The notes beneath the pieces were generated by a model. The model had not been told where the DNA came from and ran no database searches. It saw only the letters and a list, made by a program, of their open reading frames with translations. Below, one piece after another: positions 1 to 64,000 of a stretch of DNA of 64,000 nt. Position 1 is the stretch's first letter. Each line of letters starts with the position of its first letter. The DNA comes from Lepraria neglecta (Eukaryota; Ascomycota; Lecanoromycetes; Lecanorales; Stereocaulaceae): NCBI GenBank assembly GCA_033220425.1, contig CM065647.1, positions 310,001 through 374,000 of the forward strand, given 5' to 3'. Both the position numbers and the translations under genes were made by a program.

Positions 1-691
1 GCATGCATAATTCTTTTTATTCTTGGCCTATAGCAGGTGCTACCAAGCAGGCCAAGCCAGCATCTTGAGTGGCGGACTAACCATGCCGCAGGTGGTGTGC
101 TTGGAACACTAGTCTTCGGCTGCCCTCTTCAACCCAATGCGGCTATGGATATGTTAGTGTCACACCTAAGCATGACAGAGCAGTGCCAGAGAATCGGGCC
201 ATTTGACACGGCAAATATTGGCTTGCAATTGAAAATTAGCGAGAGAAAAGTACATAAGGAGCTTGGCTGCAGGATCTGGGCCGAGTTGAGTTGTCAGATA
301 AGCGAAGCGGGCGCCTGGCTGAGAGGAATCGGCTGGCATAGACTTGGTTTTTGGTGGTGGGAGGGTGGGACCGGGGCGCAGATTCGTAGGTTCATCCCAC
401 CCCTCTTCACCATTCTTGGTGGCTTTGAAACATAAATGATGAATCTCATATATCTATTAGAGATCTGGCCACTTGTTGCGGGCCGCGAATGCGAATCTGT
501 GGATTAGCTGAGCCACCAACGTCATGATTCTTCGTTATTGCCATAACCGAATGCAGAGCGTGCAGTAGCTACGGCACGGGGAAGCTAAGAGCGTTTCCAC
601 CTGCAGGAAGTGTCCGACTAATCGCGGAATAAACCCAAATTGCAATAATATAGAATCTGTCACCATCAACATTTACCCTCATCAGCATGCT
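1..691. other. Intergenic region, no gene seen
   Basis: There is an open stretch of about 130 codons on the plus strand near 37-435, but it has no ATG start and no recognisable domain, so I do not call it. The last 100 bases are the probable promoter and leader of the aldehyde dehydrogenase gene that follows. Confidence 0.5.
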
Positions 692-2574
692 ATGATGGAC
701 TTTACTTGTTTCAGCAATGTTATTGACGGCAAACCGCGTGGGGCCAAAGTCTCTTATCATGGGATCAATCCAGCCACAGAGGAGCCGCTATTTGAAGTGC
801 CATGCGCAACGCGAGGAGATCTCGACCATTCTGTGGAGGCGGCCCAGAAAGCCTTTCCCTCCTGGTCTCAAACTCCTTTCGAAGTGCGCTGTAATCTAGT
901 CAAGAATTATGCAGAAGCGTTCCTCGCCTATGAGAATGATTTCACTGAGCTGCTGATCAAAGAGACCGGGAAACCAGTTAGTTGGGTCTACTCCATCCGT
1001 AGCCTGTTGAAGCGTGAAAGCTGCCAGAGCGCTGACCCGCCCGCAGAGGGACCTCGCAAATAGAGAAGTTCATAGCAGCTATGAATGCCTGATTGGAGCG
1101 AGTGAGTTTGGACTTCGATGAAGGCATTACGGCCAAATCTGATCATCAAATCAGCAACGTGGACGCTGCCGGTAGAGAAATTAGAGGACGATTCCAAGAT
1201 AGCTACCGTGAGATATGTTCCGCTTGGTAATTCTATATCGTTGGCCACGGCCTGCATTTGGCTGACTTAATCAAGGGATTGTGGGCGCAATCTGTCCCTG
1301 GAATTGTAAGACTTTTCTTGCTGGAAGATCAGACACGAATCAAAGCTGAAAGTCATCATTCAGTCCCGATATTACTATGTATGATTCCATTGGCAATCAA
1401 CATTGCAAGATGCTAAATTGAAGCAGCCTTCACGAAGATCGCCGCAGCATTAGTTGCTGGAAACTGCATAATAGTGAAGCCATCGTACGTACTTTAGCCC
1501 TGTGACCATTCTCTTCTGGGAGATTTGCCAATGGTTTAGGCCGTATACACCGTACACAGCCCTCAAAGCTGTTGAAGTTGGCCATGCGATCTTTCCACCA
1601 GGCGTGCTGCAGGTCCTTGGAGGAGATGAGAAACTTGGGCCTTGGATCGTGAGCCATCCAGATATACAGAAAATCTCCTTCACCGGCTCGATACCTACTG
1701 GTAAGAAGATAATGGAAGTGTGCGCGAAAACCTTGAAGCGAGTCACTCTGGAATTGTAAGCAGACATCGATTCCATAAAGGCTGTTGTCCTAGTTCGCTG
1801 ATCAGCACAAGGGGTGGCAACGATGCCTGCATCGTATGTCATGATGTGGACATTCAGAAGACAGCTCCAGCTGTTGTGATGGCAGCGTTCAAGAATTCCG
1901 GTCAAGTGAGTTCTTCCTGTTACTCCTGAAGGGTAGAGGTCTCCAATTTCGCAGGACTTTGGGGACTAATAGCTAAGCGCCAGATCTGCGTTGCCAGTAA
2001 ACGCATCTACGTCCATCAATCGATCTACCGGCCATTCCTCGAAGCAATGGCTTCTTTCACCAAATCTCTGAAAGTCGGTAATCCATTCGATAGGGATGTT
2101 GACATAGGACCCATTCAGAACGCCATGCAATTCGACAAAGTGAGATCGTTCGTCGACGACTGCAAAACGCAAGGGTACAACGTCGCCGCTGAAACCGAAG
2201 GGCCAAACCCCGGCAAAGGCTACTTCATTCAGCCCACGATCATCGACAACCCACCTGACGACTCGAGGATCGTGACAGAAGAGCCATTTGGTCCCATCGT
2301 TCCTCTTCAAATCTGGACCACGGAGGAGGATGTTATCCGGCGCGCTAACGACACAAAGACTGGTCTGGGGGCCTGTATTTGGTCGAAGGATCTGGAGCGT
2401 GCCGAGAGGATTGCCAGAAAGCTTGAGGTTGGAAGCGTGTTCATTAACAGTCCATTGAGACCAGACTGGAAAGTGTACTTCTCGGGACATAAAGAGAGTG
2501 GGATTGGTGGAGAGCGAGGATTGCAAGGATTGTTGGCTTATTGCAATACTCAGGCTGTGCATGTCTATAAGTAA
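692..2574 (+). CDS. NAD(P)-dependent aldehyde dehydrogenase, multi-intron
   Basis: ALDH superfamily enzyme that oxidises an aldehyde to a carboxylic acid; it resembles fungal aldA/vanillin-type ALDHs. The reading frame needs about eight short introns. Exons I can place: 692-about 980, about 1066-1101, 1155-1226, 1276-1305, 1364-1378, 1427-1494, 1540-1755, 1812-1905 and 1984-2574. Spliced, they give GIVGAICPWNF (Rossmann/active-site lead), AGNCIIVKPS, ISFTGSIPTGKK (cofactor loop), VTLELGGND with the general-base Glu, and SGQICVASKR with the catalytic Cys. The C-terminal part reads EEPFGPIVPL and SGHKESGIG. The Glu and Cys motifs are each split by an intron, and every junction restores the family sequence. 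The first intron (about 981-1065/1068) is the least certain. ATGs lie at 692 and 695. Substrate cannot be told from sequence. Confidence 0.85.
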
Positions 2575-3141
2575 CGATGAGACTTCCTCCAATCGAGAAG
2601 GAAGATATCGAATAAAAAGCATGTTGACCCTAAATGTGTTGATCTATCTCCAAAACGCCAGGTGGCAGCTTGTGGCAAATGTGTCTTCGTGACGAAGCCA
2701 GCTAGTGTGACCATAAGAGCGGGCTTTTTACTTATCGTTCATGTAGCATATTAATTAATAGAAGAGAAGCTTCAGAGTTCTCATTTGCGTTTGAAATTCG
2801 AAGACTGGCTCACAGGTGACAAAATAGACTGGAATGGGGCTTTTTGCAAGCCAGTTATTGGGGGACGAAAACTTGGTCAATCATGGCAGCCTGAGCCGAA
2901 CAAGTGCTATTTATGATTGGCAAGGAGCTGGAAAGTTAGATTTCAACCGTGATTGGAAGTTATTCCGTGGAAGGAAAAGGGGGTGCTTGCCTGGCTTGCC
3001 AAGACCAACCGTTAGGGGAAGGTCTGTCGAGGCAGGGGCTAAGAATTGATGCCAGAACCTTGAGCTCTCTGGCAAGCCAGCACAACTTCGGCGGCGCTCT
3101 TTTGCCTGCTCACGAGAGCCTTCAGTTTATTGATAGCCATC
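2575..3141. other. Intergenic region between ALDH and ERV25
   Basis: Short overlapping open frames occur around 2834-3242, but they have no domain and lie upstream of the Erv25 start. This is best read as the 3' end of ALDH plus the ERV25 promoter. Confidence 0.5.
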
Positions 3142-3982
3142 ATGGCACATCGATCCCTCCTCTCCACTGTCCTTCTATCCCTCCTCCTTCTTCCCCTTTC
3201 CCTAGCGCTCAAATTCGACCTAGCAGCACACACAGGCCATAACAGCAAGTATGAAAGATGCATACGGAACTTTGTCGGGAAAGACACACTGGTGCTTGTG
3301 ACCGCTATAGTCGATGGGCAAAAAGGTGATGGACAGATGGTCAATATGCATGTGAGTTTGCCCAAAGCTACCAGACCGGGGGGCGACCTTTGCTAATATA
3401 GTGGACTGGGCTAGATCAAGGATGCAGTGGGCAATGAATATGGAAGACCGAAAGATATTGTTGGGGAGACTAGGATGGCATTCACATCCCACGCCGACGC
3501 CGCATTCGACGTCTGCTTTGAGAACCAGCTCACTACAAGAGGTCTGCACTTCCCCTTCCCTTGAGCTTACGCAGAATTCCTGAACTGACGCGTCCATTGC
3601 AGAAGCCGTTATGAACCCCTCCCGCCACATTGAACTCGACATCGATATCGGCGCCGACGCCCGTGACTGGTCTGCCATCCAAGCCCAAGAGAAACTCAAG
3701 CCCGTGGAGACAGAATTACGACGCATCGAAGAGCTGGTATCGGAGATTGTGACCGAGATGGATTATCTGAGGACAAGAGAGCAGAAGCTTAGGGATACGA
3801 ATGAGAGTACAAATGAGCGGGTCAAGTGGTTCGCCTTTGGGACAATGGGAATGTTGGTTGGACTTGGAGCGTGGCAGGTTGTTTATTTGAGGGCATATTT
3901 CAGGTACGTTGTTTTGTTATTGGATTTATCCTAAGGCGCTGAATGCTGATTTGATGGGCATAGATCGAAGCACTTGATATGA
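3142..3982 (+). CDS. erv25: Erv25, p24-delta COPII vesicle cargo receptor
   Basis: Endoplasmic reticulum vesicle protein of the emp24/gp25L/p24 family, cycling between ER and Golgi and helping to sort cargo such as GPI proteins. Four exons: 3142-3351, 3415-3541, 3603-3903, 3964-3982. The protein has an N-terminal signal peptide (hydrophobic run after MAHRSLLS), a GOLD domain beginning [18 protein letters not shown] with the two conserved Cys (ERCIRNF and DVCFENQ), a coiled coil ([15 protein letters not shown]), a single membrane span ([16 protein letters not shown]) and a short cytosolic tail YFRSKHLI of the COPI/COPII-binding type. The tail is completed by a 19-nt last exon. The start is the ATG at 3142; the open frame upstream of it has only non-ATG codons. 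Length and domain order match the family. Confidence 0.94.
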
Positions 3983-4530
3983 TTCAAGGTCGCCGATCCA
4001 TTATAATGGTGTAGATTGATGGGGCCCCAGCATTGAATACCATAAATTCTGTTCAGCGTACTTTGAAGATCCTCTGGTTGCATATAAAGGTTGTCAGAGT
4101 AAGAGATAAATCCACGTTTCTCTCATCGCTCATCCACCACTCATTCGCCACTGACCAACTCAACAACTCTTCATTCAAATCACCTTCTCCAATCTACCAT
4201 ACCAGAGGTCCAGTCATCCATCCATCACTCCTACTCTCATGATAATAGCTCGGACTCAGTCCCTGCCTACAGTGCGAGACACGGACAAACTTATCACCAG
4301 GAACGAACACATCAGGTAATTTCCCAGACGTCTGCACGCACAACTGGTTAAAGGTGCCAACGTTTCAGTCCTGCCTCCTTGTATAGATCCCTTCAACCAG
4401 CAATTCACCCCTTCAACGTCAACGACACCATACGAGCTTTCGATACCTAATTTCAAACCCCTAGGATCGTGAGAAAGCTCGCCTATCACTTCGATGCGAT
4501 ACTAAGTCATCAGTCTAACTTTTATTACAG
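3983..4530. other. Intergenic region, possibly holding a 5' exon of the BTB gene
   Basis: There is no clear coding signal. A 3' splice-site-like sequence (tttattacag) ends at 4530, right where BTB homology starts, so an upstream first exon of that gene may lie near 4300-4490, but I could not fix it. Confidence 0.35.
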
Positions 4531-5198
4531 GCTCCTGACTTCGGAGATGGTTGACGTCTTCCTCGGGTTGACACGCAAGAAATTCCATCTACACAAGGAT
4601 CTGCTCTGTGACCGCTCCGACTATTTCAAAGCAGCATTCCAGGGCGACTTCCAAGAGGCTACCACGATAGAACTCTATCTCCCAGATGACGACGATGCCG
4701 CATTCGAGCTCTTCGTCAACTGGCTTTTACGGCACCAGCCCCAAACAACCGAGAACGCGAGAAGAACTTTCAAACTTTCTAGTCTTACTCGCACTCTCTG
4801 GGAAATTAATGATCGAGCATCTCCGGAACCTCAGTACTGATCCGATAAGAGGTTACTATCGAGACTTGAAGGGCATATTTCGTGCGCAGGATGTTTCTTT
4901 CCTCTATGCAAACACGGAGGGCACTCATGTGCGTGCATTCACGGTTGCGCTTGCAGCGGTACAGACACTGGAGTCGGAACGCGCCTGCCTCATGTATGCT
5001 TTTCCAGAACTGCTTAGAAGCGGGGGCTCAATCGCGGTGGACTTTTCCCAAGCACTGATAAAGACATCACGGTTAAGAAACAAGCAGGCTTGGATTGATT
5101 GGTGTTTCGATCGCAACAGGAACTGCTCATACCACTACCATGGTTCCACCCCAAAATGTAAAGGCCCACCGGAAGCTATGGAAAGTCTTGGACGATGA
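4531..5198 (+). pseudogene. BTB/POZ-domain protein, frame-broken
   Basis: A fungal BTB/POZ protein, a family of protein-interaction modules often used as cullin-3 adaptors. The BTB start is in one frame (EMVDVFLGLTRKKFHLHKDL, CDRSDYFKAAF), continuing through FELFVNWLLRHQ near 4740. The C-terminal half (NFLVLLALSGKLMIEHLRN, IRGYYRDLKG) is in another frame beginning near 4745. The two meet within about 20 bases, too short for an intron, so one small insertion or deletion (or a sequence error) separates them. The tail NCSYHYHGSTPKC fits the C..H.H..C ending often seen in this fungal family. The 5' exon is unresolved. It is not closely similar to the two BTB genes at 48-50 kb. Confidence 0.6.
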
Positions 5199-5475
5199 GG
5201 CTGAGGCAGAGGAATTTTCGAGTCTTTGGAAGCTGCGTCGGATTTTATCCGCTCTTGATAACAGATTTTTCTCCTAGCGAGCTGCAATATGTTCATTGAG
5301 AGGTTCATAGCCAAGCTCTCGAGGCCTAATTGGGCCCGACATCCAGACGCCAAGACCTGCGGCGTTGATGTCACCGATAGAATACGACTCGTTCCTAGAA
5401 CTCTAGCATAATTTAAGTTACTCTTATATTAAACCATCCACTCTGACTTGACCCTTGGCCCCCAATTGTCCCGCG

Positions 5476-6494
5476 ATGCCTATCTTGCAACGTATATCAC
5501 GCTCGATCCGCCCAGTTTCTACAGCGTTCAGACCTCTATCAACCTCCATCCCCCGCACCTTCGAGAAGCCGCACTCCAATGAGAACGCCCAAGAATGGCA
5601 GGAGTCACAGAAGTCCAAACCCACAGGGCCGCACATGACCAACACCAATTCCACAATTGCGAATGAAATGCCCAGTGTGGGCGCCGACAAGGCCCCGCCT
5701 GAGCTTATCACCTCCGTCGATCCAGATTTCGTACCAAAGGACTCGGTCCCGGAGAACACCGAGCGGATGACGGGAGATACACAGAAGGGAGGACCTGATG
5801 GCGGTGCCAATGCAGATCTTGAGGTTGGGGAGATGGAGGGAGCAAAGTTCAAGGTGGAGCCAATACGGAGAACTGGGGAGGACGGCAACACCACGCGGGC
5901 TAGGTTGTTATGTCCGTTTCTCTACAACCTGTGCTTTTCTTTGTGACTAGAGTAGCTGACTTCATTGCGTTTTCTCCAGATCAGAGCCGCAAGAGGGGAA
6001 CTCTCGAAAGTGATCTCCTTCTCTCCACCTTCGCCGACGCCAACCTCCCTCACATGACTACCAAGCAACTCCAACAATACGACCTCTTCCTCGATGAGAA
6101 TGACTGGGATATCTACTACTGGGCCACTCAAGAGCCATCACAGACCTCACGCGAGACTGCTGAGGGCGGAGGCCCAAACAGCTCCACACCCGCCGCTCAA
6201 GGCAAAGCCATGGACAAGTCCGAGACGGATGACTGGAGGAAAGGTGCACCGCGAAGCGGTGAATGGGCTCAGACCGTTGGCACATTCAAGCCTGCATACA
6301 GGCCTGTGCCGCAACGATGGGCGAGTAGTGAGATACTGGCTATGTTAAGGAAGCACGTTATTGATCGGAGTGCTGGTGGCGTCCATGAGGAGCCGCAGGC
6401 GAAGGTGGAGGGGAAAGGGTTGCAACAAAGCATTAAAGGGACCGGAGGGGGTGGATTGGGCCGGATGCCGGAAGTACAGAATTTTGACGTCTGA
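5476..6494 (+). CDS. SDHAF2: Succinate dehydrogenase assembly factor 2 (Sdh5/SDHAF2), mitochondrial
   Basis: Mitochondrial matrix factor needed to attach FAD to the flavoprotein subunit of succinate dehydrogenase. Two exons, 5476-5911 and 5980-6494, with a 68-nt intron. Splicing joins ..RLLY to [19 protein letters not shown], which is the family core, followed by [20 protein letters not shown] and YYWAT. The N-terminus ([18 protein letters not shown]) is Arg/Ser-rich and lacks acidic residues, as expected for a mitochondrial presequence. About 110 low-complexity residues separate it from the core, and a long Gly-rich tail follows; both are common in filamentous fungi. The start is the ATG at 5476; the upstream open frame begins at a non-ATG codon. 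Confidence 0.92.
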
Positions 6495-7110
6495 CTTAAC
6501 TGTCCTACACCAACAATCTTCATCCATCAGCGCTACTGACCGAAGCTATTGCCTGCCTTGCCGCCCCAGCTCCACAAGGATTCTACACAACACTAGCTCT
6601 ATCTTGTGCTCTTTCTTCTCTTTTCAGCTGCCTTTTGTTCTTCGCTTGACTGACAGAACTATTCTATTGGTCGCTAACTAGCTTGGAATGTCACTAGGCT
6701 TGATTCATCCACTGGCAAGCACTCGTACTGACGGCATTTGAAGAGGTCAAAAGCCACCATGACCGCTTGCGGACCGCTTCGATTCTGATCTCTGCCCCTC
6801 CCTCCCCACAAGCTCTTCTTAGAGAGCGAAAAGACGAGGGAATGGCCTCATTATGAGTGGTGGATTGCCTGGCGGACCCTTCATTCCGCCTACATGTTAG
6901 GAATGCTAAGCGAGGCTGGAAGCTATATACCGGACTGTTTATTTATCTGTTTTCGCTCTCCATCGCAAGTTCTCCTGCGATTGACAAAAGCTTTCACAAG
7001 CAATAGCCATTGAATTGATCTTTGCTTTAGAGAGTGATATTCTCTTGAAAGCCAACCTACGAACTTTAGCCCTTCGTCCCCTTATTCATCGAGTATCCGT
7101 CTCTGTACGC
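6495..7110. other. Intergenic region, wetA promoter and leader
   Basis: No gene is seen. The sequence is pyrimidine-rich in its first part (around 6590-6640), and an open frame runs into wetA from 7015 without an ATG, consistent with a 5' leader. Confidence 0.4.
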
Positions 7111-8847
7111 ATGCGGCCAGACACAATGCTCACCTTCGACACCTATCTCCCCGAGGACAAAGACCTCGGCTTCATCACTCCAGACGAGTCGGACCCCTAC
7201 AGCTCTTTCTTTGAGCAATTCCCCAATGACGACCCAACGCCCATCAGCGACACGACCGAAGAATCAGATGGCTTTCAGGCCTTCGACTTCAGCTTTGATG
7301 ACGAGACAGAGTCAAGTGAGAGCTGCTCTGCAGATAGCAAGCTCGCCCTCCCCAACTCACCGCCAGCCGGCCTCCATTACCTGCCAATTCAGCGGACACT
7401 GGCCTTACGACCACACCGCGCCCTTATTCAGAGTCAGGCGCCACGAGCGGCGATCTCTAACAGCGAGCTGCTGAGTCTTGAAGGGAAATCGCCTCCTGAA
7501 GCGCAGTACACAAAAGACCATACATCAAGTACCCAGTCCTCGGCGGCACACACGTTACGGCGCAAGAGCAAATTCTACACCCCTGCAGCAGAGCCACCGC
7601 GAGGCCGCTCTCCACACAAGCAGAAATCATCGAACGAGATGAGCCGTCCCACGTATGGCCATGTGCGACATGAGAGTCTACCATACCCAGAATGGGCACA
7701 GCGGTTGGAGCAGATAAGTCTGCAGCAGCCCATATCGTATCTGCAAACATCACCACCGCGGTCCAATGGGACGTTTCGAGATAAGAGACCCAGCAATATT
7801 TTGACTTCAACTCAAACACCCTGTCAAGACCGACTCCCACAAGCAAAGTGCCCAAACGAGAAGGCATCGCCCGGTCATGGCATCTCACAGGGTTCCACAC
7901 CTGGTGATAACAGCAGACTTATCACCGTCGCCATCTCACCCACCCTCCAGAATTGGACGAACCAAGGAGAAGACGATGTTTCACCACTGACATTATCCGA
8001 CAATGACCGCCTGCACGCTCCACCGCTCCGCCACGCCCACACCTGGAATTTCAGCCCAGTCACCCCTTTAGACGGCACAATCTCCCCCGTTTCTCCTGGC
8101 TTCACCGTCTCTCCTCAGCACGTCCAACCAAGCTGGCTGCACGGCCTACCAGAGAATACGACTTCATACTACCAGAACAACACAGCCCCTACGCAGCTAT
8201 CTGCGACATCAACTCAATACACCGCGCCACCTCTGAGTGCACACGCAATCCCAGACTTCACTCCTCAGAGCTTCATGGCGGGCTACTCACCCTACGGCGA
8301 CTTCATCCCTGAAGATCCATCGAGTGGCTATGCAGTCACTTCAGCAGATCAACTTCAATCGACGATTGGAGCGGACTCGCTACCTCCGGGGTTCTTTGAC
8401 ACGAAGTCTGGTGATCTGGCAAATCTGCCTCGGCCTTGTACACCACCATCCCACCCGCACTCCCCTTCACCGCTAAGCTCGCCTTTGAAACGGCACCAAC
8501 GCTCCCAGTCCAAAACACATCGCCGCAACCAGAAGTCACTCGGTCATATCAAATCACCCAAATCAGCCACATCTCTGAAGTCACCAAAATCAGCTGGCAC
8601 TCTCAGATCGCCAAAGTCAACCGCACAACTCGGTTTCGTGAACCTGGGTCCGAACGACAAGAGCAAGATACTAACAGGGGTCGCACCAAGTGGTAGTTCG
8701 AAGACGAAGGCAAGACGGGAGCAGGAGGCTAATGAGAAGAAGAGAAGGAGTAGCCAGGCGGCGCTGAAGGCTGTGGAGGCTTTAGGAGGGGATGTGGAAA
8801 GGCTAAAGGCAGATTTGGAAATTGAGGGCATGGAGTTGGGGATATAG
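7111..8847 (+). CDS. wetA: WetA-type developmental regulator of conidiation
   Basis: WetA acts last in the BrlA-AbaA-WetA cascade and controls spore-wall maturation and trehalose build-up in conidia. This is a single exon of about 578 residues. The diagnostic part is the C-terminus: LGFVNLGPNDKSKILTGVAP followed by SGSSKTKARREQEANEKKRR and SQAALKAVEALGGDVERL, the conserved basic WetA signature. The N-terminus has an acidic aromatic segment (MLTFDTYLPEDKDLGF, SSFFEQFPNDD) also found in the family, and the middle is a long Ser/Pro-rich disordered stretch. Just before the C-terminal core are SPKS-type repeats (SPKSATSLK, SPKSAGTLR, SPKSTAQL), candidate proline-directed kinase sites. The next ATG (7126, MLTFDTYL) could be the real start. 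Confidence 0.87.
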   Translation: MRPDTMLTFDTYLPEDKDLGFITPDESDPYSSFFEQFPNDDPTPISDTTEESDGFQAFDFSFDDETESSESCSADSKLALPNSPPAGLHYLPIQRTLALRPHRALIQSQAPRAAISNSELLSLEGKSPPEAQYTKDHTSSTQSSAAHTLRRKSKFYTPAAEPPRGRSPHKQKSSNEMSRPTYGHVRHESLPYPEWAQRLEQISLQQPISYLQTSPPRSNGTFRDKRPSNILTSTQTPCQDRLPQAKCPNEKASPGHGISQGSTPGDNSRLITVAISPTLQNWTNQGEDDVSPLTLSDNDRLHAPPLRHAHTWNFSPVTPLDGTISPVSPGFTVSPQHVQPSWLHGLPENTTSYYQNNTAPTQLSATSTQYTAPPLSAHAIPDFTPQSFMAGYSPYGDFIPEDPSSGYAVTSADQLQSTIGADSLPPGFFDTKSGDLANLPRPCTPPSHPHSPSPLSSPLKRHQRSQSKTHRRNQKSLGHIKSPKSATSLKSPKSAGTLRSPKSTAQLGFVNLGPNDKSKILTGVAPSGSSKTKARREQEANEKKRRSSQAALKAVEALGGDVERLKADLEIEGMELGI

Positions 8848-9059
8848 GGTATGTAGTTCGAAAGGACGAGTGTATTGGATATTTTAGCATGGCAGCGTTT
8901 GCAGCCGACAAGTGGGAGGTTCGATCTAGAATTGTCGTATAGGTATAATCTGATGAATGATGAATTACCAAGTACTCTGACCCTTCCCCGTTCCCACAAC
9001 AGACTTGCTCAAGAACATCCCGGATGCGGCGTACCAGGTATCATGCCTTTTGGATATAC

Positions 9060-10362
9060 CTAGTCCATATCAGCAGATGGACAAATCTCCAAATTCAGTC
9101 GGCATCTCACATCCAAAATCGCAGGCCCAGCAATAACATTCCGGTCAGAGAAATCATCGCACGACCTCGACAATAGGACGTAGCTCTGGCCTGCCACACC
9201 AGCTAGGATCCGATTGATCTGATAGTCGAAGTTACCCGCCGAGAGTCGGACTTGAACTGGTATCTGCGTGAATTGAGCAGAGATAAGGTTGGGGAACCGT
9301 AGCAATATCTGACCTTCATCAGCCCAGAGAAGAAGACAGCATAGACTGAAGTGTCTTTTGTAACCCCATACTTCTGCGCGTTCGTAAAGGCACGGGGAGA
9401 ATGTAACAGACGACCGATCCGCTCTGGGAGTATGTCAATCTCCAGATGTTGTCCAGGGTACGAATCGTGGACTCACTCGTAGTCATATGGCGCGCAAGCA
9501 AGCGTCAGAATGGGGAATGGCACGACAGGCAGTTTTACAGGACTTTTGCTGAAGTTCGTGATGAGAGAAACGGCAAGGGTGCGTGTTTTGTTCTGCATTT
9601 GATGACAGTAAGCAAGCATCACCATTGACGAGAGGTCGTTGTTACAACGTCCAAAGGCGTATCAAAAGAATTGGCAAACGGGGTCTCTCCAATGGCAGCT
9701 CTCAGATAGCTCGTATGTCTTGCTTCCACACTCAAGATCGAACCTTTTTTCCCAATATTAGGCAATGTCCCAAGATACCTGGATTCCTCAGTATTTATAC
9801 ACAATTCAATTCTCAACACCCTGGGGAAAGGCCACCAAAAAAACTCACGCAGAAACGTCCACTCCCTTCAGGATCCCAGCGCAACAAAACTCCCAACATC
9901 CGTGTACGGAAAATCATATTCGAATTTGACCGTTGGCTGGATTTTCGCAGCCACAAGAGTACTGTGCAAGAAAGAGACATGGCTCTGTTCGTCGAAGTGA
10001 ATTTGCTGCAAATTGGTATAAAACGTATCCTCCAAGCCCGCGTTCACAAAGTCCATTTCTGTAAAATTGGCGAAGCCGCCTTCATAAAAGGCATGCTGGA
10101 GGTACTCGAGCGTTAGAGCGAAATTGAGGATGAAGTCATCTCCTGTTGTGGCGTTAGAGGCTGTCGTAGCATTGGGATATCGATGGCTTAAGGGGAAGGA
10201 TGATATGGTGGTTAATGCTAGGGGAAGTAATAGGACGGTGAGCAGCATGGTTATCAGGATTAAAGAAATGATTGTTTCGTAGGGGATGGAGCCGATAATG
10301 GTAGAGGGATTTGAGGCGTGGGACGACGAGGGCGTGCCAGGACTCTCGCCAATCTTCACCAT
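9060..10362 (-). CDS. Rds1-like stress protein with ferritin-like domain, possibly frameshifted
   Basis: Similar to fungal Rds1/stress-response proteins with a ferritin-like helical domain. Read on the minus strand from the ATG at 10362: a hydrophobic N-terminal anchor (IISLILITMLLTVLLLPLAL), then ILNFALTLEYLQHAFYEGGF and QIHFDEQSHVSFLHSTL, helices carrying the Glu/His pattern of the family. Later exons carry SILSVEARHTSYLRAAIGE, a segment with YAVFFSGL and a last exon ending VIAGPAILDV. About four introns are needed. Between FVALG and ILKGVDVSA (near 9865) the frame slips by one base with no room for an intron, so the gene carries a frameshift or the sequence has an error there. Everything else looks conserved. 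Metal binding and enzymatic role are unproven for this family. Confidence 0.72.
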
Positions 10363-10782
10363 CTTCAATGCCCATTTTGAGGGCGAGGAAGGAGTGGCCT
10401 GGACATTGAAAGCTCCCTCTTCTGCAAGAGCAACAATACCCTGCACCTTCCATGAGAGAGGGATGTCAAAGTCGATCGACAAGTTCAAGCGCAGTTGAGA
10501 TGAAAAGATCAAGATGTATCGAATGTGAGCAGGTGCTTCCTGGCTTGGTAGGAGCTTGTTTCATGACACATCATGCCCCAAATCAGATCAAGCTGGCCTT
10601 TTTTGATGTCTCGTAAGCATGTCACATTACTGCGAGATCATGATCTGTAAATGGTGAACATCATTGCTTGAGGCGCGTCTGCCTAAGAGCAGGCGACTGC
10701 CAGCCCAAATTACCATTTGCACCAAAATGCTACGCTTAATACAAAAAAGTCGTAAAGTCTAAAGCCATAAGGAAGGGTTAAT
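10363..10782. other. Intergenic region between Rds1-like gene and aspartic protease
   Basis: This is the upstream region of the Rds1-like gene and the 3' flank of the protease. No further gene is seen. Confidence 0.5.
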
Positions 10783-12455
10783 TCACATGATAAACACCAT
10801 TGAACCCCCAAAGACCAACGACAACAGGCAGATCAGCCCGGTCATAATAGTCATTGCCTCAACTCTTGGTGGGCCCGGAGTAAAGGCGGAGCTCTTCTGG
10901 CCACTCTTGCCAGTAGCAGAAACACCAAGATTGAATGTAGGAGATGGAACTCCACCCGTAGCTTGCGATCCTCCCGTATGAGTGGCTGCGATAGTCTCCT
11001 GGGGATGTCCCGTGAAGGTCTGGGTGACAGCAGCTCCGGAAGCTGTAGCTGAAGCGCTAGGAATTGAGGAGCCTGAAATCTCTACAACGTTCGAGGAGGT
11101 GGCATTGAAGTTCGTCTGGGCCATTCCAACCTGGTTACTGGTGAGATCATACACCACGTATGCTGACCGCAAGAAAGTGTCTCCGAAGAGGAAAGGCCCG
11201 TCCCCGCCAGACGCCAGCCCAAAATTACAGATATCTTGTCCGTTCTTGAACTGAGGTGAGCTGCCATCGTAGGTGACAATTGGAAGGACCATCTCGTCGA
11301 AAGGCACTTGGATGGTCGGTCCTCCATTTCCACCAAAACCAAAGTTGAAAGTGGCTTTTGAGGATCTTAGGTTGCAAGGAACACAAAGGCCTCCCAACTC
11401 GTCAATGTTGACGGCACCGACACCACTCATGATTGGATTCATGACACTGTCCGGCAAATAAGTGATAGTCGTCCCACTGTCTAAGATGACAGGCACTTGC
11501 AGGCTATCCTGAGAGAGAGGCGTTTTCCCGGCGGCATCAGTGAAGGAGACCGACGAGAGAGCCACTGTGAATTCGGTATAGGAGACGTTGCTTGCTCCTT
11601 GTACGGGGAGAACGATTATGTCGCCGTGGAATTTATCGGTGTCGATGCCGCCGAACAGGATGGACCCTGTGTCTGAATCTTGTTCACGTCAGAAAGCTAG
11701 CGACTATGAGGAAGTGAAGACATTGACTCACCCAAATCGTTGAGCCAAAGACTGTAGGCCAAGGTGTTGATGTAACCCTGATCTTTTAGCTGAGAGATGA
11801 CGTTCGGATAGATGCTCTCAGGATCTTGCTCTGCAATCGATTCATCGGCATCATAGCCTATACCCATAATACCCTGAGGACTGCTAGCCTGAAGGGCCAG
11901 ACCCATAGTCATTTGCTTGATCACAGTGTTCCCAATTGCCAGGGTGTCATTGATGTAGTCACCTACAACTCCAGTGTTGTCCTGGTACGATATCTGAAAA
12001 GCACCATCTGGACCCCATTGCTTCGCGGTTGAGGACTGGTCAACGTTAAACGCGCCATAGGCTTGGCAAACATCAGGCTGGTCGCCACAGGCCGGAGAGT
12101 TGGCTGATGGTATCCAGATGTCGGCACTGCCAGTATCGAGCTGTACGCTGAAGGACTGGGGAGGTGTGCCAACGGTTATATTGATGAAGTACCTGAGAGA
12201 CTATTGTCAGCTTCTGGTTGCACTGCGAGAGTCGAGGACTACGTACCCAATCTGCTCATTGGTAATGTCCGCCGTGATCGTCTTCTGACGTCTTTGAAGT
12301 CGGTTGGCTAGAGGTGTGTTTCGAGAAACGTGTTTCTTGAAATCCAGTCCAAAGACCTTGGGAGAGGCTTCCGGAACGGCAGCGACATGGTTGACGGTGA
12401 GGAGTGCTCCTAAGGTGCAAAGACCCAGGAGAGCTGTAGGCGCGTAAAAAGGCAT
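10783..12455 (-). CDS. GPI-anchored aspartic protease (pepsin/yapsin type, family A1)
   Basis: Secreted, cell-surface aspartyl endopeptidase. Minus-strand exons: 12247-12455, 11732-12192 and 10783-11672 (approximate to a base at the middle exon ends). Features in order: signal peptide (MPFYAPTALLGLCTLGALL), a propeptide ending near RLQRRQ (a dibasic processing site), NEQIGYFINITVGTPPQSF, first catalytic motif LDTGSADIWIP, second catalytic motif VILDSGTTITYLP, and a paired Cys segment (GGLCVPCNL). The C-terminal core FLFGDTFLRSAYVVYD is typical. It ends in a Ser/Thr-rich stretch and a hydrophobic C-terminus (TIMTGLICLLSLVFGG), the pattern of a GPI-attachment signal. Both catalytic Asp are present, so it should be active. 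Likely roles are wall remodelling or processing of secreted proteins; the substrate is unknown. Confidence 0.92.
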
Positions 12456-12794
12456 GATGCCGAGACCGCGGCTTCAAGCCTTACACTAGGACAAGCAATA
12501 CAACAGAATAGTTCTAGGGTCAATGAGGGTTCGAACTAAAGTAGAGAATTTTTGAGAGAAAAGGAGTGATTGTAAGGCAGAAGCAAAAGCATGTTTGAGA
12601 AGAGGAATGAAGGTGGGTGGCCTTGTCTGATGTTCTAGCTTCGAAGGAGCGCCACGGGGTGTTTCCTTTCCCGCAGCTTTCGGGCAGGAACCGGATCATA
12701 GGGCCCTAGTCCATGCACCCTCGGCACGGGTTTTCAGCTCCTCAGCTCAGCTCCATAATTCAAGAGCCTTCACAAGAAGGTGGCACACCGGGCA
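12456..12794. other. Intergenic region, protease promoter, up to the transposon edge
   Basis: This is the upstream region of the aspartic protease. No gene is seen. It ends at the TA target duplication (12795-12796) of transposon A. Confidence 0.5.
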
Positions 12795-12796
12795 TA

Positions 12797-12853
12797 CTCG
12801 TATTGACCCCCTACTCGGCAGTACCCTCTACTCGGCAGACGCTAAGCCTAATT
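12797..12853 (+). repeat. Left terminal inverted repeat of transposon A (57 bp)
   Basis: It is the exact reverse complement of 30028-30084. It contains the 11-mer ctactcggcag twice within 30 bases, a likely paired transposase-binding site. TA lies directly outside. Confidence 0.95.
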
Positions 12854-12929
12854 AGGCCAACCATCTTTAAAAATAGCAATGTACTCATGCAATTGCCACT
12901 ACTCAAGGGCATCACATAACCAGACGGCC

Positions 12930-13538
12930 CAATTGGAGCTCTATAACACTATCGGAGGCAGTGGGCTAGTAGTAGAAGAAGGGCTCGTATCCGGAATAAC
13001 TATAGCTCATGTTAAGGATGATCTTATAAGCTTCACAGAATTCGATAGCTTCATTCGTAATATGTAATTGATGGCTGTCGAATATAAGCATTCTGTATTT
13101 ATCATTTAAGCCTTCTCGCTTCGTAAACTAGTGGAAGCACTCCCTTATCCATAGCAGGCCTAATTCGTTATCTATCCAGCCATTCTCGCTGTATATAATA
13201 TAGCCCTAGACCTTCTCTTTACTAAGTGCTTCCTAGTAGACTATTTATTGTTGCTTTCCTTTAAAGATAATCCAGGGCCGAAGAAGTCTTCCGTCGAGCG
13301 AAATTAGCTTAAGGAGAGACACCTATTCCCGATTACCATAATGGGTTATATATAGTTAGATAGCATATTTTAAGATAACGTATTTGACCTTCTTCAGAAC
13401 TCCAAGCATAAAGCCTTTTTCGTCTATATTATATATATCCTAGTCTTCTACTTTATACTGCTGCTTTATTATATAGTAGAGCTCGAACTAATAAGCTATC
13501 GTTCCAGGGTCGCTGGCAATATTATTCCTGTCTTTATC
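12930..13538 (-). pseudogene. Transposase A remnant, DDE catalytic part
   Basis: The minus-strand reading gives DIYNIDEKGFMLGVLKKVKY (first catalytic Asp region), then ENGWIDNELGLLWIRECF and MLIFDSHQLHITNEAIEF (second Asp region), the order seen in pogo/Fot5-type transposases (DDE_1 superfamily). Several in-frame stops are present, mostly TAG/TAA where Trp or Gln is expected. The third catalytic region is missing. Confidence 0.8.
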
Positions 13539-13540
13539 TA

Positions 13541-13595
13541 GAAGTTATCCCGGCCCGACGACACCTCCGGCTCAGCGACACCCTACACGAAAAAA
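13541..13595 (+). repeat. Left inverted repeat of transposon B
   Basis: It pairs with the reverse complement of about 29440-29494. The shared core is cgacacc-ccggc-c-gcgacaccct followed by acgaaa-atcat-aaa. The motif cgacacc is repeated within the end. Confidence 0.8.
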
Positions 13596-13612
13596 TCATC
13601 AAATTTTCAATC

Positions 13613-15155
13613 ATGGATTACTCTACCTACAACGCTCGTATTAATCTCGCAGTCACTGATTTGCATCAGCAAGAGAAGCCTAATTTCAAGGCTACCGCTA
13701 GAAAACATGCTGTCAATAATACGACCTTGAAACGCCGATACCAACGCCGACAGCTGTCCAAGCAAGCTGCTTCTTCCGAATATCGCTAATACCTTACTTT
13801 CGCTCAAGAAGAGACCTTAATAGGCTTAATCAATAGCCTAACCGATCGTGGAATACCTCCTACTAGCCAAATTGTACGCAATTTAGTACAAGAGATAATT
13901 AGCCGGCCGGTAGGGAAGAACTGGACTGGCGATTTTGTTAAGCGCTATAAAACTAGGCTTAGAAGCCTCTATCTACGAAATATCGATAGCTAGTAAATGA
14001 AAGCAGAGTATACACCTTTATTCAAGTAATTCTATAACTTAGTAACTCTTCTAAAGTATTAGTTAGTTAGATTACTAATATTTAATACAGCTAATCGCCG
14101 CTATCAAGAAATATAATATTACCGGCGATAATATCTATAACTAGGATGAAAAAGGATTCGTGATTGGCCAAGTAGGTACTACACAGCGTATAATAAGTAG
14201 GGAAGCCCTTAACAACGGCCGTATTATATATATAAGTCAAGATGGAAGCAGAGAATTCATTAGCTTACTTATATATATTAACGCTACAGGAGCTACTCTC
14301 CCTCTATCACTTATCTACAAAGGTGAATCTATACTATAAGATATATGGCTAGAGGACTAGCTACCTAAATATATAGCCTATTTCGCAGTCTCATCAAACG
14401 GATAGAGTTGTAATACTTTAGGTCTTCATTAGCTAGAAGTAATATTTTACTATTATATAAGCAAAAGAGCCGGAAGAGGATATCGTTTATTAATTGTCGA
14501 TAGATATAGTAGTTATATCAACCTGAAGTTCATCGATCTATATAATAAACTACGTATTCTCGTGTTAGTTTTACCTCTACATTCAACGTATTATTTGTAA
14601 CCTCTTGATATATCCCTTTTTGCGCCTTTAGCGTCTTATTATACTAAGGGTCTTAATAAATTAATAATAAATAGTCTAGCTATAGTCTCTATGTCGAAAA
14701 GAGCCTTTTGGAGTATCTTCTAGCCTACTTGGCAGAAGGTATTTATACCTGTAAATATCGCTTCCGGCTTCGAAAAAACTAGCATTTAGCCCTATAATCC
14801 AGCGATAACTCTAGATAAAATTACTAAGCCGACTCCGACCGAAGCCCCTTCAATAGTAAAGATACTAATAATATATTGTACTATCCGCCGAGTCTAACGA
14901 TAATACTATAATTAACCGAATTCACCTTTGCTTAAGAAGCTTTTTCGAGTAAATAAACGCCTTACTTCTTAGTACTTAGTAGACTAATATATTATTAAAG
15001 GCTTAATAGTATCCCTTAGGAATAAAAAGAAGAAGAGACAACGTAGTAAATACCTTGATCTGCTTAGTAAAGAAGATTCTAGGCCTTAATTCTTTAGCCT
15101 ATAGCGAGTATAAGCTACCCGTCAATTTTAAGCTATAAAAGACGCTAAAGAAGTA
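13613..15155 (+). pseudogene. Transposase B remnant, main part
   Basis: From an ATG at 13613 (MDYSTYNARINLAVTDL) the frame reads a helix-turn-helix (ATARKHAVNNTTLKRRYQRR), a CENP-B-like region (LTDRGIPPTSQIVRNLVQ), then YNWDEKGFVIG with the first Asp (near 14150), RLLIVDRYSSYINLKFID with the second (near 14490), and LVLPLHSTYYLQPLDISLF. This is a near full-length pogo/Fot1-type DDE transposase. Stops interrupt it, mostly TAG/TAA at expected Gln/Trp codons. It is cut at 15155 by the LTR element; the remaining tail is at 28968. Confidence 0.85.
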
Positions 15156-15664
15156 TGTTACGATTAGGAAACATGATTAGGGATGCGCTCATGGAGCGTA
15201 GCGCCTGTCATAGTTCGAGTCGACGAGTCGGTGTCCGACTCGGACAGACCCTGAAGGCTTAGCATGTTAAGCGATGAGTGTAGTGGTCGTAATAAGCGTA
15301 GATGCGATCAGTGCGATCAGTGCGATTAGGAAGGCTTGGCATGTTAAGCGATGAGCGTAGTAGTCGCAATGAGCGTAGATGCGATCAGTGCGATCAGTGC
15401 GATCAAGAATGCTTAGCATAGATTTCGTATGTCTATATATACGGAGCACTGCTCACCACTTGGAGCATCGTGCTTAACTTGCTATTCAATTGTCTACTAT
15501 ATACGATAGATCTCTTAGGCTAGGCACTGAATATATATTATCTAATCATATACCAGACCCGCTTAGCATCACTTGAAGCCTACTTTATACTCTTATTAGG
15601 TTGTACCTCTATCCCTATTAAGAATCAATCTATAGAACTACCGCACGCAACGTGGTTCGTAATA
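15156..15664 (+). repeat. 5' LTR of element C (509 bp)
   Basis: Same length as, and colinear with, 28454-28962, with differences that are almost all transitions. It begins tgttacgattagg and includes a 77-bp tandem duplication (units at 15253 and 15330). Confidence 0.93.
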
Positions 15665-16210
15665 CTTTGAGTACCCTTAAGGATAAGTACTATACTAAGA
15701 GACCCTAGGGTACCTACCCTAAGCTCCTTAGGAGGAGGAAGCGGATAGAGACGCCCTACTATTAACAAAGGACTTAGTAGGTATATTAAGATAGCCTAGC
15801 CCGACTTATACTATAGAGAGAGAGATAAGCTCGAGGGATAGCTATCCTAGGTATTATTATATCTAAAGTTCTAAGGGGACCTTATACCTATATAACGATA
15901 TCCTACCTTCGCTATCACTTACTTATATAGGAGAGCCTAAAAATAGGTTAATCCGTTCCTAAAAAAGTATATAGAAGATAATAACGAGGATGGTAAGATC
16001 AAGTAGTAGATAGAAAGTATAGTAATATTTAGGCTTAAAATCCGCTATATATTCGGACTATCTAACGAAGTCAATATAGCGATATAAACTATCTAGTACT
16101 TGACTTAGAAGAAGTCTGTATCGGAATATTCGACTTAGTTCTAGTAGTATATAGCGAAGACTGACTAGGATGATAACGTATTAATAACTATATACTAAAG
16201 AGGTCTAAAG

Positions 16211-16623
16211 TGTTAGAACCCTTGGTTCTGACAGGACTGTCCTGTAGGACAAGGCACTATAGACAGGACTAGCAACTGAAGCGATGAGCGCAACGAGCGC
16301 CGTGCGCTCATGGCGCTCAAGAATGATGAGCGCAATGAGCGCCGTGCGCTCATAACGCTCATGGAATGCTTGGCAGGATTTCATATGTCTACATATACGG
16401 GGCTTTGCCCACTGCTTGGAACAGCGTGTTCAACTTGGTTAATCTTCCTAGTACTCCCTGTACTATACTTTACTAGTTATTAATATAGAATATATTGACT
16501 ACCTATCCTAAAGAAGACTGCCATTCTACCTGAGTGACTCCCCTCCTACAGAAGTATAAGATATACGACGCCCAAACCTGGTTATCGCACCGTTAGGTAA
16601 ACGACTAGACGTAGGTCGTAACA
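16211..16623 (+). repeat. 5' LTR of element D (413 bp)
   Basis: It pairs with 22338-22750, starts tgttagaacccttggtt and ends gtcgtaaca. It holds a 42-bp tandem duplication (units at 16283 and 16325) rich in gagcgc palindromes. Confidence 0.95.
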
Positions 16624-19600
16624 CTTTGAACACCCTAAGGGATGAGTTCTTCAACAACTTCAGGCAGAAACCCTACCCTAAGCACCTTAATAGTTACTAG
16701 CTAGAGACGCTATACTATAGACGAAGGATCTGGAAAAAGGATTAAGGTTACAGTACTAGACCTATACTATAGAGATAGGGATAAGCTTGAGCCATAGCTT
16801 ACACAAGTATAACTGTACCTTCTATTCCAGGGAGACTTGCTCCCGGCAACTAGATATACTACCTTCGCCATATTATACCTACGAGGACGGGCCTAGAAGT
16901 AGGTCGAACCTTTCCTAAAGAAGTATATAGAAGACGACGACGAAGACGGCGACGTTAAGTCTTGGATAGAGAGTATACCAAAGTTCATAGTCGAAATCTG
17001 CTATATATTCGGACCTTCTAACAAGGTAAATATAGTAATATATATTATCCAATATATAAAGCAGAAGAAGTTAGCGTTAGAGTTTTCAACTTAGTTTCAA
17101 ATATACGCGACTAAAATAGGCTAGGATAATAATACGCTGATAATGATATATTATTATAGCCTTAAGGATAATATTAAAGACGAGCTTATAAGATTTGGAG
17201 GAGTAATTAATACTCTAGACGGACTTATCGAAAATACGATTAAGATTAATAATAAGCTATTTAAATAATCTATAGAGAAATAGTATAACGGAGGAGTTAG
17301 CGGAACCTGATATAAGGGATTCTTCTTAAAGACGAGGAATTACCGATAAGATTATAGGGAATATAATACTTACTATAGTATAGTGCTAATAGAGATTAAC
17401 TTTATTTAGATAGGAAAGAAGAAAGGAAACTTTAAAGGGAAAAAGCAGCACGGGGGAAAGAAAGTAATTACTTACTATAGCTATAGCAAACTAGGTTATA
17501 TAGCTAGAGACTGCAGGTCGAAGAATATAGTATACCGACTATAGATTAACGCAATAGAAGGAGGACCTCTAGATAACGAGGAAAACTCCGTAGAAATATG
17601 GCTACTCTACGATATAGAAGAATTGAAATAGGATTCGGAAGATAATACCTTCGAATCAGAATTCAATAAAGAAGTATAGAGGTATTACTATAGGGATAGT
17701 AATAGATCTTAATAGTACGAGACGGATCAGGAATAACGGAAAGCTAGTCTAGAGAGACTAGTATCGATACCCGAACCTAGATCTACTATATCCTAAGTAG
17801 AAGGAAAATTACTAGAAATTAAAGAACCTTAATTGGATAAAGACGAATATAAACTCTTTGATAAAATCGAAAACAAAGTATAAGGTATATTAAATAAGTA
17901 ATTATCTGTAAAACCCAAATGGGACGAACCTATACAAGACTATCGATACGATAGGGAATATTAGTAATATAGCGAAATTCTATATACTAAGTATATATTA
18001 CCCGATTATTTACTATATAGAGAAGAAAGGGGCCGTTTAGCGAAAGAATACACGGTACCCCTACTTAAAAAAGCTTACTATAGAGAAATATAGTAGTATA
18101 AGTATAAGGAAGATAGGTACTAATAGTATCTTACAAGCAAGAGGAAGTATTACTACTTCCTATACTTTATAGAAAAGTAGGAAAAGGAAAGAAATAACTC
18201 GCTTAAAGTCTTTAAAAGAGGAGCTTATAACTAAGTACTATAGTATAGCTACCTATATAATAAATATATTCTATATAAGGGTATAAAAGAAGTATACGGC
18301 TTCCTACTATTATAGGGAAAAGAGTAATCTCTTATACTATAGGGAAGTATAAGGAGATTAATACGTTATTCCCTAAATAACAATTATATTCCGCCTAATA
18401 CCATACTTACATTTTTATACTAGTGAATATTAATAGATAGCGGACTATAGCGATAATAGACAGCGGAGCTACAGGAAATTTCATCTTAAGGAACTTAGTG
18501 GACTCAAGCGGCCTACTAGCCCGAAAGAAGAAATTATCTTATAAGCTACGCCTAGCTAACGGGTTAGTATTCTTAACAGGAAAAGTAGAGGAGGAAATAC
18601 TCTCCCTACTAGTAATAATTCAATAATACTACAAGGAGATTACATTCGATATAGTTAGGATAGCTATCTATAATATTATTTTGGGAATACCTTAGTTAAA
18701 TAAATATAACCTAGAAATCAACTAGAAGACGAAAGTACTTAAATTCGGATGATCTAGAAACGTTACTAGTATTAGACCTATTAGTTAATAGTAGACAATA
18801 ATAGATAAGAGAAAGAACCGAAGACCGGTTAAAGTATATATTACTTTATTCTTAAATAATAAGAGTAACTTCTAAGAGAGAAGGCTCGACTCCTTAGTTA
18901 CTAGTAAAGGTTAGTAGGATACTAAAGAGAGAGCTATTAGAGGAAAAGACGAACCTTCTGCGATCCCTCGGGAATATAAATAGTAGGTATACCTATTCAA
19001 GGAAGAGACGAGCGTAAAAGCGTTGCCTAAGTACCAGCTATAGGATTATAAGATCGAACTCGAACCTAGCAGGGCGCTAATATTTAGACCTATCTATATA
19101 TTATCGAAAAAGGAACTTACTATACTTCGCGGGTATATCGACGAGAACCTTAAGAAAGGATTTATTCGGGAATCCAAATTACTAGTAGGTTACCTAATCC
19201 TCTTCGCGCCGAAGAAGGACGGAAGCTTAAGACTATACGTCGACTATCGAAAGTTGAACGACATTATAATCAAGAATAGGTATCCTTTACTAAATATTAG
19301 CGAGCTATAGGATCGGCTCAGCAAAGCAAAGATATTCACAAAACTAGACCTTAGGGGCATATATAATCTAATCCGGATAAAAGAGGGCGAAGAATGGAAA
19401 ACTGCCTTCCGGACCAGATATAGCCACTACGAGTACTTAGTAATACCGTTTAGGCTTACTAACGCACCAGCAACCTGCTAAGTACTTATTAATAATATTA
19501 TACGAGTATACTTAGATCGAACAGTGATAGCGTACCTTGATAATATCTTGATTTACTCTAAGAAAAAGGAAGAATACGTTAAGTATATACAGGACGTTAT

Positions 19601-22337
19601 CGAATACCTATTATAAGCGGGACTTCTCCTTAAACCGGAAAAGTGCGAATTTTACAGGGACTCTATTAAGTTCCTAGGATTTATAGTTAGTATAAAAGGT
19701 ATTAGTATAAGCCTAGAAAAGATCAAAGCTATAGCGGAATAGCCTATACTATAGGACGTTAAAGTAGTATAAAGTTTCTTAGGATTTACTAACTTTAACA
19801 GGAAGTTTATTAAGGGCTACTTAAAGAAAGTACTTCCGCTTATAGATATTACGAAAAAAGATATTGGATTTATATAGGGACAAGAATAATAAAAGTCGTT
19901 TGACACATTAAAAAAAGCATGTGCGGACCTACTAGTGCTCTATACCTTTCAAGCTAACGAACCGGCTTATATCGAAATAGATACCTCGGATCTTGTAATA
20001 GGAGCGTGCCTTTATTAAATAAAGGACTAAAAGTAGTATCTAGTTACCTACTTTTCACGAAAAATGTTAGTAGTAGAGTAGAACTATAATATATACGATA
20101 AAGAACTACTTGCCGTAGTATATATACTTCAGAATTAGAGAGTATACGTAGAAAGCTGCTCGGACCTAACTATCTTCACGGATTATAAGAATCTTCTTAA
20201 TTTTATAATAACGAAAGAGCTAAATAGAAGATAAGTTAGATAGTTAGAACTACTCGGACAATATAAGTTCAAGATAACCTATACCCTAGGAAAAGATAAT
20301 GGTTAAGTAGATACGCTTAGTAGGCAATCGGACTATATAGAAGAAAAGAACGTTATAGAACGACCAATCCTAAAACGAGAAGCCGATGGATCATTAGTGC
20401 CGTATCAAGCATTAGTAATAACCCTTCGTATATCAGGACCTAATATAACTGACAGGATTGTAAAGGCCTACTATAACGATATATTCGCAATAAAGCTACA
20501 AAGGGATCAACCGGATTTAGTATTACTTAGATATCAGGAAAAAACTTATTTACCTAATATATACGTTGAAGAAGTAATCAGGGATTACTACGACGACCTA
20601 CTACAAGGTTACCCTGGAATTTCTAAGACTATAGAACTCCTAGGACGAGGATACGCAGCGCTAAAGCTACAAACGCGTATTAAGCAATATATTAAAGAAT
20701 GTATCTAGTGCCAGTAGAACAAGTCTATACGATACGCCAAGTACGGATAAATATAGTTTGCACCTATACTAGAGTTACTATAGGATGATGTCACAATGGA
20801 CTTTATAGTCAAACTACTACCTTTAAAGGATCTAGCTACGCAGGATATCTTCGATTTAATTATGGTCATTGTAGATAAACTTATGAAATATATAATTATA
20901 ATACCTTTCAAAGAAATATACAAAGCGGATTAGTTAGCCTTTATATTACTTGACAAGTTAATAAGGGATCACGGTATACCCAAGTCGATAATATCCGATA
21001 GAGACAAGTTATTCACTTCCAACTATTGGAGAACGCTGATCGCAGCGATTGGGACTAAACTCCAGATGTTAACGGTATACCATCTATAGACTAATAGGCA
21101 AACGGAACGTGCAAACTAAACAATGGAAGTATACTTAAGATATTATGTAAACCTAAAACAAGATAACTGGGTTTCACTACTTCTAATGGCATAGCTGGCG
21201 TATAACGACAGTCAGACACGACAGGCCTGACACCATTCTTTGCTAACCATAGGAAGAATACAAACACATTTCTGCAAACTAGGGACGGACCCAACGTAGA
21301 AAAAGCCTTGGTTAAGGTAGAGGAGCTAAAGGAATTATATAAAGATATATAAAAGATAATCGAAAACTCGAATAACAAGTTAAGGGAACGAATCAATAAT
21401 AGAAGAAAGAATGTTCCTCAGCTTAAAGAGGGGGATAAAGTATACCTCCTAATAAAGAATATAAAGACAACGAGACTAAGCAAGAAACTAGATTATATTA
21501 AGGTCGGACTATTCTTGATTAAGAAGGTAAAGGGGGCCGTTAACTATAAACTCGAGCTTCTACCTGACGCCAAAGTATATCCGGTATTCTATATCTTACT
21601 TCTAGAGCTAGTAGACTCTAATATACTACTCTAAGAAACGTTTCATTATAATATTAAGGAAGAAATAGAGTATAAGGTCGAGAGGATCCTAGATAGAAGA
21701 AATCAGTTCTATCTGGTTAAATAGAAAGGGTATAATAAAACGGAAAGTACCTGGGAACCTCTTAGGAACCTTGCGGGGAATTGCGGGGAACGCCTATAAG
21801 AGTTTTATCGGAGACAAGAGAAGACTAGTTAAAACTCTCGGGGCCCTCTAGGCCGGGGAGGAGGTTAAACTGCTCGGAGCCGATATTAAATATTAAGCCG
21901 TTAGGAGTATCAGAAGGAAGGTTTTTATCCTTCTCTAACTCCTTAATATTCTATAACTCGCGCTTAACTAACTTTCTCTCTTTATCCTAGACTCGATCGA
22001 ATTATAATTAGAGACGTATAAGTTTCGCCTGCGTTTCTTTTATTTCTAACCAAGTATCGTTATATACTTTCTTAATACGATATATCTCATCGACGGATAT
22101 AACTAGGTTATACTTCTTGCCCGTAGCGATATAGTTAGAATAATAATCTGAACGGACACCTACTAAGCACTGCCTGTTACCCTTTGTACAGAGAGTATAA
22201 GGACGTATTACGAATCTAGATAATTTACTAGAGAGCTCTTTGCGACGAACGATAGGATCTTTAGAATAGATATTTCGACGAGGAGGTATAAAGGATGGAT
22301 GGTTTCTCGGGACGAGAAATCTAGAGGAGGGGGCTAG

Positions 22338-22750
22338 TATTAGAACCCTTGGTTCTGACAGGACTATCCTGTAGGACAAGGCACTACAGACAGGACTAGC
22401 AACTGAAGCGATGAGCGTAACGAGCGCCGTGCGCTCATAGCGCTCAAGAATGATGAGCGCAATGAGCGCCGTGCGCTCATAACGCTTATGGAATGCTTGG
22501 CAGGATTTCATATGTCTATATATACGGGGCTTTGCCCACTGCTTGGAACAGCGTGTTTAACTTGGTTAATCTTCCTGGTACTCCCTGCACTATACTTTAC
22601 TAGTTATTAATATAGAACGTATTAACTACCTATCCTAAAGAAGACTGCCATTCTACCTGAGTGACTCCCCTCCCACAGAAGTATAAGATACACGACGCCT
22701 AAACCTGGTTATCGCACCGTTAGGTAAACGACTAGACGTGGGTCGTAACA
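22338..22750 (+). repeat. 3' LTR of element D (413 bp)
   Basis: Same length as the 5' LTR and aligns without gaps. It is followed directly by TAAAG. Confidence 0.95.
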
Positions 22751-22776
22751 TAAAGGATAACGTCAAGGACGAACTT

Positions 22777-23297
22777 CATCAGCAAATCGGGAGCACCGGC
22801 TTAGGGTCCAAGGGGCTAGCCCCGGGCGCTAGGGGCCGATCTGCCCAAGTGCCAGCTCACGGGAGCTAGGGGCACCCCCACCGTGCTAGGGGTGCTAGGG
22901 GCTGGTCGGGCTGGTCGAGCTGGTCGAGCTGGTCGAGCTGGGCCCTACTGAACTTTTTCGCAATGCACCTATAAGGTATACGCCCATACGCCTGTAGGTA
23001 CGCGCCTCCCCTGTAGGCCCTGTGTACGCCCCTCCGCGAGAACTTTTCGCGCTGAATCGAATGCGCGTAATGCGCATTCGCTGGCGTTGATAGGTGGCCC
23101 TCTAGGGGCCTCCCGTTGTTGTTGGCGATTATAGAACATCGCAATTTTGGCAGCTCGAGCGGCTCGACCAGCTCGAGCAGCCCGAGACCGTGCGGAATCA
23201 GCCCGAGCAGCTCGAGGCCGTGCGGAATCAGCGCCTAGCGCCCGGGGCCGGCCCCTTGGACGCCCGATTTTAGGACGCCGCTCCGGATTTGCTAATG
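22777..23297. mobile_element. Element E: GC-rich foldback (MITE-like) insertion in C
   Basis: A 521-bp GC-rich island inside the AT-rich gag remnant of C. The ends form an imperfect inverted repeat (cat-agcaaatc-ggagc), and a 27-bp inner arm at 22807-22833 (tccaaggggc...gcgctagg) is repeated inverted at 23234-23260. The centre holds a ggtcgagct array (about 22911-22940) with a related inverted array at about 23153-23215, so most of the element could fold back on itself. TT flanks both sides (22775-22776, 23298-23299). Skipping the element rejoins DEL to IRSG, the sequence seen at the same place in element D. The open frames inside it look like by-products of GC richness. It shows no RIP-type decay. 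Confidence 0.8.
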
Positions 23298-26200
23298 TTA
23301 TAAGGTCAGGGATTATCCTTAATACCCTTAATAAACTAATCGAAGAAGTAATTAAAATTAATAATAAGTTATTCGAAAGGACTATAGAAAAAAGGTACAA
23401 CGGAGGAGTCGGTAGGATAGGATACTCGAGCTTTTTTACTAAATCGAAGAGCTACTACCCAGGTTATAAAGAATGTAACCCTTACGGACTAGCGCTAATA
23501 GAACTAGATTTCACGGAGAAGAAAGGTAAATAGGCCTTTAGAGGGCTAGCTAGGGGTAAGAAGCAGCAAGGGGGTAGAAAGAAAACACTTATATATTATA
23601 GCTATAGTAAACCGGGCTACTTTGCTAGAGACTATAAGTCGAAAAATATAGTATATCGACAGCAGCTAAATATACTAGAAAAGGTACAGGACCAGGATAG
23701 TAATTCTAGTAGAATCTTACTAATATAGAACGAAGTCGACGGCTAGTAACTAGAAGAAGAATCTAACTTAGGAGACGAGGAGTTCTCTAACGACAGCTTT
23801 ATAAATAAAGCTAATACTTAGATAGGGAAGCTATATATTAGAGATAGTAGTAATGCCTAGGGAAAGTAACCTAAGTAGGATTAGGATAAGGAAGAATCGG
23901 AATAGGAAGTTATAATTAAAAGAAAAGGACTACCGATAATATCTGAACCTAGATCTACTATATCTAAGGAGAGAAGAGAATACTTAGAGGAAGAAAGACT
24001 AAGAGAATTCTAGAACGAAGTTAGTATCTTAGACTTTAGGTATAACTACTATTACCCTAAATATAAGGAAGTCTACTAGAGATAGTATATAGAGAATAGT
24101 TATAACTATTATAGAATTAATTACAGAAAGGAACTAGGAGTTCTAACAAAATCATCCTGTAGTAATTACTAGTACTACAAGTGTAAGGATAATAGATACC
24201 CTTAGTACTTAGTAAGAAAATGATAACTAAGCTACTTCCTACGCAAGAAAGACGAGGAAGAAATATACTATAGAAACTAAATAAGACGCTGGAGTCTAGA
24301 AGCAAACTAGTACTACCTATAATAGTAGTATATATATTTATACGACGACTACAAGAAATACAAGTTCGAGAAATAACTTACAGGATTCCTCCCCGTACAG
24401 GGAAAAGAGTAATCCCTTATAGCAGGGGTAGCCATAAGGAGATCAATATATTAACCCCTAAATAATATCTGTGTTCCGCGCAATATAATACATATATAAA
24501 AATACCGGTAATCGTTAACGGACAGCGGACCGTTGTAATAATAGATTCTAGAGCTACTAGAAATTTCATCTTACGAGATCTAGTACGGATAACTAGAATA
24601 CTAACTCGGAAGAAGTTATACTAGTATGATCTTTAGATAGCTAACGGGTTAATACTATTAATAGGAAAGGTAGACGAAGAGATACTTTTATTACCTATTA
24701 TAATTCAGCGCTACTATAAGGAGATTACCTTTAACGTTATTAGAATAGCTACCTATTATATAATTTTAGGAATACCTTGGTTAAAGAAGTATAACCTAAT
24801 AATCGATTAGGCTCGAGGAGTACTTAAGATAGATTAATCCGGCAATATTACTAGAATTATACCTACGTATTAGTAGCGTTTAATAGTAGATAAGAAGTTG
24901 AACCGAAGACCGGTTGAGGTATATATTACCTTAGCTTCGCACAAGGACGGTACTAAAAGGTAGTCCGACTCTATAGTTACTAGTAAAGGTTAGCGGGATA
25001 ATAAAGTAAGAGATAAGGGAGGAACTAATATACCCTCTATCCCTCGGGAATATAGTAAGTAGGTATACTTATTCGAGGAAGAGACGAATATAGAAGTATT
25101 ATCTAAGTACTAGCTATAGGATTATAAGATTAAACTCGAACCTAGTAAGTAACTAATATTTGGACCTATTTACGTATTATTAGAAAAGGAACTTAAAGTA
25201 CTTCGCGGGTATATTAACGAGAACCTCAAAAAGGGATTTATTCGGGAATCCAAATTACTAGTAGGTTACCTAATCCTCTTTGTACTAAAGAAGGACGGAA
25301 GCTTAAGACTATATATTAACTATCGAAAGTTAAACGATATTACTATCAAGAATAGATATCTATTACTAAATATAGGAGAGCTATAGGATCGGCTCGGAAA
25401 AGCAAAGATATTTACTAAACTGGATCTTAGAGGCGTATATAATCTAATTCGGATAAAAGGAGGCGAAGAATAGAAGACTACCTTCTGAATAAGATATAGC
25501 TACTACGAGTACCTAGTAATACCGTTTGGACTTACCAACGCACTAGTAACCTGCTAAGTATTTATTAATAATATTATATGAGTATACTTAGATCGAACAG
25601 CGATAGCGTACCTCGATAATATACTAATTTATTCTAAGAATAAGAAAGAATATATAGAGTATATATAGGATGTCCTCGGATGCCTATTATAAGCGAAACT
25701 TCTTCTTAAACTAGAAAAGTGCGAATTCTACAGGGAATTAGTGGAGTTTCTAGGATATATAGTTAGTATAAAAGGTATTAGTATAAGCCCGGAGAAGATT
25801 AAGGCTATAGCTAAATAGCCTATACTATAGGACGTTAAAGTAGTATAAAGCTTCTTAGGATTTGCTAACTTTAACAGGAAGTTCATCGAGGGCTACTCTA
25901 AGAAGGTACTACTACTAACAGATATTACGAAGAAAGATATCGGGTTTATATAGGGAAAAGACTAATAGAAATCATTTAATATATTAAAGAAAGTATATAC
26001 GGATCTACTAGTACTCTGTACCTTTTAAATAAACGAGCTAGCTTGTATCGAAACGGATATATTAGATCTTGTAATAGGAGTATACTTATACTAGATAAAA
26101 GACTAAAAATAGTATCTAGTTACCTACTATTTAAGGAAGATATTAGTAGTAGAATAGAACTATAATATACACGATAAGGAGTTACTTGCCGTAGTATATA

Positions 26201-28453
26201 TACTTTAGAACTAGTAAGTATATATAGAAAGCTACTTGGACTTAACTATCTTTACGAACTATAAGAACCTTCTTAACTTTATAATAATAAAGGAGTTAAA
26301 TAGATAATAGGTCCGATAGTTAGAACTACTAGGTCAATATAAGTTTAAGATAACCTATACTCTAGGGAAGGATAATGGTCGAGTAGATACCCTTAGTAGG
26401 TAATTAGACTATATAGAAGAGAAGAACGTTATAGAGCGACTAATCCTAAAGAAAGAAGCGGACGGATTATTAGTACTATACTAGGTATTGGCTATGACCC
26501 TTTATATAACGGGATCTAATATAACTAACAGGATTATAAAGGCCTATAAAGACGATATATTCGTAATAACCCTAAGGAAGGATCAGCTAGATACTATATT
26601 GCTTAAATACTAGGAGAGGACTTATCTACCTGAATAATATACTAAAGAAGTAATTAGGGATTACTATAACGACCCTTTACAAGGTTACCTAGGAGTATCT
26701 AAAATAGTAGAACTCCTAGGACGAGGATACGCGGCGCCGAAGCTTCGAGCGCGCGTTGAATAATATATTAAAGAATATATCGAGTACTAGTAGAATAAGG
26801 CTATATAATACGCTAAGTACGGATAAATATAGTTTACTCCTGTACTAGAGTTACTATAGGATGATATTATAATAGACTTTATAGTTAAACTACTACCTTT
26901 AAAAGATCCAGCTACGCAGGATACCTTTAACTCGATTATGGTTATTATAGATAAACTTATAAAATATATAATTATAATACCTTTCAAGGAGATATATAAG
27001 GTAGACTAGTTAGCCTTTATACTACTCGATAAGCTGATAAGGGATTATAGTATACTAAAGTCGATAATATCCGATAGAGATAAACTATTTACTTCTAACT
27101 ACTGGAGAACGCTAATAGCAGTAATTAGAACTAAACTTCGGATATTAATAGTATATTACCTATAGACTAATAGATAGATAGAACGTGCAAATCAAATAAT
27201 AGAAGTATACCTGAGATATTATATGAACCGGAAGTAGGATAACTAGGTTTTACTACTTCCGATAGTATAACTAGCGTATAACGACAAGCGGTTAGATATA
27301 ACCGGACTAACCCTATTCTTTACTAACTATAGAAAGAATATAAATATATTTCTATAACTAAAGGAGGGACCTAATATAGAAAGAGCCTTAGTTAAGGTAG
27401 AAGAGCTAAAGAATTTATATAGGGATATATAAAGGTCTATTAAGAGCTCTAATAAGAAGTTAAAGGGATAGATTAATAAGAAAAGAAAGAATATTCCTTA
27501 GCTAAAAGAGGGGGATAAAGTATACCTCCTAATAAAAAATATAAGGACAACGAGACTAAGTAAGAAACTGGATTATATTAAGGTTAGACTATTCTTAATT
27601 AAATAGTTAAAAGGACTAGTTAACTATAAACTCTAATTACTACCTAACGCTAAAGTATATCCGGTATTCTATATCTTACTCTTAGAGCTAGCGGACTCTA
27701 ATATACCTCTCTAAGAAATATTTTACTATAATATTAAGGAAGAAATAGAGTTCGAGGTTAAGAGGATTCTAAATTAGGTTAATTAGAAATATCTGGTTAA
27801 ATAGAAAGGGTACGACGATACCGAAAACACCTGGGAACCCCTTAAGAACCTCCGGAACTGCCAGGACCTTCTATAGGAGTTCCGGGAATGATCGGGAAGG
27901 AGGACCAATTGGTTCCGGCTAGGAAGCCAAATTGTTCGGACGAGACGTTGAATATCTAATTATTAGGAATACTTGGGACAGACCGCTAGTCTTCTTCTAA
28001 CTCCTTAATATTCTGTATCTCTCGGTCTATAATCTTCCGCTTTTTATTTTCAAGATGTTTATACTATATCTAAAGGTACGTTAGCGTAGTCTAAAGATAT
28101 ATAGATTCCTCTATTGATTTTTATATATGATCCTCGAGCTCTTCGCGTGTATTTTTTAACTATAACTACGCTTCCTTTCGTTCCGTCTTAATATGACGTA
28201 TTTCGAGAGGCGATACTATAAGGTCGTATTTCCTACCGCTGCCCACACAGTTAGAATACCTATCGGACCCTGTACCTATCAGGCACTGTTTGCCGCTGGT
28301 AACATATCGGGAGTACGGCCGTATAATAACTTCGTTTAGCTTACTGGCCAACACCGTTCAGCGGACGGTCGGTTTATCTGAACGTTTAGTACGTCGGGGT
28401 AGTATAAAGGATGGATAGTTTCTTAGGACGAGAAATCTGGGAGAGGGAGCTAA

Positions 28454-28962
28454 TATTACGATTAGGAAACATGATCAGGGATACGCTCATAGAGCGTAGC
28501 GCCTGTTATGGTTCGAGTCGACGAGTCGGTGTCCGACTCGGACAGACCCTGAAGGCTTGGTATATTAAGCGATAAGCGTAGTGGGCGTAATGAGCGCAGA
28601 TGCGATCAGTGCGATCAGTGCGATCAGGAAGGCTTGGCATGTTAAGCGATAAGCGCAGTGGTTGTAATAAGCGCAGATACGATCAGTGCGATCAGTGCGA
28701 TCAAGAATGCTTGGCATGGATTTCGTATGTCTATATATGCGGAGCACTGCTCACCACTTGGAGCATCGTGCTCAACTTGCTATTCAATTGTCTACTACAT
28801 GCGATAGATCTCTTAGGCTAGGCACTGAACATATATTATCTAATCATATACCAGACCCGCTTAGCATCACTTGAAGCCTGCTTCATACTCTTGTCAGGTT
28901 ATACCTCTATCCCCATTGAGAATCAATCTATAGAACCACCGCACGCAACGTGGTTCGTAACA
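28454..28962 (+). repeat. 3' LTR of element C (509 bp)
   Basis: Partner of 15156-15664, ending ggttcgtaaca, followed by the AAGTA duplication. Confidence 0.93.
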
Positions 28963-28967
28963 AAGTA

Positions 28968-29330
28968 CTACGACAGCAGCAAGCCCTTGATAAAAAAGCT
29001 TTAGCAGCTACTAGAAAGGCTTAAAAAGAGGAGGATAAGCTATATAGGGCAATACTCGCTACCAAAAGACGTTAACTCGCTACAGAAGCGTTAGCCCAGA
29101 AAGCTACAGATAAGCAAGCTTAAAAAGAGCTAAGAGAAGCAGCAAAACACTATAGCGCAGGGCAACTAAGCTTAAACAAGCAATCTATAAAGCTTCCAAA
29201 AGCTTAAAAGACTCTTAAGAAGCAAGTAAAAGGGTCTAGTTATACTATCGTCGCATTACAAGTCGAGGAGGTGATTTTAGCTACATCTTATAGAAGGAAG
29301 GTTCAACGCCCACGGCGCTTTGATATATAA
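28968..29330 (+). pseudogene. Transposase B remnant, C-terminal tail
   Basis: Plus-strand reading of a Lys/Ala-rich tail (KVLRQQQALDKKALAATRKA, KATDKQAQKELREAAKHYSA), typical of the basic coiled-coil C-terminus of Fot1-type transposases. It continues element B after the LTR insertion. Confidence 0.65.
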
Positions 29331-29439
29331 GGATTCTGGGCTCAATCATTATATATACACCTTCTATCTACTACATATTTAATTCTAAACTCACCAATTG
29401 TTACAGTTGTTAATTGGTGACGAATATAGTATTTTAATG

Positions 29440-29494
29440 ATTTCGTCAAAAGGGTGTCGCCGGGCCGGGGGTGTCGCCGAGCAGGGATTACGTC
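29440..29494 (-). repeat. Right inverted repeat of transposon B
   Basis: Reverse-complement partner of 13541-13595, with mostly transition differences. It is followed by TA at 29495-29496. Confidence 0.8.
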
Positions 29495-29496
29495 TA

Positions 29497-29810
29497 TAGG
29501 CGAGAGGAATTTCGATTTCAGATCAGGATAGCGACTCAAGAACTTATCGACCCAGTAATACCCTAGATCCTTTGTATAGCCTCTTTTTCGAAGTATCTGC
29601 TAAGCTATTGACCGTAACTGTATAATCCTTGGTGGCCACCCCTATTTGCCGAGTTGAATTATCTATCTTATAATAGCAGCTTCTTCTGCTGGCGATAGCA
29701 ATTGCTGTTCTTGGCGAGCTTCCTGCTTGATTTCTTCCCCTTGATTCGATCTTAAAGAGTACTCTGACTGATCTGGAACCGAATAGCGATCTAGTAAATA
29801 GGTTCAGGTT
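29497..29810 (-). pseudogene. Transposase A remnant, N-terminal DNA-binding part
   Basis: The minus-strand reading includes LLSPAEEAAIIRQIIQLGK, then WPPRIIQLRSIA and YYWVDKFLSRYPDLKSKF, matching the CENP-B-type helix-turn-helix of pogo transposases. It reads directly into the catalytic part at 13538 once element B is left out. Confidence 0.75.
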
Positions 29811-30027
29811 ATGGTATGCTAATGTTTTTGGAATAGAAGTCCAATGCCAGCTGTATTCTTTGCTCTTTCGGGAGTTCTGGAGGGCCTGTCTAGAGGTCTT
29901 CTGTATCCTGTAGGTCGGAAGGAGGGGAGGGAGGGCCGTGGAGCATTAATGAGGCCATGTTAGTGGCATTGAGTGGGTGGAATGGAGGATTTGAATAGAA
30001 AAATCGGTGTTTTGGACTAGGTTACCA

Positions 30028-30084
30028 AATTAGGCTTAGCGTCTGCCGAGTAGAGGGTACTGCCGAGTAGGGGGTCAATACGAG
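30028..30084 (-). repeat. Right terminal inverted repeat of transposon A (57 bp)
   Basis: It is the exact reverse complement of 12797-12853 and is followed by the TA target duplication at 30085-30086. Confidence 0.95.
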
Positions 30085-30086
30085 TA

Positions 30087-30860
30087 ACGCGCTCTAATCG
30101 GAGAAAATTGATTTATAGCCTCATTGAAAACAGCATGTAAAGTGCACGTTAAGCCATATGGAGCTCAGAAAGTACTTCGTCAAGCCTCAGTGACACATCT
30201 TTCATCTAGCCAGGAAAGAAGGAGCGAGCAACGGAACCGAACGGATTTGGCAAGAGGATTCGCATAATGTTTCAGAAAATCCCGAACGAGCAATCATCTA
30301 TGGTTGGTGGAGCACCCTGCTTATTATAAACCTGTGTAGAGTATACGGAGCGTTGTGCACCTCGTCGCGAGGTGGTTGTCAACGCCTCAAGTCCGTCTAC
30401 TAACTTCTCAAACCAGAGATTGCAGGGCAATATCATTGGGCCAGAAGCTTGCCAATGGTACAAATGCTGCTTACATTCCTCAGCGCGCCTCTCTCCGCGC
30501 GTATTCAGATCGGAACACGTGCTTTGTCTCCGCATGTAGCTCCCTAAGGTATATAATACAGATGTTTGTGACTACCTAGTCGTCAAGCTGGCACCCACCG
30601 AAAAACGCTGTTGCAATCGTCCATTGCAAACGTCCTGAATTTTGTTTATTGTCATCTAATGAGCCTTGCATGTTAGGTTCCTCTTTGTGAGCGTCATTTT
30701 TGAACATCGTGACTTTCCTGAAACATCCAGCAACGCGAGCTTTTTGAGCAACTGTGGTCCTTTGTGCTACTACACACCAGTGTGCCTATGACAGCTTGGG
30801 CCTATCTGAATTATACATCTGCAGCGTGTTGATGCGCAAAGCCGCTGACATCTTGGCACA
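30087..30860. other. No gene recognised
   Basis: Right flank of transposon A. Short frames only, with no domain. The base composition is back to host level. Confidence 0.5.
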
Positions 30861-31630
30861 GGTGAGACAGGTTGATCCCTCATTACATCCGCCTTAATGG
30901 CTTCATATTCCCCTTCAGATCACTATCTATGTTCCTGAAAAGCTCAGTCCAGTCAAACGACCGTGTTTTGTCCCACATTTATATACCACAACTTTTGGAA
31001 ATTGACCATGTTGGCCGAGTTGGTATTGACACGCCTGTTTCTTTATGGCCTGGTAGCAATACCACCGTCGGGTGTAGTTTCTTTGCGGCCAACTCTACCT
31101 GTGCCATCTAGCAGGTGCGTTTGGAGGCGGAAGGCAAGATCGTTGCTCCAAGCTGATAACGAAACAGCATCTCGGTATACCCATCCACCTTTGTAGTCCC
31201 AGGCGCAGATCCCGAAGTCGTACTACAGATCGTCCCTTCTTTTTCGCCGCGCGAGCCGATACCGCACCTATTACTGACACGTGCCATTTTCCACGGGATG
31301 GACGTGATCGTTGAAGACATGAGAGACGATGGAGGCGACGCGCCGATAGGAGATTCAGGGTTTGAGTTGGTTTCGATCCCTGTTGCCATCACGGTGTTTA
31401 GCTATCCAGCCATGGCTCGACATTTTACTCACACTGTCGCGGAGAGCGTGTTACGAGGTCTCTGGGACCTCATGGCCTGCTACGGATTTTTCACTCTGCA
31501 CATTGAGATATTCATTGGCGCACAGCTTGGCGCCTTTCATGCTGGACAATTACTTGTTGAATTACGACAAGGCAACAGTACTGCAACCTCTTTGGTGCCA
31601 GTGGTCAACAAAACTTCCACTCAGAGCTAG
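30861..31630 (+). pseudogene. Unrecognised, probably eroded fungal gene
   Basis: The open frame 31298-31630 begins at an ATG (MDVIVEDMRDDGGDAPIGDS) and reads SVLRGLWDLMACYGFFTLHI, which loosely recalls the L.G..D....G.....F.I segment of an unnamed fungal family of small proteins. Fragments with similar codon use lie upstream (from about 30872: SSVQSNDRVLSHIYIPQLLE) in other frames. I cannot join them by sensible introns, so this is either an eroded gene or one with an unusual structure. Function unknown. Confidence 0.3.
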
Positions 31631-34249
31631 ATCTGAGCGTTCTCTACTAGAAATTTTCATAACCAATGGGTTGATTTCTTTGTCTGCCTGGTATATGTAA
31701 AACAATAAAAATGCAAAGTTGGCCGAAAGCCCGGCTACTCTACAGCCAAGGTCAAGGGTACCATCCCAACTGAGAAGGCAGGAGTGCTCTCTACAGACAC
31801 GTTCCACGCCGGGTCGATAGTCGCATTTGATGAGAGTGATAGCAGGGTACCCATGATATCTCTCTGGTCCAATAAGAGGTGCTGTATAAGTATTTCTGTG
31901 TCGTTCTATTGGCTTCTACCTCCCGGAACTTATGGCTGAACAAATATGACTATCGATCCGTCGCGAAACGTGTCTGTATGGAAGGAACGTGACGATTTCT
32001 TGGGGTTAATGTTCCAACCAAGAAGGCAGGGTCCTCTATTGTGACGTTTCCTGTGATATTTTCTTGGGGGTAATATCCTGACTGAGATGGGATTGTTCAA
32101 TTCCTGACGATTTTCAACCCTTACGTCCCGTATCGCGATGATCTTTTGTTATGTCTTAGGTGCATGGTTTAAAAAAACGAAATTGGTCAGTAGGCCCAGG
32201 GATCACTACCGCACATTAGAGTCACAGAGCTGACGATCAAAGCAGCTATTCTTATTCTCGACAAGGCGCTCCAGCAGAGCTCCCTCCGCTGCCGCTGGAC
32301 GCGGGGAACCTGGCCCAAAAGCCAAGAATAACATGTCCCTGGGGGAGAGAGGAGGGCTGGCCCAACCCCGATGAATAATATGTCCCTGGGGGAGAGAGAA
32401 GGCCTGAAGACGATACCATGCTATTCAAAACCATATTTCGGTGCCCTTGCTCCGTGTGAAGCATCCATGGATAAACCTCACAAGCCTTCCAGCGATACAC
32501 CTCAGATACAGCCCTCCACCGACGAATTTTGAGTTCCTGCGCGCGAGAGAAGTCAGAAGGACAACGATCTGCCTTTCAACAGTCCCCTTTGATCCGTTGG
32601 CTCAGTCTACAGATGACAATGGACCAAGATCATCGGAGGATATCAATCACCTGCTGTTACCTTAACAAACAGGCTGCGGCTCAATTGAGCAAGTCTCAGA
32701 GCATAGACTCGTACTACACCTTTGACCTCTCACCAAACTCCGCCCAATATCTGGTTGCTCACAGCATGGCTGGCAACACCATGGATATGGATGGACAGAA
32801 GGAGTGCTGGGGTTACCGGTCATGTCTAGGCAACGAACTGGTCACCGCCCCAGCGTTGAGGGTATCTTCGCCCTGGAAAACGGGCTCCGTAGGATGGAAA
32901 GCTGGAGTGGTCAAAGCTGGAGTATGTGAGGCTGGGGGACGAGAGGCTAGAGGATGGAAAGCTGGTGGACGAGAGGATAGAAGAGAGGAAGTTGGAGGTC
33001 GAGAAGACCGAAGTAGAGTCTCAGTACAGGAGGCCCTGGCACACAGTCCAGCGAAGAGAGTCAGCTCTTGCAGCGGCAAGAGTCTGTGGGCAATGCCTAC
33101 AACAGATGGACCTTGATCTGATGACTGCCAATATGTGTTGTGGTAGCTGGAGGTGGGAAAGGGTGGGGGGAGGAAGGAGTGAGGGTGCGTATGAGGCACA
33201 TTGGCCTTATCGATGGAGACAAGCACTGTTAGATACATTTGGACCATCTCGAGTGGTTTGCGTAACAGCTGATTGTCCTCAATATGAGATGGTTAGGTTT
33301 AATTCCTTCTTGAGACAATCCAGATGGATCCAACTATCAGAGCCTGCGACAAATGTTCCTCCTCATTTCCCAAACAGTCCAGAAAATGATTTGCGAGCGG
33401 CCGTGAATGGTTTCTAGGAACGGTCAGCAATATGAGACCATGACATGGCCTGAAGTGTGCTCTTGGTCGTTGATTGGGTTTCACTGCTTTTGAACGTCTG
33501 ATCCCCTGCACGATTTTCGTCTCATAAAAACTGTTTCGAAGCTTTGCCGTAGCATCAGTATAAGAGTTCAACGACAGGGATCGAGGACAGGAGCTTACCG
33601 GTAGCGCGGTCCCAAATTCCTTCTAAGAAGTCGCAATCGGTCCCACAGCTCCGGACCGATCGTAACATATGCGCCAACCGTAGAGAAATCCAAACAAAAA
33701 AGCAAACCATAACTTCATCCTCAAAGTCGGAGATTCTGCTTTACCCTTCGGTATGAGTTCTTCCTCCTTCTGCGGGATATCTGCCATAGTACGTTAAGCG
33801 TCTAGTGACGTTTGAGCAAGGACTGGGGAGAGGAGATCGGGATGTGATAAGAAAATTGATGGTCAACTGTCAATTGGACGTCTTTCCAACGTCTTTCAAC
33901 GTGTTTGCAAATTGCCAAGCTCACACCGAGGAGAGAGATTTTGAGACCCTTATTTCTTGTGGAGCTCTGCTAAAACTCCCAAACATTGCAATATAGAACG
34001 GGTTGTGCAGCAATTGGTAACACCGCTGTTCTAGATGCTGAGCACGAATCTATCCAGACCACTGAATCATTACCCTCCAATTGTGATAATGTCAACAATA
34101 CAAATACTTCTCAAGGCGTATAAAAAAGGGCACCGAAACCTTCACAATTGCAATTCATGTGGTGCATAATTCTAGTTGTTTGTGCTGAAGTATTGTTGAG
34201 TACTAGCGCCAACTCCAAGTGTCTCGTCTTATATTATCTTGCCACGGAG
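31631..34249. other. Gene-poor stretch with low-complexity open frames
   Basis: No confident gene. Overlapping frames at 32441-33417 include one starting at 32926 that reads RLGDERLEDGKLVDERIEER, a quasi-heptad charged run encoded by a purine-rich imperfect repeat (about 32900-33005). I would not call it a gene without transcript evidence. At 32330-32395 the phrase atgtccctgggggagagag occurs twice about 57 bases apart. A TATA-like tataaaaaa lies near 34120 with no gene after it. Confidence 0.4.
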
Positions 34250-34750
34250 CTGGATCGCTAATTAGTGCATAAGCTATAGATCTCCACCAACTTTGCGCCT
34301 TAAAGAGGCTCTTATCCAGGAAAATAAGCTGCTCAGCGGTGATATCGGCGGCGAAAGCAATCCAGGTGTTCCTTAATATCTGACCCTAATTACCGCCAAC
34401 GCGCTGACCCTGCTTATGGCTAATTCTATAGTCTGTTAGAAACTTGGAGATGGTAGTCTTATAAACCCTTATATCCTATTCCTTAGAGAGGAACTCCGCC
34501 ATCTCGTCCTGATAGGCCTAGGGATTCTTATCTATCTACTAAAGAAGGCTCTTCTTTGCGGCGGTATATATTCGACGCGGAGGACCTTTAGGACGAGGCA
34601 ACCCTAAGATATTTAGTGACCTATATACACGGATCCTGCCCTTCTATCTGTAGACCGCTGATTAGTAGCAGTGCGACCTCTCAGTAATAGTATCAGGCCG
34701 CCAATAACTATACAGAAGAACCACGGCTTTCGATTTGGTAGCTGAGTTAA
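34250..34750 (-). pseudogene. Tc1/mariner-type transposase fossil
   Basis: The minus-strand reading includes YQDEMAEFLSKE, DIRVYKTTISKFLTDYRISH, and LRNTWIAFAADITAEQLIF followed by LDKSLF where the family has DES. This matches the DNA-binding part and first catalytic region of fungal DDE_3-type Tc1/mariner transposases. Stops of the TAG/TAA type interrupt it, and the rest of the catalytic domain is missing. No terminal repeats were found, so it is a fragment. Confidence 0.6.
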
Positions 34751-35132
34751 TTGGGCTGTACGGTGTTATATACGGGGAGGAGTCGTAAAGGGGTAGGAGA
34801 AGCGATAAGGGGTGGGAGAGGCGGTAGAAGACCTACAATACCAAGAATCAGCATACGTTATACTGGCAGGGCTTTATTTTTACCTAATTGGGACGGTGGG
34901 AACAAAGGAAGATGAATTATGTCGATATATTGATGTTTGCTGGTTTTTCTATATAAAATGTGGTGGGGGGAGCAATGAGTGCTAATGCCAAGCATTCGCA
35001 AGTGTCTTGAATACACTAAAAATTTTCCTACTCTAGCGGCGCTTGCATTTGCCTGATTTGTCACTGGACTCTTGGAAATTATGACGACCTCGCACCACCC
35101 TTTGTTCTTCTTAGTAATAGGTATCATGATCA

Positions 35133-35216
35133 TGACGACCTGGCACAACAATTGTGACGACCTGGCACAGCAATTGTGACGACCTGGCACAGCAATTGTG
35201 ACGACCTGGCACAGCA
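35133..35216. repeat. 22-bp tandem repeat, 3.8 copies
   Basis: The unit tgacgacctggcacagcaattg starts at 35133, 35155, 35177 and 35199. The first unit has one base difference; the others are identical, pointing to recent expansion. It lies about 330 bp upstream of the MFS transporter gene. Confidence 0.95.
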
Positions 35217-35547
35217 AAGGCTCTCATTGAGTCATAGCCCGCAGCACTATTGGTTGAATTGGATTACATCAATCACGCAAAGAGCCATGTCTTCCACATG
35301 CTCTCGGCACTACGCTCGACTACGCTCGGAAACTAGTCCAATACCCACTACTGGCTACGGATAGTCTCCAGAAAAATGAGCTTTATAATTATTGAAGTAC
35401 TATGGACCATGGCCTCTTTACAAATCACCCCGAATACTGCTCAAAAGCCCGCCCTCCCCTCGAACTCCAATGCCCACACAATCAATCAGTCTCGATCAAC
35501 CTGCTCTGTCGGGTATAAAACATTGAAGTGCGCTCCTTTACATCACT

Positions 35548-37357
35548 ATGACTGCGATTGGAAGAGACGGACATGTGCAGACCGAGTCAGCTCTACCCTC
35601 ACTGGAAGACAATGCGCACTGTGGAGGGGAAAAGGGCATCGAAGCCCGCACATCAACAGGCCATGACCCATGTGGAGGTGTTCCGCCATGGGATGGTACA
35701 GATGGACAAAAAATTGATATTGGCTCGCCACCAGAACCCCTACATACACCTCCACTAGATCCGCCGCCCAAGGGTGAAAGTTTGATGATAATGGGCGACG
35801 GAGAGGCATTGGAAACAGAGCAAGCTCGCATTGAACGACTTGGAAGAGAAAGACCTGCCAAGTTCAAATCTGCTGGAGCTGAGCTTGCGTTCTGCTACTC
35901 GATCATAGCCTCGCAGTTCATGGCGGTACGCTTCCCCTTATTCGCAATTGGTGATCGATGACATTCCTGACGTGATCTAGGAATACTTCGTGTCCGGCTT
36001 CAATGTCCTCATCCCAACTCTCGTCAAAGATCTCGATATCCCCCAAGCCTCAGCGGTCTGGCCGGCCAGCGCCTTCGCCCTGGTCTCAGCAGCTTTCTTC
36101 CTTCCCATGGGTCGTCTAGCTGATATGTACGGCGGGTATCCTGTCTACCTATCCGGTTTAGTCTGGTTCGTCGTGTGGTCCCTAATAGCTGGGTTCTCCA
36201 AAAACAACCTGATGCTGGACTTCTGTCGCGCCATGCAGGGTCTCGGTCCCGCTGCCTTCTTGCCAAGCGGGATTTTGTTAATCGGAAGCACATACCGGCC
36301 TGGACCTCGGAAGAATATTGTCTTCAGCATCTATGGAGGCGGAGCCCCGCTAGGCTTCTTCGTTGGTATCTTTATGGCGGGACTGACGGGGAATTACCTC
36401 CCGTTTGGATGGTACTTCTGGATAGGAGCCATCTCGATAATTACGACGATTGTACCAGCCATATACGCTATACCGTCGGATATGGAAGAAAGGAAGGCTA
36501 TGGGTGTCAAAATGGACTGGCTTGGGTCTTTATTCATCATATCCGGCCTGATCCTTGTAGTATTCGCCATCACTGATGCTTCATATGCGCCCAACGGTTG
36601 GAAGACATCATACATACTGGTTACACTAATCGCGGGTTTCTTGTTCCTTGGCATAGCATTCTACATTGAAGGATGGGTGGCGGAAGCCCCACTCATTCCT
36701 TTCGACCTTTTCCGAGTACCATATCTTCCGGCCATCTTCATTGCCCTATTCATATCGGACGGAGTCCTGGGAGTCTACCTTGTATACGCCCCAATCTATA
36801 TGCAAAACATTATGGGAGCCTCGCCTTTGCAGGTGGCGGGCTGGTTCGCTCCTATGTGTCTTGGTGGTCTCGTTATCTCGTTCTGCGGCGGTTATGTCCT
36901 CCATCTCATGAATGGAACCATCCTAATGCTGATTGGTGGACTAGCCTGGGTGGTCACCTCGCTGCTATTTGCCCTGGCTCCAGAAGGCGCAAACTATTGG
37001 GCTTTCGTGTTCCCTGCCATGATAGGAGCCACTGTCGGTATCGACATAATATACAACGTCACCAACATCTTCATCACCACGAGCTTGTCTCAAAATCGAC
37101 AGGGACTGGCTGGGGCCCTGATTAATACCCTCCTTTACCTTGGTATCGCCTTTCTTTTGGCATTCGCAGATGTCACCCAGACACAAACGACACAGCTAGG
37201 ATTGAAGCTGAGTTATCAAGCAGTATTCTGGTATCAATTCGCCTGCTCTGTGCTTGCTTTAGTGGTTATGATGGGTTTTGTGAGGATTAGGAAGGCGAAA
37301 AGCGAGATGACCGCTGACGAAAGAGCTGCCCTGGAGGCAGATAGACTTGACGAGTAA
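35548..37357 (+). CDS. MFS drug/organic solute transporter (DHA2-like)
   Basis: Major facilitator protein of the plasma membrane or vacuole, most like fungal DHA2/aminotriazole-resistance exporters. Exons 35548-35925 and 35981-37357 with a 55-nt intron that joins QFMA to EYFVSGFNVLIP. A soluble Pro-rich N-terminal tail of about 105 residues precedes the first membrane helix. The motif A-like loop GRLADMYGGYPVYLSG lies between helices 2 and 3, followed by further hydrophobic helices up to about 14 in total (for example LGSLFIISGLILVVFAI, VFWYQFACSVLALVVMMGF). The cytosolic C-terminus is charged. TATAAA at 35514-35519 is only 29 bases before the ATG, so either the leader is very short or a later ATG is used. 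It is intact, unlike its neighbours. Substrate unknown. Confidence 0.92.
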
Positions 37358-37957
37358 TAGATAGATACGAACTTGAGATAGCGAGCTGTTCATAAAAATT
37401 TCTACTGCTATGAGCAGTAGTTACAGGCCAAATACCCTCTATCATATGTAGACGTCGGATCAAACTCCTTGTCGATCTTGCGCTCGGGACCTGCGGCTCG
37501 ATACGGACGCCAGCGTCGCCAACCAACGCATCAGCCTTTTCGTATGTGCAAGTCCGGGGCAAATCATAGTCCATGTTGTCGAATGAATACAATGACGTCC
37601 ACTTTACATGTCCAAAGCTTTCCACTAATGGAACTGCAGCGGCTTTAACATGGTAGGAAATCCAAGAAGCTCCCATGAGTACCCGATCCCCTTCCGGTCC
37701 TGATAATCACTCTTGGTTGTACACCGCGAGATTTGTGTGACCAAATATTCTCCGTATATCCTCAAAGCTCTACAGATCTCCATGGCAGACTTCAATTCAG
37801 TCCGATAATTTGAGACGCTCTAGAACCCTCTCATTGTAGTCCACCATCTTGTGGCCCTTGGCCAGTCACGTTCAACGATCCCTACTCATTCATGAAATTT
37901 CAAACCGGAGTGTTCCTCTAGTATGCCGTCCTTCCGGCGCATGGGCAGGCCCCAACG
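37358..37957. other. Intergenic region with an unrecognised minus-strand open frame
   Basis: The frame 37287-37676 on the minus strand reads MGASWISYHVKAAAVPLVES and TSLYSFDNMDYDLPRTCTYE. It has a protein-like composition and could be an eroded exon, but I cannot name a family and it overlaps the 3' end of the transporter. Confidence 0.3.
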
Positions 37958-39978
37958 ATGTTCCTCCAGCACGAGCCCCCAAATCTCGTCGGCACCCTCC
38001 CAAGGCATTCTGGACTTTATAGCATGAGCTGCCAAACCTGCCTTATAAAGAAAATAGCTGATGTTGACCTCAGGTTGGCTACATTGAAATCGAAGTCCCT
38101 GCAGCCTCTCCTAGGCCATTCTCCCACATCACACGCCATGGCCGATACGTTCTCCAGCTCGAAACCGTCTTCATATCCCTCTACTACCCTTCTCCTCTGG
38201 GATCAGCGTGTGGGAAAGATCCCGGAGGGCAGAACCGTTGGTCAAGAGAAGTCTAGCTTCCACAATCGAGGTCAGAAATGTCAAAGGGATACGCAGCGTT
38301 TGCACAGCTTCTACAGTGGCTCATAGTAATTTGGTTCTTCATGACTACATGGTTTGCGAAACTGCCCGCGTTCAGGAATGCCAAGCTTGCCAATCACTGG
38401 CCACCCAAGCAAAATGCAAGGCAGGGAAGCTGGAAGGTCAAGCATGAGACAGGTGAGCTTCCGAAAGGTCAGCCGCAGGAGCCAATTTTCCCTCTCATAA
38501 TGTTCAGTCACGGAATTAGAGGGTCAAGGACTGCGTATAGCAGTGTATGTGGAGAGTTCGCTAGCTACGGTTTTGTCGTGTATGCAGTGAAACATCGAAA
38601 TGGCAGCGGGGCACGTACCTTCATCAATCATTCATCAGAAGGCAGCCGGGAAGAGCGGGAAACAACCGGTAACGTGGACCACTGGGACTGAGAACTGAAG
38701 CACGGTTGGGACGTTGTAGACTTCATATTCCCAAAGCAGAATCCATATGATACCAGGCCCAGCAACGAACAGGGCATTGACAAGACTCTGCGATCTGCTC
38801 GGATCGACATGAGTATCGCTGAGATGGAAGAAGCATATGAAATTGTGAAGGCTATCGTCCAAGGTAATGGAGCTTCTATTGCGGAACAAAACCTGCGGAA
38901 CGCGGATGGAATTGGGTCTTCTTCCCGTGGTACTGACGGCGCTGACTAGGACAGCTGGACTGGAAAGGTCAATCTAAGGCAAGTGACCATGTTTGGCGAT
39001 TCATTTGGAGCTGCCACTACGGTCGAGATCCTCCGACGTTCGAATCGTTTTCAATGGGTTGGACAAGGAATTATTTACGATCTGTGGGATTATCCCTCAA
39101 ACCGTCAGAGTCGGTGTCAGGGCACCGTATCAACGCGCTTCTTCTTGGGATAAATTCTAAGCTTTCATGTACTGGGACGACAATTTCCGTGCAGCCGTCC
39201 GGGTCTGCGAGGAGGCAAAGCAGCATGGCTCGTTGGCCTGGTTACTTACCGTCCGAGGCACCGTTCACATATCACAATCAGATTTCTGTATTCTCTACCC
39301 CCACGTTGCATCACTAATGCTCAAGTAAACTATCAATCCTCGCCGTGCCATCGACATCAGCATATCCGCATCGCTTGGATTTCTAGCTCAAGTCATGCCT
39401 CGACCTATAGCGCCTTTTCACCGCTGCTTGGAAAGCGAAAAGCTGCTTGAGTTACTTTGCATAAAGGAACTACCTACTGAACACAAGCCTGCAGAGAAGT
39501 GGACAGCAGCCCGTCTGAAGCTACCGCACGAGACCCGAAGTCGGATCGTGCCAAGTGTGCGGCGCAAATTGAAGAAATATGGAGGTGTACTAGGTGAAGA
39601 AAAAGAAGTCTGGATGCTTAAGGTGCCTTCTGCGGACGAGCTGAAAAGCAGCCATCTCGGAAGGGATTGCCAACAAATCAAGGGGCAAACGATAACATAG
39701 ATGACGCAGAAAAGATATTGGAAATTTCAGCGGCAGACCGCCGAACTTCGAAAGGCTTTGTCGCAGCTACTACTCCTGTTTGGCCAGTTGCCAAAGGCGA
39801 ATGAAACCACAAGTCTCACTCAGGCGCGAAAGCTCCAAGCGGTGTGTACCATTTCTAGCTATTTAAAGGGCGTGCTACCCATATGCGTCATTTTGAAGAC
39901 TTGTTTATGTTCTTGTTTCGAGAAGGGACCACGAGACCAATGCCATCTTCTGGAATCATGAGGATGTTGTAGCACCTC
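37958..39978 (+). pseudogene. PAF-acetylhydrolase-like lipase, pseudogene
   Basis: Relic of a fungal platelet-activating-factor acetylhydrolase-like esterase (alpha/beta hydrolase). Recognisable blocks in order: LPRHSGLYSM (about 37990), TTWFAKLPAFRNAKLANHWP (38350), FPLIMFSHGIRGSRTAYSSV (38490), WDVVDFIFPKQNPYDTRPSN (38705), the nucleophile elbow MFGDSFGAATTVEILRRSN (38990), VRGTVHISQSDFCILYPHVA (39250) and IFWNHEDVV near 39950. The catalytic Ser motif G-D-S-F-G survives, but the blocks lie in different frames. There are in-frame stops after VDHWD (about 38690) and at a TAG where Trp is expected (about 38948), and further slips near 39060-39150. No set of introns repairs it. One TAG is a RIP-type change. 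Confidence 0.85.
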
Positions 39979-40235
39979 CCTGAGGATAAGCGCGCAGCTC
40001 TGCTTCATGACTAAATATGTACATGGTTACACGGTCACACCAACATTAGCCACGTACCACGAGCCCACATGACTGGCTATAAAGACTATCGAAGCCTCTC
40101 TAGTCGTTGCTGCACACTTTCTGCACAGCAGCTTTCAAAAATTACTCCACTGTCTGTCTTGACACGCCCTGGAAAGTCCACCATTCCAAAGACCTCTAAA
40201 ATCAAGCTTCACCAATACATATTCCGACTACCTCA

Positions 40236-41258
40236 ATGATGGCTAAGTCTCGTAAGAGCAAACACGCCAAGGGTAGCAAGCCTTTTTCCTGCCACCACTG
40301 TGAACGATCATTCCCACAGGAGAAAAGCCTAGAGCAACACTCTCGTGACTTGCACCAAGGCCTTCCCATAGCCTACAAAGCTAGGTCCACGGAGCTGCCT
40401 CACAAAAACTTTCATTACTCCGGCCGATTCTGTAGCCGGACTTTCGCTACTGCAGATGGGCTACGAACCCATTTCCAAGCCGCCCACCCAAGAGTCGAAA
40501 CAACGTCGACTGATCCCCTAGAAATGCGTCTTTCAAAGCCTACTCATGACTGCCTGAATTGCTTTAAGTGTTTCGAAATCGAAAAAGATCTCTGGAATCA
40601 TCGCTGTGACCTGCACCTCGACTCTACCGGAAAGGGCATAGTCGGGACTGATGACGCCGTCGAGGCGTACCAAAACATGATGGCAATGGGGTTCGGTATT
40701 ACGTTCACACCAGCCACGGACTTCCTCTGTGGACTTGAAGCATTAGCGATCTCGCTCAGGGCCGTTCGACAGCTATATGGACACAAAAGGTCGCCAAGCG
40801 TCGAGGACCTCAAATCGACCCTGTGTTCTAAGGAATATGCCCTCCTGATCAGCGATCATCTGTCAATCAACCTAGAGCTGGACTCCCCTAACAACCTCAC
40901 CTATGACCAGCTCAGCGTGATATTGCAAATCAAATCAATCGAGTTAGGTGTAGACTATCGTCTGGGTGTTACTCAGGGCGACGACCAGAAGACGACGTTA
41001 ATACTCCTGGGTGAGGAAGGACAGGTAGTGTGGATACAAAACAGTGGTGGCCAGTATGATGAACGGGGAGTAGATCAGGGGATGGGTCATTGGTCTGGGT
41101 ACTCAAATCTCTCAGAACAGTTGCCTGAGTTGTCTCTTGAAGAATTGCATAAACCTCGTGAAGATTTGAATGAAACTCTTGACGAGTCGAACGGATCTCT
41201 TGAAGAAAGGGATGAGTCTATTGAAGAGTGGGGTGGATCACTTGAAGAGGTTGACTAA
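40236..41258 (+). CDS. C2H2 zinc-finger protein with probable OTU-like cysteine protease domain
   Basis: Single exon, 340 residues. The N-terminus is basic (MMAKSRKSKHAKGSK), then a good C2H2 finger FSCHHCERSFPQEKSLEQHS, a degenerate finger whose first Cys position is replaced (FHYSGRFCSRTFATADGLRT), and a third with C..C and paired His (HDCLNCFKCFEIEKDLWNH). From about residue 150 comes a globular domain with ATDFLCGLEALAISLRA and, near its end, VVWIQNSGGQ and GHWSGYS. A Cys following an Asp, at the start of a helix, and a late His before Trp are the layout of OTU-like cysteine proteases, but overall similarity is weak, so the catalytic role is inferred. The acidic C-terminus has imperfect repeats (ESNGSLEERDESIEEWGGSL). 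TATAAA at 40078-40083 fits a promoter. Confidence 0.75.
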   Translation: MMAKSRKSKHAKGSKPFSCHHCERSFPQEKSLEQHSRDLHQGLPIAYKARSTELPHKNFHYSGRFCSRTFATADGLRTHFQAAHPRVETTSTDPLEMRLSKPTHDCLNCFKCFEIEKDLWNHRCDLHLDSTGKGIVGTDDAVEAYQNMMAMGFGITFTPATDFLCGLEALAISLRAVRQLYGHKRSPSVEDLKSTLCSKEYALLISDHLSINLELDSPNNLTYDQLSVILQIKSIELGVDYRLGVTQGDDQKTTLILLGEEGQVVWIQNSGGQYDERGVDQGMGHWSGYSNLSEQLPELSLEELHKPREDLNETLDESNGSLEERDESIEEWGGSLEEVD

Positions 41259-42020
41259 TTCGACTGAAGATTTTGCATCTGCTTCAGTCGGTGGCTGCTT
41301 GGGGCGTCGAATGCTCCCCTTTAGCATTTCTGCATCGTCTAGAGAGCTGTACATGTCACTCTCCAGGGCCCCCGCGAGCAGAAGTTACTCGACTCGTGTA
41401 CGATATTCATATTATCAGCATCATGCACATGGCTTGCGTCAATGAAGCAATATTCTGCTCCCTCCTAAGGTAGTCAAAAATATTGTCTCTTCCCCGGCTT
41501 AGAAGACCATTGAAGATGGATCTATCACATTGGGTGCCCCTTACTACGAACCTCCGACTTCTTGCTAAAGCCTTGGTTATGCTGGTCACTTTGTTGCTAG
41601 TCTGATTGCTAGAAGTCCTGCTCATCGCCATAACTACATTGTTTACTAACAGCTCTCCCCTCAATTCTTATCACTGATATCGAGCTCCTGGCTAGATCCA
41701 TCTTGCTTGTTTCCAGCTTCTTACTGTAATTTTATGACTGATACTCGGCTTTTTACCCGGCAAATTTACTAAAACTCCAGTTCCCTGATGGATCTTCGAT
41801 ACACCATTTGCACCATACCACTCCTGCCTTGATCTCCCAATTCAGGATCCGGGCCCTTCAAAGCTGTATGACAAACACAATCACTTCGCATTAATGATGA
41901 TGGTACTATAGCTCATAAAGGAGAACATGAAACCCCACTTTGTATAAATATTTTCCTAAACTTCCTCATGGCCTGTAAACGGAAAGGTTTTGGCGTAGAC
42001 GAACCTTCAACAAAACCATC
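41259..42020. other. Intergenic region, no gene seen
   Basis: Only short frames without domains. It ends at the inverted-repeat element at 42021. Confidence 0.5.
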
Positions 42021-42223
42021 CTCCCGGGGTAAATATTAGTGTGCCGTTCCGGGAACTGCTTCAGCATACGATATCTCTTCGACAATCTATTCAATCCACT
42101 AATGTTTCATAAAAAAGTTGTAGCCTGTTTAATTCTGTACATTTCTCTCCGGAATTGTAAATTCGTAAGTGCATTGTTTGTGGTGTTATTCCCAGATCGG
42201 CACACTAATATTTACCCCGGGAG
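42021..42223. mobile_element. MITE-like element, 203 bp with 26-bp perfect inverted ends
   Basis: Left end ctcccggggtaaatattagt.. (42021-42046) and right end (42198-42223) are exact reverse complements over 26 bp. TC flanks both sides, which may be chance or a 2-bp duplication. The interior shows no transposase. It could fold into a hairpin, and it lies about 570 bp before the next gene's ATG. Confidence 0.75.
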
Positions 42224-42795
42224 TCATCTTGCTAGTCAATTAGCCCCTCCTTCTAAGCCCAAAGAAGTAAGTTTCCACTTTGGCCGCCTCTTCGATCCCT
42301 GTATTGCGGAGATAACTGTGCCTCGAACCTGGACTGCGAGACTGTGATGAGACAAGCCACTCTCCTGAAGACGTTCCTGGCCCCAACGTCACTTGCACAT
42401 CCTCTATTCGCACCGACTGACTATACTTGAATTGCGCTGCCTCCAGTCGAGGGCATACGGGTCGTAGAGCTTCAGTCTTTGTAATCAGCCTCGGTGACCG
42501 TACTCAAGAAGTCGCACTGCTGACTGCGATCCTGGTTTGATTGCGTAGTCGCTTGCCCGCTTACATTGCGGTACCACTTTGCAGTGAAGGCAAGTACCCA
42601 GTCTCGGTATTCACGAGCTCGAAGCTGACTTTCAATAGGTTTAAACTGTCGACCTCACTTTCCGAGAGCTGACCGAGGCACATTGACGCCTGCCCACCTG
42701 GAGTTTCCTCTCCCAGAAGTGCAATGACCTGCCAGTGATTGTCCCACTCGTCTCTGGACGCTCAAAGTATATATTGCGATCCCGCTCCGCTGATC
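42224..42795. other. Intergenic region, promoter of the following gene
   Basis: No gene. An open frame in phase with the next gene extends back to 42739 but contains no ATG before 42796. Confidence 0.5.
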
Positions 42796-45700
42796 ATGGA
42801 GCAGGTCTCACCCTCTGAAATCTTGGAGCTTCCATCACCACCAATGCAACGGAAATCAAGCATGTCGAGCGATCGAGCACCATCAGCAGCCGGCGTCTCT
42901 CTCCTCTCCCCACCTCCAATTCGACCTGATCCAGCCTACATCGCTGCGTCGGCAGCTTCCCAAATTGTCAGCTCCGATCGTGCAGAGCAGGGTGACGAAT
43001 CGTTTGATGGCGCAAACGAGAACGATACTGTGGTGGTTTCGCCGGGATCCCTTATCCTCGTCAATGCATTCCTGGACCATCTCCTGTTCAGCTTCCTGGC
43101 CAGCGCGCGTTCGACTTCAATTGCGTCTCTGAGGCCTGCGATTCTGGAAGTGCTGAAGCCTAGGCTTGGCAAAGAAGCCATTGATGGTGCCGATGAAGAG
43201 CTGGAAGGATACCTCGCAGGAGGCGACGCTGAAGAGTTGCTCGCGTTTCACAGTGGCCAGGAGTTCAGGGGAGAGTACAACCTGAATCTCATATGGAGGA
43301 GGACAAGACTACGATGCATGGTATACACCCGCTTGGGGGATATGGAAGAGGAAGATGAAGAGATGTACCTCGAAGAAGAGCAAGAGGAAGACGCGAATGA
43401 TGGAAGACCGCGCCTGACCAGGGATCTTGGATCCGTCTCGCCAGCCGCAGCAATATTTTTGACCTCTATCATTGAGTTCATCGGAGAACATACATTGCTG
43501 GTGGCTAGCGAAGCGGCATTTAATCGGTCCCAGACGAAGCAATACCGCGCAGAGGAATCACGGCATTTGATCGAAGAGGTTGATATGGAGAAAATAGCGT
43601 TCAATACTACACTGGGGCGTCTGTGGCGGGCATGGAAGAAGAGAGTCAGGACATCGACGCTTTTGAGTCCAAGGCCAATGTCGCGCGAGATGCGCCACAG
43701 GACAAGCTCCAATCACACCAGCAGGAACGCCAGTATCAGTGAAGAAAATGAATCTGACTATTTTGGTGATACTGCAAGCAGGCCTTCAATGGGTGAAGTG
43801 CTCAAGAAGGATCGAGATATCGCTGAGGTCCCTCAAGATCAAGAAGGCGATTTGCCCGAAGAGCCTGACTTCGACGAATCATCGGCCGTCGAGACCAATG
43901 ATGCCCCTACCCAGGAAGTGAACAAGACAATGTGGGATCGTCCCCGTAGTATGATCGAATACTCTAGACCTCGTCCCGAATCTCCAATGCTGACGCAAAC
44001 ACAATCTTCGGCGTCGAATCAGCTAAGTCCGCCGAAAGCAGAGGAACAGCGGCCTGTGCAGAAACGCCAGCGCTCATCATCTGTACCGATTAGGCAATCT
44101 CCTTATGTATCTCCTACTGACGAGACTTTCACTACACCTACTGAAAGCCCGGACCCTTTCACGCGCGATGGCGACCGGGCCGATGCTGAGAACGCCCTGC
44201 CAAAGCTGACCAATGATGAGAGAACTGTTCCTGAGCTTGCAAGCGGTGATCAAGCAGTGGCAACTATGTATGATGGTGCCATTAATAAGAGCGACGAGGA
44301 GCTCCCGGAGACACTCCCGAAGGGTATGGCTGAGCGGACTCATCGCGGGATCAGTACCTATACGGATACATCGAACCAGACGGATGAATTTGGTCAGGGG
44401 ATGGCACCTGAAGCGCTGAACGTGAAGAGGCCCATTGATGCTGCGTCCACAGCGAATTCAGAGTCGCGGGAGAGCACCGTCTCAAGCGACTATGGGTTTC
44501 AAGGCGGTGAAATGGACGCTGCTGCACATGCTGGGGTTCTGGGCCAGAGTGCGGCTGAGGATCTAAATGGACCTGAAGAAGAAGCGAGCAACAACGATGC
44601 AGACAACAGTCGGCAACTCGTCGGTAACTTCGCTGACCTTGCGACTATATCAGGTCATCAGCTCCGCACCTACGATGATAGCGGAAAGGCCGTAAAACGC
44701 GATATCCCTGTGCTCTACGAAGCGCCGTCCAACGAAGATGTCATCTACAACCCGGAGGCTTCTGTACGCACTAGCACAGGTTTGGAAGATGAGGGCGAGC
44801 TTCCAACACCAACAATGCATGGGCAAATCACTCGTGATTCTCAAGGCGTCCCCCCTCTGACACCGCTGCGAGAATTGATGGAGGCTGCTGGCGAAACTTC
44901 TGATGAAGCGTCTTCTACTTCTCATAGTAATGATGCATCGAGGTCTGACGTATTCGTACCGAATCATCGCCCCCAAGGCTCTGGTGGCCCAAGGACTGCC
45001 TCTTACTCTTCGTCGACTTACAATCATGCTCAGCCCTCAACCGCTGCGAGCAAGTTTGTTGATCTACGGGCTCAACCAGTGGTTGTTAATACTGGCACGG
45101 AAAGAGCTGCAGCGCAGCGAATGCCGCCTACTCCTACTGGTACAACCACTGCTGGGAGGACATCGACGAGTAGCAACCGTGACGGTCGACCGATTACCGC
45201 CAGCTCCAATACCTCACAGCTATCATCAAAGATCAAGGGTATTCTAGGACGGGAATCCGGTGATCTCAACCGACAACCACTACCAAATCGGGCATCCACC
45301 GGAGACAGCGGAAGCTTGATCAATGGATCGCTCAGACAACCTAGGTCAGCGGACAAAGAATTGGACTTTGAAGAGCTGATTAGGAGCGATGAAACTGTCA
45401 AGATGTCGCTCACATCGCAGAATATGCGCGAGATTGAGGTAAGTCGTTTGGCCCTCTGCAGCACTTTGGTTTGCTAATGCCTTTTTAGTCACCCGACTCC
45501 CCACGATACCAAGGCCAGCCGCAGACAGCAGAGCTGGCTGACTTTATCCGTACATCAGGCCCAAACAGTCCGGATACAGAGCGTTCAACTGCAGGACGGG
45601 CTACGAAGCTCAAAGGTCTCAACGGTCTACGCTCTAATCCTACTAACGGCACGAGCCCTACTGCAATGATACACGGCCCAACATCCTCAATTGATACTGC

Positions 45701-47069
45701 CCAAGCTCAGGCCAAAGACAGGGTCCTCAGGCAGAAATCTCCAGGCGGAGTTGCCCGCGAGCCTACAACGAAAGATGACTCTGTACGAGACTTCGCAGAC
45801 TTCATTCGATCAACTGGGCCCGATGCTGGAGCTAAGCCCGTGCCGAGATCTGTGTCTACACCCATTGCGAAACGCTCGCCCTCTGGTAGCGTTTCCTCCC
45901 CGCAAGTGGCAGGCCAGTGGAAACCAATCCCTAAGAAAATCCCTAAACAAGTTCCTGTAGCTGGTACACAGCCCGGGGCGGAGATTCCAAGGAGAACCAC
46001 TTCGAAACTACAACCACGCGAGCCTACTGTAACAAACCGCAATGCAACCGCCGATCTCGCCGAGTTCTTTCGTTCAGGTCCTGCAGATAGGCAAGTGGAT
46101 GGTCCTCGAGCTGAGGCTGGAATGCAAGCTAGGACACGAGCGAATGGTGTAGCTAACGGCAGGCTCATAGACGCTGTCAACTCAGGTAGCTCGGTGGCAA
46201 GCACACAAGACAGCTTTGCTCCATCGAAGATGACACAGTCTTCCGCGAACTCCAGGACAGGCCTGCTAGATAGCTCAAACCGGAGCGCACCTGCCCAACG
46301 GGGAGGGCGTAATGATGACTCCCTTGGTCCAACACGTAGACAGCGACGGCTCAAAGATCCCTACGCTATCGACTCTGATTACGAAGAGATAGATGGGTAT
46401 GGGACACCACAACCCCCTGAGCGGGAGGAAGAATCCCTTGCCGATTTCCTCCGCAACTATGATCCGCCTTCTACATCTACAAACGCACGCGGCGCCCCTG
46501 TCACCCTCACTGGCGCTCCCAAACCAGCCAAGCAGAACGGGCCCACCATCCGCGAGCGTATTACACGCAACATAGCCGTCATCCCTGACTACCGGCCCCT
46601 CCCCCCGAAAACTCCCAAGAAACCATCGTCCTCCAAGTCTCCACCTCAATCCAACGAAAGCTCAGGCCAGCGCAAGAGCTCAAACGCCGGCTATCAGCCG
46701 CAAACGCAAAGCAACGTCGCCCGCGGCCGGAGTGTTGGCAATGCGGCAGCAGCGCCTCAACCCCCTCCCATCAACCCACGCGCCGCGTCTCCACATCTCG
46801 TCACTCAGAACGGCACGAAGATGGATACATACAAGCCCACCCAGCCGACGTACGCGAAACATGTCGACCGCAGACCGAAGCAGCATTTGCAAGCTAGGGA
46901 GGAGCAAGGATCCGTGGGCAGTATGGGCGATCTTGCGGATTTCTTGAGGGAGACGGAACCGCCCCCTCCTAGTGGGCCGATTGCAAGACCCATAAGTCCG
47001 ACGACGAAGGAGAAGGAGGAGAGTGCGTTTGGAAAGATCTTCAGCAGGCGGAAGAAGGAAGTTCGGTGA
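42796..47069 (+). CDS. Large disordered protein with repeated ADF(I/L)R motifs
   Basis: A 1,407-residue protein from two exons, 42796-45438 and 45489-47069 (50-nt intron, frame preserved). The N-terminal 250 residues contain a folded, helical region (LILVNAFLDHLLFSFLASAR, SPAAAIFLTSIIEFIGEHTL) that could be a histone-fold-like or helical bundle domain. The rest is Ser/Pro/Thr-rich and predicted disordered. The C-terminal half carries five spaced copies of a short motif: ELADFIRTSGP, DFADFIRSTGP, DLAEFFRSGP, SLADFLRNYDPP and DLADFLRETEPPPP. The last lies just before a basic end (FSRRKKEVR). Such layouts occur in uncharacterised proteins conserved in filamentous ascomycetes; I know no function. 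The repeats suggest a multivalent docking protein, by inference only. Confidence 0.88.
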
Positions 47070-47928
47070 TTTTGGTTGTCCATTTCGTTTTTGATATGAT
47101 TTATGTTGATGAGCGATTCACTTTCGTTCCTTCTCTGACTGATTCTTTGGTATGGTTTTGAACCATATTACTACGAGAGCGATCTGAAGCGAGATGTGTT
47201 TTGGGGCGATTTTCGTCGGCGGGTGTTTGCTCTATTCCCCCTTTGCATGGCGATGACGTTTTGGAGGTTATGCCATGTTGATGATTGATTGATTTTGGTG
47301 GTTCATACTTGAGCAAACGGAGTAGAGGGAAGGGAATGGATTGGACATAATCGTCTGTATCTACTTCTTTGGAGGACTTTTCCATAATCTTTCGGGAACC
47401 GGTAGATGGGATATACATAGAAGTACTTACTGGCTTTAAATATGTAGTTATGAAAATATTCCATATGCAGTCATTTATGGATTCCAGCACAGGTAAAACG
47501 CTCCATCATGTTCAAAATGGGCACGTACATTGCAGGGGCCTCATGCAAGCAAAATGGTGGATTACACACTTCGAGCCTCTTTGAAAAGACCGAAACCTAC
47601 TCGATGTCCATCCTGGAAGGCAGCGAGACGTTTCGTAAATTGAGCGAAAACAGTCTAAAATCTTTCTAAAGGGGATGCCAACGCACTTGTTATGGATCAC
47701 AGGCTCTTCGCCCACGCAGAATGGCCGTTGATGTGCTCTACATATGTATCAAACAAGCGCATGGATGGTCTAGATGGTCGTCAATGACAAAACTGCAGGC
47801 TCTATGTACATTCAGATAAGTCATCCACCAGCTCCTCAGCCACACAAAGAGGCCATCCAACACCTTCTCATCCACACAAAGTGACCTCCCACTAGCTCCA
47901 TACCCGCACAGTATCTAAAGCACCAATC
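47070..47928. other. Intergenic region, no gene seen
   Basis: Convergent 3' flanks of the large disordered protein and the first BTB gene. Short frames only. Confidence 0.5.
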
Positions 47929-48857
47929 TCATGTCCGAGTACGGGTATGGGTCTCCACCACTAGAAACAGAATCAGTCGTCTCTCGTACCCGTTATAGAG
48001 CGCATATCTCGGGCATAAGACCAAACCCTCGAGCTCCTTCTCGCTCTCCTCATCGCAAATTTCACAACAGTTCCTGGACCGAGACCACTCCCGGAGTAGC
48101 AAATCAGACGCAAATTGCGGCGTGTCTGCCACAATTTCCTGGGACTTAGCCTTCACTATAGCATTTTTGTAGATTTCATCCTTCCTCTGCTTGGTATGCA
48201 CAAGGGCAATATCCCTCAATCCGCGGTTATTCTCATGCGTAGTATCGTATATCAACGGTACAGTCTCAAGGAACGGCACCAGGAGTTCTTGTATCAAAAG
48301 TGGCATCAGAACCTTATGGTGCTTGTTTTTCGCTAAATCTTCCAGCGCGGGGATGTCGAATCTATCGCCCATGTCATACATAGAGACGTGGTACAATAGC
48401 CTTCGCTGTGCAGCCTCGCCGTATCGAGCTTAGGCTTCTTCGTCCACTTCGCTTGGGTTAGAGCCGCTGTCGTCGAACCAGGGTATGGTTGATGTCCCTT
48501 CATTTGACCGATCTTCATTGGACTGGCCCTCAGTTTCCTTACCATCGTTGGGCTCGATCCTGGTGGTTTCGGTCGTTGCGGCTCGTCATCCTTTGATTCG
48601 GTGCCGATGTCGGGATAGTCGCCGCGGTAGAGGAACAGAAGCATGGCTTCGATGAGTTGTTGATCCTCAGTGGAGAAATCGATTGTGTTAGTCATGGACT
48701 CTTTGAATCCGGCACTGCAAATGCCCCTAAGGACCTTCGATTGCGAGCAGACTACGACTTTGTGAGCAGTGATCTCCTTGTTGCTGCAGAAGATTTTGAC
48801 ATCGCTGAAATCTTTGTTGTCATAAAACCTGTTCAAATCAATACGTATGACTTTCAA
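47929..48857 (-). CDS. BTB/POZ-domain protein 1, C-terminal Cys cluster
   Basis: Fungal BTB/POZ protein. The first coding exon present starts near 48830 with FYDNKDFSDVKIFCSNKEIT, AHKVVVCSQSKVLRGICSAG and IEAMLLFLYRGDYPD. The frame then changes; an intron (GT after SSPTM, near 48543, to a 3' AG before CTCGATACGG, near 48432) would restore LLYHVSMYDMGDRFDIPALE. After the BTB and linker helices comes RNCCEICDEESEKELEGLVL and CPRY, a cysteine cluster. No ATG opens the first exon: the open frame to 48857 starts at TTG, so a 5' exon probably lies upstream (MSDKMRMSSPSK, near 48910, is a candidate). It is the neighbour and paralogue of the BTB gene at 49253-50220. Confidence 0.7.
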
Positions 48858-49252
48858 AACAAGACGTGCGGCAACTTAGATGGGGAAGACATCCGCATCT
48901 TGTCACTCATGACTGCTGTTGCTATCGTGTTAGTGACTTTCTTGCGGTAGCTGGCCTCTTGGATTTGCTGTCAGCTTGGGCTGTTGCCCTTGGTTCAAAA
49001 GCTGAAGAGGGTTATTATCCAGGCTCAAGAAGAGCGAGCACGGAGTAGCACCTCAAGTGTTGCGGTCATGTAGGTATGAAATTGTTGTTCAACTCGAGTA
49101 TTTTAAACATAAAGCGCGCCGAGAGGACGCCGAATGTGTTATAAAAAGTCACGGGGCTGGAGGGGTCAATGCATTCTGTGTGGTCCCACTTGCCACCCTT
49201 AACATACACCTGGCTCAGTGGGCTCATATGATCGACGTAACACACCTGATTA

Positions 49253-50220
49253 TCAACACAAAAGTTGCATGAAGTCCTCACAAACGATCATTCGTTGAGC
49301 CCCCAAATAGTACCTCTTGAGGTACTTTCTCGCGCATTGCAGGCATCGCGGCGCATCTTGCAAGTTATTGTGGCAGTCGTGGCAGGGATTCGAAAAAGCG
49401 AGCCCTCCTCAGCAGGACGTCGACCGCAACTTGTTGAGTTGTGAAGTATATTTCCTTCGAAGCGAGCTTTGGCCATGAAATCTTCAGTAACAATTTTTCC
49501 TGAGACATAACGTATCCGACGACGCTGTCACGGAGTTCGCAATTGCTCTCCGGCGTAGTTACGTAGATTTTTGGGATGGATTCGAGAAATGAGATGGTGT
49601 CATCCTGAGTCCAGTGTGGCTTGGTGGATTCTTCGTATTTAGCCTTTACAAGCTCGCCTGCAAATAATTGAGAGTCAGAACTTGCCTTTCAGGTTTGCGA
49701 TTGAGTAATTAAACAAGGTTCGGGAGCATATCAAAGGCAAAATCCCGACCATTTACTCACGAGAAATAATCTCACCACTCAGATTGCAGTACGTATCAAG
49801 GGTGAAGTACTCCGAGAATGTATATACCTAGGGTATGGATATTGAATCTGTCGGCCATAGCAAACATGTCGACATGATAGAGGAGCTTCACTAGCTTGGT
49901 ATCTTGCCCATATTCACCTTGGCCGGAGTGAGGTGGTTCATCGGGGTAATCGCAGCGGTAGAGGAATGTGACCATCGCTTCGATGACTTGCTGTTCCTCG
50001 TTGGAGAGGTCGATCGTGCTGGTCAAGGACTCCTACCATGGGTAAGCCTCCATTTCGGGGAAGTTGGCATCCAACTGTTACAGACCTTGAAGCCAGCAGT
50101 ACAGGAGGCCTTATACACCTTCGATTGCGAGCATAAGACAATATCGTGGGCGTTGATGACCTTGTCTTTGCATATGATCTTTATATCGGAGAACTGCTCG
50201 TCGTTAAAAATCTATATTAA
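49253..50220 (-). CDS. BTB/POZ-domain protein 2, paralogue of the preceding gene
   Basis: Minus-strand blocks in order: NDEQFSDIKIICKDKVINAH and DIVLCSQSKVYKASCTAGFK (50217-50093), an intron, then STIDLSNEEQQVIEAMVTFL and YRCDYPDEPPHSGQG. LLYHVDMFAMADRFNIHTL follows, then further introns to a C-terminal exon (EESTKPHWTQDDTISFLESI). The last segment CHDCHNNLQDAPRCLQCARK has a CxxC-x10-CxxC pattern, but it lies one frame away from the preceding VDVLLRR segment near 49410, so a small frameshift or unplaced splice is present. No starting ATG was found, so it may lack its first exon. Function as a substrate adaptor is a family inference. Confidence 0.6.
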
Positions 50221-50621
50221 TTATTAGCGAACTCAGAGCAATGGTTAGTTTGTTGAAGTAAGCCTTACTCTCCTAGACCACACAGCCAAGGAGACAGGTT
50301 TGCCGACATGGTGTCGTACTTCATGTTCTTCAGCAATCTGGGGCGATATCCCTGTCAATAGTGGTATGTGTGGTAAGTAAACAGTTGAGAATGGTCTTGG
50401 GATATTGAAGACGTCTAGTCTGCCGAGCAGTGATGGAGCTAGATGGAGGCTGTCAAGGACATTTCACGTAACAGCTTTAGTGTTATGAAACTGTGTTAGA
50501 AGAAATAATGTCCCCTCGTGAGGAAGTGAAGCACGCCGATTTTGAGTTAGATCGGATCATCCTTCCCCTATGGTATCAAATCAATGTCCTTATTTCTAGT
50601 TCTTCGAGCCCCAGGTTCGTC
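50221..50621. other. Intergenic region
   Basis: No gene seen between the second BTB gene and the 3' end of XRCC2. Confidence 0.5.
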
Positions 50622-51866
50622 TCAGCTATCGTTATCGATGACGACGATCCCCTTTTCCGTAACCTTGAAAGAAAAGGAGCCTCCTCTTTCCAACCCCCTG
50701 ATACCCTCCCTGACCGCCTCCCTCCAGTCCTCACTCCCCCACCAATTGACCCATCCCGAAAAGCCACTTCTCTCCACTTCTTCCCACCTCTGCTCCTTCT
50801 CCTTCGATACCTCTTCAGCACTCCTACCAGGCCCAAATTTGGGCACCCGGTCCCGCTCTACAACAACTTTCACGGTACAGAAGTTGTTCCATACCGATGG
50901 TAGATGTGGACGTAAAGCACGATGATTAACCACAGAGGTTACAGGAGCCAGACCCCAATTCGTAGCGATGATGGTGCAAGAGAAGAGGTGCTGAAAATGG
51001 CGCAGTGAGGAGACAAGGTTTCGGTAGCGCTGGAGGAAGAAGCTGTTGTTCGCTTTCTCCTTATAATTGATCGTAGAAAGGCCAGATTCCTCGTCCGCTT
51101 CTAAGCGGTCTTGCCAGAGGAAGGCGCTCAGATCATTGATTGCCAAGATACCGAGGGGTCGATTTGTGGAGAAGTGGGTCGGAGGCTGAGCAAGAAGGTA
51201 AGAGGGAATATTTTCCAGCGTAGCGAGGAGAGACGAGGATTCTTGCGGACGGAAGATGTGGAGATGAGTGAGAGAGTCGGAGATCAGAGACGAGAGCTCC
51301 TGATCTGGTATCGTTGAGGAATTCGCAGAGCAGATTGAAGAGACATGTCCACGCATGATATTGTAGAGACGTAGAATTGAAAACCTACTGGATAGATCGA
51401 AGAGAGCAACTGCATGCCCCTTCCCAAACAAGAAGGTATCTTTATAGTTCGAGGGCAGGAGAGAGACTGAGATGACGTGGTAGAGTAGCTGTGTTTTGCC
51501 TGAACATGCCGTAGCCCCTGTGATCTCTATGACTAGCGGCGGCTTCTCTCTTGCCGTAGGTAGAGCTTGGTGTGTTTCTTGATGCTGCGTGGACCATTGC
51601 GTGTGATACTGTTGCTGCTGCCGTGTGATGGGTGGGTTTTGGAAGGCATCGAGAAGTTTGTCGAGAGGGGAGAAGCCCAGTGGAGCATTGGAGGGTGTTT
51701 CGAGCTCTCGTAATGAGCGTAGAAGCTAGAGAGTGGTCAGCGTATGAATGGAAGATGTATGGAAGCCTCTGTTTTGAAAGTAGCTTGAAGTGTTTTGACA
51801 CACCTCGTTCAACCCTTCCTCCTTCACTTCACGTAGCAAATCGGCTCCCAGTACCTCTACACTCAT
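50622..51866 (-). CDS. xrcc2: XRCC2-like Rad51 paralogue, DNA double-strand-break repair
   Basis: RecA/Rad51-fold protein of homologous recombination. Minus-strand exons 51804-51866 and 50622-51725, joined by a 78-nt intron. The protein starts MSVEVLGADLLREVKEEGLN and continues LLRSLRELETPSNAPLGFSP and LDKLLDAFQNPP. The Walker A motif is EITGATACSGKTQLLYHVIS, and the Walker B-like strand is PLGILAINDLSAFLWQDR, which matches the LDSLSAFYW strand of XRCC2 rather than of Rad51. C-terminal to this is IIATNWGLAP, then a Trp-rich acidic segment and a final beta strand. Length (388 residues) is longer than the animal protein. Other Rad51 paralogues remain possible, but the SAF.W strand favours XRCC2. 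It is divergent from SOM1, sharing a 95-bp interval. Confidence 0.82.
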
Positions 51867-51961
51867 GATGGACCTGGTAGAGTAGCAGAAAAGGTATTCT
51901 AGTCAGTCCATCATGTATTGAAAGCCTTCACCCCATTGCTAACGTTAGAAGTATACTAGGT
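51867..51961. promoter_or_regulatory. Shared divergent promoter between XRCC2 and SOM1 (95 bp)
   Basis: Only 95 bp separate the ATGs of XRCC2 (minus) and SOM1 (plus), so both transcripts must start inside or overlap it. No clear TATA box is seen. Confidence 0.7.
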
Positions 51962-52282
51962 ATGGCTCCGCCCATCGAGGCTTTCCCAGCGTCAGAGCTG
52001 GCGGAGCGTATCAATACGTTGCCAAACGGCCGCCGGAGGAAGGGCGGGGATATCAACCTCAGCAAATGTGAATTGTTGGAGTTGGTGCAGTACTCGTGCC
52101 ATCTCAAGGGAAGTCCGCAGTCACGGCAGTCTATCATTCAATGCGAGCCGGTGGTCAAGCTATTTCGAAGGTACTCTTAACCGTCCTCCCCATTATCCGA
52201 GCTTCTTGGCTGATAATGACTGGGCTCTAGGTGTATTGGCGGTCTTATGGTTGAGACTACGAATTTGGGAGACAAAGGTTGA
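51962..52282 (+). CDS. som1: Som1, subunit of the mitochondrial inner membrane peptidase complex
   Basis: Small mitochondrial protein associated with the Imp1/Imp2 inner membrane peptidase, which trims presequences in the intermembrane space. Exons 51962-52170 and 52231-52282 (60-nt intron), 86 residues. Visible family features: MAPPIEAFPASELAERINTL, basic GRRRKGGDINLSKCELLEL, QYSCHLKGSP and, across the intron, FRRCIGGLMVETTNLGDKG. The conserved Cys positions (KCELLE, SCHL, QCEP, RRC) and the MVETT ending match fungal Som1. The spliced frame ends at the TGA at 52280. It lies 95 bp from XRCC2 on the opposite strand and converges with TAF8. Confidence 0.88.
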
Positions 52283-52492
52283 TGTTTCATTTGGGAGAGA
52301 AAGGGGCGATGCGGAGCTACAAGATTGGAGCAAATCCACGGCATTGCAGGGCCATTTTCACGCACTGCATACCAGGACATACGACGTTGTTTCAAATATC
52401 AATTTTCTGCATAACGTTGTTACCCCCGGGTATCATATCCTCACGATGTAGACGCCTTGCAATGCCCCTATGTTTCCCCCTATGTTTCCCCC

Positions 52493-53525
52493 TTAGATGT
52501 TCCCATTTACCTCTCGCCTTTGTAGAGCTGGCTTCCTCCAATATATCTTCTCAGAATTCACCGCTGAACCAAGTCGCCCGTCTCCGAATGACCCGTTGGT
52601 TACATCTCCTTCCTGCTTGCTCTTTCCGATGGGAACGCCTCCGTCGATGTCCATCTCATCTGGTGCTCCAGCTGTCACTGCCTCCATAGTCTCCATCCAC
52701 ATTTGATCTCTTCTCGCGCGCATACTCTTCGTCCTCGACCGTTGATGCGCATCGTGTGCTGGATGTCGAGATCCTGCGCCGACCAGTCGCCGTAGAGCCT
52801 CCTCTCCTAGCCTCCCCTCCTCCGTAGCTCGCTCTCGGACCTTTCTAGGGTCCTGTTCCCGCTCCGGGAACTCTGGTGTAGCTTTGTAGGTGTGCCTGCT
52901 AGGAAGAGCTGGGAAGTGATTCGGTGCGAAAGTCTTGGTTTGCTCGTTTTGTGTGCCGTTCAATAGCGGGCCTAGGAATCGAAGCTGTTGTTGCTCGTCT
53001 TCTTCGGCGGGCGTTGGTTGAAATGGAAATTGAGATCGTGAAGCAGGTACTGGAGGGTCGAGGTGTGGCAAAAGCGATCGTAGACTGAGCTGATGCGTGT
53101 GAAGAGCTTGTAAGAAGTCCTGGGGTATTGGTTGCGTGCGACGACAGGAAAGCATGGACTGCCGCACATCTGCTAAATAGTGGGCCATGTCTATAACGGT
53201 CAGCCTCCAGCAACATAGCCAGCGAACTCTGACAGCTTCGCATACATGCTTCCACATCGCCGCGAAAGCTCTCAATAGCGTCTGGATCCGAAGCTTCAAA
53301 GCCAACAGCTTCCAGCGCAAGACCGATCGATCTAGTGAGGAGAGACTGAATGGACTCTTCGTCCTGCCATGACGAATTGAGGCACTGCTTCCTCTGGGTC
53401 TCCCAGGTAAGCTTGTGGTGACGAATAGGTCCGCGATTCAGCTTCTTAGCTGGTGGAGTGTCGAAATCTGCGGTTGAGGAGGTACGCTTCAGAGAGTGAG
53501 AATTGTAGACTGCCATAGGTGCCAT
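52493..53525 (-). CDS. taf8: TAF8, TFIID subunit with histone fold
   Basis: Subunit 8 of the general transcription factor TFIID, which pairs with TAF10 through a histone fold. Minus-strand exons 53234-53525 and 52493-53190 with a 43-nt intron; splicing gives MRSYMAHYLADVRQSML. 329 residues. The N-terminal histone-fold region includes LLTRSIGLALEAVGFEASDP and ADVRQSMLSCRRTQPIPQDF, then the TAF8 signature LQALHTHQLSLRSLLPHL and HFPALPSRHTYKATPEFPER, followed by ATEEGRLGEEALRRLVG. The tail is charged and disordered. ATG at 53525, with a second at 53516. It is divergent from eIF2-beta (268 bp apart). Confidence 0.93.
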
Positions 53526-53793
53526 CAAGGCAGAACGAGTGTGAGCAGCCAGATCATAAATGCGATCAATGGTGCTGTATAGCAGTGAGTCGAAAGTCAG
53601 GCAGCGAGTATTGCGACCTTTGGAAGGACAAGGTGCTATTGTTGAAATGGTTGCGGCTCTGAGCTCCTTTGGCTGATTGGTCAGCACATGGCTGACTCAT
53701 CCGAATATCTCGCTCTGACTCTTTCGCGCCTCCATCAGAATATGATCTTGTCCAGAACAGTTCGAACATCAGATTCGAACACCTTCACACACA
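53526..53793. promoter_or_regulatory. Divergent promoter between TAF8 and eIF2-beta
   Basis: 268 bp between two opposite ATGs of core expression genes. No TATA box stands out, as expected for housekeeping promoters. Confidence 0.6.
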
Positions 53794-54858
53794 ATGTCTA
53801 CACCAAGAGAACCCCGGAAGTCCGTCGCCTTCAGCGAGGGCGCCACAGTCGTCGATGCAAACGGTGGAGTCACAGAGATCAATGGCACGTCGGAAAAGGC
53901 ATCTGCAGAGAGTCACTCAGTTGGTAAGGTCGCCACCACTTCCAAATCTTCTTCAGTATGCTCACATATAGAAGGGTCGCCAGACAACAAGTCAGACCCC
54001 GCTGTCGATGAGGTCAACGAGCTCTTCAAAGGCCTAAACAAGAAAAAGAAATCGTCCAAGAAGCCAAAAGACGAAGCAGCCGATGGAGGCGACGAGGCAG
54101 CGCCAGCCGCAGATGGCGAATTCGATCCCACCGCCCTGAAGAAGAAAAAGAAGAAGAAGCCCGCCAAAGCGGCTGAGGCTGATGACTTCGAAGCAAAATT
54201 GGCTGAAGCAGGTGTGAACGAGAATGGCGAAGCTACAGGCGACGCGGAAAAGGCAGCTCCAGAAGAAGAGGTGGTGGAGGGCGACATGGTTCTCGGCACG
54301 GGAATATGGGCTCATGATGAGGTGAAGCCTATCAAATACGACAAACTCCTCGAACGCTTCTTCGCACATCTACACAGCGCACATCCAGATCTTCTATCGA
54401 GCGGCTCGAAAAGCTACGTCATTCCACCACCACAGTGTCTACGCGAAGGGAATAAGAAGACCATCTTTGCCAACATTCCGGATATCTGCAAGAGAATGAA
54501 GAGAAGTGAGGAGCACGTCATGCAATTCATATTCGCAGAATTGGGGACAAGTGGAAGCGTGGATGGGAGCAGGAGGCTGGTCATCAAGGGCAGGTTTCAA
54601 CAGAAGCAGATTGAGAATGTTCTACGGAGATATATTGGTGAGCATCCATGTTCCACTAGACGCACAATTTATGCTAATATTTTCCTAGGCGAATACGTGA
54701 CCTGCAAGACCTGCCGATCGCCAGATACAGAGCTCAGCAAAGGAGAGAACCGACTCTATTTCGTCACTTGCAACTCCTGCGGCAGCCGAAGGAGTGTTAC
54801 TGCCATCAAGACTGGTTACTCAGCCCAAGTCGGCAAGAGAAAGAGGCAGCAGACCTAA
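53794..54858 (+). CDS. SUI3: Translation initiation factor eIF2 subunit beta
   Basis: Beta subunit of eIF2, which brings initiator Met-tRNA to the 40S ribosome and binds eIF5 and eIF2B through N-terminal lysine blocks. Exons 53794-53923, 53972-54637, 54689-54858. Lysine blocks [13 protein letters not shown] and [12 protein letters not shown] are visible, then the helix-turn-helix core ([60 protein letters not shown]) and a C-terminal zinc ribbon [11 protein letters not shown] ... [13 protein letters not shown] (CxxC-CxxC). Spliced, [13 protein letters not shown] is restored. Both introns are multiples of three without stops (48 and 51 nt), so the frame also reads through them. A third lysine block found in many relatives is not evident. 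Confidence 0.95.
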
Positions 54859-55410
54859 GAGGGCACTTCGTTCGGCATACAGGCATATTACATGGTGTAT
54901 CACGAGTCCAATTTGAGTAGATAAGCGACAGGTGTATTCTGCATTGAGGGATCAAGAAGGAAATGAATAGGAACTTTTTTCGCTAATCAGTGCCTCTACG
55001 AATTTGACCCACAGCTTGCTCTTTTTTTTGCAGTCACAGCAACTTCTACATGATCTGTTCAAAAGCCCCCTGAGATTTCACAGCATTCGCCACCCGTTCC
55101 GCAAGGTAAGCACAGCCTCAGAAAATCAAAATTCCGGGGTCCCATGCTTTAATCTCGAGCCCAAAGCGGGCACAAGATGCCCTAAAATAGATTTTGCGCC
55201 CTGGTCATCGTCTAGGGCTGCTCTGGGGCCTGCTTGCAGGGTTTGCGCCCCGTGAGTCACTCTTATGTATTGTTAAGTATACAAAGGTCTATAAAGGTCA
55301 TGAAGCTGCTTTGGCCAATTAATTTTGTGTACACAGATTCAAATCATCTACCTCTCCACAATTACTCCATCTCATACATTGGCAAAATTTACTTAAGTGA
55401 ACTGTCAAAA
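54859..55410. other. Intergenic region
   Basis: 3' flank of eIF2-beta and upstream region of a small C2H2-like frame. No gene recognised. Confidence 0.4.
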
Positions 55411-55999
55411 ATGCATTGCGCCTACCCCTGCCTTCACCCGGAATGCGATTTCCAAGCGCCCACCCCTGAATGCTTGGACTTGCACATCAAAAGTCACTTC
55501 GAAGGTCCTCGGAATGTCCATCAAAGCTTCCATCCTTTCATCAGCCTTGCTGCCCTTAATGCAGCCGCCAGCCAGTACGATGACCTGGTTGGGAGTAGCT
55601 ACAGCGACCTCGGCAGACTACAGCGCCAGTGCAGCTAGCCTGCAGCTCTCACTAGGGTCTTAGGCTGGCCGCTTCACATTCGCTCCGGCCAGCAATCCAC
55701 TGCCACCGCCTCGGAGCGTGGACATAGCCCCTGAAGGCAGCGATATCAATCCATGTCGTTCCGTATGCTTTACATACAACCACATGTTTGATCGCCTTGT
55801 TGACATGAGCGCCGTGCCAAAAAGCGTCCAATGTACCAAGCACATACCAAGGTTAGGTGAATGGTTGCGAGTTCAAAGGCAATTAGAAGAAGAACCAAAT
55901 GGTCGCTCAAGTCAAGACTTGCCACAAAAAAGGGGTGCTTTTTCAGTGGTCCAATGGATAAGGGCCATTGAGATGTTTGACTGGATAGAGGTAGACTAG
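55411..55999 (+). CDS. Hypothetical protein with one C2H2-like finger
   Basis: From the ATG at 55411: MHCAYPCLHPECDFQAPTPE and CLDLHIKSHF, a C2H2-like finger (two Cys, two His), then an Ala/Ser stretch and a stop at about 55638. A second frame at 55718-55999 has no ATG but reads protein-like (IPRLGEWLRVQRQLEEEPNG, VVQWIRAIEMFDWIEVD) and could be the second exon. The splice is not clear. Possibly a lineage-specific gene or a decayed one. Confidence 0.4.
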
Positions 56000-56272
56000 G
56001 AGACGCAGGAGACTGTTTGGATTTGGAGTGACTTGTAAGTAGACGCTGTAGGTAGAGCATAGATACAGGTCGTATGATCGGGGAAATATCACTTTAGCTT
56101 GAATACCTTTTGACCCGGGTTGATTCCTCTCCAATGACATGAGCACCGCTTTCCTAGATCGGGGGAAACTCGCCTCGATCAGAAGTAAATACGCTTCGTG
56201 TCGAGAATCCAAGCGTAGAAAGCTGGAACAGCACGTGACGGGGATGCCTCATAGCAAGACGCTAAAGCTGCA

Positions 56273-58003
56273 TCATGTTTGATTCTCCTGCTGCAATTTG
56301 CGGTCGTTCTCCAACGACTCAGCGGCAGCATTATCCACATACCCCTCTAGCTTGGCCTTGACCCCTTCATCCCATCCTGCCAATATCCTGGCGGCGCCCA
56401 ACGCAGCATTTACTGCGTTGTTCACCCCCACCGTAAGAACGGGGCAGCCTCTGGGCATATTGGTCATGCTCACCAGACTGTCCCATCCGTCACCAATGGT
56501 GGGCTTGATGGGTAATCCAATGACTGGCACACTTTTCGAGAAAGCGGCAACCATGCCAGGTAGATGTGCAGCACCGCCCGCGGCCGCTATGATGACCTTG
56601 ATGCCTCGGTGGCCGGATGTTTTGGCGTACTCTGCCATGGCGTCTGGTGTGCGATGGGCAGACTTTATGCCCTTCTCAAAGGGAATACCGAAGTCGTTGA
56701 AGATTTTGTAGCATGCTTCAAGATTCGGCTGGTCCGATATCGAGCCCGTTACCACACCTACGAAGGGTTGTGTTTTCCGCTTTGGTGCCCTGATGCCACG
56801 CGTGGATTGCTTACCACGGATTTCGTCAGCAAGCCGAATTAGGGGCTCGATGTCTTGCTCCGCCTCTTCCATGGTATTGCCTAGAACGGTCAAATGCCCC
56901 ATCTTCCTTCCCTTTGTAGCATCACCTTTCCCGTAAAGATGTACCTTGGCACCAGCGGTATCCGCCGCATTTGCGAGCCTCAGAAATGATTTTGGGTCTT
57001 CGCCGCCCAGGATGTTGAGCATAATAGCAGATGTGAGCAGTTCAGTAGCCTTGGCGGGTATAGGTCGGTCAAGTATTGCGGAAAGGTGGGTGTCGTATTG
57101 TGAAAGCCGGCAAGACTCGATCGTGTAGTGTCCGCTGTTGTGCGGCCTAGGTGCGATCTCATTGACTAAGATGCTGTTGTCTTCGAGCAGGAACATCTCC
57201 ACACCGAATATTCCCTTGCCTTTGAAACTGGCGATCGCCTTTCTAGCGAGCTGTTGCGCGCGTTGGTTCGTCTCATTAGATATGCCTCTAGCAGGTGCAT
57301 AGACTAGTTTGCAGATACTGTCTTCATGGACCGTTTCGACAGTCGGATACGAAATCGTTGATGACGCCCAACTTGAAGTGTCTGCTTCGTCCTTTGTCTT
57401 GATGACCATCACGGCAAGTTCCATTGTGAAATTGACCCATACCTCTGCATAGAGCGGTCGGTTCTTCAACGCATCCAATGCAGGTTGCACATCTTTCTCT
57501 GACTTGACTGCGTAGTTCCCACGACCATCATAGGCCCCCGTGCGAGCTTTCAACATGAATGGATATTTCAAGTTAGACTCAACTACGCGCAATTCCTTCT
57601 CCGATGCCGTAGGGACCGCCATTGACTGGGCGACGTCAATCCCGCCTTCTAACAGCAACATTTTCTGCAAATACTTATCCTGTATGGTCCGGATAGCTTG
57701 CCAACTCGGTTGAATCTCGAGATTTTTGCCCTGAGATAACGACTCGTTCTCAAGCTCTTCCAGAACATGCGTGTCCACATGTTCAATTTCAACCGTCAGG
57801 ACATCGCACTGGCTTGCGAGTTTGCGGATCGCCTGGGCATCAGCGAATGAGCCGTCCACGCCAGGGTTGGTACCGTTGATCTGTTTAGCTGGGGAGGCTT
57901 TCTTGTCGAGAATCGCTACATTGATATTGCGATTGTTGGCCGCCTCTAGGAGCATCCGGCCAAGTTGACCACCACCAAGGATACCAATTGTCCGAGGATC
58001 CAT
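56273..58003 (-). CDS. ade2: Phosphoribosylaminoimidazole carboxylase (Ade2, PurK-PurE fusion)
   Basis: Converts AIR to CAIR in purine synthesis; loss gives red adenine auxotrophs in many fungi. Single exon, 576 residues, ATG at 58003 (the open frame upstream to 58102 starts at GTG). N-terminal PurK-type ATP-grasp part: GILGGGQLGRMLLEAANN, VEIEHVDTHVLEEL, KARTGAYDGRGNYAVKS, EIAPRPHNSGHYTIESC. C-terminal PurE-type part from about residue 415: VGVVTGSISDQPNLEA, KSAHRTPDAMAEYA, AAAGGAAHLPGMVAAF, MPRGCPVLTVGVNNAVNAAL. The GSxSD and SAHRTP motifs are kept, though the first position is Ile where fungi often have Asp; bacterial PurE also varies here (Lys in E. coli). It looks active. Confidence 0.93.
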   Translation of the reverse strand: MDPRTIGILGGGQLGRMLLEAANNRNINVAILDKKASPAKQINGTNPGVDGSFADAQAIRKLASQCDVLTVEIEHVDTHVLEELENESLSQGKNLEIQPSWQAIRTIQDKYLQKMLLLEGGIDVAQSMAVPTASEKELRVVESNLKYPFMLKARTGAYDGRGNYAVKSEKDVQPALDALKNRPLYAEVWVNFTMELAVMVIKTKDEADTSSWASSTISYPTVETVHEDSICKLVYAPARGISNETNQRAQQLARKAIASFKGKGIFGVEMFLLEDNSILVNEIAPRPHNSGHYTIESCRLSQYDTHLSAILDRPIPAKATELLTSAIMLNILGGEDPKSFLRLANAADTAGAKVHLYGKGDATKGRKMGHLTVLGNTMEEAEQDIEPLIRLADEIRGKQSTRGIRAPKRKTQPFVGVVTGSISDQPNLEACYKIFNDFGIPFEKGIKSAHRTPDAMAEYAKTSGHRGIKVIIAAAGGAAHLPGMVAAFSKSVPVIGLPIKPTIGDGWDSLVSMTNMPRGCPVLTVGVNNAVNAALGAARILAGWDEGVKAKLEGYVDNAAAESLENDRKLQQENQT

Positions 58004-58817
58004 AACGGGATGTCTCCAACAAAGTGGAGAAAAGTACTGGTATGACGCCCTTGGATACCACAGAGAACGGAGATTGACCAGGATTCTTGATACCCAATCC
58101 ACTGAGACGATGAGATACTAGGGCACAAAAGTATGAGTTTTGATGTCACCAAGTAGAAAGAGCAATTGAGAATCTATTTCCATGTTGCACCCTTTCACAA
58201 ATTTGAGGTTAGAAAATTTGAGAGTTGAGTACCGGCGGAAGAGAATTTGGCTCCGCGACCCGACTACGACTTGCCCTCGAAAATGACGAGACACTCCAAG
58301 CAACAGCAGCTTCTTCAACGCCTCTCTTCGGCTGCTAACCTAGAACTAGGATCTGAAATAATATAAGATGTTTCTGCAAGGGGTACATATCTGTGGCCGT
58401 CTCCAATACCCAAAGACCGTGCTTTAGCCGCCTTGGCCGCCAGAGTCAGCCCTAGGCAACCGCCGAGGACTGCCCCTCCAGGCGAGCAACCACTCAGAAT
58501 GCCTTCTTGCGGTTGGACGCATGCCAGATTTATTTCGAGAACTGTATGTATTAATAGTTCTAATCTTAGAGCCCCTCTCTTCAAGCTCACAGCTTGAGTA
58601 TGTGAGAGCTCTTATGTACCTCCCGCGTTTCCTTTTGACAACATAATCTTGCCTGTCATTGAGCTCTTTACTGAGCTTGGCGACATTCTTTGTTCATCAA
58701 GCTGTCTTCCTTGAGACTACTGTGATCTTCTTCCTAACCGCTTGCCAAACGAGAGCCTTTGATTCGCAGCATACAGCGGCCTTGCAAAGAAAGCAACCCG
58801 GGTCCCTATCGAGCAAG
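58004..58817. other. Divergent intergenic region between ADE2 and AIM24
   Basis: 815 bp separating divergent genes. No reliable coding sequence. Short frames on both strands (for example 58315-58590, minus) have no domain. Confidence 0.5.
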
Positions 58818-60206
58818 ATGGCAACTCCACCACCTCCCAGCTATGCACACAGTAGTCCTCCACCGACTACTGGCTATTATCCCCGTGGGTGATCGAGTTA
58901 CCCCAAGCCTAGATGCCTGTCGGGAAGCTGATTGATACCAATAGCTCCTCCTGGAGGACCTCCAGAAAGCCGCACATATCCCCCACCAGGTACGAGAATG
59001 CAAGCCCTTCTGCCTGACTATGCTTACAGAGGATCAAGGTCAATCGTTCCCTCCACCACCAGGACCTGGTTCTCCCGGCTTCCCTCCCCCACAATCCTAC
59101 CCTCCTCCACCTTCGCAGCCCTCCCCATCCCAGCATGCCACCTACCCACCACCTCCTCCGCAGCAACAATACGCCAGTAACGGCCACCGAACATCATACG
59201 CCCCTCCACCGCAAGCTATACCTACCCTAGCCATGCCGGAGAAGAAGCCTCAACCTGAGCTATACCAAGAACCGCCCCCATCTGCGGGACTCGTAGGTAC
59301 ACAACCAAAATACGCACAGCCAGCAGCGTCCAAGGAAAAGCCTTTGAACACCAACCAGTCGTCTCAAATGCCGGGAGGGGCGCCAGCGGCGGGACACTTT
59401 ACTGGCGCTACTGCTACACAAGATGATATAGGGACATTCAATGGAGGCAGCTACCGCATCTCTCACAGAGATAACAACACGATCTTGACGATGCAGTTGG
59501 CTATGGGCTGTCCCTTGCACGCTAAGCCTGGTTCGTAATCTTCCACATCTTGGTGCGATCAGTCGCTGATTCAAATCAACAGGTATCATGATTGCTATGT
59601 CTCCCACCGTCACCCTCAAAGGCGCCATCAAATTCTCAATGAAGAAGCTCATCGGAGGCGGCGAGATTGCAACGTCCTCCTACACTGGTCCGGGCGAAGT
59701 CCTATTCGCCCCACCCTTCCTCGGAGACATTACAACATTAAGGCTTACAGGTAGCGAGACATGGAATGTGGGCAAAGATGCATTCATGGCCTGTACGCAG
59801 GGCGTTGTCAAGGACTTGAAGAACCAAGGGTTCAGTAAAGCCATGTTCTCCGGTGAGGGCCTGTTCGTGTACAGGATTAGCGGCGTTGGGATAATGTGGA
59901 TATCGAGTTTCGGAGCTATCATCAGGAAAGATGTAAGCCATTCCCCATCTCCAGAATATTGTGAGCTGTCATTAATGACCTACCTAGCTTGTGGAAGGCG
60001 AAAAGTACATCATCGATAACGGCCATCTCGTCGCCTGGAACTGCAAATACGTCATGGAACGTGTAGCAAGCGGAGGCATTATCTCCGGCATCAGCAGCGG
60101 AGAAGGTTTGGTGTGCAAGTTTTCCGGACCGGGGACTGTGTTCATGCAAACGAGGAATCCTCAGCAATTTACCATGTGGATGAGCGCCCACGCTGCGATT
60201 GCTTGA
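58818..60206 (+). CDS. aim24: Aim24-family protein, long Pro-rich N-terminus
   Basis: Member of the AIM24 (DUF124, TRAP-like) family; yeast Aim24 is a mitochondrial inner membrane protein that supports MICOS, but this copy has no obvious presequence. Exons 58818-58884, 58945-58989, 59030-59530, 59583-59932, 59988-60206. The first 120 or so residues are Pro/Gln/Tyr-rich ([40 protein letters not shown]), then the domain: [79 protein letters not shown] and [20 protein letters not shown]. All splice joins keep frame. The second intron is only 40 nt. The Pro-rich head is typical of a cytosolic paralogue in filamentous fungi (inference). Confidence 0.88.
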
Positions 60207-60381
60207 GTTGGTTTAAAAGATTAGGGTAGGGATATTGGGAATGACAGCGGGATGATTTTCATATTTGCCTATTTTTCCTATTTTACTCTGGCCATATGTC
60301 TTCTTCCATAGGAATATCCAAGGCATGATTCAAACAATTCAACCTATCCAAGAGTCTCCAGCACTCCATTTTCCAACCTCG

Positions 60382-62215
60382 TCATACCTTCGCGGGTCCC
60401 CACCCCTCCCTCGTCCACCGAGCCGCAATAAGCAACAAACTCCCCACCAGAACACTACTCCCCGCAAACAATTGCGCCCCAAGAAACCCACCATTCATTT
60501 TCCCAAGCAATGCTCCACCCAACGGTGCGCCCGTTAAAGTTGCGACACTAATCCAAAAAAACGAAAACGCCAACCTCACACCAACTTTGTTCTCCGCCTC
60601 AATTGAACATCCTTTCGGGATACTGAATGCCCGGATCAACGGTATATACAGTCCCTGCAGTCCTCCAGCACAGAGACCATAGAAGCATGATAGGAATATT
60701 AGAGAGACGTGTGTTGTGCAGCCGATCCAGAGGTAGAGAGTGAAGGATGTGAGTAGGGCGATTGGGATGAGGGTGTTGAGGGGACCTTGATGATTATGGA
60801 GTCAGCGTTGTGCATTCAAGATGATGATTGGGCTGAAAAACATGTCTCATGAGCCGAAAAATAGTTCGAGCCCATGAATAAGGAAGTACTAGCTCAGAAG
60901 ACATGACTCACCAAGACAGGTGTCGCTAATCAGGCTGGGGAGAATGCGGCCAGGGGCGTTGAGGGCGTTCATGAGGATTAGGAGGGTGATTGAGGGGATT
61001 GGCGGGAGGTGAAGGCTGGTTTGGCCGTAGACGACTATCTGTTAGGGGCCGTGAGAGGTTAGTGGTCGACGTTGGGAAGGGAAGTGGGTGAGGTGTTTAG
61101 GGGGGAATTTAGACGTACGTAGTAGAAGCCGAAATAGATGCCCCAGAGCACGAAGAAGAGGCCTGAAAAAGAGTGTTAGTTTTCGGTAGGTAAAGGAGAT
61201 GTCAAGGCTGGGGTTTACCGGCGGCCATCAATAGATAGGGGATATCGCGGAACATAGTCCAGTCCATCGAAGGTGAAGCTTTGCGCTTCCATCCTTTGCG
61301 TTCACGGACAACAATCTGGGCTGGGATTATGGTGACAAGGACGATCAGCGCGATGACTGTATGAGTATAAGCAAATGATGTTTGTCGTCTCAGAGTGCCG
61401 CGGTCTTACCGCGCACAGTCCACGGAAAGCCGATTTTGGTAACAAGCTGTTGCGTAACGGCCGGAAAAACCATGCCGCCTATAATCAAGTGAGCAAGACC
61501 ATCCATTATTTTGAAGATTAGGAGGCTTCATACCAACAGATCCTCCACTCGAAGCGAGACCAAGCGCCAAGCCAATGTGCTTGGAGAAGTATGACATGAG
61601 TATGAGTGACCCAGACGCAAAAACCAAGCCCATTCCTGCTCCTGTCATAATACCCTGAACAAGGAAGAATTGCCACCAATGCGTGCAGCAGCTGGTGATA
61701 AAGACCGACGCCACCAGCAGGAGACTACCTCCATGGAAACATAGTCCAAAGAGACCCTTGTCGACTAGAGGACTGACGACGATACTCATGAAGAAGAGTA
61801 GGAAGACTTGGGTGGAGCCTATCCAGGCTATTGTAGCGGAGCTTTCATGCGGGAGGAGGACGGTTTCGTAGTAGGCTTGGAAGACGCCGTAAGACTTGCA
61901 GAGGGTTAGCAGCCACTTTTTGCACCGAGGGTCTTGACTTGCTTGATTCAATCCCCTGCGCGTGGTTAACTAATTGCTAAAAGGTCTAATGGGCGCCGCT
62001 TACTGCGCATTCATAATGATGAAGGATCCAACAAACACATGCAGCCAAGCAAGGACTCCTCCATCTGGCGGCTCCTCACTGTCTCCTTCGTCCGTAATGA
62101 CATGGGGTAGGACTTCGATTGGCACTTCACAATATGGGCCATCGTGGACAAAGCCATCAATACGAAAGTCATCAGTATGAAAGGCTCCAAAATTTGAAGA
62201 AGTCACTCCTGACAT
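60382..62215 (-). CDS. MFS transporter, monocarboxylate/riboflavin (MCH) type
   Basis: Major facilitator of the fungal monocarboxylate-transporter-homologue group (Mch5-like, riboflavin or carboxylate uptake). ATG at 62215 on the minus strand (MSGVTSSNFGAFHTDDFRID); stop at 60382. The soluble N-terminus ends in the family signature PPDGGVLAWLHVFVGSFII (D..GG..W). Later: KSYGVFQAYYETVLLPHESS, WIGSTQVFLLFFMSIVVSPL, LILMSYFSKHIGLALGLASS, GMVFPAVTQQLVTKIGFPW and SIEAENKVGVRLAFSFFW. About six short introns split the helices (for example near 61480-61535, 61410, 61210, 61120-61035 and 60910-60785). The frame can be kept throughout, and no break was seen. Substrate not determined. Confidence 0.85.
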
Positions 62216-63487
62216 GATTCGGGTTTCACACTGGAGTAGCCAAAAGAAACTGTAGTAAAGAAAGCCCTCGTCTCTGGTGGTTGCGCTCAAACGAAGGACA
62301 ATCAAAGTAGCCAGTCACGCGTCAAATTTCTCGCACGTAGAATGTGGCAAAAGCATCAACACTCGCCAAACATGTGTTCAAGACGTCGAGTATTAAATCA
62401 ATGGTGTTTCGTTTAAGATCATAAACAGCATAAAATTTTTACACTCTGATCGGAGCGCTGTAAAGCTTGAGACAACTGGCAAGAAATTGCCGGCCGCAAG
62501 GCTTGCTATATATCCTGACGCCATAGTGAATAAGGCGGCGAACACAGCTTTGGCCTCGATGGCAGGGGTGATTCAATATGATGTGGCGAAGGAGTCTTGA
62601 ACCGACACTGCAAACGTGGGGCCAAGGAGTGAATAGTCAGGTGGCAACGAAAAAGTGCAGCGCCTGATGAAACCAACCTGAGTCCAGGCAAAACCTCAAC
62701 GAAAGCACATAGCTCCTTCAGGTAGTATGAAAAAGTATGAAATTTAACAGGATGGCCTTGCAAGAGGTGGCACTCATGCTCAAAGTTGCAGATGCAAGAT
62801 CCCCACCAAAACCGGCGATTCTGCACCTGCTTTCTCCCAATAAGACCTTGTATATTTTGGACTCTAACATGTGAATGAAAAAATGAGCCTAGCGGCAATT
62901 TCCTTCGCTAACATTGCAATGTCATGTGTCTGGTGGTGAGTGCCTGTTTGCTCGACCATACGTCCAGTGAATTGCCTCTTTTTCTCTGCCTGCCGTAAAC
63001 CAAAATCGTGACAAACAAATTCCTGCCTAGGTCAATATGAAATGGCGCAGCACCAAAGAGCTAGACTCAAGATAAACCCTGCAGGTTGCACACTCAAGTC
63101 TATGAGATCGAGATACTTTCGAAGGAAACTGCAAACCCAGGAGGTATAGTCTTAGTTGTGCTAATAATGGAAAATATGCATGACAGTAAATTTGCTTGGA
63201 TTCTTGGAGCTAGAACATACATGTTGAATGGAAGATACGGTGTAACAGACTCCCCGTCTTCCTACCTGCAAGGATTTGTGTAGACTATGGTGCCGATTTA
63301 GCCGACGTAAGGCCGACAAAGAGCGATGCCAAGGCAGAACCGGGCTGTGTTACGACTACCTACAATCCTTCAACTCGATACTTACCCACCCCATTTCCAT
63401 CTCCCTGACCTCATATTTACACCCTCTCAGTCCTCCGAATAATCGGACCGTCCGATGATTAAGCTCCGGCTCTGAAATTTAACCATC
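62216..63487. other. Intergenic region, no gene seen
   Basis: Short frames only. It contains the MFS promoter on the left and the promoter of the SH3 gene on the right. Confidence 0.5.
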
Positions 63488-64000
63488 ATGGAAGAGCAGA
63501 AGGCTGCCATGACCAATAGGTCACTTCGCAATATACGCACCGTTAGTCGATGGATCGTTAGAGGAGATTTGGAGACAGAATAGCTAATATGGTACTAGGA
63601 GCTTGAGTTTCTCACAGATTCCAGCGTCATCACACCTCAACAACTCTCAACATTTCTCTCACAACTTCCCGCCCAGACCAGTCTCCACGCTCCGCTCCAA
63701 ACCCCAAATCCTACACCAGCTCCTACACTACAAATACCTGCATCACCTCCAGTTAACCAGTTTGCCAACACATCGTTCAACGAGAAACAAAACAGCTTCT
63801 ACGCTCCTCAACCTTCACCTGCCCTCCCACCTCCTGCGTATGGATCCTCTCCAGCTCCCGCCTCACTCGCCACAGCCTCCGCCCTCTACGAATACCATCC
63901 ATCCGATGCCGGCGATCTCGCCATCCTCCCTAATGACCGAATCTTTATCACAGAGTTCATGAACGCAGACTGGGCGAAAGGCCGTAACGAACGTACTGGA
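63488..64000 (+). CDS. Lsb1/Pin3-like SH3 protein, partial (runs off the window)
   Basis: SH3 protein like yeast Lsb1/Lsb2(Pin3), which binds Las17/WASP and limits actin patch assembly. Exon 1 is 63488-63541 (MEEQKAAMTNRSLRNIRT); a 57-nt intron joins it to ELEFLTDSSVITPQQLSTFL and SQLPAQ, the N-terminal helical motif of the family. A Pro-rich linker follows (APTLQIPASPPVNQF), then the SH3 domain begins at ASALYEYHPSDAGDLAILPN with ALY and the acidic RT-loop, continuing DRIFITEFMNADWAKGRNER at the window edge with the binding-site Trp. The rest of the SH3 is outside the window. Confidence 0.88.

Follow-up and report, generated by a model that had tools for sequence, protein, structure and literature searches.

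Five nested transposable elements at one locus of Lepraria neglecta and the grading of RIP along its LTR elements

Results

We analyzed a window of 64,000 nucleotides from Lepraria neglecta, in which positions 12797-30084 are occupied by five transposable elements nested within each other, here designated A to E. All coordinates, ends or LTRs, and target duplications were confirmed in the sequence at base resolution, so that the elements, inverted repeats, LTRs, and duplications listed in the initial annotation are all present. Every guest in the stack possesses its own ends and its own target duplication according to the junctions that we checked, and empty host sites for B, C, D, and E exist in paralogous copies of the same genome.

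The outermost element, A, is a 1,332-bp TIR element at 12797-30084 (12797-13540 and 29497-30084), probably a Fot1/pogo-like remnant, with a transposase remnant on the minus strand. The 17,288 bp that it now spans agree with the roughly thirteen-fold growth noted initially. It is bounded by TA at 12795-12796 and 30085-30086, and its arms (12795-12856 and 30025-30086) are 98% complementary over 62 positions. The possibility had been raised that the inverted repeats of A and B are chance matches; however, in a 3-kb search the arms of both elements exceeded every shuffle, with 59 of 60 matching positions in A (best of 30 dinucleotide shuffles, 29) and 36 of 44 in the imperfect TIR of B (best of 30, 24). 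The ends of A also pair genome-wide: its 30-base end, with at most three mismatches, occurs ten times, forming five inverted pairs with a spacing of 1,333 bp in two cases, while the reversed control gave no occurrence. We read A as an insertion because it has its own TA and because TA also flanks both ends of two other copies, L002 and L003. A match to a Tc5-type HTH reached 14 bits, below the Pfam cut-off of 22.2, and a second piece of A had no match in the Pfam scan; the resemblance of A to the Fot1/pogo type is weak.

Element B (13541-29494, plus strand) is a 2,142-bp TIR element within A that carries a broken pogo/Fot1-like transposase and is flanked by TA at 13539-13540 and 29495-29496. 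Uninterrupted copies, for example C5:1619731-1621872, have the same span of 2,142 bp. HTH_Tnp_Tc5 matched above the cut-off and DDE_1 with 1.1e-9 in a stretch read with X at stop codons. With its TA duplication, TIR, Tc5-type HTH, and DDE_1, B looks like a Fot1/pogo-type element. Nineteen other left-arm places extend to the A/B site, and at 15 of them the right arm of A abuts base to base; three more are contiguous with the right arm aligned from its third base (a two-base offset), and one lacks a right arm among the matches listed. We read four of these empty sites letter by letter. They encode FLSSIDKDRN, FLSPIDKNRN (twice), and FLSPMDKDRN, all stop-free and each differing by one residue from FLSPIDKDRN, the read-across of the transposase that had been proposed for the A/B junction and that is thereby upheld.

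Element C (15156-28962, plus strand; LTRs at 15156-15664 and 28454-28962) lies in B between copies of AAGTA at 15151-15155 and 28963-28967. The B/C site is likewise empty elsewhere: at 12 of 14 right-arm places of B, the overlap with the left arm consists of precisely the bases that a 5-bp duplication predicts. Of the two places without the exact four-base overlap, one shows a small offset and one has no adjacent left arm. Five B/C sites were read letter by letter. The LTRs of C are 92.5% identical. Three pieces of C gave no Pfam match above the cut-off, and the pol region, assigned solely through its 79% identity to that of D over 3.5 kb, indicates that C is probably a Gypsy-type LTR element related to D.

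Element D (16211-22750, plus strand) resides in C, with LTRs at 16211-16623 and 22338-22750 that are 95.9% identical and with TAAAG at 16206-16210 and 22751-22755. Its integrase zinc-binding and Tf2-1-like SH3 pieces matched above the Pfam cut-off, a reverse transcriptase piece located before the integrase stayed just under it (27.5 bits, cut-off 29.6), and two of the five pieces scanned had no match. D looks like a Gypsy-type LTR element, and all six D pairs in the genome have matching target duplications.

Element E (22777-23297, plus strand), also in C, is 521 bp long, non-autonomous, and flanked by TT at 22775-22776 and 23298-23299. TA or TTA as its duplication was rejected, since nine other C copies and the other E copies (TT, CG) show TT or 2-bp duplications. 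Two other full-length E copies (99% and 97% identical) have 2-bp duplications, TT and CG. The left end is CATCA in the window and in the copies, and the right end is CATTA, one base off the expected CATCA..TGATG arrangement. The same ends bound elements of about 14.4-14.65 kb with Plavaka matches, which were found inside three such genome intervals. A long relative has the duplication TA. In a long relative with the same ends, L088:2902-3111 matches PF18759 (31.2 bits, cut-off 26.3); among ten pieces of the long relative scanned, Plavaka was the sole Pfam match above the cut-off. The most fitting reading of E is a miniature of the PlavakaB type, probably a deletion derivative of the long elements, whose Plavaka transposase has decayed. 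The initial annotation had given neither an identity for E nor a mention of the strong grading of RIP along the LTR elements.

These data very probably reflect five independent transpositions into one locus. A would have entered unoccupied DNA first; B, a 2.14-kb pogo/Fot1-type element, lies in the transposase remnant of the 1.33-kb A, and LTR element C entered B. The Gypsy-type D and the 521-bp E, with its PlavakaB-type ends, followed into C, 26 bp apart. B, C, and D may have been mobile before they were broken here, or may have been moved in trans. The order A, B, C is secure, and D and E both came later than C, as had been claimed. In nine of nine other C copies compared on the 5' side, the D site and the E site are both empty. 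D and E lie 26 bp apart in C, and the spacer, including the C stretch at 22756-22776 (plus strand) between the duplication of D and E, revealed no difference informative for their relative order in the alignment with nine other C copies.

All five elements are repetitive, and assemblies fail at repeats, which might suggest that the stack arose through misassembly, or that pieces of repeats have come to lie side by side by chance. We consider this extremely improbable, as it is at odds with an exact target duplication at every junction, with A ends that pair exactly, and with empty sites at 9/9 (D and E), 12/14 (B/C), and 15/19 (A/B) places. Moreover, the LTR spacing of C after subtraction of D, E, and their duplications is 6229 bp, compared to 6228-6235 bp in nine other C pairs; this comparison leaves out the pairing L038/L011 (15.6 kb), in which a second 3' LTR is assigned to one 5' LTR. 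Matching 5-bp duplications flank all ten C pairs.

RIP takes place during the sexual cycle and depends on RID or DIM-2. The repeats show the C-to-T bias at CpA that is typical of RIP, so that RIP as the mutation process, which had been proposed for this block, is supported both by RIP indices and by CpA/TpG context counts. The Gypsy-type elements C and D contain many stop codons and strong RIP, with no complete frame seen. E is nearly unmutated; it may have been spared because its length is below what RIP detects, because it arrived late, or both. Between the two LTRs of C we counted 42 differences in 513 sites, of which 38 are transitions; 36 of these transitions lie in CpA/TpG context. The D pair has 20 differences in 417 sites, with 18 transitions, 18/18 in this context. 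Because these differences are almost all of the RIP type, LTR divergence is no clock here. The description of the stack as dated was accordingly not borne out, and dating by LTR divergence was discarded.

We found no clear effect of nesting as a shield for A: the window copy has more mutated sites than the uninterrupted L002 (24 vs 4, and 15 vs 1) and fewer than the uninterrupted L003 (3 vs 46, and 1 vs 46). A dip in mutation at the new edges beside D and E was also absent in the window copy of C. To the left of the D site, its value over 160 bp was 0.69 (0.60-0.88 in nine uninterrupted copies). Over 541 bp it was 0.85 (0.52-0.89), and over 400 bp to the right of E it was 0.69 (0.41-0.80). This absence fits RIP before the arrival of D, without proving it.

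Along the C and D copies, CpA-to-TpA mutations are dense in the interior and sparser in the LTRs. The same LTR sequence is more mutated where it faces the element interior, strongly in C and more weakly in D. The window's own 5' C copy was left out of one of the RIP analyses, and the D locus L049, whose side is unclear, was left out of both this analysis and the inner/outer comparison. We lean, with reserve, towards the view that RIP depends on the distance from the element edge and fades over about 500 bp, such that the outer LTR ends would largely escape while identical sequence on the inner side is mutated.

The gradient could stem from duplication, at the DNA level, of an element that already carried mutations, instead of RIP after insertion. 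In all ten C pairs, the nearest neighbor of each LTR is the same-side LTR of another copy and never its partner, and a changed first dinucleotide is common to 16 of 20 C 3' LTRs, which speaks for copying. However, every one of the ten C pairs is flanked by a 5-bp duplication of its own and thus represents a separate integration, on which ground copying of a mutated C element was rejected; at integration, the two LTRs of an element are identical. The C LTR columns that contrast most between the sides are, in addition, all transitions in CpA/TpG context, and in D the nearest neighbor is the LTR's own partner for the 5' LTR in 6/6 and for the 3' LTR in 4/6 cases. Overall, we regard copying as very unlikely.

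Alternatively, selection or gene conversion may keep the LTR ends intact, or the chromatin around the copies may matter instead of RIP geometry. The outer LTR ends carry the integrase recognition sequence, many LTR copies could serve as sequence donors, and mutation of the outer half of C tracks flank GC (rho -0.49, p 0.006, n=30). In contrast, flank GC had no effect on outer-edge mutation in D (rho 0.07, p 0.71, n=29), and a given sequence carries more mutations when it occupies the inner side of the other LTR, contrary to what sequence protection or conversion predicts. These explanations seem unlikely.

Discussion

The stack provides a clean and checkable insertion history that may serve as a calibration case for the annotation of nested transposable elements, and it shows that LTR divergence is unsuitable for dating insertions here. 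Nesting itself is common in this genome and has already been reported in a lichen fungus, and stacks are ordinary; the RIP gradient is the less ordinary point. The LTR pair serves as an internal control on the way in which RIP mutations are distributed along a repeat. If the dependence on edge distance is true, each full-length LTR element would be its own paired control, and a natural decay length of RIP could be read from the genome alone. A partial literature search found no matching report of an edge gradient, which does not prove that there is none; the portions available of PMC10787394, PMC10294615, PMC12543289, PMC7296669, and PMC4858203 hold none. According to the available part of PMC10787394, solo LTRs show RIP less often than full copies do, and evolution differs between LTRs and internal regions.

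The individual elements resemble known systems to different degrees. Fot1/pogo-type elements of filamentous fungi have a TA duplication, TIRs, a Tc5-type HTH, and a DDE_1 transposase. B shares all of these, although its TIR is imperfect (36/44), whereas A is short and has a sub-threshold match alone. Fungal Gypsy (Ty3-like) LTR retrotransposons have TG..CA LTRs and a 5-bp target duplication, both of which are found in C and D. In D, a reverse transcriptase piece just under the cut-off precedes integrase and Tf2-1-like SH3 pieces, the order expected for this group; in contrast, C and D are riddled with stops, strongly RIP-mutated, and without a complete frame seen. PlavakaB transposons, as far as described in the available part of PMC12730594, have 5'-CATCA ends and target duplications of 2 or 3 bp, with families reconstructed from Agaricomycotina. 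E likewise starts with CATCA and has 2-bp duplications, and a long relative matches the Pfam Plavaka family; however, E is a 521-bp miniature in an ascomycete with the right end CATTA.

With regard to the stack as a whole, the lichen fungus Cladonia rangiformis similarly combines strong RIP with nested, RIP-mutated clusters of transposable elements, in which later elements often have higher GC and borders to gene space are sharp (PMC12542154, available part). Empty sites for insertion after insertion and a gradient within LTRs are shown here but absent from that part of the report. In Zymoseptoria tritici, new RIP mutations are concentrated distally in LTR elements (PMC10294615, available part). 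RIP is uneven along LTR elements in both fungi, whereas in L. neglecta the accumulated mutations are fewest in these distal parts.

Borders and ends of the nested elements

Borders of the five elements were taken from the sequence of the window (G000:C2:310001-374000) and then fixed by comparison with other copies in the searched genome of 42.0 Mb and 11 contigs. The outermost element A (12797-30084) lies between TA duplications at 12795-12796 and 30085-30086 and contains B (13541-29494; TA at 13539-13540 and 29495-29496). B contains C (15156-28962; duplication AAGTA), into which both D (16211-22750; TAAAG) and E (22777-23297; TT) are inserted. The arms of A are 98% complementary over 62 positions. 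An arm search within 3 kb gave 59/60 for A and 36/44 for B, against top values of 29 and 24, respectively, among 30 dinucleotide shuffles. With up to three mismatches, the 30-base A end occurs ten times in the genome, always as part of one of five inverted pairs, while the reversed pattern had no genome-wide occurrence at the same tolerance. The possibility raised by the initial annotation that the inverted repeats of A and B are chance matches or belong to unrelated copies is thus dismissed by shuffle and end-pair controls. Large inserts are present within three of the five A end pairs, namely the window (17.3 kb) and two copies stretched to about 10.3-10.4 kb (C3:5024407-5034712, 10.3 kb; C8:3912024-3922430, 10.4 kb); the other two pairs delimit 1,333-bp copies.

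Element B is Fot1/pogo-like, as its Tc5-type HTH domain (over the Pfam cut-off) and its DDE_1 domain (1.1e-9 on the frame read with X at stops) occur together with a TA duplication. A has the same type of duplication, and its HTH match is below the cut-off. In D, integrase zinc-binding and Tf2-1-like SH3 pieces exceeded the cut-off and a reverse transcriptase piece fell just under it. None of three C pieces scanned against Pfam passed the cut-off; the pol region of C is 79% identical to that of D over 3.5 kb.

Unoccupied insertion sites in other copies

Scoring the best 40 candidates per search, we found 19 other places that match the left arm of A up to the A/B site. The right arm begins on the next base in 15 of these, is contiguous but aligned from the third base in three, and is missing from the matches listed in one. 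Four empty sites (three of the 15 and a C7 copy) were read at the sequence level and gave FLSSIDKDRN, FLSPIDKNRN (twice) and FLSPMDKDRN on the minus strand. Each is one residue off FLSPIDKDRN, which corroborates the read-across proposed for the window once B is removed. For the B/C site, 14 other right-arm places were counted, leaving out the window and one partial match of 75% identity. The overlap with the left arm is exactly four bases in 12, as expected for a five-base duplication given the query cut points; one shows a small offset and one has no adjacent left arm. Five B/C empty sites were also sequence-read. The D and E sites are both uninterrupted in all nine other C copies whose 5' side was covered. 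Once D, E and the duplications of both are taken out, the LTRs of C in the window are spaced at 6229 bp, compared to 6228-6235 bp in nine other C pairs. The five-base duplications match in 10/10 C pairs and in all six D pairs tested.

Frequency and setting of nesting

A stack of nested elements is in itself ordinary. Among 59 LTR loci (30 of C and 29 of D, after omission of a further D locus whose side was ambiguous), the outer flank adjoins another piece of A-E in 23, including the four of the window (C 10/30, D 13/29); five of these abutting cases are LTR fragments only, hence not all are clean nests. Nested elements, the later ones often of higher GC, were already shown in the lichen fungus Cladonia rangiformis (PMC12542154). 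GC is about 0.5 in the 10-kb flanks on both sides of the stack, and composition indices gave no RIP signal in either. Among named proteins, the one most similar to the ADE2-type protein of the flank comes from Stereocaulon virgatum (85% identity), and an ENA protein matches it at 97%; the host is therefore most likely a lichen-forming member of the Lecanoromycetes. The right-hand gene region carries a 92-bp direct repeat of 78% identity (48610-48701 and 49941-50032).

Element E and its long relatives

Two other full-length copies of E share 99% and 97% identity with it and have duplications TT and CG. E ends also bound three elements of about 14.4-14.65 kb (C8:170583-185235, loci L075, L087 and L088; C3:619849-634502; C1:3311690-3326061), and a genome-wide search placed Plavaka matches inside all three, while the same search of 14 control genomes returned none. 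The C8 element, which is flanked by TA and RIP-mutated, contains a between-stops piece that scores 31.2 bits against the Plavaka family of Pfam, above the cut-off of 26.3. PlavakaB elements are described as ending in CATCA..TGATG and duplicating 2 or 3 bp of target (PMC12730594); the right end of E differs by one base. Based on its ends, its duplications and the Plavaka matches within its long relatives, E is best read as a miniature PlavakaB derivative. Stop codons interrupt every one of the 84 Plavaka matches listed, although the two other full-length E copies are this similar, so none of these matches is an evident source of its transposase.

RIP gradient along the LTRs

Using segments whose limits differ from the final borders by a few bases at most, we obtained composite RIP indices of 1.07 to 1.56 for the interiors of C and D, -0.48 to 0.66 for their LTRs, 0.71-0.80 for B, -0.14 to 0.22 for A and -0.16 for E. 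A gradient emerged when the fraction of mutated CpA/TpG sites was computed per 125-bp bin. Going inwards on the 5' side of C (nine other copies), the LTR bins rise from 0.08 at the outer edge to 0.12, 0.35 and, at the inner end, 0.53, and interior bins give 0.53-0.86, with other C/G sites at 0.002-0.05. The 3' side (20 copies) has fractions of 0.52-0.85 in the interior, 0.39 at the inner LTR end and 0.15-0.19 farther out (other sites 0.01-0.10). Interior fractions are too low, since sites mutated in every copy escape the count. The profile of D has this shape too, though less pronounced (5' LTR 0.25, 0.23, 0.50, 0.53; 3' LTR 0.33, 0.21, 0.30, 0.11, the last bin comprising three sites only), with changes in other contexts at 0.05-0.39 because this family is more diverged.

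By LTR quarter, the fractions were 0.11, 0.14, 0.35, 0.57 (5') and 0.36, 0.19, 0.17, 0.19 (3') for C, and 0.29, 0.21, 0.39, 0.44 and 0.34, 0.27, 0.25, 0.28 for D. The crossing statistic for C lay above all 2000 label shuffles, which ignore relatedness among copies, and that for D was reached by one. Inner exceeded outer mutation in 25/30 C and 19/29 D LTRs, and in three of four LTRs of the window, the exception being the D 3' LTR (outer 0.32, inner 0.18). Outer-edge mutation tracks flank GC in C, not in D. These values describe two families of one genome, sampled non-randomly as the best 30 LTR matches of 672 and 538 first-look candidates, respectively.

Both LTRs of an element are identical upon integration, and the copies, each having its own duplication, represent separate insertions. 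Position rather than sequence therefore best explains the difference between outer and inner LTR parts. In 10/10 pairs, the 5' and the 3' LTR of C each group with LTRs of their own side, whereas most D LTRs pair with their partner in the same element (5' LTR 6/6, 3' LTR 4/6); we attribute both results to this position effect on RIP. Among the C LTRs (L009-L038), a 5' LTR groups with other 5' LTRs instead of its own element, since RIP strikes inner ends. Such side-wise clustering is liable to mislead trees and dating that rely on LTRs. In Zymoseptoria, new RIP mutations are reported to cluster in the distal portions of LTR elements (PMC10294615). The accumulated pattern described here runs in the opposite direction, but the two measures differ in kind.
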